Of a DNA stretch of 38,940 bases, positions 1 to 38,940 are shown one piece after another. The notes beneath the pieces were generated by a model. The model saw only the letters and a list, made by a program, of their open reading frames with translations. It ran no database searches and was not told the DNA's origin. Within the stretch, counting starts at the first letter, position 1. Each line of letters begins with the position of its first letter. This DNA comes from Ignavibacterium sp. (lineage in GTDB: Bacteria > Bacteroidota > Ignavibacteria > Ignavibacteriales > Ignavibacteriaceae), in assembly GCA_018059515.1 (NCBI GenBank), contig JAGOXU010000003.1, positions 1-38,940 of the forward strand, given 5' to 3'. Made by a program: the position numbers and the translations under genes.

Positions 1-581
1 TTATTCATTGCTTTTGGCTGGCAAATTGATTGCAACGAACAATTACGACATTTAGTTTGAAATTCTGCAATCGGAATTTTTTTTGAAGCTACGATTTGTC
101 TGACAGCAAGAATAATGTTTTCTGTTTGTGTTCTTAGTTCTTCATCTATGTCAACAATGTTTCTTCTTCTTATTTTGCCATAAAAGAAAGCACCTTGCTT
201 GATAGTTATGTTAAGCATTTCTTCAAGACAAATAGCTTGCGCACAGAGTTGTACTTTGTCACTAATATCTTCTTTTGGTTCACCTGATTTGAACTCAACA
301 GGTAAAACAATTTTTCCATTTTCGGTTTCTTTAAACTCAACAACATCACAACGTCCGGTAATGCCAAATTTGTATGAGTGGATACGAAGCCCGCGAACTG
401 TTTTTGTGTTTCCGCGGGTTTCATAAGTATCTGTGTCAACTTTTCCGTGAAGGATATTGCCGCGAACAGTAAAAACATTTTCCTGCCAAACATCATCTAC
501 ATGTATAAGTCCGCATTGGCGCGGACAATAAACATAGTGCTGAAGTGCACTGATCATTATGAAATCATCTTCGGTGTACAT
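1..581 (-). CDS. cas4: CRISPR-associated exonuclease Cas4 (3' end cut by window edge)
   Basis: RecB-family nuclease that trims and selects prespacers during CRISPR adaptation, working with Cas1-Cas2. The ORF runs from an ATG at 581 off the left edge: 193 codons are visible and the last residues are missing. The Fe-S cysteines are present: C19 (with C23 nearby) and the C-terminal cluster C178, C181, C187. The RecB nuclease residues are H45 (ILHG), D79 (GRCD), E96 and K98 (PVEFKSG), followed by Q111. The ATG comes 3 bases after the stop of the upstream RhuM gene, so the two are almost certainly co-transcribed and probably translationally coupled. In type I-C loci cas4 is normally followed by cas1 and cas2, which would lie beyond the left edge. 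Identity is secure from motifs plus context. Confidence 0.93.
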   Translation of the reverse strand, partial: MYTEDDFIMISALQHYVYCPRQCGLIHVDDVWQENVFTVRGNILHGKVDTDTYETRGNTKTVRGLRIHSYKFGITGRCDVVEFKETENGKIVLPVEFKSGEPKEDISDKVQLCAQAICLEEMLNITIKQGAFFYGKIRRRNIVDIDEELRTQTENIILAVRQIVASKKIPIAEFQTKCRNCSLQSICQPKAMN

Positions 582-584
582 GAA

Positions 585-1613
585 TTATTTTTTTCTTTTC
601 CGTTTCGTTTTTACTTCAGGTTTCTTTAATGTTTTTATTTTTTTTACTGCTTCTTCAAAATGTTTCTCAATTTCGGTTCGTTCAGTAAGTTGTTTTTGAT
701 GAAATACTTTATATTCAGTTTCTGCCTTAGCAACAGCAATCTCGTGACTGATAGAACCAGCATGAGTTAGAATGTTTCGCTCACTCAACTTTAGAAAATC
801 ATCAAGTTTTATAATCCAGTCCTTCATATACATAACCTTACGATTGAGCGCTTGTAATTCGGCAAATTCCAGGTATGCAGTTACAACACGGTTTAGAGCA
901 TCAAGCTCTTTTTCGTTCAGATAATTTTTTGCAATAGCAACATCGCTCTTCTTTGGGCTTTTACCTGTCCAGCTTGTTAAGCCCATTGAAGGAAGAGAAG
1001 CATCTGAGCGTTGATGAATTATCTCTGCTGCAGTATGCCCGTGTGCAGCCCAGTGCATTTTATTTTGAACAGTTGAAAAAAACTTTTGAGATATTTCTGT
1101 GTCTGGATTGTAGTCTATGCTTGTGGCGTAGATATCAAGGACTTTTTTCCAAAACACTTTTTCTGAAGAACGAATATCGCGGATGCGGGCGAGAAGTTCT
1201 TCAAAGTATGCTCCGCCGCCGCGCTGTTTTAGCCGCTCATCGTCAAGCATAAATCCTTTTACTAAATATTCTTTTAACCTTTCAGTTGCCCAAATACGGA
1301 ATTGGGTACCTCGATGTGATTTAACACGGTAACCAACTGCAATAATGGAGTCTAAATTATAATGCTGTGTTTCATAGAGTTTACCATCTGCAGCAGTTAT
1401 CCGGAATTTCCGGATAACTGAATCGGTGCTGAGTTCACCTTCCTCAAAGATGTTTTTAAGATGTTCATTGATCGTGCGGACATCTTTCTGAAATAGTTCC
1501 GCTATTTGCTTTTGAGTAAGCCAAACAGTTTCACCTTCAAGTCTAACTTCAATTCGGCTTTTTTGATCCTCGGTTGTGTAGAGGATTATTTGGGAGTTGG
1601 TTTGTGTATTCAT
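585..1613 (-). CDS. RhuM-family protein embedded in the cas operon
   Basis: 342-residue protein of the virulence RhuM family (PF13310 type). The N-terminus has a short strand section, then a helix-turn-helix-like stretch at about residues 30-58 (VWLTQKQIAELF, VRTINEHLKNIF). The family core follows, with VGYRVKSHRGTQFRIWA near residues 92-110, then a long helical middle and a very basic Lys/Arg tail. The biochemical role of RhuM proteins is not established; relatives often occur beside type I restriction-modification genes. Here the gene lies 32 bases after cas7c and 3 bases before cas4, so it is part of the cas transcript. No clear Shine-Dalgarno precedes its ATG, only an A-rich stretch. The usual I-C order has nothing between cas7 and cas4. 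A regulator, toxin-like or auxiliary defence role is inference only. Confidence 0.85.
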   Translation of the reverse strand: MNTQTNSQIILYTTEDQKSRIEVRLEGETVWLTQKQIAELFQKDVRTINEHLKNIFEEGELSTDSVIRKFRITAADGKLYETQHYNLDSIIAVGYRVKSHRGTQFRIWATERLKEYLVKGFMLDDERLKQRGGGAYFEELLARIRDIRSSEKVFWKKVLDIYATSIDYNPDTEISQKFFSTVQNKMHWAAHGHTAAEIIHQRSDASLPSMGLTSWTGKSPKKSDVAIAKNYLNEKELDALNRVVTAYLEFAELQALNRKVMYMKDWIIKLDDFLKLSERNILTHAGSISHEIAVAKAETEYKVFHQKQLTERTEIEKHFEEAVKKIKTLKKPEVKTKRKRKK

Positions 1614-1645
1614 AAAAGATTTTATTTTTATTTTCTATTAAACAT

Positions 1646-2503
1646 CTAAGAAACATTTACCACTTTAAATGTTTCAGGAAAAGTTTTTCCATCAAGATAT
1701 ATTTCATAATCGGGATAATCACGAGCTGGGCTTTCGCTTAATTTTTTATGAGTTACTTTTGCAAACAAATCGTGTGCAGATTGATTGCCTAAAGCAGTTT
1801 TATGCTTAAACACAATTAATTTTCTTGTATTCATTTCACCACGGGCAGCAGAGCGATCGTGTTCAAACATATTTTGCATTGCTTCCCAGAATAATTCTAA
1901 ATCATCTTCCTTAAACCCGATTGTGCTGGCAAGATGAGCAGATATAAATCCGTGTGTTCTGTACAAACCATAAGGAACTGTGTACTTGCGTCCCATTGTT
2001 CTATTATCTCCGCTTTGTTTTTCAGCTTCCGCTTCAGTTGCTACAGCCATTCGAGTAATACTATGTTCAAGGGCTACAATAGGATCAACTGAACGTGCAA
2101 AGGTTAATTGAACTGGTCCACGCACCTGACCAGCATTTTTCCCAGTTGACATTACTGCACCAAAAGTCCTTATATCATAATAATTTTTGCACATCCACAA
2201 TCTTGCTGCTTCAGTTTTATCGCCCTTTTCTTTTTTAGATACTTCTTCATCTTCATGTGCCTCATCAATAAGATTATTTAACACAGATTTTTCTTTAATG
2301 AAAATGTCAAAAGGCTTTTTCGCACTTTTTGTCATCAACACATAGTTTCTAATTTTTCTTTTGATACAAACATCGGTTACTAATCCGTTGCCTGTTTCTG
2401 CATCTATTCTTGGCAAATTTCCAGCATCGGGGTCTCCGTTGGGGTTGCCGTCTTTTACATCGAAGTAAAAAACAAAGTCATAGCGATTTTTGATTGATTC
2501 CAT
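1646..2503 (-). CDS. cas7c: Type I-C Cascade backbone protein Cas7 (Csd2)
   Basis: 285-residue RAMP-fold protein of the Csd2/Cas7c family. It polymerises along the crRNA spacer to form the Cascade backbone. The N-terminus has the family signature: a FYFDVKDGNPNGDPDAGNLPR stretch at about residues 12-32, then TDVCIKRKIRNY. The middle region has RTFGAVMS and RGPVQLTFARS, typical of Cas7c. An AAAGGAG Shine-Dalgarno lies just upstream of the ATG at 2503. The gene follows cas8c with a 20-base gap and precedes the RhuM gene. Length matches the family. Confidence 0.95.
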   Translation of the reverse strand: MESIKNRYDFVFYFDVKDGNPNGDPDAGNLPRIDAETGNGLVTDVCIKRKIRNYVLMTKSAKKPFDIFIKEKSVLNNLIDEAHEDEEVSKKEKGDKTEAARLWMCKNYYDIRTFGAVMSTGKNAGQVRGPVQLTFARSVDPIVALEHSITRMAVATEAEAEKQSGDNRTMGRKYTVPYGLYRTHGFISAHLASTIGFKEDDLELFWEAMQNMFEHDRSAARGEMNTRKLIVFKHKTALGNQSAHDLFAKVTHKKLSESPARDYPDYEIYLDGKTFPETFKVVNVS

Positions 2504-2523
2504 TTTAACACTCCTTTATTTTT

Positions 2524-2910
2524 TTATTTGTTATTTAATTCAATTTCAATTTGTTCTTTATCAGATTTCTTTGTGAATAAATCTTGTCTCTGGTGATAAT
2601 AACCAATTGCAAAATTTGCCTGCTCATTCAAAGATAAATTTGTTGGGAATGATTTCATCTCATTGAGAATTTCCCCGATTAATTTTTCGAAATAGATTTT
2701 TTTTCCGTCATTTAATTTCTTAAGATGTGAGTTTTTCAAACTTAGTAGTCGTGGAAAAACTGTGATGGGACTGCTAGAAGCAGAGCCATAAAATCTATCT
2801 CTGATTGTTGCGTTAATGCCTGGATTAGCCTCTTCCTGTATTTTTTCTAATACAGCAAAAAGGCGCCCAATTCGATACGCAACATTGATGTTGGTTAGAT
2901 CGAGTGACAT
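2524..2910 (-). CDS. cas11c: Cas11c small subunit from an internal start within cas8c
   Basis: In-frame ATG at 2910 (protein starting MSLDLTNINVAYRIGRL) preceded by AAAAGGAG about seven bases upstream, as good a ribosome-binding site as any in the operon. It would yield a 128-residue helical protein identical to the C-terminus of Cas8c. In characterised type I-C systems the Cas11 small subunit is made this way, and the complex does not assemble properly without it. What the sequence shows is the start codon and the Shine-Dalgarno. That it is translated here is inferred from the family. Confidence 0.8.
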   Translation of the reverse strand: MSLDLTNINVAYRIGRLFAVLEKIQEEANPGINATIRDRFYGSASSSPITVFPRLLSLKNSHLKKLNDGKKIYFEKLIGEILNEMKSFPTNLSLNEQANFAIGYYHQRQDLFTKKSDKEQIEIELNNK

Positions 2911-4275
2911 AGTTATCTCCTTTTTATTTTGATTATGAATTCTATTAAAACGATTTAAATATGCTTTTAAGATTGAGGCACGAGAGCGGTTTACATTTTG
3001 TTCCGCTCTAATTCGTCTAATGCACTGTTGCAATAAACTTGTTGGATAAGGTGTTCCATCAATTATACTTTCAACAAAAGAACCTGCCAAGTTGGGTGTA
3101 ACATTATCCATTTTATAACCGAGCGCAGTAGCAGATAAAATCTGGTAAAGGCTAAGATATTTTGGTTCTTTTGATCCTCGGATAATTTCAAAATCATCAA
3201 AATGTTTTTTTATGTTTTTTCCGAAATCCTCTATCGAAGGGGTCTTCCAGAATCTTACAGAAATTCTTGCTGCGTTTGGAGAAAGGCCCAATACATAAAA
3301 ATGACTTGTTCGTTCTGTAGCTAATTGTCCATTGAATATCGAGTTAATAAATGTTTCTATCTTATCAACACCTGTATCCGGGTTGTCCTCATCAACTTTC
3401 TGTGCAGCTATTACCCAAGAAAAAACTTCTTCGGGATTTATCTCTTCGGTCTTTCTTTCAGACCAGAAGAGAATGGTAGTATCCGAAACTATTTTTTTGT
3501 TTGTTTTAGAATTAATAAGATGTTTGAGTGCAGCGCTATAATTGTTTTCGGCTAAAATAGAAATAGGTGCATTATAAGCTTGCTCTTTACCATAAGAATC
3601 AAAGCCAGAATTTTTCTGAAATGCAACTATCTTAACATTTTTATCAGAACCGGGAAGTCTAAGCTCTGTATTAAGTCTTTTTATAATTTTCTTTTCACCT
3701 GTAATTAAACAAACACCTTCTTTCAATTTCTTAGCGTCGTCTTCTTCATAGTTTCCGGAAATAAATTCTTTCTCTTGATATTTTTTTGCAGCTTCACTGT
3801 TCGCAATTAAATCTTTTTCGCCATCTAACTGAAATGAAATCCAGCCACTGACTTTAAGACATTCTTCCCAATTTTGATGCTTAATCAAATAGTCAGTTTG
3901 GTTTTTGCCATAAAACAATAAAAGAGACTTAATACCTGCCTCTTCTTTTAATTCTTCTGGTAGAGTTTTCAATTTATCAATAAATGCTGCATTGTATTTT
4001 TTTGCTTGTGGAGATTTTTTTTCGTCTTTGCTGAATCCTGTTATGTATTCAATCTTATCCCATAAAAGATTTGGTTTTACTGATGCGGTTCTAACTACTG
4101 CTTTGGGGACGAAATACTCCTTACCACGTTTATTTTCTCTCTTGTTTTGTAAATCAGCAAAATTTCCTTCCTTATCAATGATGATTATAAAATCCAGTTC
4201 TTCTTTTTCATAACCGATGGGAGCGTGAATTTCTGGTTTTCTTTCATAATAATCATACAATGCTTTAAGTATCAT
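2524..4275 (-). CDS. cas8c: Type I-C Cascade large subunit Cas8c (Csd1)
   Basis: 583-residue Csd1-family protein, the large subunit of type I-C Cascade that recognises the PAM and helps recruit Cas3. Recognisable features are the N-terminal MILKALYDYYERK, a central FWSERKTEEINPEE region and LGLSPNAARISVRFW near residue 335. The C-terminal helical part contains NRSRASILKAYLNR. Its ATG overlaps the cas5c stop by four bases (ATGA), a translational-coupling arrangement. Inside the gene, a well-spaced AAGGAG precedes an in-frame ATG at 2910, which would give the separate Cas11c small subunit. Length is normal for the family. Confidence 0.95.
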   Translation of the reverse strand: MILKALYDYYERKPEIHAPIGYEKEELDFIIIIDKEGNFADLQNKRENKRGKEYFVPKAVVRTASVKPNLLWDKIEYITGFSKDEKKSPQAKKYNAAFIDKLKTLPEELKEEAGIKSLLLFYGKNQTDYLIKHQNWEECLKVSGWISFQLDGEKDLIANSEAAKKYQEKEFISGNYEEDDAKKLKEGVCLITGEKKIIKRLNTELRLPGSDKNVKIVAFQKNSGFDSYGKEQAYNAPISILAENNYSAALKHLINSKTNKKIVSDTTILFWSERKTEEINPEEVFSWVIAAQKVDEDNPDTGVDKIETFINSIFNGQLATERTSHFYVLGLSPNAARISVRFWKTPSIEDFGKNIKKHFDDFEIIRGSKEPKYLSLYQILSATALGYKMDNVTPNLAGSFVESIIDGTPYPTSLLQQCIRRIRAEQNVNRSRASILKAYLNRFNRIHNQNKKEITMSLDLTNINVAYRIGRLFAVLEKIQEEANPGINATIRDRFYGSASSSPITVFPRLLSLKNSHLKKLNDGKKIYFEKLIGEILNEMKSFPTNLSLNEQANFAIGYYHQRQDLFTKKSDKEQIEIELNNK

Positions 4276-5030
4276 CTTCTTATCTCCTCACTTGATATTG
4301 GCGGGATTTTGACTACACCATTTTCAATTCTTGCAGAAAAGAACATTGGCTTTGGGTCTTTTAAATCAGTGAAATCCATATCATAAAGCATAAAGCCAAG
4401 TTCACGGGTTTCATCGAGAAGTTTAACCGATTCCTCATCCGGATTTTTTATGAATCTGAAATTGCAACTAAACTCTCTTGTGCCAAGGTAAGGTTGGTTA
4501 AAGCATTGTCCTTTCGTTGCTCGGCGTTCAAAAATTGCAAGATATTTTCCCGGTGTTTCATCTTTTCTGTATAAATCTTTTTGTTCCTGCCAGTTTTTAT
4601 ATTCTTCCTCATAAAACTCGCTCTCTTCGGGTTCCATTAAAAAATAGGGAATTGCTTTATGATTATTGTTTTTCCTTTTTGCTAAAGGAATGTATTCAAG
4701 TAATGCATAAAATCGATATTTAACATCACGCAGAAAATATCCCGCACGCTGAAGACGATTTTCTTCAATAATAATTCCTGTTTTATTTGATGCGACAGCA
4801 CCAACTTCATTTCTACGAACACTAATCCATTTTATTGGACTTATAATTTCAATCTTTGTTGGATGCCAACGAATTGCGGGTTTCCAAAAGATTGATTCAA
4901 ACACAGCACGCACTGCTGATGGAGTCGGGACATCATAGCTAACTCGTTCGACTTTCATTTCCGGTCGAGTGAAGCAAGCATAATCTCCCCACACCTCGAG
5001 GCAAAATGGTTTGTGATTTAGGTTATTCAT
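4272..5030 (-). CDS. cas5c: Type I-C pre-crRNA endoribonuclease Cas5c (Cas5d)
   Basis: 252-residue RAMP protein. In type I-C systems, which lack Cas6, Cas5c cuts the pre-crRNA and stays bound to the 5' handle. The N-terminus has the family pattern: LEVWGDYACFTRPEMKVER, then PTPSAVRAVFESIFWKPAI, then IISPIKWISVRRNEV. Later it has RATKGQCFNQPYLGTREF, a conserved C-terminal block in Cas5c. AGGAGA sits eight bases upstream of the ATG at 5030. The stop overlaps the cas8c start. A 219-base gap with four palindromes separates it from cas3. Confidence 0.95.
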   Translation of the reverse strand: MNNLNHKPFCLEVWGDYACFTRPEMKVERVSYDVPTPSAVRAVFESIFWKPAIRWHPTKIEIISPIKWISVRRNEVGAVASNKTGIIIEENRLQRAGYFLRDVKYRFYALLEYIPLAKRKNNNHKAIPYFLMEPEESEFYEEEYKNWQEQKDLYRKDETPGKYLAIFERRATKGQCFNQPYLGTREFSCNFRFIKNPDEESVKLLDETRELGFMLYDMDFTDLKDPKPMFFSARIENGVVKIPPISSEEIRR

Positions 5031-5064
5031 TAAAGGTTTCTCCTACATGTATAATTTTATTTAG

Positions 5065-5235
5065 ACAAATATTTCGTCCCTAAAGGGACTTAATTTTATG
5101 TTCTTATTTTTTCTCTATAAACATATCGCCTCTAACGAGGCTTAATATGTTTTATTTTGTTTTATAAATCCCGTTAGGGATTAAATATTTGTAAAAAACT
5201 ACTTAACCATCAGAACTAAAAATCCCTTTAGGGAT
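5065..5235. repeat. Cluster of four REP-like palindromes between cas3 and cas5c
   Basis: Four short hairpins of shared design: GTCCCTAAAGGGAC (5076-5089), GCCTCTAACGAGGC (5128-5141), AATCCCGTTAGGGATT (5167-5182) and ATCCCTTTAGGGAT (5222-5235). The first is flanked on its outer side by ACAAATATTT (5065-5074) and the third by AAATATTTGT (5183-5192), so these two copies face in opposite directions. They occupy the whole cas3-cas5c gap. They are too short and too unequal in spacing to be a CRISPR array. They may attenuate or stabilise the transcript. Confidence 0.7.
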
Positions 5236-5249
5236 GATATATTTTCTCA

Positions 5250-7556
5250 TCAGACAACACCATCTCCAATTATCCAATCAGATTCATTTCCCAATAATCC
5301 TATTCCAGGTCTGTATAAGATTGGATCGGACTGAACCCAATAACCATTTATATCTTCTACATAATTTGCGTTCTTGATATTATTGAAAATGTAAATAGGA
5401 ACATTTACAATATACCTTTGCAATTTTCTCAATAATTCCTTTGAAGGGCCAGCATATTTTAATTGATCAATTAACTTTAGACTGCTTTTACCAGACTTCA
5501 GGCTTTCATACCAAACGATAATGCTGTACTGCTTTGTTGAATCTATCATATTAAATTTTTCCGCAAAACTTCTAAACTGAAAATCAAAAGTAGTAGCATC
5601 TCTAACTAAATGATTATAAAAATCAACTTCATCAAAAGAATTGAGATTTGAGTAAAGATATTTGAAATACTCTGAATAAAGACTTGGCGTAAATTCTTCA
5701 TCGGGATGATTGCGAATTATTGCTTTGCCTGCATCTTCAGCTTTTCTTAAGAAACCAGATGGGGAAGGCTTTGGAGGAACAAACACTACAACTTTCCCTC
5801 CATCTTTTAATTTGTTCTCTCTGTTGCATCTTCCGGCGGCTTGTGCGATTGAATCTAAACCAGTTAATGCACGATAAACAACCGGAAAATCTATATCTAC
5901 ACCAGCTTCAACAAGCTGTGTGCTAATAACTCTTATTGGCTCATTATTTTTTAATTTTGTTTTAATATCCGAAATGATTTCACTTCTTTCTTCACCGCAC
6001 ATAAAACCTGAAAGGTGAATTGTTCTTTCCGGCATCAGTTTATGAAGTTGCCTGCAATCGCTTCTTGTGTTAACAACACATAAAACTTGTTCGTAGGTAT
6101 TTAGTTCTTCAGCAACTTCTTCCCAACTTTTTATTTTATTAAGCTCTGTTGGTAAGAGAAATTCAACTCTTTTAAAATCTTTTGAAAGCGAATCAGGTTC
6201 ATCAATAATTTCTGTTACATTTTCTAATCCTTCAATAGAATTTGTATCTGAGCCAATCTTACCTTTTAAAGCCGGTTGTGTAGCTGACATCAAGACAACC
6301 GTTACACCAAAATAATTTACTAAACCTTTTAAGGCAGAAAGAATAGGTCTGAAATACCCTTGGGGAAGCATTTGAGCTTCATCAAGAATGATTATGCTAT
6401 TAGCGATGTTATGAATTTTTCTGCAAGCAGATGTTCTATTCTTAAAAAGTGATTCGAACAATTGAACATTTGTTGTTACAATAATAGGTGCATCCCAATT
6501 TTCTGAGGCAAGTCTGTTTTTACTAGATTCCTTATCTGGGTCAAGATTGCTATGATGTTCCAAAACCTGATCTTCACCAAATAAAAATTTTCCTTCTGCT
6601 TTTAATTTTTCTATTTCTTCATCTGTATCTGCTCCATACTTATAAACTTTTGCAGTCTGTTCAATTATACTTGTGTAAGGAATTGCAACAATAATCCTTT
6701 TCTTGTTGTATTGAATTGCGTGTTCTAATGCGAAAGCCATTGAAGCAAGAGTTTTTCCTCCGCCAGTCGGAACTGTTAAAGAGAAAAATCCCGGCATAAG
6801 TTCGGCTTTTTCTCTGCATCGTTTAAGGATTCCATTTCTTTTTTTGTTTAATTCACTATTAGATTTTTTTGCTGACATATAGGTATCAAATCTCTGCTTC
6901 AGCTTATCAATAGTTAAATAACCACCACGTTCTTTTTCGTCCATATATTTTTCTGTATCAAGGAAGTCTGCATCAACCAAACAGGAGAATAAAATTCTGA
7001 TCCAAAGATGAAGTTGTTCGTTAGAATTTTTATCTGCTGAATTTTTATAGATTATTGGAATCGAGATAGGAATTGTTTCATCAAGGAATTCTTTTGCTTC
7101 CTCTATTTCTTTGATTTTATTTAAATCATCCTCAATAAGATTCTGATTATCATCATATAATCTTGAATGAAGTTGGGGTGTCCAATCGGGTAATCCGGCA
7201 TGATGTCCTCCAATAACATAAGATAATATTCTTGCGGCATCTTTATAATTCTTTTGAAGCTTTTGTATTGCTAATACGGCACCAGCAGTACTGTGGTTTG
7301 GTCTGTTATTACTTTCCTCGATATGTGCTTCAGAATCAAAACCAGATTTACGGCAAAGATATTTTTGCCAAGCGGGATGAAACTTTCCAAGGTCATGCCA
7401 AAGTCCAGATAATTCTCCCCAATCAGCATTTTCAAATTCTCCAGCAGCTTTACTTGTTCTTTTCGCCGTGTCATTTAAATGATCAATCAACAAATGTGGT
7501 TCTTTCCAAGAACCATCTTCATTTTGTTTTACGTGCGCAAAAAACTCTTTCTTCAT
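5250..7556 (-). CDS. cas3: CRISPR-associated nuclease/helicase Cas3
   Basis: 768-residue fused HD nuclease and superfamily-2 helicase that unwinds and degrades target DNA after Cascade binding. The HD domain has H26, H54-D55 (GLWHDLGKFHPAW) and the HHAGLPDW motif at about 118-125. Helicase motifs are Walker A PTGGGKT (about 263-269), DEAQ at about 392-395, SATQP, and AAGRCNRE for motif VI. The reading frame extends to an ATG at 7622, but the ATG at 7556 is chosen because AAAGGA lies just upstream and it starts the conserved MKKEFFAHVK sequence, which leads directly to the HD domain. It is the first gene of the operon. Confidence 0.95.
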   Translation of the reverse strand: MKKEFFAHVKQNEDGSWKEPHLLIDHLNDTAKRTSKAAGEFENADWGELSGLWHDLGKFHPAWQKYLCRKSGFDSEAHIEESNNRPNHSTAGAVLAIQKLQKNYKDAARILSYVIGGHHAGLPDWTPQLHSRLYDDNQNLIEDDLNKIKEIEEAKEFLDETIPISIPIIYKNSADKNSNEQLHLWIRILFSCLVDADFLDTEKYMDEKERGGYLTIDKLKQRFDTYMSAKKSNSELNKKRNGILKRCREKAELMPGFFSLTVPTGGGKTLASMAFALEHAIQYNKKRIIVAIPYTSIIEQTAKVYKYGADTDEEIEKLKAEGKFLFGEDQVLEHHSNLDPDKESSKNRLASENWDAPIIVTTNVQLFESLFKNRTSACRKIHNIANSIIILDEAQMLPQGYFRPILSALKGLVNYFGVTVVLMSATQPALKGKIGSDTNSIEGLENVTEIIDEPDSLSKDFKRVEFLLPTELNKIKSWEEVAEELNTYEQVLCVVNTRSDCRQLHKLMPERTIHLSGFMCGEERSEIISDIKTKLKNNEPIRVISTQLVEAGVDIDFPVVYRALTGLDSIAQAAGRCNRENKLKDGGKVVVFVPPKPSPSGFLRKAEDAGKAIIRNHPDEEFTPSLYSEYFKYLYSNLNSFDEVDFYNHLVRDATTFDFQFRSFAEKFNMIDSTKQYSIIVWYESLKSGKSSLKLIDQLKYAGPSKELLRKLQRYIVNVPIYIFNNIKNANYVEDINGYWVQSDPILYRPGIGLLGNESDWIIGDGVV

Positions 7557-8381
7557 ATATTGATCCTTTCGGGCACACCTTCGGCTGGTCAGTCCCAGTA
7601 TATATAGCCAATGCTGATACAAATAAAATTAAATCGTCTTCCTTCGTCTTCGCTCAGGTGACGGTTAAAAACTAAAATGAAATTATTTTTTTGATGTATT
7701 AAATATCTGCATTGCCGTACCCACCGTGTCAGCATCCCCTTGCAGTATATAAGAATAGAGAAAAGAAGGGAATGAAATATTTATATGTATCTGAGATAGT
7801 TATATTGTTAATGCAAACTTAGTAAGTTAGAAAACGAGAGGCAAATATTAATGCAAGTCGACAATCAACAATCTTTAGTCGGTAATTAAGGAAATTATCA
7901 AGTCAAAAATCATCCTTCCACAAGTTCAGGATTACAATTAAAATAAAGTAACGCAGGACAGGAGTCCTGCGCTACGAAAGAACAGTTTATGGTGTTTAGG
8001 GCATTCGATTTGCGGAGGGACCAAGTGAGAAGCAAGAGGCATGAAGTAAAACCAACGTTTTACAGACTTCATTCGGCAAAAGGAAAAAAGAAACAACTAA
8101 AAGTGAAAAGAAAGATTAAAGAAGTACAAATACAAAAAAAATATTTATTAAAGAATTCTTAAATATTTTAATGCTTAAAGAAATTATAAATATGGAGTCA
8201 CCTAAAATTGTGGACTAAAGGGCATTTCTTGGATAAATATGTGATTGGTTGAACTGAAAAGTAATATAAAATATTTTAACTTTTTATTAAAAGATAAATA
8301 CTTCTTAAGAAGATGGACTTAGCATTCCCTTAAATTTTTTTATCTTACCAATACTAATTATTAATTTTAAACGGAAATATT
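7557..8381. other. Gene-poor spacer between divergent cas3 and transketolase
   Basis: About 825 bases without a convincing gene. It should hold the cas operon promoter (minus strand) and the transketolase promoter (plus strand), but I cannot place either reliably. It contains a strong hairpin at 7948-7975, an imperfect inverted repeat around 8042-8071 (TGAAGTAAAAC against GTTTTAC and CTTCA with a 3-base bulge), and a perfect palindrome CTTCTTAAGAAG at 8301-8312, about 70 bases before the transketolase start. No CRISPR repeats were found here. Confidence 0.6.
7948..7975. repeat. Strong hairpin (GCAGGAC/GTCCTGC), REP-like
   Basis: Perfect 8-bp stem CGCAGGAC / GTCCTGCG with an AGGA loop. The stem extends by GTA/TAC beyond a single A-C mismatch. 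There is no T-tract, so it is not a standard terminator. It looks like a dispersed palindromic repeat unit. Confidence 0.55.
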
Positions 8382-10394
8382 ATGACTGATACAAGACTTG
8401 ATATCGAACTACTTTCTATAAATACAATTCGTACTCTTGCTATTGATGCAGTGCAAAAAGCAAAATCCGGTCATCCGGGTATGCCGCTTGGTATGGCGCC
8501 AATTGCTTATGCGCTTTATTACAAAGCTATGAAACACAATCCTTCAAATCCTAAATGGTTAAACCGAGATCGATTTGTCCTTTCTGCCGGACACGGAAGT
8601 ATGCTTTTGTATTCTATTCTTCATCTTAGCGGTTACAAAGTTTCTATGGACGATCTTAAAAATTTTAGACAGTGGGGCAGCAAAACTCCCGGGCATCCGG
8701 AACTTGGACACACAGATGGAGTTGAGACTACAACCGGACCTTTGGGACAAGGTTTTGCAACTGCGATTGGAATGGCAATTGCGCGTGATTATTTAGCCGC
8801 ACTTTTTAATAAAGATGATAATAAAATTATTGATCACGGTATTTGGGGCATTTGCAGCGATGGCGATTTGATGGAAGGCATTTCTCACGAAGCGGCTTCT
8901 CTTGCGGGGCATTTGAAACTTAGTAAGCTCGTTTTCTTTTATGATGATAATAAAATTACAATCGATGGAACGACTGATATTTCTTATTCTGATGATGTAG
9001 CAAAAAGATTTGAAGCTTACGGCTGGCAGGTGCTTACAATTTTGAACGTGAACGATTCAAATCAAGTTGAGCGAATAATTAATTTGGCACGATCTACTAG
9101 TGAAAAACCAACTTTAATAATTACAAAAACAAACATTGGTTATGGCAGCCCGAATAAGCAAGACAAATCATCTGCGCATGGCTCGCCGCTTGGTGATGAA
9201 GAAGTAAAACTTACAAAAAGAAATCTCGGCATGCCCGAAGACAAAACTTTTTATGTACCCGAAGAAGTTTACTCGCATTTTAAAGGAATTGTAGAATGCG
9301 GACAGGAAGCAGAAGATATGTGGCAAAAAAAATTGGATGAGTATAAAAATAAATATCCAAAAGATTTTGCTTTGCTTGAATCTGTTTTTAAAGGCGAGTT
9401 TGATAACAACTGGTTAAATCATTTACCAAAGTTTGAAGAGTACAATGAAAAAATAGCAACACGCGTTGCTTCGGGTAAGGTGCTAAATGCTGCGGCGATT
9501 GATATTCCAACTCTCTTTGGCGGCTCAGCCGATCTTAATGAATCTAATATGACTGAAATAAAATCTTCAACATCTTTTTCTGCAGAAGATAGAAAAGGAA
9601 GAAACGTACATTTTGGAATTCGTGAGCATGCAATGGGCGCAGTGTTAAATGGAATGTCTGTTTACGGCGGCATTGTTCCATTTGGTGCTACGTTTTTAAT
9701 TTTTTCGGATTATATGCGTCCGGCAATAAGATTAGCTGCTCTGATGAAACAAAAAGTAATTTATGTTTTTACTCACGATAGTATTGGATTAGGCGAGGAT
9801 GGTCCAACACATCAGCCGATAGAACAAATAGCTTCGTTAAGAGCGATTCCAAATCTAACAGTAATTCGTCCTGCTGATGCAAATGAAACAGTTGAAGCTT
9901 GGAAGTTTGCGATAAATCATAAAGGCGGACCAGTTTCATTAATCTTAACAAGACAAAAACTTGCTGTCATTGATCCAAACAAATATGCGCAGGCAAGCGG
10001 ATTGCAAAAAGGCGCATACATAATTAAAGATTGTAAGCAAACGCCTGATTTACTTTTAATAGCAACCGGCTCAGAAGTTTCGTTATCAATTAAAGCAGCA
10101 GAAAAACTTGAAGCTGAAGGAAAAAATGTTAGAGTTATAAGTTTTCCGAGTTGGGAAATTTTTGAACAACAAGATGAGGATTACAAAAAACAAATTTTTC
10201 CATCAGAAATAAAAGCAAGACTATCTGTTGAGATGGCAGTAGCAATGGGCTGGCAAAAATATGTTGGGGATAATGGAGAAAGTTTAAGTATAGAAATCTT
10301 TGGTGCATCTGCGCCTGATACTATATTATATGAAAAATATGGTTTTACAGTTGATAATATTGTTGCAAGAGCAAAAAATATTTTGACTCGATAA
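8382..10394 (+). CDS. tkt: Transketolase
   Basis: 670-residue thiamine-diphosphate enzyme that moves two-carbon ketol units between sugar phosphates in the non-oxidative pentose phosphate pathway. N-terminal features are SGHPGMPLGMAPIAYALY (about 28-45), RDRFVLSAGHGS and TTGPLGQGFATAIGMA. The diphosphate-binding motif is CSDGDLMEGISHEA, with the closing Asn in DDNKITIDG. The pyrimidine-binding half has HFGIREHAMGAVLNGM and HDSIGLGEDGPTHQPIEQ, followed by RPADANET. Length is normal. The ATG lacks a strong Shine-Dalgarno, which is common in this phylum. It stands alone, divergent from the cas operon. Confidence 0.97.
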   Translation: MTDTRLDIELLSINTIRTLAIDAVQKAKSGHPGMPLGMAPIAYALYYKAMKHNPSNPKWLNRDRFVLSAGHGSMLLYSILHLSGYKVSMDDLKNFRQWGSKTPGHPELGHTDGVETTTGPLGQGFATAIGMAIARDYLAALFNKDDNKIIDHGIWGICSDGDLMEGISHEAASLAGHLKLSKLVFFYDDNKITIDGTTDISYSDDVAKRFEAYGWQVLTILNVNDSNQVERIINLARSTSEKPTLIITKTNIGYGSPNKQDKSSAHGSPLGDEEVKLTKRNLGMPEDKTFYVPEEVYSHFKGIVECGQEAEDMWQKKLDEYKNKYPKDFALLESVFKGEFDNNWLNHLPKFEEYNEKIATRVASGKVLNAAAIDIPTLFGGSADLNESNMTEIKSSTSFSAEDRKGRNVHFGIREHAMGAVLNGMSVYGGIVPFGATFLIFSDYMRPAIRLAALMKQKVIYVFTHDSIGLGEDGPTHQPIEQIASLRAIPNLTVIRPADANETVEAWKFAINHKGGPVSLILTRQKLAVIDPNKYAQASGLQKGAYIIKDCKQTPDLLLIATGSEVSLSIKAAEKLEAEGKNVRVISFPSWEIFEQQDEDYKKQIFPSEIKARLSVEMAVAMGWQKYVGDNGESLSIEIFGASAPDTILYEKYGFTVDNIVARAKNILTR

Positions 10395-10545
10395 AAATAA
10401 AACTAATGTTCGGTATAAATTTATTTCAGACTTTTATTTTTAATGAACTCTCATTTTATTTTAGCATTGCTAATTGAAAATTTGTTTTTTTCTATTGCAA
10501 GAATCAAAGAGGCTGTGTTAAAAAAAAGAGATGTGAATTTATAAA

Positions 10546-10634
10546 AAATGCTCGGCTTCGTCCCTGCCTACCGCAGGCAGGCCCGCTCAGCCTGACGAAC
10601 ACCTATTTTAATGCCACTTCCTTAGGTCGTGGCA
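10546..10634. repeat. Nested GC-rich palindromes after transketolase
   Basis: A GC-rich island in AT-rich DNA. CCTGCCT / AGGCAGG (10563-10581) forms a perfect 7-bp stem with loop ACCGC. It lies inside an outer pair made by CTTCGTC and GACGAAC on either side. A second hairpin, TGCCAC / GTGGCA, follows at 10612-10634. The composition and nesting are typical of dispersed palindromic repeats, although they could also slow or end transcription from tkt. Confidence 0.55.
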
Positions 10635-10678
10635 ATTCATTGGGAAATATTTTAATAAAAAAATTATCGATATAATCA

Positions 10679-10831
10679 TTGAGCAAGCTTAGAAAAAATT
10701 TTTCTGATAAGGAATGGAAAGACTGCTGTGGAAGTTTTTGTAAAGATTGTAAAATTGCAAATGCGTATCGTGATAAGTATGGAAAGAAAGAAGGGGAAAA
10801 AAAGTTTAACAAGGATAAGAAAAAACAATAG
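10679..10831 (+). CDS. Small cysteine-rich protein, 50 residues, TTG start
   Basis: Short ORF not resembling any characterised enzyme. It encodes a compact charged protein with a dense cysteine block: WKDCCGSFCKDCKIANAY at about residues 16-33, then YGKKEGEKKFNKDKKKQ. The C-C-x(3)-C-x(2)-C spacing suggests metal binding. An in-frame stop lies two codons upstream of the TTG, so TTG is the only reasonable start visible. There is no clear Shine-Dalgarno. Amino-acid composition and the cysteine pattern look like real coding. It ends 31 bases before the haem-binding-domain gene on the same strand. It could also be the tail of a gene truncated by the palindromes upstream. Confidence 0.5.
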   Translation: MSKLRKNFSDKEWKDCCGSFCKDCKIANAYRDKYGKKEGEKKFNKDKKKQ

Positions 10832-10862
10832 TAAACATCTTTAATAATCAAAGAGGAACTAA

Positions 10863-11273
10863 ATGAAAAAATTTATTGTATTTATCGTAGTGGTTCTAAT
10901 CGGCATACAATTTATTCCGGTTGAAAGAACAAATCCTCCTGTTCCGTCTGAAATTAATGCGCCCGCAAACATAAAAGAGATCTTTAAAAAAGCTTGTTAC
11001 GATTGCCATTCCAATGAAACAAATTGGGCTTGGTACACAAAAGTAGCACCGGCATCTTTTCTTGCAGTTAAAGATGTTGAAGATGGAAGAAAAGAGTTAA
11101 ACTTTTCTGAGTGGGGCAACTACACAAACAAAACCAAAAAGATAATGGATGAAATTTGGGAAGAAGTTCGTGAAGAACAAATGCCGCCATGGCAATACCG
11201 CATTTTACACAGTGAATCAAAATTATCCCAAGAAGAAAAAGATGCAATAAGAACCTGGGCGATGAGTAAATAA
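10863..11273 (+). CDS. Haem-binding domain protein (single CxxCH)
   Basis: 136-residue exported c-type haem protein of the haem-binding domain family (PF14376 type). An N-terminal signal/anchor helix (MKKFIVFIVVVLIGIQFIPV) directs it to the periplasmic side. The haem site is CYDCHSNETNW at about residues 44-54, and MPPWQYRILH, with the likely Met axial ligand, lies near 101-110. These features match the Bacteroidota family, whose electron-transfer partners are generally unknown. AGAGGA precedes the ATG. The next gene begins two bases after its stop, so the two form an operon. Confidence 0.9.
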   Translation: MKKFIVFIVVVLIGIQFIPVERTNPPVPSEINAPANIKEIFKKACYDCHSNETNWAWYTKVAPASFLAVKDVEDGRKELNFSEWGNYTNKTKKIMDEIWEEVREEQMPPWQYRILHSESKLSQEEKDAIRTWAMSK

Positions 11274-11275
11274 TC

Positions 11276-11980
11276 TTGTCAATAAAAAATAAACCTAAAA
11301 TAAAATTTTCAGAACTTTGGCAGCAGGTTGATTTTACAAAAACCTCTACAATTACTTTAATTTTTTCAAACCTGCTGGTAATATTTTTTGCAATTGTTGA
11401 TGATATTTCAGCAAATGATGTTCTATGGATTTACTGGTCGCAAAGTGTAATAATTGGAATTTTTAATTTTATAAAAATGATTACACTTAAAAATTTTTCT
11501 ACCGAAGGATTTAAACAGGGCAGCAAACAAATGCTTCCTACAAGAGCCACAGCAATTTCAAGCGCGGTGTTTTTTCTTTTTCATTACGGATTCTTTCATG
11601 TTATCTATGCGGTTTTTCTTGGTGCCTTTTCAACTTTTTCTCATTCAACTTCCACCGGATCCGGAACAACATTTTTATTTATTTCTGCCGGAATGTTTTT
11701 TATAAGTTATCTAATTGAGTTCGTCAATTTCAGAAAAGAAGAAACTGATGAACTTCCAAATATCGGACAGATAATGTTTGCACCTTATGCACGGATTATA
11801 CCAATGCACTTAACAATTATTTTAGGCGGATTTATTGGAGTTGCCGGTACAATATTTTCTGCAAATACAAATCTTTCAATTATAGTTTTGTTTACTTCAA
11901 TTAAAACAGTTGTTGATCTAATTACACATTCTGTAGATTTTAAATCATTAATAAAACAAAAAGTTACTGTTTCTGATTAA
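11276..11980 (+). CDS. DUF6498-like multi-pass membrane protein
   Basis: 234-residue integral membrane protein with about six hydrophobic segments, starting around residue 24. It contains conserved-looking polar positions within helices (IYWSQSVIIGIFNFIKM; FFLFHYGFFHVIYA; PYARIIPMHLTIILGG). I associate this pattern with DUF6498; no function is established. The start is a TTG two bases after the stop of the haem protein gene, consistent with coupling. It is followed four to forty bases later by another small gene, so three co-directional genes probably share a transcript. Confidence 0.75.
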   Translation: MSIKNKPKIKFSELWQQVDFTKTSTITLIFSNLLVIFFAIVDDISANDVLWIYWSQSVIIGIFNFIKMITLKNFSTEGFKQGSKQMLPTRATAISSAVFFLFHYGFFHVIYAVFLGAFSTFSHSTSTGSGTTFLFISAGMFFISYLIEFVNFRKEETDELPNIGQIMFAPYARIIPMHLTIILGGFIGVAGTIFSANTNLSIIVLFTSIKTVVDLITHSVDFKSLIKQKVTVSD

Positions 11981-12019
11981 TAGTTGGAAAATACTTTTAC
12001 TAATCTTTATTTTGGATGT

Positions 12020-12448
12020 GTGAAAAGTTTAATAAAAATATTATCATTTCTTTTTCTTTGCACTTTCACTTTGTATGCTCAACAGACAGATAAAACTAAT
12101 TTAATTCCTACAGATGATTCATTAAAAATTAGATTCAACCAAAATCCCGTAATTCAAATGCAGATTAAGTTTGATGAATTTGAGTTACAGCGAGAATTTA
12201 AAGAAATAAAATTGAGCGTTCCAATTGATGGCGATCCACAAACAGTTTGGCTAAGAACTTATATTGCCATTTCAAACTCGGATAATCCCGAGCATAGTTT
12301 TTCCCCGCACTTTTTATCTCCTCTTGAAAAGCAGTATTTAGAAAACTCTAAATTTGATCCTGTTAGATATGCTCTTGGAATGGTGCAGGCAGGTGCAGTT
12401 GGTTATCTTGCTTATAAGCATATTAAGAAATATGGATTTCTTAAATAG
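12020..12448 (+). CDS. Exported protein of unknown function
   Basis: I chose the GTG at 12020 because it gives a classic signal peptide (basic start, then LIKILSFLFLCTFTLYAQ with cleavage after the AQ). A TTG at 11984 in the same frame would add 12 residues in front of the signal peptide. The mature part, about 120 residues, has no motif I recognise. It includes a beta-rich middle (IQMQIKFDEFELQREFKEI) and a hydrophobic C-terminal segment (YALGMVQAGAVGYLAYKHI) that may be membrane-associated. It is the last gene of the three-gene run beginning with the haem-binding protein. Confidence 0.7.
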   Translation: MKSLIKILSFLFLCTFTLYAQQTDKTNLIPTDDSLKIRFNQNPVIQMQIKFDEFELQREFKEIKLSVPIDGDPQTVWLRTYIAISNSDNPEHSFSPHFLSPLEKQYLENSKFDPVRYALGMVQAGAVGYLAYKHIKKYGFLK

Positions 12449-12580
12449 ATTTACTTAAATCTTTTTTCTTCCCCTTATCAGCTAAAAATTCCTTTCTTAA
12501 ATAAACAGCACAAATAGCGAAACATTTTCAGATTACACTCGGTCTTAACTATCAGAAAGAATAAAACTGAAGAGGTAATT

Positions 12581-13594
12581 ATGAAAACTGATTTTACAAG
12601 CACAGAGTTTAGAGCAAATTTGTTTGGGATAGTCTTCGTACTGATTGTGTTTACAGCTTTAATAGTGCTATCCGGCTGCTCTTCCGGAATTGAGCAAAAT
12701 ACAACTTCAAATCAAACAAGTCTTACAGGCGATAAATCTTTTTCATTCAAGGATGAAGGTTCACTTTGGCGAGTGGATTTTGATGATGACCAAATATCCG
12801 CATTGTATAAAGATGGAACGCGTATTCCTGATAATGAAATTGATCAGCACAGAGAAATGATTTACGATAAACTCAATAATCTTAAATCAGATTATAAAGA
12901 TTTGGATAAAAAAGTTTACCGCTTTCATATGGATTCGGATAAGTTTAAAGACTACTTAGAAAAATTTAAAAGTGATTTTGATAAAGATAAATTTATGCAC
13001 TTCAAATTGGAGTTTGATGAAGATGAATTTGAAAAAAATATGGAAAAGCTGGAAGAAAACTTAAAAGAATTAAAAGATAAAAAGATTGAACTCTATTTTG
13101 ATTCTAAAAAGTTTAAAGATCAAATGAAAGAGCTTGAAGAAAATCTGAAAGATCTTCCTAATTTTCCAAACAAAACTGATGTTGATATAGATGTTTTTTT
13201 AGATATGGACGACTTTAAAGACGGATTGGAAAAATTTGGTGAAACATTTAAAAACTTTGATTTTAAAATTGATAGTTCAGAGTTTGATATGAGCGAATTA
13301 CGTGAAAGCATGAAAGAACTAAAGAAAAATATGAAGGGATTAAAAATTGAAATACACGGCTTAAAGGGTGAAATGAAAAAACTAAACTTATTTTTGGATG
13401 AACTTAAATCTGAACTTGTTATAGACGGTTATTTAAATTCTACAGAAGGAGACTATGATTTAGAAATTTCCGCTGATAAGACTAAAGTAAATGATGTTGA
13501 GGTAAAGAATGAAGATCATAAAAAATATAAAGAGCTGTACAAAAAATATTTTGACAAAGAAATTGATGGTACAATCAAAATCAAAAGAGAATAA
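12581..13594 (+). CDS. Highly charged repeat lipoprotein of unknown function
   Basis: 337-residue predicted lipoprotein. After a 12-residue cytoplasmic lead comes a hydrophobic segment ending in the lipobox LSGC (C33). The body from about residue 100 to 265 is unusually rich in Lys, Asp, Glu and Phe. It repeats a unit of roughly 25-40 residues built on D-x-F-K-D/E-x-(L/M)-E followed by F-D-(F/I)-x-x-(D/S) (for example DSDKFKDYLEKF, DEDEFEKNMEKL, DSKKFKDQMKEL, DMDDFKDGLEKF). These suggest coiled-coil or helix-strand repeats. The acidic DxDxF blocks could bind cations, but this is inference. AAGAGG lies before the ATG. The gene ends at a bidirectional terminator. Confidence 0.8.
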   Translation: MKTDFTSTEFRANLFGIVFVLIVFTALIVLSGCSSGIEQNTTSNQTSLTGDKSFSFKDEGSLWRVDFDDDQISALYKDGTRIPDNEIDQHREMIYDKLNNLKSDYKDLDKKVYRFHMDSDKFKDYLEKFKSDFDKDKFMHFKLEFDEDEFEKNMEKLEENLKELKDKKIELYFDSKKFKDQMKELEENLKDLPNFPNKTDVDIDVFLDMDDFKDGLEKFGETFKNFDFKIDSSEFDMSELRESMKELKKNMKGLKIEIHGLKGEMKKLNLFLDELKSELVIDGYLNSTEGDYDLEISADKTKVNDVEVKNEDHKKYKELYKKYFDKEIDGTIKIKRE

Positions 13595-13620
13595 TTAGAA
13601 TATAGAATCTCTCCTCCACT

Positions 13621-13653
13621 AAAAGTCCGTAAAGAAATTTGCGGGCTTTTTTA
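13621..13653. terminator. Bidirectional terminator between convergent genes
   Basis: AAAGTCCGTAAA pairs with TTTGCGGGCTTT (12 bp with three G-T pairs), with a four-base loop and a T-run on the plus strand. The A-run on its left side gives a T-run on the minus strand. It ends the charged lipoprotein gene, and its right arm overlaps the stop codon of the convergent hydrolase gene at 13651. Confidence 0.8.
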
Positions 13654-14796
13654 TTTATCAGCTAAATCCGTTCTTAAGTTTTTAACATCATTGATTAAAA
13701 TTTTATTCATCTTTTCCGGCTCTTCAAATAAAGGGCTATGGGCTGATTGCTCAAAAGTATAAAAACCCTTTACTGGTGCATTGATTTTATTAAAATATAT
13801 TTTTCCCAATTCGTATGAACATGTATAATCGTATAGTCCGTGAAAAAAAAACACAGGTATCTTAAAATCATTTTTAGTTTCTATAAGGTTTGTATGTACC
13901 ATTGTCTCCCAGTTTTGACTGATGCCGGATTTTGACTTACCAGCCCATAAATAAAATTTCTCTGACAGCGTATATTCACTAAAGAATAATGATGGCAGGA
14001 AGAGATCTGTTGCTATATTTCTAATATTTCTCATTGTTCCAATACCAAGCTCGTGCATCACAGCATCTCTAATCTTCAAGTATTTTTCAGGCATTTTATT
14101 TTGATCATTAAAGTGAAAACTCTGAAAGTTATCCACCATTTTTTGATTCTTAGTTTCTTTATAATGATTCAAGATATATTCATAGGCAAGCTTTTCTGAT
14201 AATAACTGATCAGACATCTGGGCAATTCCAATATAAGCATCAAATAATTCCGGCATTTTATCAATAACATAAACACCAAGAAATGTCCCGCCCGAATGAC
14301 CCATAAGATATATTTTTTTCTTATTAAATCGCTCTAATAAATATTTTGTTAATACGATGGTATCATCAGCAAGTTGTTCCAACGTAGTTATATCCTTTGT
14401 TGAATTTGAATTGTATGAAATTCCACAGTTTCGCTGTTCCCACCAAACCATTGTAAAATTATCTTCAAGGTGTGTTGGGTATTTCTCAGTTAGAAAATAA
14501 TCGGGCATTCCACCATGTAAGTACAAGATAACAGGATTGTTCAGGTTTTTACCTTTGATAAACATCCCTTGCTTAGTTCCATTTATATCAAGAAATATTT
14601 TTTCTGAAATGCTACTACTGAGTTTGATTCCGTTTTCATCTAAAAAGGGAGTGGGTTTGCCGGGACTGTATGCCAATAGAACACCAAGAAGAATCAATAT
14701 GCAAACGAAAAAGATAGAAAGCACAATCAACATAATACGCCCTGCCTTTCGAGGTAATGATCTATTTGAAAACCATCTAATTCCATTTGCAGCCAT
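13651..14796 (-). CDS. Membrane-anchored alpha/beta hydrolase (prolyl-aminopeptidase-like)
   Basis: 381-residue serine hydrolase. An N-terminal membrane helix lies at about residues 20-45 (RIMLIVLSIFFVCILILLG), placing the catalytic domain outside the inner membrane. Motifs are LYLHGGMPD for the oxyanion region, WWEQRNCGIS (as in proline iminopeptidase-type hydrolases), and the nucleophile elbow LMGHSGGTFLG. A late EQSAHSPLFEEPEK supplies the catalytic His. Substrate is unknown. It is the last gene of a four-gene minus-strand operon (kinase, regulator, nitroreductase, hydrolase), 31 bases after the nitroreductase. No clear Shine-Dalgarno is seen. Confidence 0.88.
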   Translation of the reverse strand: MAANGIRWFSNRSLPRKAGRIMLIVLSIFFVCILILLGVLLAYSPGKPTPFLDENGIKLSSSISEKIFLDINGTKQGMFIKGKNLNNPVILYLHGGMPDYFLTEKYPTHLEDNFTMVWWEQRNCGISYNSNSTKDITTLEQLADDTIVLTKYLLERFNKKKIYLMGHSGGTFLGVYVIDKMPELFDAYIGIAQMSDQLLSEKLAYEYILNHYKETKNQKMVDNFQSFHFNDQNKMPEKYLKIRDAVMHELGIGTMRNIRNIATDLFLPSLFFSEYTLSEKFYLWAGKSKSGISQNWETMVHTNLIETKNDFKIPVFFFHGLYDYTCSYELGKIYFNKINAPVKGFYTFEQSAHSPLFEEPEKMNKILINDVKNLRTDLADK

Positions 14797-14827
14797 CGTA
14801 CAATTTCAAAATAAGTTTTTTATTAAT

Positions 14828-15745
14828 TTAATTATTTGAGTAGATCACCTTTCCAAATGTTCTTTTTATAGCTTTTTGATATTTATACTTTGGATAACCA
14901 AAAATAACGAAGATACCCTGTCTGCTGTTTTTATTAATACCGTATTTTGCTTTAATCTTTTTTCCACTGTGTTCTAAAAACGGACTAATACTTCCAATCA
15001 TGCAACTGCCGAGTCCAAGAGATTCACCTGCAAGCATAGCATAAGTTGCGGCAATGTAAGCATCTGCCGGATCAGAATAAGAAGAATTATAAAAATACAT
15101 TGCAAGTGGTGCTCTATAAAAAAGCCAATCTTCGCCTTTTGCTTTTTTCATTACAAAAAAATTAATCATTGGGATTAAAAATGTTTTAAACACTTCGTAG
15201 TCAGATTTTTTCATAAATGGTCTCATCAGCCATAGTGTATGCTTGTTAAATATCATTCTTGTTTTGGCGAAGTAATCAATTACATTATCTGAAAATTTTT
15301 TTACTTTGTCTTTTCCATTAATGACAAGAACTTCAACGTCTGAAGGTGGAATTCCCATTGGGGCAGTACTTGAGCAATCCATAATTTTATTAATTATTTC
15401 TAATGGAATTTCTTTATCCTTAAAATCTCTTACACTTCGTCTTGAAAGTAAAAGCGAATACAGCTTTGAATAATCTGCCCTGTCTTCTTTTCGTGGAAGA
15501 TCAACAAAATCTTCCATTGTCAAAGTTCTTCCGACAACAGTTATCGCATCAATTGGGCAAATAGCAACGCACTGTCCGCAGCCCATACATCCAAACAACG
15601 GCTCGCTGTTTATTACAACCTTTTCATCCTTAACTAAAAGGGTTAAATCTTTGCATACATTTACACACAACGCGCAATGATTACATTTTAAGTAATCAAT
15701 CTCTACAATTGCATTTTCACGTGCTCTGTTTGTAATAAGAGACAT
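14828..15745 (-). CDS. Ferredoxin-nitroreductase fusion protein
   Basis: 305-residue flavoprotein with an N-terminal 2x[4Fe-4S] ferredoxin domain and a C-terminal nitroreductase domain. The clusters are marked by CNHCALCVNVC (about residues 21-31) and CMGCGQCVAICP (about 53-64). The nitroreductase half starts with SRRSVRDFKDKEIPLE, continues with STAPMGIPPSD, and ends with the flavin-binding region ESLGLGSCMIG. The fusion suggests electrons pass from a reduced carrier through the clusters to FMN and then to an unknown acceptor. AAAGGA precedes the ATG. It starts 12 bases after the response-regulator stop, so it may be a target or partner of that two-component system. Confidence 0.92.
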   Translation of the reverse strand: MSLITNRARENAIVEIDYLKCNHCALCVNVCKDLTLLVKDEKVVINSEPLFGCMGCGQCVAICPIDAITVVGRTLTMEDFVDLPRKEDRADYSKLYSLLLSRRSVRDFKDKEIPLEIINKIMDCSSTAPMGIPPSDVEVLVINGKDKVKKFSDNVIDYFAKTRMIFNKHTLWLMRPFMKKSDYEVFKTFLIPMINFFVMKKAKGEDWLFYRAPLAMYFYNSSYSDPADAYIAATYAMLAGESLGLGSCMIGSISPFLEHSGKKIKAKYGINKNSRQGIFVIFGYPKYKYQKAIKRTFGKVIYSNN

Positions 15746-15757
15746 ATAGATATTCCT

Positions 15758-16513
15758 TTATTTATCCATCCATTTTTTAAAATCAGCCGATCTTTCAACA
15801 CTTACAAGTGCTTCAACATTTTTTGGCTCGGGTGGGTTTAATTCTATTTTTATTCTTGAGCGTGAATACGAAATCATATTTTTTATTGCATCAAACCCAA
15901 CAATCATTTTTCTGTTGATGCGGAAAAACTTTTCCGGATCAATTACTTCCTGAAGTTTATCGAGAGTAAAATCAACAGGAAATGTATTACCAGAAGAAAT
16001 TGTTAGAAATACATTTTTCTCCATCGCATAGAAATAAGCAACTTCATCGATCTCAACTTTTTTAATCTTCTGTCCATACTGGATTAAAAATCTTTTCTTG
16101 TAATTAATTTCTTTGTTTTGAATGCTTCTAATTATTTCTTCAAAATCCATCAGGTAAGATGATTTGATGTTTTTATACTTATTTAAAGCTTCACGAAGCT
16201 CTTCTTTCTTGATTGGCTTCAGAAGATAATCAATACTGTTAAGCTTAAATGCTTTAATTGCATATTGATCGTAAGCCGTAGTAAAAATTATTGGCACATC
16301 TATTTCAACTTTATCAAAAATTAAAAAGCTCAGCCCATCTTCAAGTTGAATATCAAGAAATATTAAATCCGGCTTATTTTGTTTGAGCCATTTGATTGAT
16401 TGCTCAACCGATGGAAGTCTTACAGAAATTTCAATCGAAGAGTCGATCTCTTTAATTAACTCTTCAAGTCTTTCTGCCGCAAGTTTTTCATCTTCAATTA
16501 TTATTGTTTTCAT
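15758..16513 (-). CDS. LytTR-family response regulator
   Basis: Two-domain regulator of about 251 residues. The receiver domain has the acidic pocket EDE (residues 7-9), phospho-acceptor D54 (IFLDIQ), the TTAYDQYAIKAF switch region and the LLKPIKK lysine. The C-terminal LytTR DNA-binding domain starts near residue 145 (RFLIQYGQKIKKVEIDEVAYFYA) and includes FFRINRKMIVG. The frame extends to an upstream codon at 16534, but the ATG at 16513 has AGGGA upstream and starts the receiver domain correctly. It is cognate to the kinase gene just upstream. Downstream are the nitroreductase and hydrolase genes. Confidence 0.93.
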   Translation of the reverse strand: MKTIIIEDEKLAAERLEELIKEIDSSIEISVRLPSVEQSIKWLKQNKPDLIFLDIQLEDGLSFLIFDKVEIDVPIIFTTAYDQYAIKAFKLNSIDYLLKPIKKEELREALNKYKNIKSSYLMDFEEIIRSIQNKEINYKKRFLIQYGQKIKKVEIDEVAYFYAMEKNVFLTISSGNTFPVDFTLDKLQEVIDPEKFFRINRKMIVGFDAIKNMISYSRSRIKIELNPPEPKNVEALVSVERSADFKKWMDK

Positions 16514-16527
16514 AATTTGTTCCCTGA

Positions 16528-16619
16528 TTGTCATTGCGAGGATGACTCTGCCAGACGAAACAATCTAAATTATTTCTAAAGATTGCTTCATCCCGATAAA
16601 TCGGAATTCGCAATGACAA
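16528..16619. repeat. MITE/REP-like palindromic element between kinase and regulator
   Basis: 92-base element with perfect 12-bp terminal inverted repeats, TTGTCATTGCGA (16528-16539) and TCGCAATGACAA (16608-16619). Inside it has a second pair CAATCT / AGATTG and a small palindrome CCGATAAATCGG (16593-16604). It starts just after the kinase stop (16621) and ends 15 bases before the regulator start, so it fills the whole intergenic space. The TCATTGCGA-type ends are widely seen in dispersed palindromic repeats. It may act as an RNA hairpin that adjusts regulator expression. Confidence 0.75.
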
Positions 16620-16620
16620 A

Positions 16621-17661
16621 CTATTCTGGTTTTATCAATGGTATTTTAGCAACATACTCAGTTTCAGTCACAAAGAATTCTGAAAGCTCTTCTCCCAGCA
16701 ATTCATATCTTTTTTTCAGGTTAGTTAAACCAACCCCTTTGGAGTCGGATCCTTTAATCTTTAATTGAAGATTATTTACAATAAACAAAAAATTATCTTC
16801 ATTATAGATTTTAATTTTTAGTGGCTGCTCCACAGATGCTTTATTGTGTTTAAAGGCATTCTCTAGCAAAGTTTGAATTGCAAGCGGCGGAACCAGGTAA
16901 TTTAACTTTGATGCATCTACATTTATTTGTATATCCACAGCATTATCAAATCTGATCTTCTGTAAAAATAAAAATGATTTTGCGAAATCTATTTCTTCTC
17001 TTAATTCAACAACGGTTTTTTCAATTACATCTAAAGTATATCTGTAAACAGATGAAAATTCATCCACAAAGTTTTGTGCTTTACCCGAATCTTTTTTAAT
17101 CAAAGACGAAAGAACATTTAAACTATTAAAAAGGAAGTGAGGATTGAGCTGACTTTTAAGCGTTTCAAATCTTATTTGTGAATTTTCTTTTTCAAGTTTT
17201 TCTGCAATAAGCAGCGTTTCCTGATTTCGCTTAAACCAGGAAATCGCTTCAATAACACTTATCATAATAATATTAATTACAGATGTAATAATTGAATTGG
17301 TTATTATATTTTTAATTAACCCATCTTGATAAGGCATTATTGCACCGGCAATGACCGTGACCGTTGCACCAATCAGCGCTCCAATAATTACAGTAAGAAT
17401 TAATTCAGAGGGAATCCTTGGAAGTAATTTTTCCGGTAATATAAATATTTTATCTAGCTTGTTGATTAATTGTATATCCAAAAAAACCAAAAGTAAAGCA
17501 AAAACAAAACTGAAAGACGTTCCAATTAATAATCTTGTAATAAAATTTACAATACCAGTAATGATTATATAATCCGTTAAATAGTTGTAGCTAATTATTA
17601 TTAGCTGTATAAATCCTGCAAGTGTAAGGATAGTTAGAATTATAGTTTTATTTAATTTCAT
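16621..17661 (-). CDS. LytS/YehU-type sensor histidine kinase
   Basis: Membrane histidine kinase of about 346 residues (His_kinase PF06580 class). The first 150 residues hold four to five hydrophobic segments. The phospho-acceptor His is in LKSQLNPHFLFNSLNVL, followed by the YRYTLDV region. The ATP-binding part has VPPLAIQTLLENAFKHN (N-box) and GVGLTNLKKRYELLG (G-box). It pairs with the LytTR regulator downstream. An ATG at 17661 and a GTG six bases earlier are both possible starts; neither has a clear Shine-Dalgarno. The sensory part gives no hint of ligand. Confidence 0.92.
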   Translation of the reverse strand: MKLNKTIILTILTLAGFIQLIIISYNYLTDYIIITGIVNFITRLLIGTSFSFVFALLLVFLDIQLINKLDKIFILPEKLLPRIPSELILTVIIGALIGATVTVIAGAIMPYQDGLIKNIITNSIITSVINIIMISVIEAISWFKRNQETLLIAEKLEKENSQIRFETLKSQLNPHFLFNSLNVLSSLIKKDSGKAQNFVDEFSSVYRYTLDVIEKTVVELREEIDFAKSFLFLQKIRFDNAVDIQINVDASKLNYLVPPLAIQTLLENAFKHNKASVEQPLKIKIYNEDNFLFIVNNLQLKIKGSDSKGVGLTNLKKRYELLGEELSEFFVTETEYVAKIPLIKPE

Positions 17662-17708
17662 TTTCACACTTCAAAATTCGTTAAAAACTAATTAAGATGC
17701 TCTCAATA

Positions 17709-18152
17709 TTATTTAATAAAATATATTTTAATCACAGAGTCATCTGTCTTCGGAAAAAATAATTCACGGTATCTCAATCCACCGCGAATTGCAAAAACTA
17801 AATATAGAATTACAAAGAGACCGTCAATAATACCCGTGAACCAAAATGTTGATGGAAAGTTCTGCACAAACAGCATATAGGAATAAAGCTGAACTACATA
17901 AAAAAGTCTGCCAACAAAAAGGCATCCAACATTAAATGAATATCGCTTAATATTTAAAGCTGAAAAAATTTGTAAATAGGCAAAACAAATAAAAAATGAT
18001 CCAAGAAAAATTGAGAAGAATGGATCAATAGCCGGATTATCAATTACGCGACCAGTACCGATAAAAAAGAAATATTGAATAGCAGCAATGCTGTCCCAAA
18101 TTCCACTCAAGAAAAATGTTATTGCTAAAGGCTTTATACTATTGTTTTTCAT
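17709..18152 (-). CDS. Four-helix membrane protein of unknown function
   Basis: 147-residue integral membrane protein with four hydrophobic segments (about residues 8-28, 45-65, 78-96 and 103-123) and a short C-terminal tail. I do not recognise a family with certainty; the size and topology are like small DoxX-type or DUF membrane proteins. It lies 41 bases upstream of the kinase gene on the same strand and could be the first gene of that operon, which might make it a sensory partner, but this is inference. Confidence 0.65.
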   Translation of the reverse strand: MKNNSIKPLAITFFLSGIWDSIAAIQYFFFIGTGRVIDNPAIDPFFSIFLGSFFICFAYLQIFSALNIKRYSFNVGCLFVGRLFYVVQLYSYMLFVQNFPSTFWFTGIIDGLFVILYLVFAIRGGLRYRELFFPKTDDSVIKIYFIK

Positions 18153-18179
18153 CGGTTTACTGCAGCTTTCATTTTTATC

Positions 18180-18212
18180 AAAAGAAACCGGGAGTAAATT
18201 ACACTCCCGGAT
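18180..18212 (-). terminator. Terminator after the outer-membrane barrel gene
   Basis: Perfect 8-bp stem CCGGGAGT / ACTCCCGG (18188-18195 and 18203-18210). On the minus strand it is followed by TTTCTTTT. It lies about 18 bases after the stop of the barrel gene and separates it from the downstream membrane-protein/kinase operon. Confidence 0.75.
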
Positions 18213-18228
18213 TACAATTATTATTGTT

Positions 18229-18816
18229 TTAGAATGACCAGGTTAATCCAACTCCAACAGAAACATAATCCAGATCAACAGAAGTGTTAACATTTTCAAC
18301 TTTAATGTTTCTGGATAAGGAGCGATATCTAACACTTGGCAGTAAAGAAAAATTTTCACTCAAATGAATCATAAAACCTGCTTCAGCTTGCCATCCCAAT
18401 CCATGTCCGGAATCAATAATTATTTCACCGTCCTTGTTTTCGATTTCGATATGATTATAAGTTCCTCCAGCTCTTACGAGATAACTTATATCAGATTTTC
18501 CTATAGGGTGGGCAAACTGTAAACCAAAAGTATAACCGGTTTCTTCAAAGCCTGCATCAGTTCCTGCAAATGAATTATCTGCAGAAAAATGATTCCAGCT
18601 CCATCCTGCGTAAGCTGCAAGATGAGGCATAAAACGATAAGACACTGTTCCTTCAAAACCGAATCCTGTTTTAAGATCTGCATCTGCAATGTCTTTTGTG
18701 GTAAAATCAACACCTGACCTAAATTCAGCGCCCCAGCGATTTTGTGCTTGTGTTTCGGTTTGTTGAAACGTGCATAAAGCTAAAATTGCAGCTAATGTTA
18801 AAATTAATTTTTTCAT
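18229..18816 (-). CDS. Outer-membrane beta-barrel protein (OmpA/OprF-like barrel)
   Basis: 195-residue protein with a clear signal peptide (MKKLILTLAAILALCTF, cleavage near TQA), then about eight amphipathic beta-strands. Strands include WGAEFRSGVDFTT, FEGTVSYRFMPHLAAYAGWSW and YLVRAGGTYNHIEIE, and the last is YVSVGVGLTWSF, ending in Phe as outer-membrane proteins do. No enzymatic motif is visible. AAAGGAG lies eight bases upstream of the ATG. It is a single-gene unit with its own terminator. Confidence 0.85.
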   Translation of the reverse strand: MKKLILTLAAILALCTFQQTETQAQNRWGAEFRSGVDFTTKDIADADLKTGFGFEGTVSYRFMPHLAAYAGWSWNHFSADNSFAGTDAGFEETGYTFGLQFAHPIGKSDISYLVRAGGTYNHIEIENKDGEIIIDSGHGLGWQAEAGFMIHLSENFSLLPSVRYRSLSRNIKVENVNTSVDLDYVSVGVGLTWSF

Positions 18817-19126
18817 TTTTGTATCTCCTTTTAAGTTTGTTAGAATGTTTATTTTTATTTCTGAATCAAACTTAATTGGTGTAACTAGCGTTTAAAAAAA
18901 TTAGAGGATGAGTGCGTTTAGATGATGGATGAACCGGAGATAATATGGATGAAATTGTAAAAAGAGCTGTGATATTTCTGATTAGATTATTTCTTTCCAA
19001 ACAATCCGCTTGGTGCAGATTTTACTTTTTTTAATATATCCGCTTTTTAAATTATTAAACGAATGACTTGACTATTTGCTATCAATATGATATCATTACG
19101 ATAGCAATTTTAATAAGGAGTGCAAA
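18817..19126. other. Divergent intergenic region, barrel gene / SPFH operon
   Basis: 310 bases without a gene. The right part holds a promoter and inverted repeat for the SPFH operon (19068-19107). The left part should hold the barrel-gene promoter, but nothing else stands out. Confidence 0.5.
19068..19107 (+). promoter_or_regulatory. Promoter with overlapping inverted-repeat operator
   Basis: TTGACT (19068-19073), a 17-base spacer and TATCAT (19091-19096) form a sigma-70-like promoter. An 8-bp perfect inverted repeat, TTGCTATC (19076-19083) and GATAGCAA (19100-19107), straddles the -10 box. A smaller palindrome, ATGATATCAT, lies in its centre. A protein bound there would block RNA polymerase. 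The Arc-like gene at the end of the same operon is the obvious candidate binder (inference). AAGGAG follows just before the SPFH ATG. Confidence 0.6.
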
Positions 19127-20002
19127 ATGGACAAAATAACTGAAAAATCGGCTACAAAACTAAATGGTTTTATAGCTCTATTTATACTTATCGCGCTAAT
19201 TGCGATTGACATTTATCTTTTGGTAACAGGAATTCGATATCAGAATCCTTCTGTTTTCTGGTTCTTCATTCCACTTGTGCTAATTTCTTTTATAAGTTTG
19301 GGTGGATTTTTGATCGTTCAACCAAATGAATCTAAAGTATTGATTCTTTTCGGTAGTTACACTGGGACAATTCGTGAATCCGGTTTTTGGTGGGTTAATC
19401 CGTTTACCATTAAAAAACATGTTTCTTTGCGGATAAGAAATTTTAACAGCGATAAAATTAAAGTAAACGATTTGCACGGAAATCCTATTGAGATTGCCGC
19501 TGTAATTGTGTGGCGAGTTATAGATTCCGCACGTGCTATTTTTGATGTTCAAAATTACGAACAGTTTGTTGCGATACAGGCTGAGACCGCAATCCGTACA
19601 CTTGCTTCAGAATATCCTTACGACACAAACGAAGGGGAAAAAGAATCATTACGCAGCAGCCCGACAGAGGTTGCAGAAAATCTTCAAAAGGAATTACAGA
19701 AAAGACTTGAAGTTGCGGGAGTTACAATTGTTGAAGCAAGAATAACTCATCTTGCTTATGCACAGGAAATTGCACAAGCTATGTTACGCAGACAACAGGC
19801 ACAGGCAATTGTTGCCGCACGTTTTAAAATTGTTGAAGGCGCAGTTGGAATGGTTCAGCAAGCTTTGCAGGATTTAAGTGATAAAAACATTGTTAATCTT
19901 GATGAAGAAAGAAAAGCACAAATGGTAAATAATCTTATGGTTGCTTTGGTTGCAGACCATGAAGCGATTCCAGTTATAAATACCGGAACTATTTATCAAT
20001 AA
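19127..20002 (+). CDS. SPFH/Band 7 domain membrane protein
   Basis: 291-residue protein of the stomatin/prohibitin/flotillin superfamily. Two hydrophobic segments (about residues 14-34 and 42-63) are followed by the SPFH domain, with VQPNESKVLILFGSYTGTIRE, FWWVNPF and GNPIEIAAVIVWRVIDSARA. A helical C-terminal part contains VTIVEARITHLAYAQEIAQAMLRRQQAQA, typical of Band 7 proteins. The family forms oligomeric membrane microdomain scaffolds; a specific role here is unknown. AAGGAG precedes the ATG. It is followed by a 169-residue protein and an Arc-like DNA-binding protein, an arrangement I associate with this SPFH subgroup. Confidence 0.93.
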   Translation: MDKITEKSATKLNGFIALFILIALIAIDIYLLVTGIRYQNPSVFWFFIPLVLISFISLGGFLIVQPNESKVLILFGSYTGTIRESGFWWVNPFTIKKHVSLRIRNFNSDKIKVNDLHGNPIEIAAVIVWRVIDSARAIFDVQNYEQFVAIQAETAIRTLASEYPYDTNEGEKESLRSSPTEVAENLQKELQKRLEVAGVTIVEARITHLAYAQEIAQAMLRRQQAQAIVAARFKIVEGAVGMVQQALQDLSDKNIVNLDEERKAQMVNNLMVALVADHEAIPVINTGTIYQ

Positions 20003-20029
20003 AGCATTACGAATATTTTAGGATAAAAA

Positions 20030-20539
20030 ATGTTTCAGCTTTCAAATTTTATTGGAGAAGAACTAACTCTTGTTCAACCCTCATTTCGCAAGCGAGAATA
20101 TGAGTTTAGAAGAGGTGATGAAGTTTTGGCAAAAATGTATTTCCCAAAACTTTTTAGCACAACCGCAATTGTAGAAGTATCTGAAGAAAAGTTTGAAATA
20201 ATTAAGACGAGTTTCTGGAAAAAAGAAATAGCAATTAAAAAGTTTGGTTACGATTTAACTTTCGCTTCTGCTTCAACAAACTTTTTTAGAACAAAAGGAA
20301 AGATTGATTTACAAAACGGATACATTATTAATCTAAAACTAGGAAAGTTTAATAAATCCTGCCAGGTTTTAGATGAATCAAACGAACTACTAATTCTTTT
20401 TCGCAATAAAATTTCTTTTAAAGATAAAAACATAGTTACTGTTGAAAAAAAATCAGAACTGATAGATAAAAATCCGTGGATTGTAATGATGGCTTGGTAT
20501 TTAATTTTACAAAGCAGAAGAAATGGCGCTGCAGGCTAA
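20030..20539 (+). CDS. Tubby/LURP-one-like beta-rich protein, function unknown
   Basis: 169-residue soluble-looking protein starting 27 bases after the SPFH stop. It is rich in alternating beta-strand patterns (REYEFRRGDEVLAKMYFPK, TAIVEVSEEKFEIIKTSFWKKEIAI, YIINLKLGKF). It ends with a hydrophobic helix (NPWIVMMAWYLIL) that is probably membrane-associated. The beta-rich layout plus terminal helix resembles tubby C-terminal or LURP-one-like domains, but I cannot confirm this by eye. Operon position suggests it works with the SPFH scaffold. Confidence 0.7.
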   Translation: MFQLSNFIGEELTLVQPSFRKREYEFRRGDEVLAKMYFPKLFSTTAIVEVSEEKFEIIKTSFWKKEIAIKKFGYDLTFASASTNFFRTKGKIDLQNGYIINLKLGKFNKSCQVLDESNELLILFRNKISFKDKNIVTVEKKSELIDKNPWIVMMAWYLILQSRRNGAAG

Positions 20540-20566
20540 TAATCGGGTCACGTTACGCTAAAGTTG

Positions 20567-20646
20567 AAACCTTCAAGGTTTTCATAAAAATTGTTTTGCT
20601 AAAAACACAAGATTAACAGCAAGAATCTTAAAACCTTGAAGGTTTT
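20567..20646. repeat. Pair of inverted AACCTTnAAGGTT palindromes
   Basis: AAACCTTCAAGGTTT (20567-20581) and AAAACCTTGAAGGTTTT (20630-20646) are each palindromic around one central base. They are reverse complements of each other in the core, so together they can also form one large stem-loop. They lie between the tubby-like gene and the Arc-like gene. Confidence 0.6.
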
Positions 20647-20700
20647 TCTGCCACCTGTGTAAGCTGAGTAATTAATATCAAGTAAAATTAAAAATTAAGT

Positions 20701-20910
20701 ATGGCTGAAAAGAAAAAATTCTTATTAAGAATAGATGATAAAATTTACGCCGCCTTAGAAAAATGGGCGGCGGATGATTTACGAAGTATTAATGCGCAGA
20801 TAGAATTCCTACTTACAGATGCTGTAAAAAAATCAAATCGAATTATTTCAAAAGAACCAGTGAATCCTGCAAATAATCATAATCCCGTTGATCCTGAAAC
20901 GGAAAGGTAA
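20701..20910 (+). CDS. Arc-like ribbon-helix-helix DNA-binding protein
   Basis: 69-residue protein. The N-terminal half fits the Arc/MetJ ribbon-helix-helix fold: a basic strand KKKFLLRIDDKIYAALEKWA, then DLRSINAQIEFLLTDAVKK as the second helix. The C-terminal tail is low-complexity, Pro/Asn-rich and probably disordered. Proteins of this kind bind palindromic operators as dimers or tetramers. It ends the SPFH operon, whose promoter carries an inverted repeat, so autoregulation is likely but is inferred. Confidence 0.85.
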   Translation: MAEKKKFLLRIDDKIYAALEKWAADDLRSINAQIEFLLTDAVKKSNRIISKEPVNPANNHNPVDPETER

Positions 20911-21027
20911 ATCCAATACAAATCTGCTTAAAAAGCAAATAAACTAATAATATTTTACGATTTCTGTCTTTCGCAAAGATTACTTATTTCTTAAGTTTAC
21001 ACTTACAATTTTAATATTGGAGATAAA

Positions 21028-21480
21028 ATGAAACATATAAAATTATTTTTAATTCTCTCTTCCATCACTTTACTTGCTTCATGCTCTTCGCTAAGGTTAG
21101 AGCCTGCACAGTTTGGATGGCCCATTGAGTCTGTTTTAAAGATTGATAAAGACGGATCTGTAAAAGAGGACCGGCATTCAATTAATTTTAATACAAAGGC
21201 AATGTTTTTTGAAGAAACACAGGATACACTTTCGTACGCAGGAAAATCTATTCGGATGATTAGAAACAACGAAGGATTTTATTTTATGACGTCGAATAAC
21301 TTTAAAAACGTTTATGTTTTCGCTGTTGATAAAAATGCTTTTAGTCTTGAAAATAAAATCGAAATTAAAGAAACCGGATTAACAAATCCCGCATTCAATC
21401 AGCGAAGCCAGTTTATTGAACTTATTGATGAAGGCATTACTTATAAACTTACATCTGAGGGAATTGAGGAAGGTAAATAA
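21028..21480 (+). CDS. Lipoprotein of unknown function
   Basis: 150-residue predicted lipoprotein. The signal ends in LLASC with the lipidated Cys at residue 20. The rest is beta-rich and carries no recognised motif; a LEPAQFGWPIESVLKIDKDG segment follows the anchor. The stop codon overlaps the next gene's ATG by one base (TAATG), so the two are coupled. A similar lipoprotein plus coiled-coil membrane-protein pairing suggests a shared envelope role, which is inference. Confidence 0.8.
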   Translation: MKHIKLFLILSSITLLASCSSLRLEPAQFGWPIESVLKIDKDGSVKEDRHSINFNTKAMFFEETQDTLSYAGKSIRMIRNNEGFYFMTSNNFKNVYVFAVDKNAFSLENKIEIKETGLTNPAFNQRSQFIELIDEGITYKLTSEGIEEGK

Positions 21481-22742
21481 TGAAACGATTAATTATAAAT
21501 AATATTTTACTTGCAATTTTTCTTTTTACAACAGCACCATTATTTGCTCAATCAGATTATGAGATGGTGCAAAGTTTTAAGGAAAGATATCAGACATTAT
21601 CAGATGAAATTAAATCCGCAGCAAGCATAGAAGAGCTTGATAAAATATCATCGGAGATTGATAATCTTAAAAGAGATTTTTCCGGCAAAAAAGTTATATT
21701 GGATCAAAGCCTGTACCCGGAAAATTTCAGTTCCGCTTTTGATAATCTTGAATCAGCACTTGATTTAAGAAAAGGTGATTTTACTTCAATTACAGTTCTG
21801 CAGACAGAGGTTACAACACTAAAATCCGAAGTTGATTTATTAAACCGAAGAAACAATGAATTGATTAATCAAATAACCGTATTAGAATCGCAGCGTAAAA
21901 AAGATGCCGCCTCAATATCGCAATTAGAAAAGCTTGTTGCCGATTTGCGCTCAACAATTCTTAAAAGAGATCAATTGGTTTTTAGTATTGTTGATAGCTT
22001 GACACCAAAACTTGCCGGCGATATATCTACAATGACTCAGCAGGATAAAGAAGCGGTTTACTCGCAGGTTGAAAAAAACAATATACTTGCAGTTGTAAAA
22101 AAATCACTTAGAGATAACAGTAGATTTCTTGAGGTTACAACTTTAAAAGTTGCTGATCTTAGCGAAGTTAAGAAACAACAGCAAAATTTTGTAACTATGT
22201 GGCAGAAGGTTGGACCAAAACTGGTTGATGTTTATGCAGGCAAAGGCGATAAAACCGCCGAGTTGAAAGACATTGATAATCTTTTTAATGTGTGGTCAAA
22301 TAGAATTAAGCAAGAAGCATGGGAATCTATAAATGAAGATTTTTCATTAAATAATATTAATCTGCAAAATTTTTCTAACGGAACAGAATTTACAAACGTA
22401 GTTACTCAGTACATTTCCGATGAGATAAAAAACTATGGCGTTAAAAGTAAACAGGATTCTGAAGCTGCATATAATTTATTTGCTGATGGTGTTTGGTTTA
22501 AAACAATTTCTAACGAATGGATGCCGTATCTGCTTGATAATAATCTTTTAACAGCACAGCAAAAAGATACGATTGAAAATAAGTTGGCTGAATGGAAATC
22601 AATAGTATCTCCGCATAATAATATGCTTTATTACATCTTGGGTGCAATTGGTGCTCTAATTTTAATTGGATTAATTGTTTTTCTTTTGAAGAAAAAAAAT
22701 AATCCGGATGATAAAAATCCAACTATAACAACAGAAAGCTGA
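21480..22742 (+). CDS. Exported coiled-coil protein with C-terminal membrane anchor
   Basis: 420-residue protein with an N-terminal signal peptide (LLAIFLFTTAPLFAQS). A long coiled-coil at about residues 95-150 follows (TSITVLQTEVTTLKSEVDLLNRR and on through ITVLESQRKKDAAS). The middle domain of about 200 residues is mostly helical. A single C-terminal transmembrane helix (MLYYILGAIGALILIGLIVFLL) is followed by a short basic tail. No family was recognised. It is translationally coupled to the lipoprotein gene upstream and ends at a terminator. Confidence 0.8.
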   Translation: MKRLIINNILLAIFLFTTAPLFAQSDYEMVQSFKERYQTLSDEIKSAASIEELDKISSEIDNLKRDFSGKKVILDQSLYPENFSSAFDNLESALDLRKGDFTSITVLQTEVTTLKSEVDLLNRRNNELINQITVLESQRKKDAASISQLEKLVADLRSTILKRDQLVFSIVDSLTPKLAGDISTMTQQDKEAVYSQVEKNNILAVVKKSLRDNSRFLEVTTLKVADLSEVKKQQQNFVTMWQKVGPKLVDVYAGKGDKTAELKDIDNLFNVWSNRIKQEAWESINEDFSLNNINLQNFSNGTEFTNVVTQYISDEIKNYGVKSKQDSEAAYNLFADGVWFKTISNEWMPYLLDNNLLTAQQKDTIENKLAEWKSIVSPHNNMLYYILGAIGALILIGLIVFLLKKKNNPDDKNPTITTES

Positions 22743-22751
22743 TAAGATTTT

Positions 22752-22786
22752 ATGGCTGTCTATAATTTATGGACAGCCATTTTATA
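22752..22786 (+). terminator. Rho-independent terminator
   Basis: Perfect 9-bp stem ATGGCTGTC / GACAGCCAT (22752-22760 and 22772-22780) with an 11-base loop, followed by TTTT. It lies 10 bases after the coiled-coil gene. Confidence 0.8.
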
Positions 22787-23059
22787 AAAATATTTCAAAT
22801 GGGTCCCATTAATCTTACACAGAATCTTCATATCTTCTAACAAAAAAACTGACGCTTATTATTGCAGATTCCGTGCTTTCCATCCTCGGTAAAAACTTAC
22901 AGAATTGTAGGGACTGATCAGTTGAGTTTCTTTTAAGGCTTAATCTGTTTTAAGTGGAATAAAATAAAAGTTAAAAATACTATTGCCAATGTTCTGTAAA
23001 ATTTTAACATTATATGTGTAGAGAAAATAATAAGTTATTAAACTTACAAAGAGGAAATA
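22787..23059. other. Intergenic region before the outer-membrane barrel gene
   Basis: About 270 bases with no convincing ORF. It presumably holds the promoter for the barrel/deacetylase pair. AAAGAGGA just before 23060 serves as the ribosome-binding site. Nothing else was seen. Confidence 0.4.
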
Positions 23060-24226
23060 ATGAGATTCTTCTTAGGTTTTTTATTTATAGAAGCTTTTTT
23101 TTTCTTATGCGGCGAGGTACTTGGAAGATTCCAGAATATTAGAGACAGTAACTTCTCCCCATTTAAAATAGACATAGAACCTGGCTCCATCAGTTCAGTT
23201 CTAGCACTCACACAACGTGATACCATCAATACTAAAGACACATTAATTAATCTACCTGCTCCAAACTTCTATACAAATTCGCACATGCTGTTTGGTGCCG
23301 AAATTATTGATCCTCTCCGTCCAAAGGATTTTTTTACACGGGTTACGCGATTGTGGAAAACTGATCTCCGCTTAGGGATTTCTCAAACTATCGGAAATTA
23401 TATTACTTCGTTTTTTTCAATTCGAGCTCAAGATTCTCCAGAAACGAATAGTTTAAAAATGTATGAAGCGTTTGCAAAAATAAATCATGGCTGGGGGAAT
23501 TTATATTTTGGACAGCGGCGGGTTCAAGCCGGCAACAAAAGTTATTATCTTAATGATGCTTTTGATAGAACATTTTGGGATAGGGGGCTAATCTTTGATT
23601 TTCTAATCCGTGAAATCGAAAGTAAGTTTTGCTTTACAAACAGTGAGTTAAATATTTTCATAGGCTCTGAAAACTCTTCCGGATTTATTGGTGGTGCAAA
23701 ATATTTTGTTCAGCCATTTAATGGTTTTAATGTACAGGCTTCTGCTCTTTATATCGCACGCGATCCAGAATATGCTGCTTTTGGTGGTCAGTTTGGAATA
23801 GAGATTCAAGAATTATTTGAGCAATTCAGGGGTTACCACGTAATTGGTTATAAAACATTTGATCAAGAACCTTCTCCAATAAAAGAAATTACTTTTTTTT
23901 CTGAAGGACGTTATTTGCCAACAACAAAGTGGGAACTTTGTGCAGCAGTGCTCTATAAAAAAATGACATCAAACTTATATAAAGAAGAAATAAGAACGAG
24001 TTTTGATATGCGTTATAAAACTAATAATTTTTTTATGTTCGGACTGCAAGCAGAATATTTTAAAGTCGCCAATTTTTATGAAACCCATTTGGGTATTTCT
24101 GCATATTTGCAATACACTAATCAAATAAGAATTGTTCCGCGTATTCGTTATATAATCACAGAGTTTGGACCCAATATCGGATTTCTTGGAATTGAAGGGC
24201 AAATTGCTTTCGGAAACGGTGATTAA
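23060..24226 (+). CDS. Outer-membrane beta-barrel protein, possibly polysaccharide-linked
   Basis: 388-residue protein with a hydrophobic signal (FFLGFLFIEAFFFLCGEVLG) and a long run of amphipathic beta-strands ending in GFLGIEGQIAFGNGD. Strand examples are RLGISQTIGNYITSFFSIRAQ, WGNLYFGQRRVQAG and YFVQPFNGFNVQASALYIAR. This looks like a porin-type barrel of about 14-18 strands. I do not recognise the family. A lipoprotein polysaccharide deacetylase begins four bases after its stop, so a role in export or modification of a surface glycan is plausible but inferred. Confidence 0.8.
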   Translation: MRFFLGFLFIEAFFFLCGEVLGRFQNIRDSNFSPFKIDIEPGSISSVLALTQRDTINTKDTLINLPAPNFYTNSHMLFGAEIIDPLRPKDFFTRVTRLWKTDLRLGISQTIGNYITSFFSIRAQDSPETNSLKMYEAFAKINHGWGNLYFGQRRVQAGNKSYYLNDAFDRTFWDRGLIFDFLIREIESKFCFTNSELNIFIGSENSSGFIGGAKYFVQPFNGFNVQASALYIARDPEYAAFGGQFGIEIQELFEQFRGYHVIGYKTFDQEPSPIKEITFFSEGRYLPTTKWELCAAVLYKKMTSNLYKEEIRTSFDMRYKTNNFFMFGLQAEYFKVANFYETHLGISAYLQYTNQIRIVPRIRYIITEFGPNIGFLGIEGQIAFGNGD

Positions 24227-24230
24227 ATTT

Positions 24231-24953
24231 ATGCGAAAGCTTTTTATAATATTGCTTCTTTTTGCAGGTTGTGATTTTATCAACAATGATGTTTCAAGTA
24301 AATCTCCTCTAATTGTTTTGTGTTTTGATGATGGACATGAAAGCATATATGATCTTGCTTTTCCTTTAATGCAGCAATATCAATATCCGGGTGTTAACTT
24401 TATTCCAACCGGTTGGATTAATAATTCGGGAGTAATGAACCTGGAAGAAATCCATGAAATGGCAGAAGCCGGCTGGGAAACTGGCGGGCACACAGTTACA
24501 CATGCCAATCTTACAACAATTTCAATAGATAGTGCACGTGCGGAAATTTCTAATAATTATAATCAGCTTATTAATTTTGGTTTAACACATAGGTGCTTCG
24601 CACTTCCTGCCGGTCATTCAAATCCTGAGATAGATGCTATAATTAAACAGTATTTTGAAATTATCCGAACTAGTTATAATGAACGATATAATTTTCCACT
24701 TAACAAAGATAGATTGGGTTACTATCAAGTAGAGGAGAATGATGATGAAAACTCATTATTATTGAGAGTAACTCATGGAATTGCTGAAGGAGAGTGTTTA
24801 ATAATTTTCGGATTTCATCAGTTTACAGTTAACGAGCCAACCTTTATTTGCATGATGAATATTTCCATATTTCAAAAATTTTTAGAGGGATTAAAGAAAA
24901 GAAATCTTGAGGTAGTAACTCTTTCACAGGCTGTAAATAGATTATCAGAATAA
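24231..24953 (+). CDS. Lipoprotein polysaccharide deacetylase (NodB-type, CE4)
   Basis: 240-residue carbohydrate-esterase-4 protein. The start at 24231 gives a lipoprotein signal ending in LFAGC (Cys 14). An ATG 66 bases earlier, inside the barrel gene, would bury this signal and is rejected. Motif 1 is LCFDDGHES, with the catalytic and metal Asp pair. Motif 2 is GGHTVTHANL, with both metal-binding His. LPAGHSN takes the place of the usual RxPxG motif 3, with Ala replacing the first Pro and Arg absent. The enzyme removes acetyl groups from N-acetylated glycans; the substrate here is unknown. It is in an operon with the outer-membrane barrel. Confidence 0.88.
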   Translation: MRKLFIILLLFAGCDFINNDVSSKSPLIVLCFDDGHESIYDLAFPLMQQYQYPGVNFIPTGWINNSGVMNLEEIHEMAEAGWETGGHTVTHANLTTISIDSARAEISNNYNQLINFGLTHRCFALPAGHSNPEIDAIIKQYFEIIRTSYNERYNFPLNKDRLGYYQVEENDDENSLLLRVTHGIAEGECLIIFGFHQFTVNEPTFICMMNISIFQKFLEGLKKRNLEVVTLSQAVNRLSE

Positions 24954-25018
24954 TTGTTGATAACGTGTAGTCCACCTCAAAAGCGACCGACGCATGATTG
25001 ATATTATTTTAAAATACT

Positions 25019-25495
25019 TTAATTGGAAATAATTATTGTACTGCCGCCGCTATTTCCAAATCTTGGATTAACAATGTTTTTGTAAATCGATCCAAATGAG
25101 TATGAGATTCCAAATCCGCCCCAAAAGGAATAACAAGTTTCCAGTTGTCTTCGCTGGAGAAGAACCTCATCAATTGTGGTGCCTGCCCTTGGTAATGAAA
25201 TTGGATTTCTAATTTTTGAATAGCCGCCATGAGATAGTAGAAAAAATTTCTAATTTATATTTACTTATATCATGGAAATAGGTTCCGCCGCTAACTGAGG
25301 AATTTGTGATGCCCCAAGGTTCTACTAATGTGGAAACAACAGAAAGCCCCTGACTGACTAAGGTTTTTTTTGTTATAAAAAATATTGTTTCCAAGGTATA
25401 TTTATTAAACGTCGGGGATATTTCATACTCAATTCTTAATTCTTTTTAGTTAGATTCGGAGTACGAGAAAAAGTTATACTCAATTTTTAAGGAAT
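25019..25495 (-). pseudogene. Decayed outer-membrane beta-barrel gene (C-terminal part)
   Basis: Two consecutive minus-strand frames join into a barrel C-terminus. The first reads RIEYEISPTFNKYTLE, then LSVVSTLVEPWGITNSS, then YFHDISKYKLEIFSTISW. Near 25228 the frame changes to GGYSKIRNPISLPRAGTTID, then WGGFGISYSFGSIYKN and NPRFGNSGGSTIIISN, and a stop at 25019-25021. A stop also interrupts the frame near 25445, upstream of which SLKIEYNFFSYSESN continues the pattern. The N-terminus is missing, since the intact plus-strand DUF1697 gene starts at 25501. So the gene is truncated, stopped and frameshifted. Confidence 0.75.
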
Positions 25496-25500
25496 TAATA

Positions 25501-26043
25501 TTGTCTAAATACGTAGCACTACTAAAAGCAATTAATGTTGGGGGACATACAGTTAAAATGGATCATTTAAAAAATCTTTTTGAAAAAATAGAATTTGAAA
25601 ACGTTCAAACATTTATTGCCAGCGGAAATGTAATCTTTGATTCAAAATCAAAAAATGTTGATGCGATAAAAAAGAAAATTGAAACTGAGCTTGAAAAATT
25701 TCTAGGTTATAAAGTTCCAACATTTATTAGAACCACAGATGAGTTAAAAATTATTTCGGAATACAAACCATTTAAGAAATCCGATTTAGTTAACGAACAA
25801 AATTTTTTGTACATAGGTTTTCTTGATAATCAACCAGATCAAGCATCACAAAAAAAAGTTTTAGCCTTATCAGACAAAGCAAATGAATTTCAGTTTAACA
25901 ATAAAGAGTTATACTGGCTTTGCAGAAAAAATTTTAGTGATTCCGGTATAACAGGAAAAGCTTTGGAGAAAGCGTTGGGAATGGAAACAACTGTACGTAA
26001 TTCAACCACTATTAGAAAAATGGTTTTAAAGTATTGTGTTTAA
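25501..26043 (+). CDS. DUF1697-family protein
   Basis: 180-residue protein with the DUF1697 signature: KYVALLKAINVGGHTVKMDHLKNLF, VQTFIASGNVIFDSK and YKVPTFIRTTDEL. A C-terminal TTVRNSTTIRKM matches the conserved family tail. No biochemical function is established for the family. It starts with TTG, preceded by AAGGA. It begins next to the barrel pseudogene and ends next to a structured element at 26054-26142. It marks the left edge of the accessory gene region. Confidence 0.92.
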   Translation: MSKYVALLKAINVGGHTVKMDHLKNLFEKIEFENVQTFIASGNVIFDSKSKNVDAIKKKIETELEKFLGYKVPTFIRTTDELKIISEYKPFKKSDLVNEQNFLYIGFLDNQPDQASQKKVLALSDKANEFQFNNKELYWLCRKNFSDSGITGKALEKALGMETTVRNSTTIRKMVLKYCV

Positions 26044-26053
26044 AACACGATCG

Positions 26054-26142
26054 TAACATTTTGCAGCTTGAAGCAGGTGGCGATTTTTACCACCAATGTG
26101 TCTGCGGAGTACTGAACCGCCGCTTTTGTCAAACTGCTGTTA
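26054..26142. repeat. Structured intergenic element A (cassette-end-like)
   Basis: 89-base element with imperfect ends. TAACA (26054-26058) pairs with TGTTA (26138-26142). GCAG (26063-26066) pairs with CTGC (26134-26137), leaving a four-base bulge. In its centre GGTGG / CCACC (26076-26094) forms a hairpin with loop CGATTTTTA. On the minus strand it starts TAACAGCAGTTTG, and the TAA is the stop codon of the reductase gene. A related element lies at 31821-31928. Framing by AAC and GTT recalls integron attC sites, but the full attC consensus is not met. Confidence 0.6.
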
Positions 26143-26706
26143 TCTGTTCGTTGTTTTTTCGTTTATCGGTTTATAGTATAGTGTAATTGCACCACCACCA
26201 AAGGTTTTTGTCTTTATGAGTTTAAGAAAAGTCTTGTCGTTTATATTTTCAAATAATGGCAAACCGCCACCAGCAACAACAGGGTGAACACAAAGTTGGT
26301 ATTCATCAATCAAATTAAGTTTCATTAGCTGTATAATTAAACCCCGACTGCCAACTAAAATGTCTTTACCTGATTGTTGTTTGAGTTCTAAAACTTCTTC
26401 TTCAAGGTCGCGATTTGCCAACTTTGCACTTTTCCACCCTACGTTTTTAAGTGTGTGTGAAAAAACAATTTTGGGAATCTTGTCTATTACCACGGCAAAG
26501 TCATCCATTGATTTTTCACCTGAAGGATTTTCTACCAGAGTTTGCCAAAATTCCATAAGCTGATATGTTATCCTCCCATATAGAACGGTGCCTCCGCTGC
26601 TTAACAGGTCAGCGTAATGATAATGTATTTCTTCATCCGGAATTATTACTGTATGGTCGCAAAACCCGTCAAGTGTCATATTGATTACTGCAATTACTTT
26701 TCTCAT
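26140..26706 (-). CDS. Dihydrofolate-reductase-family protein (RibD C-terminal domain)
   Basis: 188-residue protein of the RibD_C/DHFR-like family (PF01872). It starts with RKVIAVINMTLDGFCDH, then TVLYGRITYQLMEFW, and near the C-terminus has DILVGSRGLIIQLMKLNLIDEYQL followed by HPVVAGGGLPLF. These are NADPH-site and fold signatures. The true substrate of such stand-alone proteins is usually unknown and they need not be folate enzymes. Its TAA stop is embedded in structured element A. It belongs to the run of unrelated minus-strand accessory genes. Confidence 0.92.
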   Translation of the reverse strand: MRKVIAVINMTLDGFCDHTVIIPDEEIHYHYADLLSSGGTVLYGRITYQLMEFWQTLVENPSGEKSMDDFAVVIDKIPKIVFSHTLKNVGWKSAKLANRDLEEEVLELKQQSGKDILVGSRGLIIQLMKLNLIDEYQLCVHPVVAGGGLPLFENINDKTFLKLIKTKTFGGGAITLYYKPINEKTTNR

Positions 26707-26742
26707 ATCTTATCCTTTTATTACTTTAGGGATGTTGTCTTA

Positions 26743-26863
26743 AAATGACGGCAACGGTTTCGGGTTTTTGAAACCTAACTGTTTGCCGGCACTTAAGTTT
26801 ATTATTTGCTCAAAAATTTCTATTCGCACTGTCCGTCCAATAACGTAATTCTCGTGTTAGCGG
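26743..26863. repeat. Two-tier hairpin and TAAC/GTTA motif upstream of the reductase gene
   Basis: A two-tier hairpin sits near 26743-26790: outer CGGCAA / TTGCCG, inner GGTTTC / GAAACC with loop GGGTTTTT, joined by an asymmetric bulge. Near 26841-26863 a shorter TAACG / CGTGTTA pair precedes the end of the VOC gene. This resembles the layout of the other spacers in the region. Confidence 0.45.
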
Positions 26864-26886
26864 TTCGTTTTAATTTTTCATTTGTA

Positions 26887-27330
26887 TCATAGTTGTTCTG
26901 CCAACCCAATTAGAAGTCCTTCCGTTCCACGAATGTAGCAAAGGCGATACAAGTTTTCGTACTGAACCACTTCGCCTACAAGTTTAGCACCTTGTTTAAT
27001 GAGCCTTGCAACAAGTTCGTCAAGGTCTTCAACAGTGAACATAATGCGTAGATAACCAAGAGAATTAACAGGCGCAGTTCGATGGTCTGAAATTGTTTGT
27101 GGGTTCAGAAATCTTGAAATTTCAAGTCGGCTGTGACCATCGGGTGTAACCATCATAGCGATTTCTACCTGTTGATAATCAAGTCCGGTAACTCGACCCG
27201 ACCATTCACCTTCAATTGTAGCTCGTCCTTCAAGTGTCAGACCTATTTCCGTGAAAAATGCGATGGCATCATCAATAGAATCTACAACGATGCCCATATT
27301 GTGCATTTGAAGTAATTTACTTTTTTTCAT
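26887..27330 (-). CDS. VOC-superfamily (glyoxalase/bleomycin-resistance-like) protein
   Basis: 147-residue vicinal-oxygen-chelate fold protein. It begins LLQMHNMGIVVDSIDDAIAFF, with the first metal-ligand His, followed by EIGLTLEGR. The second half has HSRLEISRFLNP and SLGYLRIMFTVEDLDELVARL, ending with RGTEGLLIGLAEQL, which carries the final ligand Glu. The reaction is not known; relatives include glyoxalases, dioxygenases and drug-binding proteins. It begins 20 bases after the GNAT-Arr gene and is probably co-transcribed. Confidence 0.92.
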   Translation of the reverse strand: MKKSKLLQMHNMGIVVDSIDDAIAFFTEIGLTLEGRATIEGEWSGRVTGLDYQQVEIAMMVTPDGHSRLEISRFLNPQTISDHRTAPVNSLGYLRIMFTVEDLDELVARLIKQGAKLVGEVVQYENLYRLCYIRGTEGLLIGLAEQL

Positions 27331-27350
27331 ATTTAATTCTTCGTCTTAGT

Positions 27351-28247
27351 TTAGTCATTCAGGGAATTAATTCCCTGTTCTTTAAGTTTTTCTAAAGCAT
27401 CTTTCATTGCTTTAACTTGCTCGGTTGAGTGTCCTTGCCAAATCGTAACTTCTCCAACAACTTTAAAAGGCTTGGTTGAACGATAAGATTTGGTTGGATT
27501 GCCTGGAAATTTTTTATCTGTCAAGTCTGGGTCGTCCTCGATTTCTCCTATTGGTTCTACCAAATAAATTCTTTCCCGTCCTTCGCCAAATGCAAGTTCT
27601 GCAACCCAAATAGCAGCATCTAAAGTTGCTGTCAAAAAAATATATTTTGCATTTTTTCTTTGTCCATAGTTTGAGTTGTTGCCAACTACAATTAAGTCGC
27701 CAACTTTTAGGTCGGCTTTTGTACCGTGAAAAAAAGTTTGTACAAAAGGTGTCGCACCTTGTCCGCTTGGTTTATGATCGTTTAAGTTTTTTTTCATAAC
27801 CACTATGTTTTTGCCACCTAAAGTAAGTCGTTCTAATTGTTGCCACCCAAGCCGCTTATATAAATTTTCCGCTGTATGTGTAAATAGATAAATTTCTTTC
27901 AGTCCAAGGTCTTTTGAATAGTCTTGAATGTGGTTGCAGATTAATGTTCCCAATCCTTTTCCCCGAAGGTCAGGTTTAGTATAGACTAAGGCTAACCAGT
28001 TTTTGTAAATATTAAGTCGTGGTTCTTTATCGAGTAGTTCAACGTGGTTGTAAAGTCCGCCAGTTGCAATGGGTTTGTTGTCAACCGTCATTAAAACTTG
28101 AAACTCAAAATTGGCAGCCGAAAGATTTTTAGTTTTTTCTATTGTGGTCTGAGCGGGGATGTTCCACTCACTTAAATACCAGTCTGCAATCAGTTCTATT
28201 TTTTCGTTTTCGTCAGGTTTGATTATATGATATTTAATGTCTGTCAT
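27351..28247 (-). CDS. GNAT acetyltransferase fused to rifampin ADP-ribosyltransferase (Arr)
   Basis: 298-residue two-domain protein. Residues 1-155 form a GNAT N-acetyltransferase with the acetyl-CoA loop VYTKPDLRGKGLGTLICNHI and the later YLFTHTAENLYKRLGWQ. From about residue 165 comes an Arr domain: TFFHGTKADLKVGDLI, NSNYGQRKNAKYIFLTATLD, IYLVEPIGEIEDDPDLTDKK and FPGNPTKSYRS, close to classic Arr enzymes that ADP-ribosylate rifampin. Arr is usually a stand-alone protein of about 140 residues. The junction is continuous with no frameshift. Rifamycin inactivation is expected from the family but unproven here. Confidence 0.93.
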   Translation of the reverse strand: MTDIKYHIIKPDENEKIELIADWYLSEWNIPAQTTIEKTKNLSAANFEFQVLMTVDNKPIATGGLYNHVELLDKEPRLNIYKNWLALVYTKPDLRGKGLGTLICNHIQDYSKDLGLKEIYLFTHTAENLYKRLGWQQLERLTLGGKNIVVMKKNLNDHKPSGQGATPFVQTFFHGTKADLKVGDLIVVGNNSNYGQRKNAKYIFLTATLDAAIWVAELAFGEGRERIYLVEPIGEIEDDPDLTDKKFPGNPTKSYRSTKPFKVVGEVTIWQGHSTEQVKAMKDALEKLKEQGINSLND

Positions 28248-28299
28248 ATTTCAATTATCTTTTTGGGTGTTATTCCTACAATGACCGCTGACAGTCCAG

Positions 28300-28414
28300 T
28301 ATAACCGTCATTTACGGTTTAAAAATTACTAAACTTTTTGCTGTGTGGAAAGATTATGCTAGTGCCTGGTGGGTGTGAATTCCGATAAGGAATTCCATCG
28401 TAATTGCGGTTATA
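28300..28414. repeat. Long nested inverted repeat in the methyltransferase-GNAT spacer
   Basis: TATAACCG (28300-28307) pairs perfectly with CGGTTATA (28407-28414) across 115 bases. Nested inside are AACCGT / ACGGTT (28303-28319, an alternative pairing of the left arm) and GAATTCC / GGAATTC with loop GATAA (28377-28395). It sits just beyond the methyltransferase stop, on the minus strand, and upstream of the GNAT-Arr gene. It is another member of the structured spacers of this accessory region. Confidence 0.6.
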
Positions 28415-28441
28415 AATTGTTATGGGCATTTTTTTGTTTAG

Positions 28442-29056
28442 TCAATTTTCTGTCTTTGTTCTTTTACATTTTATGAGATAAAAAGGATAGACATCAATTA
28501 CATCTAATATTTCAAATAGTCCGACTTCACCAAATTCTTCTTGTATTGTCTCCCTGTCGTAAAAGAACATTTTTAAACCCCCAAATATTTCAAATCTGTC
28601 CTTGTCAATGCAAGTCCCTTGACCATAAATTTGTGCTTCTTTTGTAACAGTTGCAAAAACCATAAACCCGTTTTCTGATAGTTGGTTATAGCAGTCTCGG
28701 ATTAGTTTACTTCTTTCCTTTTTGTCCAAAAAGTGAATTAAGGCGTAACAATATATTCCGTCATAAAGATTTTTGTCAAATGGCATTTCAGTTACAGAAC
28801 CGTGATAAATAATCAAGTTGTTTCCAAAATGTTTTTTGGCTAAATCAATTGCAGTTTGGGAAATTTCAATTCCTGTCACTGTCATTCCATTGTTCCTGAA
28901 AATTTGAGCATTTCGTCCATAACCAATTCCAGGAATAAGTATATTTTTCACGTTGTGTTCAATAAAAAAATCATTTGCCAATACTGTGGATTTTGCTGGC
29001 TCAAAACCCCACATTTCCTGTTTGTCTTTAAATGCTTGTTCCCAAAATTCTGTCAT
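28442..29056 (-). CDS. Class I SAM-dependent methyltransferase (TehB/TPMT-like)
   Basis: 204-residue Rossmann-fold methyltransferase. An N-terminal FWEQAFKDKQEMWGFEPA resembles TehB/thiopurine-type enzymes. The SAM-binding motif I is NILIPGIGYGRNAQIF, with VTGIEISQTAIDLAKKHF as the acidic post-I loop. MPFDKNLYDGIYCYALIHFL is motif II. A small-molecule substrate is likely, but which one cannot be told. A gene remnant and 350 bases of spacer follow upstream on this strand. Confidence 0.9.
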   Translation of the reverse strand: MTEFWEQAFKDKQEMWGFEPAKSTVLANDFFIEHNVKNILIPGIGYGRNAQIFRNNGMTVTGIEISQTAIDLAKKHFGNNLIIYHGSVTEMPFDKNLYDGIYCYALIHFLDKKERSKLIRDCYNQLSENGFMVFATVTKEAQIYGQGTCIDKDRFEIFGGLKMFFYDRETIQEEFGEVGLFEILDVIDVYPFYLIKCKRTKTEN

Positions 29057-29409
29057 TGTTGGTTGGTCTCTTAATTTGTTGAGATTACATTAAAATTGCA
29101 GCTAACTGTTATGTGTATGAAAGGTTGCGTGTTTGTGTGCGAGGATTTTCCGTGACAACTTCTAACAAATTAGTTAACTTACTTTCAATATTTTCCAATT
29201 TACATATACGACTTTGTTTAAATAGAATTTATATCTGAATCAAAATACATCAATTAAACGCAATAATCGGAAAGAACAAAAGAAATATAAAAAAAAGTAT
29301 TGCTCTTTACCTTACTTTTTTTCGGGACGATACAAGACGCTTTGGATTAAAACAATAATGAATAAAATGGCGATTAAGTATTGTTAGGATTATCTTTTAA
29401 AAATTATTT
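29057..29409. other. Spacer with TAACAG motif and a gene remnant
   Basis: 353 bases without an intact gene. On the minus strand it contains TAACAGTTAGCTGC near 29100-29111, the same motif that starts elements A and B, and a short open frame ending right at it (see 29109-29228). The right part is AT-rich and should hold the promoter of the channel gene. Confidence 0.45.
29109..29228 (-). pseudogene. Possible C-terminal remnant of a lost accessory gene
   Basis: A 39-codon open frame reading KQSRICKLENIESKLTNLL, then VTENPRTQTRNLSYT and a stop, with a normal coding-like composition. Just upstream another frame reads FDSDINSI and stops, as if one base had been lost or gained. The stop codon TAA forms the start of a TAACAG motif, as at the end of the reductase gene. 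No start codon or family was identified. It may be a broken gene end, but chance cannot be excluded. Confidence 0.3.
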
Positions 29410-30003
29410 ATGATAAAAAATCGTTTAGAGGCTTTTAGTGATGGAGTGCTTGCTATCATCATTACAATTATGGTTTTGGGATTACAAATTCCCCAAGGCA
29501 CTGAACTTGTAACCCTTAAACCACTTCTTCCAATTTTGCTAAGCTACATTTTAAGTTTTATTTATATTGGTATATATTGGAACAATCATCATCATTTATT
29601 GCATACTGTTAATAGTGTTAAAGGGGGAATACTTTGGGCAAACCTGCACTTACTTTTTTGGTTATCACTTATTCCCTTTACAACCGGCTGGATGGGAGAA
29701 AACCATTTTGCACCAATTCCAACAGCGCTATATGGATTTGTTTTGTTGATGGCAGCAGTCGCTTATTTTATTCTTCAAAGAGCAATTGTAAAAACCCAGG
29801 GTAAAAATTCTCTGTTGGCTAAAGCGATAGGTCGTGATTTAAAAGGAAAAGCTTCACCAATACTTTATTTGATTGCAATTGGCTCTGTCTTTTTTCATCC
29901 TAAAATTGCACAGGGCATTTATCTTTTAGTTGCGTTAATCTGGTTGATACCAGATAAGCGTATTGAAAAAGTTTTTTTTGATGGTGATGAAAAGATTATC
30001 TAA
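29410..30003 (+). CDS. TMEM175-family (DUF1211) potassium-channel-like protein
   Basis: 197-residue membrane protein with about six hydrophobic segments. The N-terminus carries the family signature RLEAFSDGVLAIIITIMVLGL, the pore-lining first helix of bacterial TMEM175 channels. IGIYWNNHHHLLHTVNSVKGGILWANLHLLFW follows as the His-rich loop and third helix. Bacterial relatives form leak K+ channels as tetramers. It is the only plus-strand gene between 26.1 and 34.4 kb. The ATG has no strong Shine-Dalgarno. Confidence 0.93.
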   Translation: MIKNRLEAFSDGVLAIIITIMVLGLQIPQGTELVTLKPLLPILLSYILSFIYIGIYWNNHHHLLHTVNSVKGGILWANLHLLFWLSLIPFTTGWMGENHFAPIPTALYGFVLLMAAVAYFILQRAIVKTQGKNSLLAKAIGRDLKGKASPILYLIAIGSVFFHPKIAQGIYLLVALIWLIPDKRIEKVFFDGDEKII

Positions 30004-30142
30004 AAGAGATGATAGTTGATAAATTTTGCGTAAGGTGACTTAGTAAATAATAAATTAAAATAAATATTTTAGTTTACTGCTTGCGCTATCGTTCAATTTA
30101 TGCATAGATATCTTATTCGGTAATGTCTGTGTTCCTTGTCTA

Positions 30143-31759
30143 TTAGCTCTCCTTTTTCCCTACAAAAGTTATTGATGGTATTGCGTAATAATTTTCTTTT
30201 TTCCAAAAGCGCAGTAAAAAGTCAATATCTTTTAAATACATTTTTCCAACTCCTTCTGAAAAAAATGGTAAATCTTTTTTGCAGTTATCAATACAAAACA
30301 GAGCCAATTCTGTTGACATTTCATCTGAGAGCAACAAAGACATAATATCATCGTCACTCTTTTCAGCATTATAAAAAGGATTGTTGGGTAAGGGGAAAGC
30401 ACTGTTTACACCAAGTGCAATCTCAACCCCGGTTTTTGGATTATAAAATACCAATCCTGTATCTGATACGTTGGATAAATCTTTCAATTCTTTTTCTTTA
30501 CTGAAAAAACCATCTTTGCGTGCTCTTAGTTTTGCTTCTTCTATTTCTTTGGCAGATAAATTTAACGAGTTATTAAAAAAATCCATATAACCCCTATAAA
30601 AATCATTTATTTTTTCAGATGACAAAAACGCTATTTGCGAACCATTATTAAAATCTTTAAATGCTTTCAATTGCTTGTTTAGATGATCTTCAATTTCTTT
30701 TTTGTGATGGTCTAAAAAATTGACTGCCATTCTGCTTTCTAATGAATTTTTTTCATCTAAAATTAAATCCGAATGGAATGGCTGCTGAAAATACACACCC
30801 GAAAACCACCATTCATCTTTCCATTTAACAATTCCCATAAATATTATTGTATCCACTGTTGATAATGAAGCTGACTGGTCAAAAGATTTTTTTGTCAGTT
30901 CAAACTTTTTACCTGATGCGATATGTTCAATAAAAATATTATAATCGTCTTGTCCTTTATAAAGAAAGAAACCTCTTATTCTTTGTGTTAAACTAAAAAA
31001 GCTTTTACTAAGTAAATGATCATTGCCCAAAATTTCAGCAGCCCATTCTTTACCCTTTAGACTAAGTAATCGAGTGTGAATATTATGCAGAGTGCTATCT
31101 CTATTCTCGTTTAAAAACACCATTATATTATCATCACTTTTTCTGTCCTCTAAGGTTTCAATATCCAGCACTTTTAATTTTAGTAAGGTATCGGGATAAA
31201 ACAGATATGTATTAAACAAAATTGTGTTGATCAGATTTCGTGCAACGTAAAAATCTTTTTCATCTTCATCTATTTGATAAAACGATTTAAGATATTCATT
31301 CTTTGGAGCATAAACCCAGGCTTTAACAAAAACGTCTGATACCTTTTCTGACAGCTCAACAATAAAATCATTAAACGGAGCAATAAAATTTTCTTCTTGC
31401 ACGGTATTGATAAAATACCAAATCAAAAAGCGTACATCCTGTTGGTTTATTTCTTCTTCGGTATATTCATCTAAGATGTAAAACGGAAGTTGCTTTTTGT
31501 ACAATCGTTTGTGCATTTTTACAAAGGTGTTCCAAATGTTAGTTCCGGATACTAAGTCTTCAAGGTAAGAAGTTAGAAAACACGATAAATGGTCAATGTT
31601 TTTTTTGCCCAAATACTTTTGTAATACTAATGACTGTTTATTACTTGTAATAGCTCTCTTAACATCGTTACAGATTCTGAGATAATAACTATCTGTTTTT
31701 GTTTGCTGCACATATGGTTTAATATCTAACCAATCTTTTATATAAATCCTTTTGTCCAT
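30143..31759 (-). CDS. DUF3843-like protein of unknown function
   Basis: 538-residue protein without signal peptide or membrane helix. The N-terminus (IYIKDWLDIKPYVQQTKTDSYYLRICNDV) matches what I know of the Bacteroidota family DUF3843. The rest is mixed helix and strand with a central WWFSGVYFQQPF block and a C-terminal LVFYNPKTGVEIALGVNSAFPLPNNPF. No catalytic motif is recognised. It lies 139 bases after the channel gene (convergent) and downstream of element B, next to the PHP-ATPase pair. It could belong to that module or be a separate cassette. Confidence 0.65.
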   Translation of the reverse strand: MDKRIYIKDWLDIKPYVQQTKTDSYYLRICNDVKRAITSNKQSLVLQKYLGKKNIDHLSCFLTSYLEDLVSGTNIWNTFVKMHKRLYKKQLPFYILDEYTEEEINQQDVRFLIWYFINTVQEENFIAPFNDFIVELSEKVSDVFVKAWVYAPKNEYLKSFYQIDEDEKDFYVARNLINTILFNTYLFYPDTLLKLKVLDIETLEDRKSDDNIMVFLNENRDSTLHNIHTRLLSLKGKEWAAEILGNDHLLSKSFFSLTQRIRGFFLYKGQDDYNIFIEHIASGKKFELTKKSFDQSASLSTVDTIIFMGIVKWKDEWWFSGVYFQQPFHSDLILDEKNSLESRMAVNFLDHHKKEIEDHLNKQLKAFKDFNNGSQIAFLSSEKINDFYRGYMDFFNNSLNLSAKEIEEAKLRARKDGFFSKEKELKDLSNVSDTGLVFYNPKTGVEIALGVNSAFPLPNNPFYNAEKSDDDIMSLLLSDEMSTELALFCIDNCKKDLPFFSEGVGKMYLKDIDFLLRFWKKENYYAIPSITFVGKKES

Positions 31760-31820
31760 TTAAATTGCTTTATAGTTGATTTGATTCTTAAGCCTGACAT
31801 TAATAGTTAATATGTCTTTA

Positions 31821-31928
31821 AGTGCTCGGGATTTTTAGCACTACAGTTCAATAGAATCATTGCTGTTCAGTCTTGCTCAAATGTTCAATTAAAACTCGTC
31901 CGTCCGCCATTGAGCCAAACGCCTGTTA
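31821..31928. repeat. Structured intergenic element B (related to element A)
   Basis: On the minus strand it starts TAACAGGCGTTTGGC followed by CAATGGCGG. This aligns with element A (TAACAGCAGTTTG, then GCGGCGG). At its other end AGTGCT / AGCACT (31821-31842) forms a 6-bp hairpin whose loop holds GGGATTTTT, matching the hairpin with GATTTTT in its loop in element A. It lies just beyond the stop of the 98-residue partner gene. Confidence 0.55.
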
Positions 31929-31938
31929 GTATCCGTAT

Positions 31939-32235
31939 TTATTCTTCTTTGTTTAATAGTCCGTTATCTTTAAGTTCAGTATATGTGCTTTTTAGTTCAG
32001 CGTTAAGTTGTGTTATGTATTCCTTACAAATATGGAAATACAAATCATCAGCACCGTCAGTCAAATTAAAATCTATTTCACCAGTCTTTAAATGTGACAA
32101 TAATTTGTTAAAAACTGATTTTACCTCATTAGGGTTGTCTTCCGTTAGGACAATTTTTAATTCTTCTGTTCCAAGTGCAAGTTTTAAAATTGCACTATTG
32201 TCTTTTCTTTCAATTGTTGCACTATGAGTTGCCAT
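31939..32235 (-). CDS. Small partner protein of the PHP-ATPase, 98 residues
   Basis: I do not recognise this 98-residue soluble protein. It has a beta-rich first half (HSATIERKDNSAILKLALGT, ELKIVLTEDNPNEV) and a helical second half (DDLYFHICKEYITQLNAELK). An ATG at 32235 is chosen because AGAGGA lies just upstream; a longer frame from 32271 would extend further into the ATPase gene. The start overlaps the 3' end of the PHP-ATPase gene by 14 bases, which implies translational coupling and a shared function, for example as antitoxin, adaptor or specificity factor (inference). Confidence 0.75.
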   Translation of the reverse strand: MATHSATIERKDNSAILKLALGTEELKIVLTEDNPNEVKSVFNKLLSHLKTGEIDFNLTDGADDLYFHICKEYITQLNAELKSTYTELKDNGLLNKEE

Positions 32236-34366
32236 ATATTTTTCCTCTTTCTCCGAAAGCAGACTTTCCACCTTCTAAAGTTTTCATACTAATTAATTTC
32301 CAATCTAGATCAGCTTTTGTACCGTTGATGCACTTTAAATTATTTGAAAATGGATTTCCGATAAATGTATAGCAACTTTGATTGACGTTATGAAGCCTGT
32401 ATATTGAATTATATGGCAACGTTCTAACTGCAATATTTGCATCGTGAGTTGCTATAATTACTCTTTTCCCACTTTTTGCTTTTTCTTTTATCAAGGGAAC
32501 GATTACTTCGCTGATATAGTCATTTCCTAAACTTTTTTCGGGTTCATCTATTAGATAAATATCTTTATCCTTTTTCAATTCATTGTGAAGCAAAACCATT
32601 GAAGATTCTCCATTTGAAGGAGTGTAAACATTTCCGTTTAGTGTAAAATGTCTATTGAAAAGTAACAAATCATTAATTGATGTTATAGTATCTCCACTTT
32701 CAATTTTTTTAAGCTCATCAATTTTTTCAAATAATGAATTTGCGTAAATATGATTTGAAATTATTTCTATTTGAGAAGCTACGCTTTTTTGTGGAACTTT
32801 TGTTTTGCTTTGGATATGCTTGTATTCAGAATCCGAAATTGTTCCATTTTGAATTATCAAATTAGTTTGACAAAATAATTTCCCTTTGTCTCCTAAGTCT
32901 CCGACTTCTTCAATATTGGGTGTGATTGTTTTTGCTATGTTTTCCTGAACCTTTTTTACTGCTTTTTCTATCGCAATTCTATTACTTGCATATTCATAAA
33001 AACCAGTTTTTGTAGGCTTTACTGCTTGTCCTGTCTTTCTGGAGATTTCATCAACAAAAACTTGAATTAATTTATTAAAGAAGTTTATCTTTTTATAGTC
33101 AATAAAACGATTTTCAGATTCAGAATTTAACTTTTCTAAAATTTTATTTACAACGCTATCTAATTCGGTTAATAGTTCATCACCAATAATTTCTTTTAGT
33201 TTAGGATTTGCGCTAATATTACTTTTAAATTCAGAGATTTGTTTCAAGTAGCTTTTAACTTCGTCAAATGTTCTTTTGGGTGAGCTTTCGTCAAGAAGCG
33301 TGAATAGATTCACTTTAATAGTCTTAGCAATTTTATTTTTAGATTCGTCCGAATAATAACGATGATAAGCAGATAAACTTGTTACTCCTTTTTCAGTTGC
33401 ATTTCTTATTGAAGCTAACTCGGCAGAACAATGATCAATTCCTAATTCTTCAATGTCAATAGTGAATTGATTTCCTTTTAAGTCAAAAACATCTTCAATT
33501 TTATTTTTATTAGATTCGTAAACTTCTGTCTTGAATCCTTTACCATTGTAGTAGGTTGAAAGTGCTTTTAAAATATCGGTTTTGCCAGTTCCTTTCGAAC
33601 CAAAAAGAATATTGATGTCATTGTAGATCTCAAGATTTATTAGTTCCGCAATACCAAAAGGTGTTATTTGAATGGATTCCTTTGTCTTTTTGTCAAGAAT
33701 TGTTTTGATGGTTGTGTCATCTTTGTCCAAAAGCAAACAAAACTGTTCAAAGCTCTCAACTGGTAATCTCAATTCTGGTAAACCTTTAGATACATTTAAA
33801 TAATCGTCCCAGTTCTGAACATCAGAACCGTGAATTGAGTTGTGCCCGTGCTTTATGTAGATACCTGCTGAAATGGAGTTTGATACTTCTTTTAAAACTC
33901 GTTTGGGATTTGAAACCAAACTAACAAGTTTTTCAACTTCTTTGTCTGTTAAGTTTGGTTTCTTGGAATGATAATGTGCAATGAAAATTGGATCAAAGTC
34001 ATAGAACTTGTTTACAACATCCTCAATTTTAATCGTAAAAGAGTCTGCGGAAGTAGATCCGATGACTTCATTTACTTTTATGCTAAACGCTTCTGCATTT
34101 TTTGGGTTTATGATTATAATTAAATGTGATCTTCGTCCGTCCTCAAGAATATCAAATTCGATACCTGGCCAAATTTGACATGTTCCATCAACACTGTTTT
34201 TAAATTGAATGTATTGTTCGTGGTCAAAGTGATTGTGGTTCGTTATTGCTAGAATTTTTACATCTGTCTTGTTTATGATGTCAGTAAATTTTTTAACATC
34301 AACATTGCGATTTTCTGAATCGCCCTGCTTCACTTTTTTCGTATGTGTATGAATATCTATTTTCAT
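32222..34366 (-). CDS. PHP-domain / ABC-type ATPase fusion (TrlF-like)
   Basis: 714-residue fusion of an N-terminal PHP phosphoesterase-type domain and an SMC/ABC-type ATPase. PHP metal-ligand motifs are all visible: HTHT (H6, H8), NHNH (H44, H46), GIE (E70), AHYH (about 130-133) and HGSD (about 179-182). Walker A is GSKGTGKT (about 256-263). A long helical insert follows. The late half has TPSNGESSM as the signature-like loop, IYLIDEPEKSL as Walker B and IIATHDANIAV as the H-loop. This matches what NCBI names TrlF-family AAA-like ATPases; such nuclease-ATPase fusions are common in phage defence, but a role here is inferred. It is coupled to the 98-residue gene. Confidence 0.88.
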   Translation of the reverse strand: MKIDIHTHTKKVKQGDSENRNVDVKKFTDIINKTDVKILAITNHNHFDHEQYIQFKNSVDGTCQIWPGIEFDILEDGRRSHLIIIINPKNAEAFSIKVNEVIGSTSADSFTIKIEDVVNKFYDFDPIFIAHYHSKKPNLTDKEVEKLVSLVSNPKRVLKEVSNSISAGIYIKHGHNSIHGSDVQNWDDYLNVSKGLPELRLPVESFEQFCLLLDKDDTTIKTILDKKTKESIQITPFGIAELINLEIYNDINILFGSKGTGKTDILKALSTYYNGKGFKTEVYESNKNKIEDVFDLKGNQFTIDIEELGIDHCSAELASIRNATEKGVTSLSAYHRYYSDESKNKIAKTIKVNLFTLLDESSPKRTFDEVKSYLKQISEFKSNISANPKLKEIIGDELLTELDSVVNKILEKLNSESENRFIDYKKINFFNKLIQVFVDEISRKTGQAVKPTKTGFYEYASNRIAIEKAVKKVQENIAKTITPNIEEVGDLGDKGKLFCQTNLIIQNGTISDSEYKHIQSKTKVPQKSVASQIEIISNHIYANSLFEKIDELKKIESGDTITSINDLLLFNRHFTLNGNVYTPSNGESSMVLLHNELKKDKDIYLIDEPEKSLGNDYISEVIVPLIKEKAKSGKRVIIATHDANIAVRTLPYNSIYRLHNVNQSCYTFIGNPFSNNLKCINGTKADLDWKLISMKTLEGGKSAFGERGKIYGNS

Positions 34367-34666
34367 TTCGTTCGTCTGTGCTGTGTCGTTCTAATATGCC
34401 AATAACTCTTTTATAGTTTTCACAAAATCAGACTTATGCAACCATTATTAGCCGTATAGTTCTCATAAAAGAGAAATTTTATTTTTTAAAATATAAGTAA
34501 TTTATTTTTAAATCATTCCTTAGGAAATTTTCGATAACAATTTGTGATTACTTCTCATAAAATAATTATCTTGCCTCAATCAATTTCATTATTACGAATG
34601 AATCTGTTTAGTGAAGTTTAAAGCCAAATTTATAAATTTCGAAAAAACATAACACAAAGGAAATCA
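34367..34666. other. Divergent intergenic region
   Basis: 300 AT-rich bases between the divergent PHP-ATPase and racemase-like genes. They should contain both promoters, but I could not place either with confidence. No hairpin or ORF of note was seen. Confidence 0.4.
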
Positions 34667-36184
34667 ATGAAATATCTAAAAGCGGCATTAGTACCTGCCT
34701 TATTCCTTATTTTTCCTTCATGTAATTCTGAACAAGCGCCACCCCAAAAAAATCTTGAACAGACTATCCTATCAGACATATCAAATTTTTATTACGTTGA
34801 TGTTATAAATTATCCTGTAAAAAATAAAAGTCTGCCTATCGGAATTTTTGATTCCGGTACCGGGGGGCTTACAGTAATGGATGCAATAGTAAACTATGAT
34901 GGATTTAATAATCAAAATAAGGCAGGCGATCCTGATGGAATTTTAGACTTTGAAAAAGAATATTTTATTTATCTCGCTGATCAAGCAAACATGCCTTACG
35001 GAAATTATCCTTCTCTAAATAAAACTGATGTTTTAAAGGAACATATTCTTAAAGATGTTCAATTTCTACTCAGCAACAAATATTATCAATCTTCTAACGA
35101 CAAAGAATTTAAGACAGATAAGTTGCCGATTAAAGCAATTGTGATTGCCTGTAATACCGCAACAGCATACGGAATGGATGACATTGAGGTGTTTTTGAAA
35201 AAAGCAAAGCTGGATATTAAAGTAATTGGAGTTATTAACGCCGGTGTTAAAGGTGCTTTTGAGAATGTTTCCAAAGATGAAGATTGCAGCATTGCAGTTA
35301 TGGCAACCGAAGGAACAGTATTATCTAATGGCTATGTAAATGCTATTAACAAATTTAAATCTGAGTTTGGTTACAAGGGAAAAATTCAAACATATCAGCA
35401 GCCCGGTATTGGCTTAGCCGGAGCCGTTGATGGAGTTATAGATTACATCGATACAAAGACTAATGAAATTAGAAAAGAATATAAGGGACCTTCGTTAACA
35501 TCAATGGAAGCAAAAATTGATATAAGTATTTTGAATCGATATAATTTTGATTGGGATAAAAATAAAACTTTATTCACTGGCACAAAAGAAAAACCCACAG
35601 AGATTCAACTTAACTCGATTGAGAACTACATTTATTATAATGTAGTTTCGTTACTTGAACAGATTAAAAACTCAAAGTCAACAAATCCGCTTAAAACAAT
35701 TATACTTGGCTGCACTCACTATCCCTTCTACAAAAATATCTTTGCTAAAAAACTGAATGAGCTTTATGACTTAAAAGGAAATGGCAAATATATTTATAGA
35801 GATTTTATGTATAAAGAAATCACCTTAATTGATCCTGCAATTAACACAGCAAAAGAATTATATAATCACCTAAACAACAGCAATCTGTTCGGCGAAAACA
35901 ATATTCACAACAGCGAGTTTTATATTTCTGTTCCTAATACTTTTTGTAAGGATGTAAAAATAGATTCGCTAAACAACTTTACGTATGAATACAAATACGG
36001 TAGAACTGCAGGTGTTATTCAGGAGTACGTTAAACAAGTTCCATTCAACAAATCAAACCTGCATCCGGATGTAATTATGATGCTAAAAGAAAAAACACCA
36101 TTAGTTTATAAATTAATTACAGACTTTAACCAAACAAACAGTAAAGCTGAGTTTATAAGAATTAATAACTTGGTAATACTTTAA
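34667..36184 (+). CDS. Exported glutamate/aspartate-racemase-like protein
   Basis: 505-residue protein with an N-terminal signal (AALVPALFLIFPSC) whose Cys 19 suggests a lipoprotein, though Phe and Pro in the lipobox are atypical. The body has the complete MurI active site: GIFDSGTGGLTVMDAI (D62, S63), DQANMPYG, ACNTATAYG (C162) and ILGCTHYPF (C349, with T350-H351). It is almost twice the normal length of MurI (about 270), with insertions after the first Cys region and a C-terminal extension. MurI is normally cytoplasmic and feeds D-Glu to peptidoglycan, so an exported version is odd. The next gene starts 10 bases later. Confidence 0.85.
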   Translation: MKYLKAALVPALFLIFPSCNSEQAPPQKNLEQTILSDISNFYYVDVINYPVKNKSLPIGIFDSGTGGLTVMDAIVNYDGFNNQNKAGDPDGILDFEKEYFIYLADQANMPYGNYPSLNKTDVLKEHILKDVQFLLSNKYYQSSNDKEFKTDKLPIKAIVIACNTATAYGMDDIEVFLKKAKLDIKVIGVINAGVKGAFENVSKDEDCSIAVMATEGTVLSNGYVNAINKFKSEFGYKGKIQTYQQPGIGLAGAVDGVIDYIDTKTNEIRKEYKGPSLTSMEAKIDISILNRYNFDWDKNKTLFTGTKEKPTEIQLNSIENYIYYNVVSLLEQIKNSKSTNPLKTIILGCTHYPFYKNIFAKKLNELYDLKGNGKYIYRDFMYKEITLIDPAINTAKELYNHLNNSNLFGENNIHNSEFYISVPNTFCKDVKIDSLNNFTYEYKYGRTAGVIQEYVKQVPFNKSNLHPDVIMMLKEKTPLVYKLITDFNQTNSKAEFIRINNLVIL

Positions 36185-36194
36185 GGAGCATACT

Positions 36195-37595
36195 TTGCAA
36201 ATAGAATTTATCGGCGGCGCAAGGACTGTTACCGGTTCGCAGCATTTACTACACATCAATGGTAAAAAAATACTTCTCGAGTGCGGATTGTTTCAAGGCA
36301 GAAGAAGCGAAACTTACGAGAAGAATAAAAACTTTAAATTTAATCCCGCAGATATTGATGTGATGATTCTTTCACACGCACACATAGACCACAGCGGCAA
36401 TATTCCAAATCTTGTTAGCAAAGGTTTTAACGGATTAATTTATGCAACATCGGCAACTGTAGATCTCTGCCAGATTATGCTGCGCGATTCTGCACATCTA
36501 CAAGAAAAAGATATTGAGTGGGTTAATAAAAAACGTAAAAAGAAAAACTTAGAACAAATAGAATCACTTTACACATTGGAAGATGTTGAACAGGCAATGA
36601 GTCAATTTGTTGGTGTTCAATATAACAGAATTATTGAGTTGTTTCCGGGTATTAAATTTAGTTTTAGAGATGCCGGACACATTCTTGGTTCTGCGGGAGT
36701 TTTATTAGAAATTGAAGAATCCAACAATAAAAAAATTCGTTTAGGATTTTCAGGTGATATTGGCAGACCGGATGCCCCTGTAATTAATTCTCCGGATATC
36801 TTGCGAGATCTTGACGCATTAATCATGGAGTCAACTTATGGAAACCGTTTACATTCGCCCGCTGAAGATGTTGAAGAGGATTTTTCATCAACAATAAATG
36901 AAGTTATTAATGAAGGAGGAAAAATTATCATTCCAGCTTTTGCAGTTGGAAGAACTCAAACAATCGTTTATGTGCTACACAAACTTTTTGATCAAAACAG
37001 AATTCCTGAAATTCCGATTTATGTTGATTCACCAATGGCTGTTGATGCAACGGCAGTATTCCGTTCTCATCCTGAATGTTTAGATAGAGAAACCGGTCGT
37101 ATCTTCTTAGAGGAAGGAACTGATCCCTTTGGTTTTGGCAGACTGAAGTACATTAAGAAAACTGAGGAATCAAAAAAGTTGAATGATAAACATGGACCGA
37201 TGATAATTATCTCTGCATCAGGAATGGCGGAAGGCGGAAGAATCCTGCATCATCTTGCAAACAATATTGGCAATTCTAAAAATTTAATTTTATTTGTTGG
37301 TTATGCGGCGGAGCACACTCTTGCAAGAAGAATTATGGATGGAGATGAAAAGGTAAACATTTTTGGAGAAGAATACGTTGTTAACGCTAAAATCAAAAAA
37401 ATGGATTACTTTTCCGGTCATGCAGATCAAAGGGAATTATTGGATTACCTGCGTCTAAACGATATAAATAAACTAAAAAATATATTTTTAGTTCACGGCG
37501 AAGAAGATATGGCGCTTCCGTTTAGAAAAATTTTATTACAAAAAGGCTTCAAAAACGTGCAATTTCCTGATTCGGGAGAAATAATAAATATTTAA
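36195..37595 (+). CDS. Beta-CASP metallo-beta-lactamase RNase-like protein
   Basis: 466-residue protein of the MBL-fold RNA-processing family (CPSF73/Ysh1-like). Metal motifs are SHAHIDHSGNIP (motif 2), AGHILGSAGVLL (motif 3), and FSGDIGRPDAP (motif 4). The beta-CASP segment includes MESTYGNR and AFAVGRTQTIVY. ISASGMAEGGRILHHL and FSGHADQRELLDYL form the C-terminal motifs B and C. Such proteins act as endo- or exoribonucleases; the target is unknown. It starts with TTG, with AAGGAG upstream. It is in an apparent operon with the racemase-like gene. Confidence 0.93.
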   Translation: MQIEFIGGARTVTGSQHLLHINGKKILLECGLFQGRRSETYEKNKNFKFNPADIDVMILSHAHIDHSGNIPNLVSKGFNGLIYATSATVDLCQIMLRDSAHLQEKDIEWVNKKRKKKNLEQIESLYTLEDVEQAMSQFVGVQYNRIIELFPGIKFSFRDAGHILGSAGVLLEIEESNNKKIRLGFSGDIGRPDAPVINSPDILRDLDALIMESTYGNRLHSPAEDVEEDFSSTINEVINEGGKIIIPAFAVGRTQTIVYVLHKLFDQNRIPEIPIYVDSPMAVDATAVFRSHPECLDRETGRIFLEEGTDPFGFGRLKYIKKTEESKKLNDKHGPMIIISASGMAEGGRILHHLANNIGNSKNLILFVGYAAEHTLARRIMDGDEKVNIFGEEYVVNAKIKKMDYFSGHADQRELLDYLRLNDINKLKNIFLVHGEEDMALPFRKILLQKGFKNVQFPDSGEIINI

Positions 37596-37737
37596 GCAAG
37601 AATCTTTTTTGTCTTACATTTATCTAATTAAGTGTTATATTTACCTCCTGCAAATTTAACATTTCGATTCTTCTTACCGGAAGGATCTTATTTGGAAAAT
37701 CAGAATAATTTTAATAACAATTAAGGAGATCTAAAGC

Positions 37738-38598
37738 TTGAAGATCACAAAGCAATTTACCAACCGAGAAAGTAAATCTTTAGACCAGTATTTACAAGAG
37801 ATCGGTAAAGTTGATCTTCTCACTCCCGATGATGAGATTGAACTCGCCATCAAAATAAAAAAGGGAGATAGGTTAGCCCAGGAAAGATTAATAAAAGCAA
37901 ACCTCCGATTTGTAGTGAGCGTTGCAAAACAATTTCAAAATCAGGGCTTATCTCTCGGCGATCTTATCAACGAAGGAAATATTGGCTTAATAAAAGCCGC
38001 TGAAAGGTTTGATGAAACCCGTGGATTCAAATTCATCTCTTACGCCGTGTGGTGGGTTAGACAATCTATTATGCAGGCAATTGCAGATCAATCAAGAGTT
38101 GTAAGATTACCGCTTAACAGAGTTGGAAATCTTACAAAGATAAGTAAAGCTTACAGAGATCTTGAACAGGAATATGAAAGAAAGCCCACAACTGATGAGC
38201 TTGCACAAGTTCTTGAAATGACTTCTGAAGAAGTTGCTTATGCTCTTCAAATTGCCGGAAGACAAGTATCAATGGATGCGCCTTTAAAAGAAGGTGATGA
38301 TGGAAAAAATTCATTGGTGGATATTCTTCCTAATGATTCACAGCCACTGCCTGATACTACATTAATGACCGAGTCTTTGAAAAAAGAAGTTGCAAATGTT
38401 CTCTCAACTCTCTCTGAACGAGAAGCAGAAGTAATAAAATTATACTTCGGAATTGACGGAGATCATTCAGCTACTTTAGAAGAGATTGGCGAAAGATTTA
38501 ATCTTACTCGTGAACGCGTACGACAGATTAAAGAAAAAGCTTTAAGAAATTTAAGGCAATCAAAAAGAAGCGGTAGACTGAAAGCTTATTTGGGATAA
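37738..38598 (+). CDS. rpoD: Primary sigma factor RpoD/SigA (short Bacteroidota type)
   Basis: 286-residue sigma-70 housekeeping factor. Region 1.2 is [20 protein letters not shown]. Region 2 has [16 protein letters not shown] and [20 protein letters not shown], then [14 protein letters not shown]. Region 3 follows with [12 protein letters not shown]. Region 4 has [20 protein letters not shown] as the -35-binding helix-turn-helix. Region 1.1 is missing, as is normal for the compact primary sigma factors of Bacteroidota and relatives. It starts with TTG, preceded by AAGGAG. A terminator lies 20 bases after the stop. Confidence 0.95.
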
Positions 38599-38619
38599 AT
38601 AAATCGTTTCAGGTTTTAG

Positions 38620-38650
38620 AGCCCCGATTTACCGGGGCTTTTGTTTTTTA
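38620..38650 (+). terminator. Rho-independent terminator after rpoD
   Basis: 7-bp stem AGCCCCG / CGGGGCT with a six-base loop, followed by a T-rich run (TTTTGTTTTTT). It lies about 20 bases after the rpoD stop. Confidence 0.9.
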
Positions 38651-38655
38651 TACTT

Positions 38656-38688
38656 AGAGATGACATCTTTTTGAAAGATGTCATCTCT
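38656..38688 (+). terminator. Second long hairpin terminator
   Basis: Perfect 15-bp stem AGAGATGACATCTTT / AAAGATGTCATCTCT with a TTG loop, followed by TTTTTATTT. It may back up the rpoD terminator and also insulate the convergent T9SS gene. Confidence 0.75.
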
Positions 38689-38698
38689 TTTTATTTAC

Positions 38699-38940
38699 TT
38701 ACTTTGCTAAAATCATCTTACGTGCTAGAGTAAAACCAGGTGTTGTTAATTGATATATATAAACGCCGCTTGGTAATTCTGCCGCATTAAAATCAATAAT
38801 GTAATTACCTGTCTCCTTATTTTCATTTACGAGCGTAGCAATTTCTTTGCCAAGAATATCGTAAACTTTTAATTGTACTAATCCAGCTTCTTTAATTGAA
38901 TAGTTAATTTGGGTTGTTGGATTAAATGGATTTGGATAAT
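38699..38940 (-). CDS. T9SS type A sorting domain, C-terminus of a secreted protein (partial)
   Basis: The C-terminal 80 codons of a minus-strand gene cut by the right edge. It shows a type IX secretion sorting domain: YPNPFNPTTQINYSIKEAG, LKVYDILGKEIATLVNE, NYIIDFNAAELPSGVYIYQL, and a basic ending LARKMILAK then stop. This domain directs export through the type IX secretion system, followed by cleavage or anchoring. The N-terminal functional part is off-window. The NYPNPFNPTT form is typical of Ignavibacteria and related lineages. Confidence 0.92.
   Translation of the reverse strand, partial: YPNPFNPTTQINYSIKEAGLVQLKVYDILGKEIATLVNENKETGNYIIDFNAAELPSGVYIYQLTTPGFTLARKMILAK

Follow-up and report, generated by a model that had tools for sequence, protein, structure and literature searches.

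A PHP-ABC ATPase gene and its small obligate neighbour as a candidate mobile anti-phage or anti-plasmid system

Introduction

The closest tested relative, by design, of the gene pair studied here is Ppl of E. coli, which carries a PHP domain and an NTPase in one protein and is described as an NTP-inhibited single-stranded DNA 3′-5′ exonuclease that is switched on by nucleotide depletion and 3′-OH ends (PMC12904381, a review), with NTPs restraining it in both the PHP and the NTPase domains (PMC12904381). PDC-M49 is a phage-defence candidate of PADLOC-DB 2.0 that consists of an A and a B subunit, and our literature search returned no paper naming it. TrlF proteins, at about 890–940 aa, also have an N-terminal PHP domain and an ABC head. 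In the systems of AriA (from PARIS), OLD and retron-septu PtuA an ABC-type head likewise serves phage defence, and the nuclease there is Toprim or HNH, not PHP.

Here we analyse two overlapping genes, A and B, in a 38,940-nt stretch of Ignavibacterium sp. (contig JAGOXU010000003.1 of assembly GCA_018059515.1), which we call the window. A first-pass annotation of this DNA had read the pair as a candidate defence system, a reading that we find plausible.

Results

The source genome is a Bacteroidota assembly, 85.6% complete, whose 358 contigs add up to 3.4 Mb, and it has a single copy of A. Both of the genes described in the first-pass annotation, one for a 714-residue ATPase and one for a 98-residue small protein, were found as open reading frames (ORFs) on the minus strand (Table 1), and the 14 bases that it had described as shared are common to both, with the ATG of B sitting inside the end of A. 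The B reading frame is longer than its product, and the internal ATG that gives 98 aa is backed by comparison, in that most relatives keep this ATG together with an overlap of 14 or 11 bases.

Table 1. Features of the gene pair, of the insert that carries it and of its flanks
Feature	Position	Strand	Remarks
Gene A	32222-34366	minus	714 aa, ATG start; ORF call
Gene B	31939-32235	minus	98 aa; internal ATG at 32235
B reading frame	31939-32271	minus	full ORF
A/B overlap	32222-32235	minus	common to both ORFs
A, PHP domain	residues 1-225		AlphaFold model and fold matches
A, ABC head	residue 228 to C-terminus		helical arm inserted at about 361-477
Accessory insert, ~8.6 kb	26044-34628		carries A and B
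Insert cargo			RibD_C, glyoxalase, GNAT-Arr fusion, methyltransferase, TMEM175, DUF3843, B, A
GNAT-Arr fusion gene	27351-28247	minus	GNAT acetyltransferase fused to rifampin ADP-ribosyltransferase (Arr)
DUF1697 gene	25501-26043	plus	left flank of congeners' empty site, outside system
Glutamate-racemase-like gene	34667-36184	plus	right flank of congeners' empty site, outside system
Beta-CASP gene	36195-37595	plus	metallo-beta-lactamase RNase-like protein

A scan of the genome collection with A as the query returned 80 loci. A full-length A is present at 74 distinct loci, which come from about ten phyla and are 19–86% identical, and every one of them has an overlapping or abutting B of about 93–120 aa, while the same rule finds such an ORF at only 6 of the 431 other genes of these loci. 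The pairing is beyond chance, and B is an obligate neighbour of A in every intact copy examined; conservation of the small gene beside the ATPase, which the first-pass annotation had offered as a check on its reading, was thus borne out. In a midpoint-rooted tree that has long branches and includes several metagenome-assembled genomes (MAGs), the loci fall into two clades about 7.6 substitutions per site apart. The window pair belongs to clade I (64 loci), where nearly all A/B overlaps are 14 or 11 bases and one locus has a 2-base gap, and the true PDC-M49 pairs, such as that of S. capitis (L007), belong to clade II (10 loci), where the overlaps are 20–47 bases. Clade I extends over Bacteroidota, Pseudomonadota, Planctomycetota, Verrucomicrobiota, Actinomycetota, Myxococcota, Nitrospinota, Bacillota and Atribacterota. 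A small overlapping or abutting ORF also follows A at the plasmid loci of Enterococcus, S. epidermidis, Rhizobium and Phaeobacter. The relatives in the culturable Flavobacterium terrigena and F. profundi are 75–77% identical.

The two genes also evolve together. Distances between A proteins and between B proteins are correlated (r = 0.94, 65 pairs), and the dN/dS of B, about 0.03–0.13, resembles that of A and indicates purifying selection. Among 395 sampled genomes of the phylum only three carry A; exactly two of the 395 have a clade I B, both with a clade I A, the third A carrier has a clade II B, and an orphan B was seen in none. In the sampled genomes of the window's order, A was not found outside the window genome. 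At one clade I locus (L059) A is split over frames and B is still present. In a separate observation, an Enterococcus faecium plasmid copy (L005:8001-10140) has A broken into several ORFs and B (10130-10438) open, and two contigs of one Alteromonadaceae MAG (L054 and L055) carry near-identical pairs, either an assembly duplicate or two copies.

Obligate pairing, gene overlap and plasmid carriage are also what would be expected if the pair were a maintenance module of the toxin-antitoxin type, in which a toxic A is silenced by B and the mobile DNA is stabilised, with phage effects secondary if there are any; AriA of PARIS, a toxin-holding ATPase, is moreover among the best solved-structure matches of A. 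An antitoxin gene usually precedes its toxin gene. Here the small gene comes after the large one, and this order, together with the lack of an orphan B among the 395 genomes, makes us consider such a module quite unlikely.

To describe protein A we combined sequence and predicted structure. Pfam gave AAA/ABC matches that were all sub-threshold, and the AlphaFold model has a pLDDT of 86 and a pTM of 0.55, with domain placement uncertain. Residues 1-225 of the model have a PHP barrel fold, as judged by VIA matches at Z 13–15 to EndoQ (Z 14.5, 3.6 Å, 210 residues), the PHP domain of RNase AM (Z 13.9, 3.2 Å, 181 residues), TM0559 (Z 13.5, 3.2 Å, 186 residues) and the PHP domain of Pol III (Z 13.3, 3.4 Å, 194 residues). 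Residues 228-710 match ABC ATPases (VIA, Z 13–15), and the top Foldseek ranks for A are the ATPase heads of cohesin, retron IA, Rad50, RecN and AriA. Across 76 sequences the Walker A lysine, the DEPE Walker B, the S-x-G-E signature and the TH switch show no or almost no variation, and A has the Walker A, signature, Walker B, D-loop and H-loop of an ABC ATPase.

The PHP consensus has nine ligand positions, H,H,D/H,H,E,H,C/H,D/N,H (PMC3666897). By motif order, the first eight in A are H6, H8, D16, H44, E70, H81, H131 and D182. Positions 1, 2, 4, 5, 7 and 8 are invariant in 76/76 sequences, position 6 (H81) is kept in 73, and every clade I sequence has D16 at position 3, an assignment made by spacing only. 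Position 9 is Gln184 in A; in clade I it is His in 31/66 and Gln in 30/66 sequences, and in clade II it is Arg or Lys. The first-pass annotation had credited A with full metal-binding and nucleotide-binding motifs, which holds for the nucleotide-binding part and is slightly overstated for the metal ligands, eight of the nine being assignable and the ninth being Gln. Judged from its sequence, A is likely to have PHP catalysis.

Protein B is less easily placed. Its AlphaFold model has a beta-beta-beta-alpha-beta-alpha order (pLDDT 87). As the first-pass annotation had said in calling the small protein unrecognised, searches of Pfam, NCBIfam and PADLOC gave B no family match; PHROGs gave nothing significant (a marginal match had an E of 0.048), and Foldseek with the model gave no match at E<=0.001. 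VIA-align reached a Z of at most 5.0, with actin-like and ribosomal uL18/uS11-type proteins, matches that would fit a partial RNase H-like arrangement and are too weak to be used for assigning a function. A profile search against solved structures was also set aside, its best E being 0.03, which is not credible. In clade I, residues F42, N43, Y73, Q76, N78 and E80 of B are invariant, and its sequences contain no nuclease-like motif and no candidate catalytic residues. Because no such motif and no convincing known fold relative was found, B is more likely an adaptor or regulator than an enzyme. Clade I and clade II B proteins showed no homology by hhalign (probability 0.9% over 14 columns), and their predicted strand/helix orders are alike by eye.

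These data also bear on whether A could be a non-catalytic sensor, its inactive PHP domain acting as a ligand-binding platform and B or a host factor acting as the effector. The variation at PHP position 9, which is Gln, Arg or Lys in many members, would suit this explanation, as would the E. coli Pol III PHP domain, which is inactive after ligand loss (PMC3666897). However, the invariance of six PHP positions and the near-invariance of position 6 are unlike a decayed site, and B offers no candidate catalytic residues of its own, so we regard a sensor as very improbable.

We compared the pair with PDC-M49, Ppl, TrlF and the AriA group. The best PADLOC match of A is PDC-M49A (PDLC04680, 1.9e-30, with the PHP part matching best), a second PDC-M49A model (PDLC04678) matches at 4.3e-13 over residues 2-713, and a Photobacterium relative of A matches PDC-M49A at 1.8e-36 over residues 2-711. 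The match of the window A is weak against that of a true member (1e-210): the S. capitis plasmid pair scores 1.7e-210 for PDC-M49A and 1e-22 for PDC-M49B. No PDC-M49B match was found for the window B (E<=1) or for the B of three other clade I loci, L004, L005 and L006 (E<=10). PDC-M49 has two overlapping, adjacent genes in the same order as the pair; its A is likewise a PHP-ABC ATPase, with ~675 aa and homology along the whole protein, and its B, of about 100 aa, has a similar predicted strand/helix order. The window clade differs in lying ~7.6 substitutions per site away and in a B that does not match PDC-M49B. Since A matches and B does not, the pair is, on these sequence comparisons, not PDC-M49 itself.

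Unlike the single-gene Ppl, whose PADLOC model has a length of 894, A is part of a two-gene unit, with B present in 74/74 loci, and the PADLOC Ppl model does not match the window A at E<=1. A TrlF-annotated protein (L089) has its best PADLOC assignment to the same model, at 2.9e-31, and the Ppl/TrlF-type protein that we looked at lacks a small partner gene. TrlF (NF045780) is the best NCBIfam match of A, at 57 bits where the cut-off is 350. The first-pass annotation's term 'TrlF-like' is apt as a distant relation, which extends from the N-terminal PHP domain and the ABC head to a shared C-terminal LEG(G/A)xxAFxxRxxxYG motif, but not as family membership: A is shorter than TrlF proteins, the one examined has no B, and the score of A is far under the cut-off. 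Among solved structures AriA gives the best sequence match to A, and the partner proteins of AriA, OLD and PtuA are unrelated to B. Because A best matches PDC-M49A, B matches no PDC-M49B, Pfam or NCBIfam model and A falls far under the TrlF cut-off, we call the pair a divergent sister clade of PDC-M49 that would work like Ppl, with B as regulator or adaptor.

The pair is also mobile. The 'accessory region' of the first-pass annotation corresponds to a stretch of ~8.6 kb missing from three congeners (G041, G042 and G044), in which the racemase-like gene lies within about 120 bases after the DUF1697 gene; no target-site duplication is evident at the insert ends. In A, only 3% of synonymous sites separate a pair on a Photobacterium plasmid from one on a Vibrio chromosome. 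Pairs of different Bacteroidota orders differ at 15% and have a flanking methyltransferase cassette in common. Judging by these synonymous sites, the pair has recently moved between genera, by plasmid-chromosome and cross-order transfer. Searching INPHARED phages for the pair gave no match, and IMG/VR gave one putatively viral contig, whose A/B pair is identical to that of a Bacteroidales MAG (L008 and L025). The surroundings of the pair resemble a defence island, in which a helicase and a GIY-YIG-like gene lie upstream of it, and DUF4365-like and PD-(D/E)XK-like ones follow it (names by eye).

Within the window's own insert there is no recognised defence gene, and its other genes look like small-molecule resistance and metabolism (Pfam). 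They do not recur beside the pair in relatives, save for Arr and RibD_C-like genes in a single genome (L021), where a stand-alone Arr with 74% identity to the latter half of the window GNAT-Arr protein lies next to a RibD_C-like gene upstream of A/B, so that parts of the insert cargo recur together. The DUF3843-like gene, which had been suggested as an extra member, was rejected as a third component, being absent beside other pairs and present in one congener without the ATPase. Neighbour clustering likewise gave no recurrent third gene, no family occurring in more than 6 loci; the largest clusters were ABC transporters, integrases, SusC/D-type proteins, an HTH and C5-methyltransferase cassette, and type I restriction-modification (RM). 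To the right of the insert, the racemase-like protein seems by eye to carry a lipoprotein signal, its domain is enlarged, at about 500 aa, and its gene adjoins the beta-CASP gene in congeners as well. The beta-CASP protein scores 422 bits for NCBIfam type VII Cas14 (cut-off 800) and 315 bits for aCPSF1 (cut-off 580); it is probably an ordinary beta-CASP RNase, because both scores are below cut-off and the protein is conserved in congeners.

Genes near the pairs of relatives include BsuBI/PstI-type RM, RM of types I, II, IIG and III, SIR2-HerA, PglZ and an OLD-like ATPase, and AbiH adjoins one clade II member. By a crude measure, two sets of about 95 neighbours matched 205 and 257 PADLOC models against 89 for 96 random congener ORFs, a set that includes a chance type I RM/PrrC locus. 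As to the defence-gene enrichment that the first-pass annotation had named as a check, RM and other defence genes often lie near relatives, and since the random control also matched one RM locus, this neighbourhood is only suggestive.

Distribution and context also weigh on the possibility that the pair is an accessory unit of host DNA or RNA repair or surveillance, in which A trims damaged ends and B is its loader, with no immunity involved. Such a role would fit the fold matches of A to EndoQ, RNase AM and the RecN and Rad50 heads, but the rarity of A (3/395), its presence on plasmids, the empty sites and the recent intergenus transfer are unlike housekeeping repair, and the pairs of relatives adjoin RM systems. 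We therefore consider repair unlikely.

Discussion

By relation and context, the pair is probably a mobile defence system of two genes that acts against phages or plasmids. We favour this role because A is related to PDC-M49A and conserves PHP ligands 1-8 and all ABC motifs, because its predicted folds match nucleic-acid-processing PHP enzymes and SMC/Rad50/AriA/retron ATPases, and because B is obligate and co-evolving and the pair sits in an accessory insert, is transferred and has RM and other defence neighbours in relatives. Counted against it are an insert that lacks a recognised defence gene, a Gln at PHP ligand 9, and a B that matches neither PDC-M49B nor any known regulator.

The established part of our model is the gene pair, its motifs, predicted folds, conservation and mobility. 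In the model, A would be an ATP-gated nuclease whose ABC head dimerises around ATP and DNA, as in Rad50, RecN and the OLD/AriA group, and whose N-terminal PHP domain, with metals bound, would hydrolyse phosphodiesters at DNA or RNA ends. On invasion, in the form of altered nucleotide pools, free ends or some other phage trigger, the ATPase would change state and set the nuclease free. B would be a non-enzymatic stoichiometric subunit, translated through its overlap with A, that either restrains A or directs it to its target. Nuclease activity, ATP gating, the trigger, the role of B and phage protection are what we infer from the comparisons above. More tentatively, the window clade could be a distinct, undescribed immune type, a PHP-ABC nuclease dependent on a new ~98-aa B family, independently or very anciently paired, that runs parallel to PDC-M49 and Ppl in about nine phyla.

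The family to which the pair belongs offers conserved residues and dozens of homologues to work with, and its small partner is conserved to the same degree as the nuclease-ATPase. Surveys of defence genes probably under-count the system, because current PADLOC models miss B and match the A of this clade weakly. Ppl provides the precedent of a PHP-ATPase that acts as an immune nuclease under the control of nucleotide pools, and in a sister lineage that always carries a second subunit, the contribution of that subunit, be it silencing, DNA-end targeting or trigger recognition, becomes addressable.
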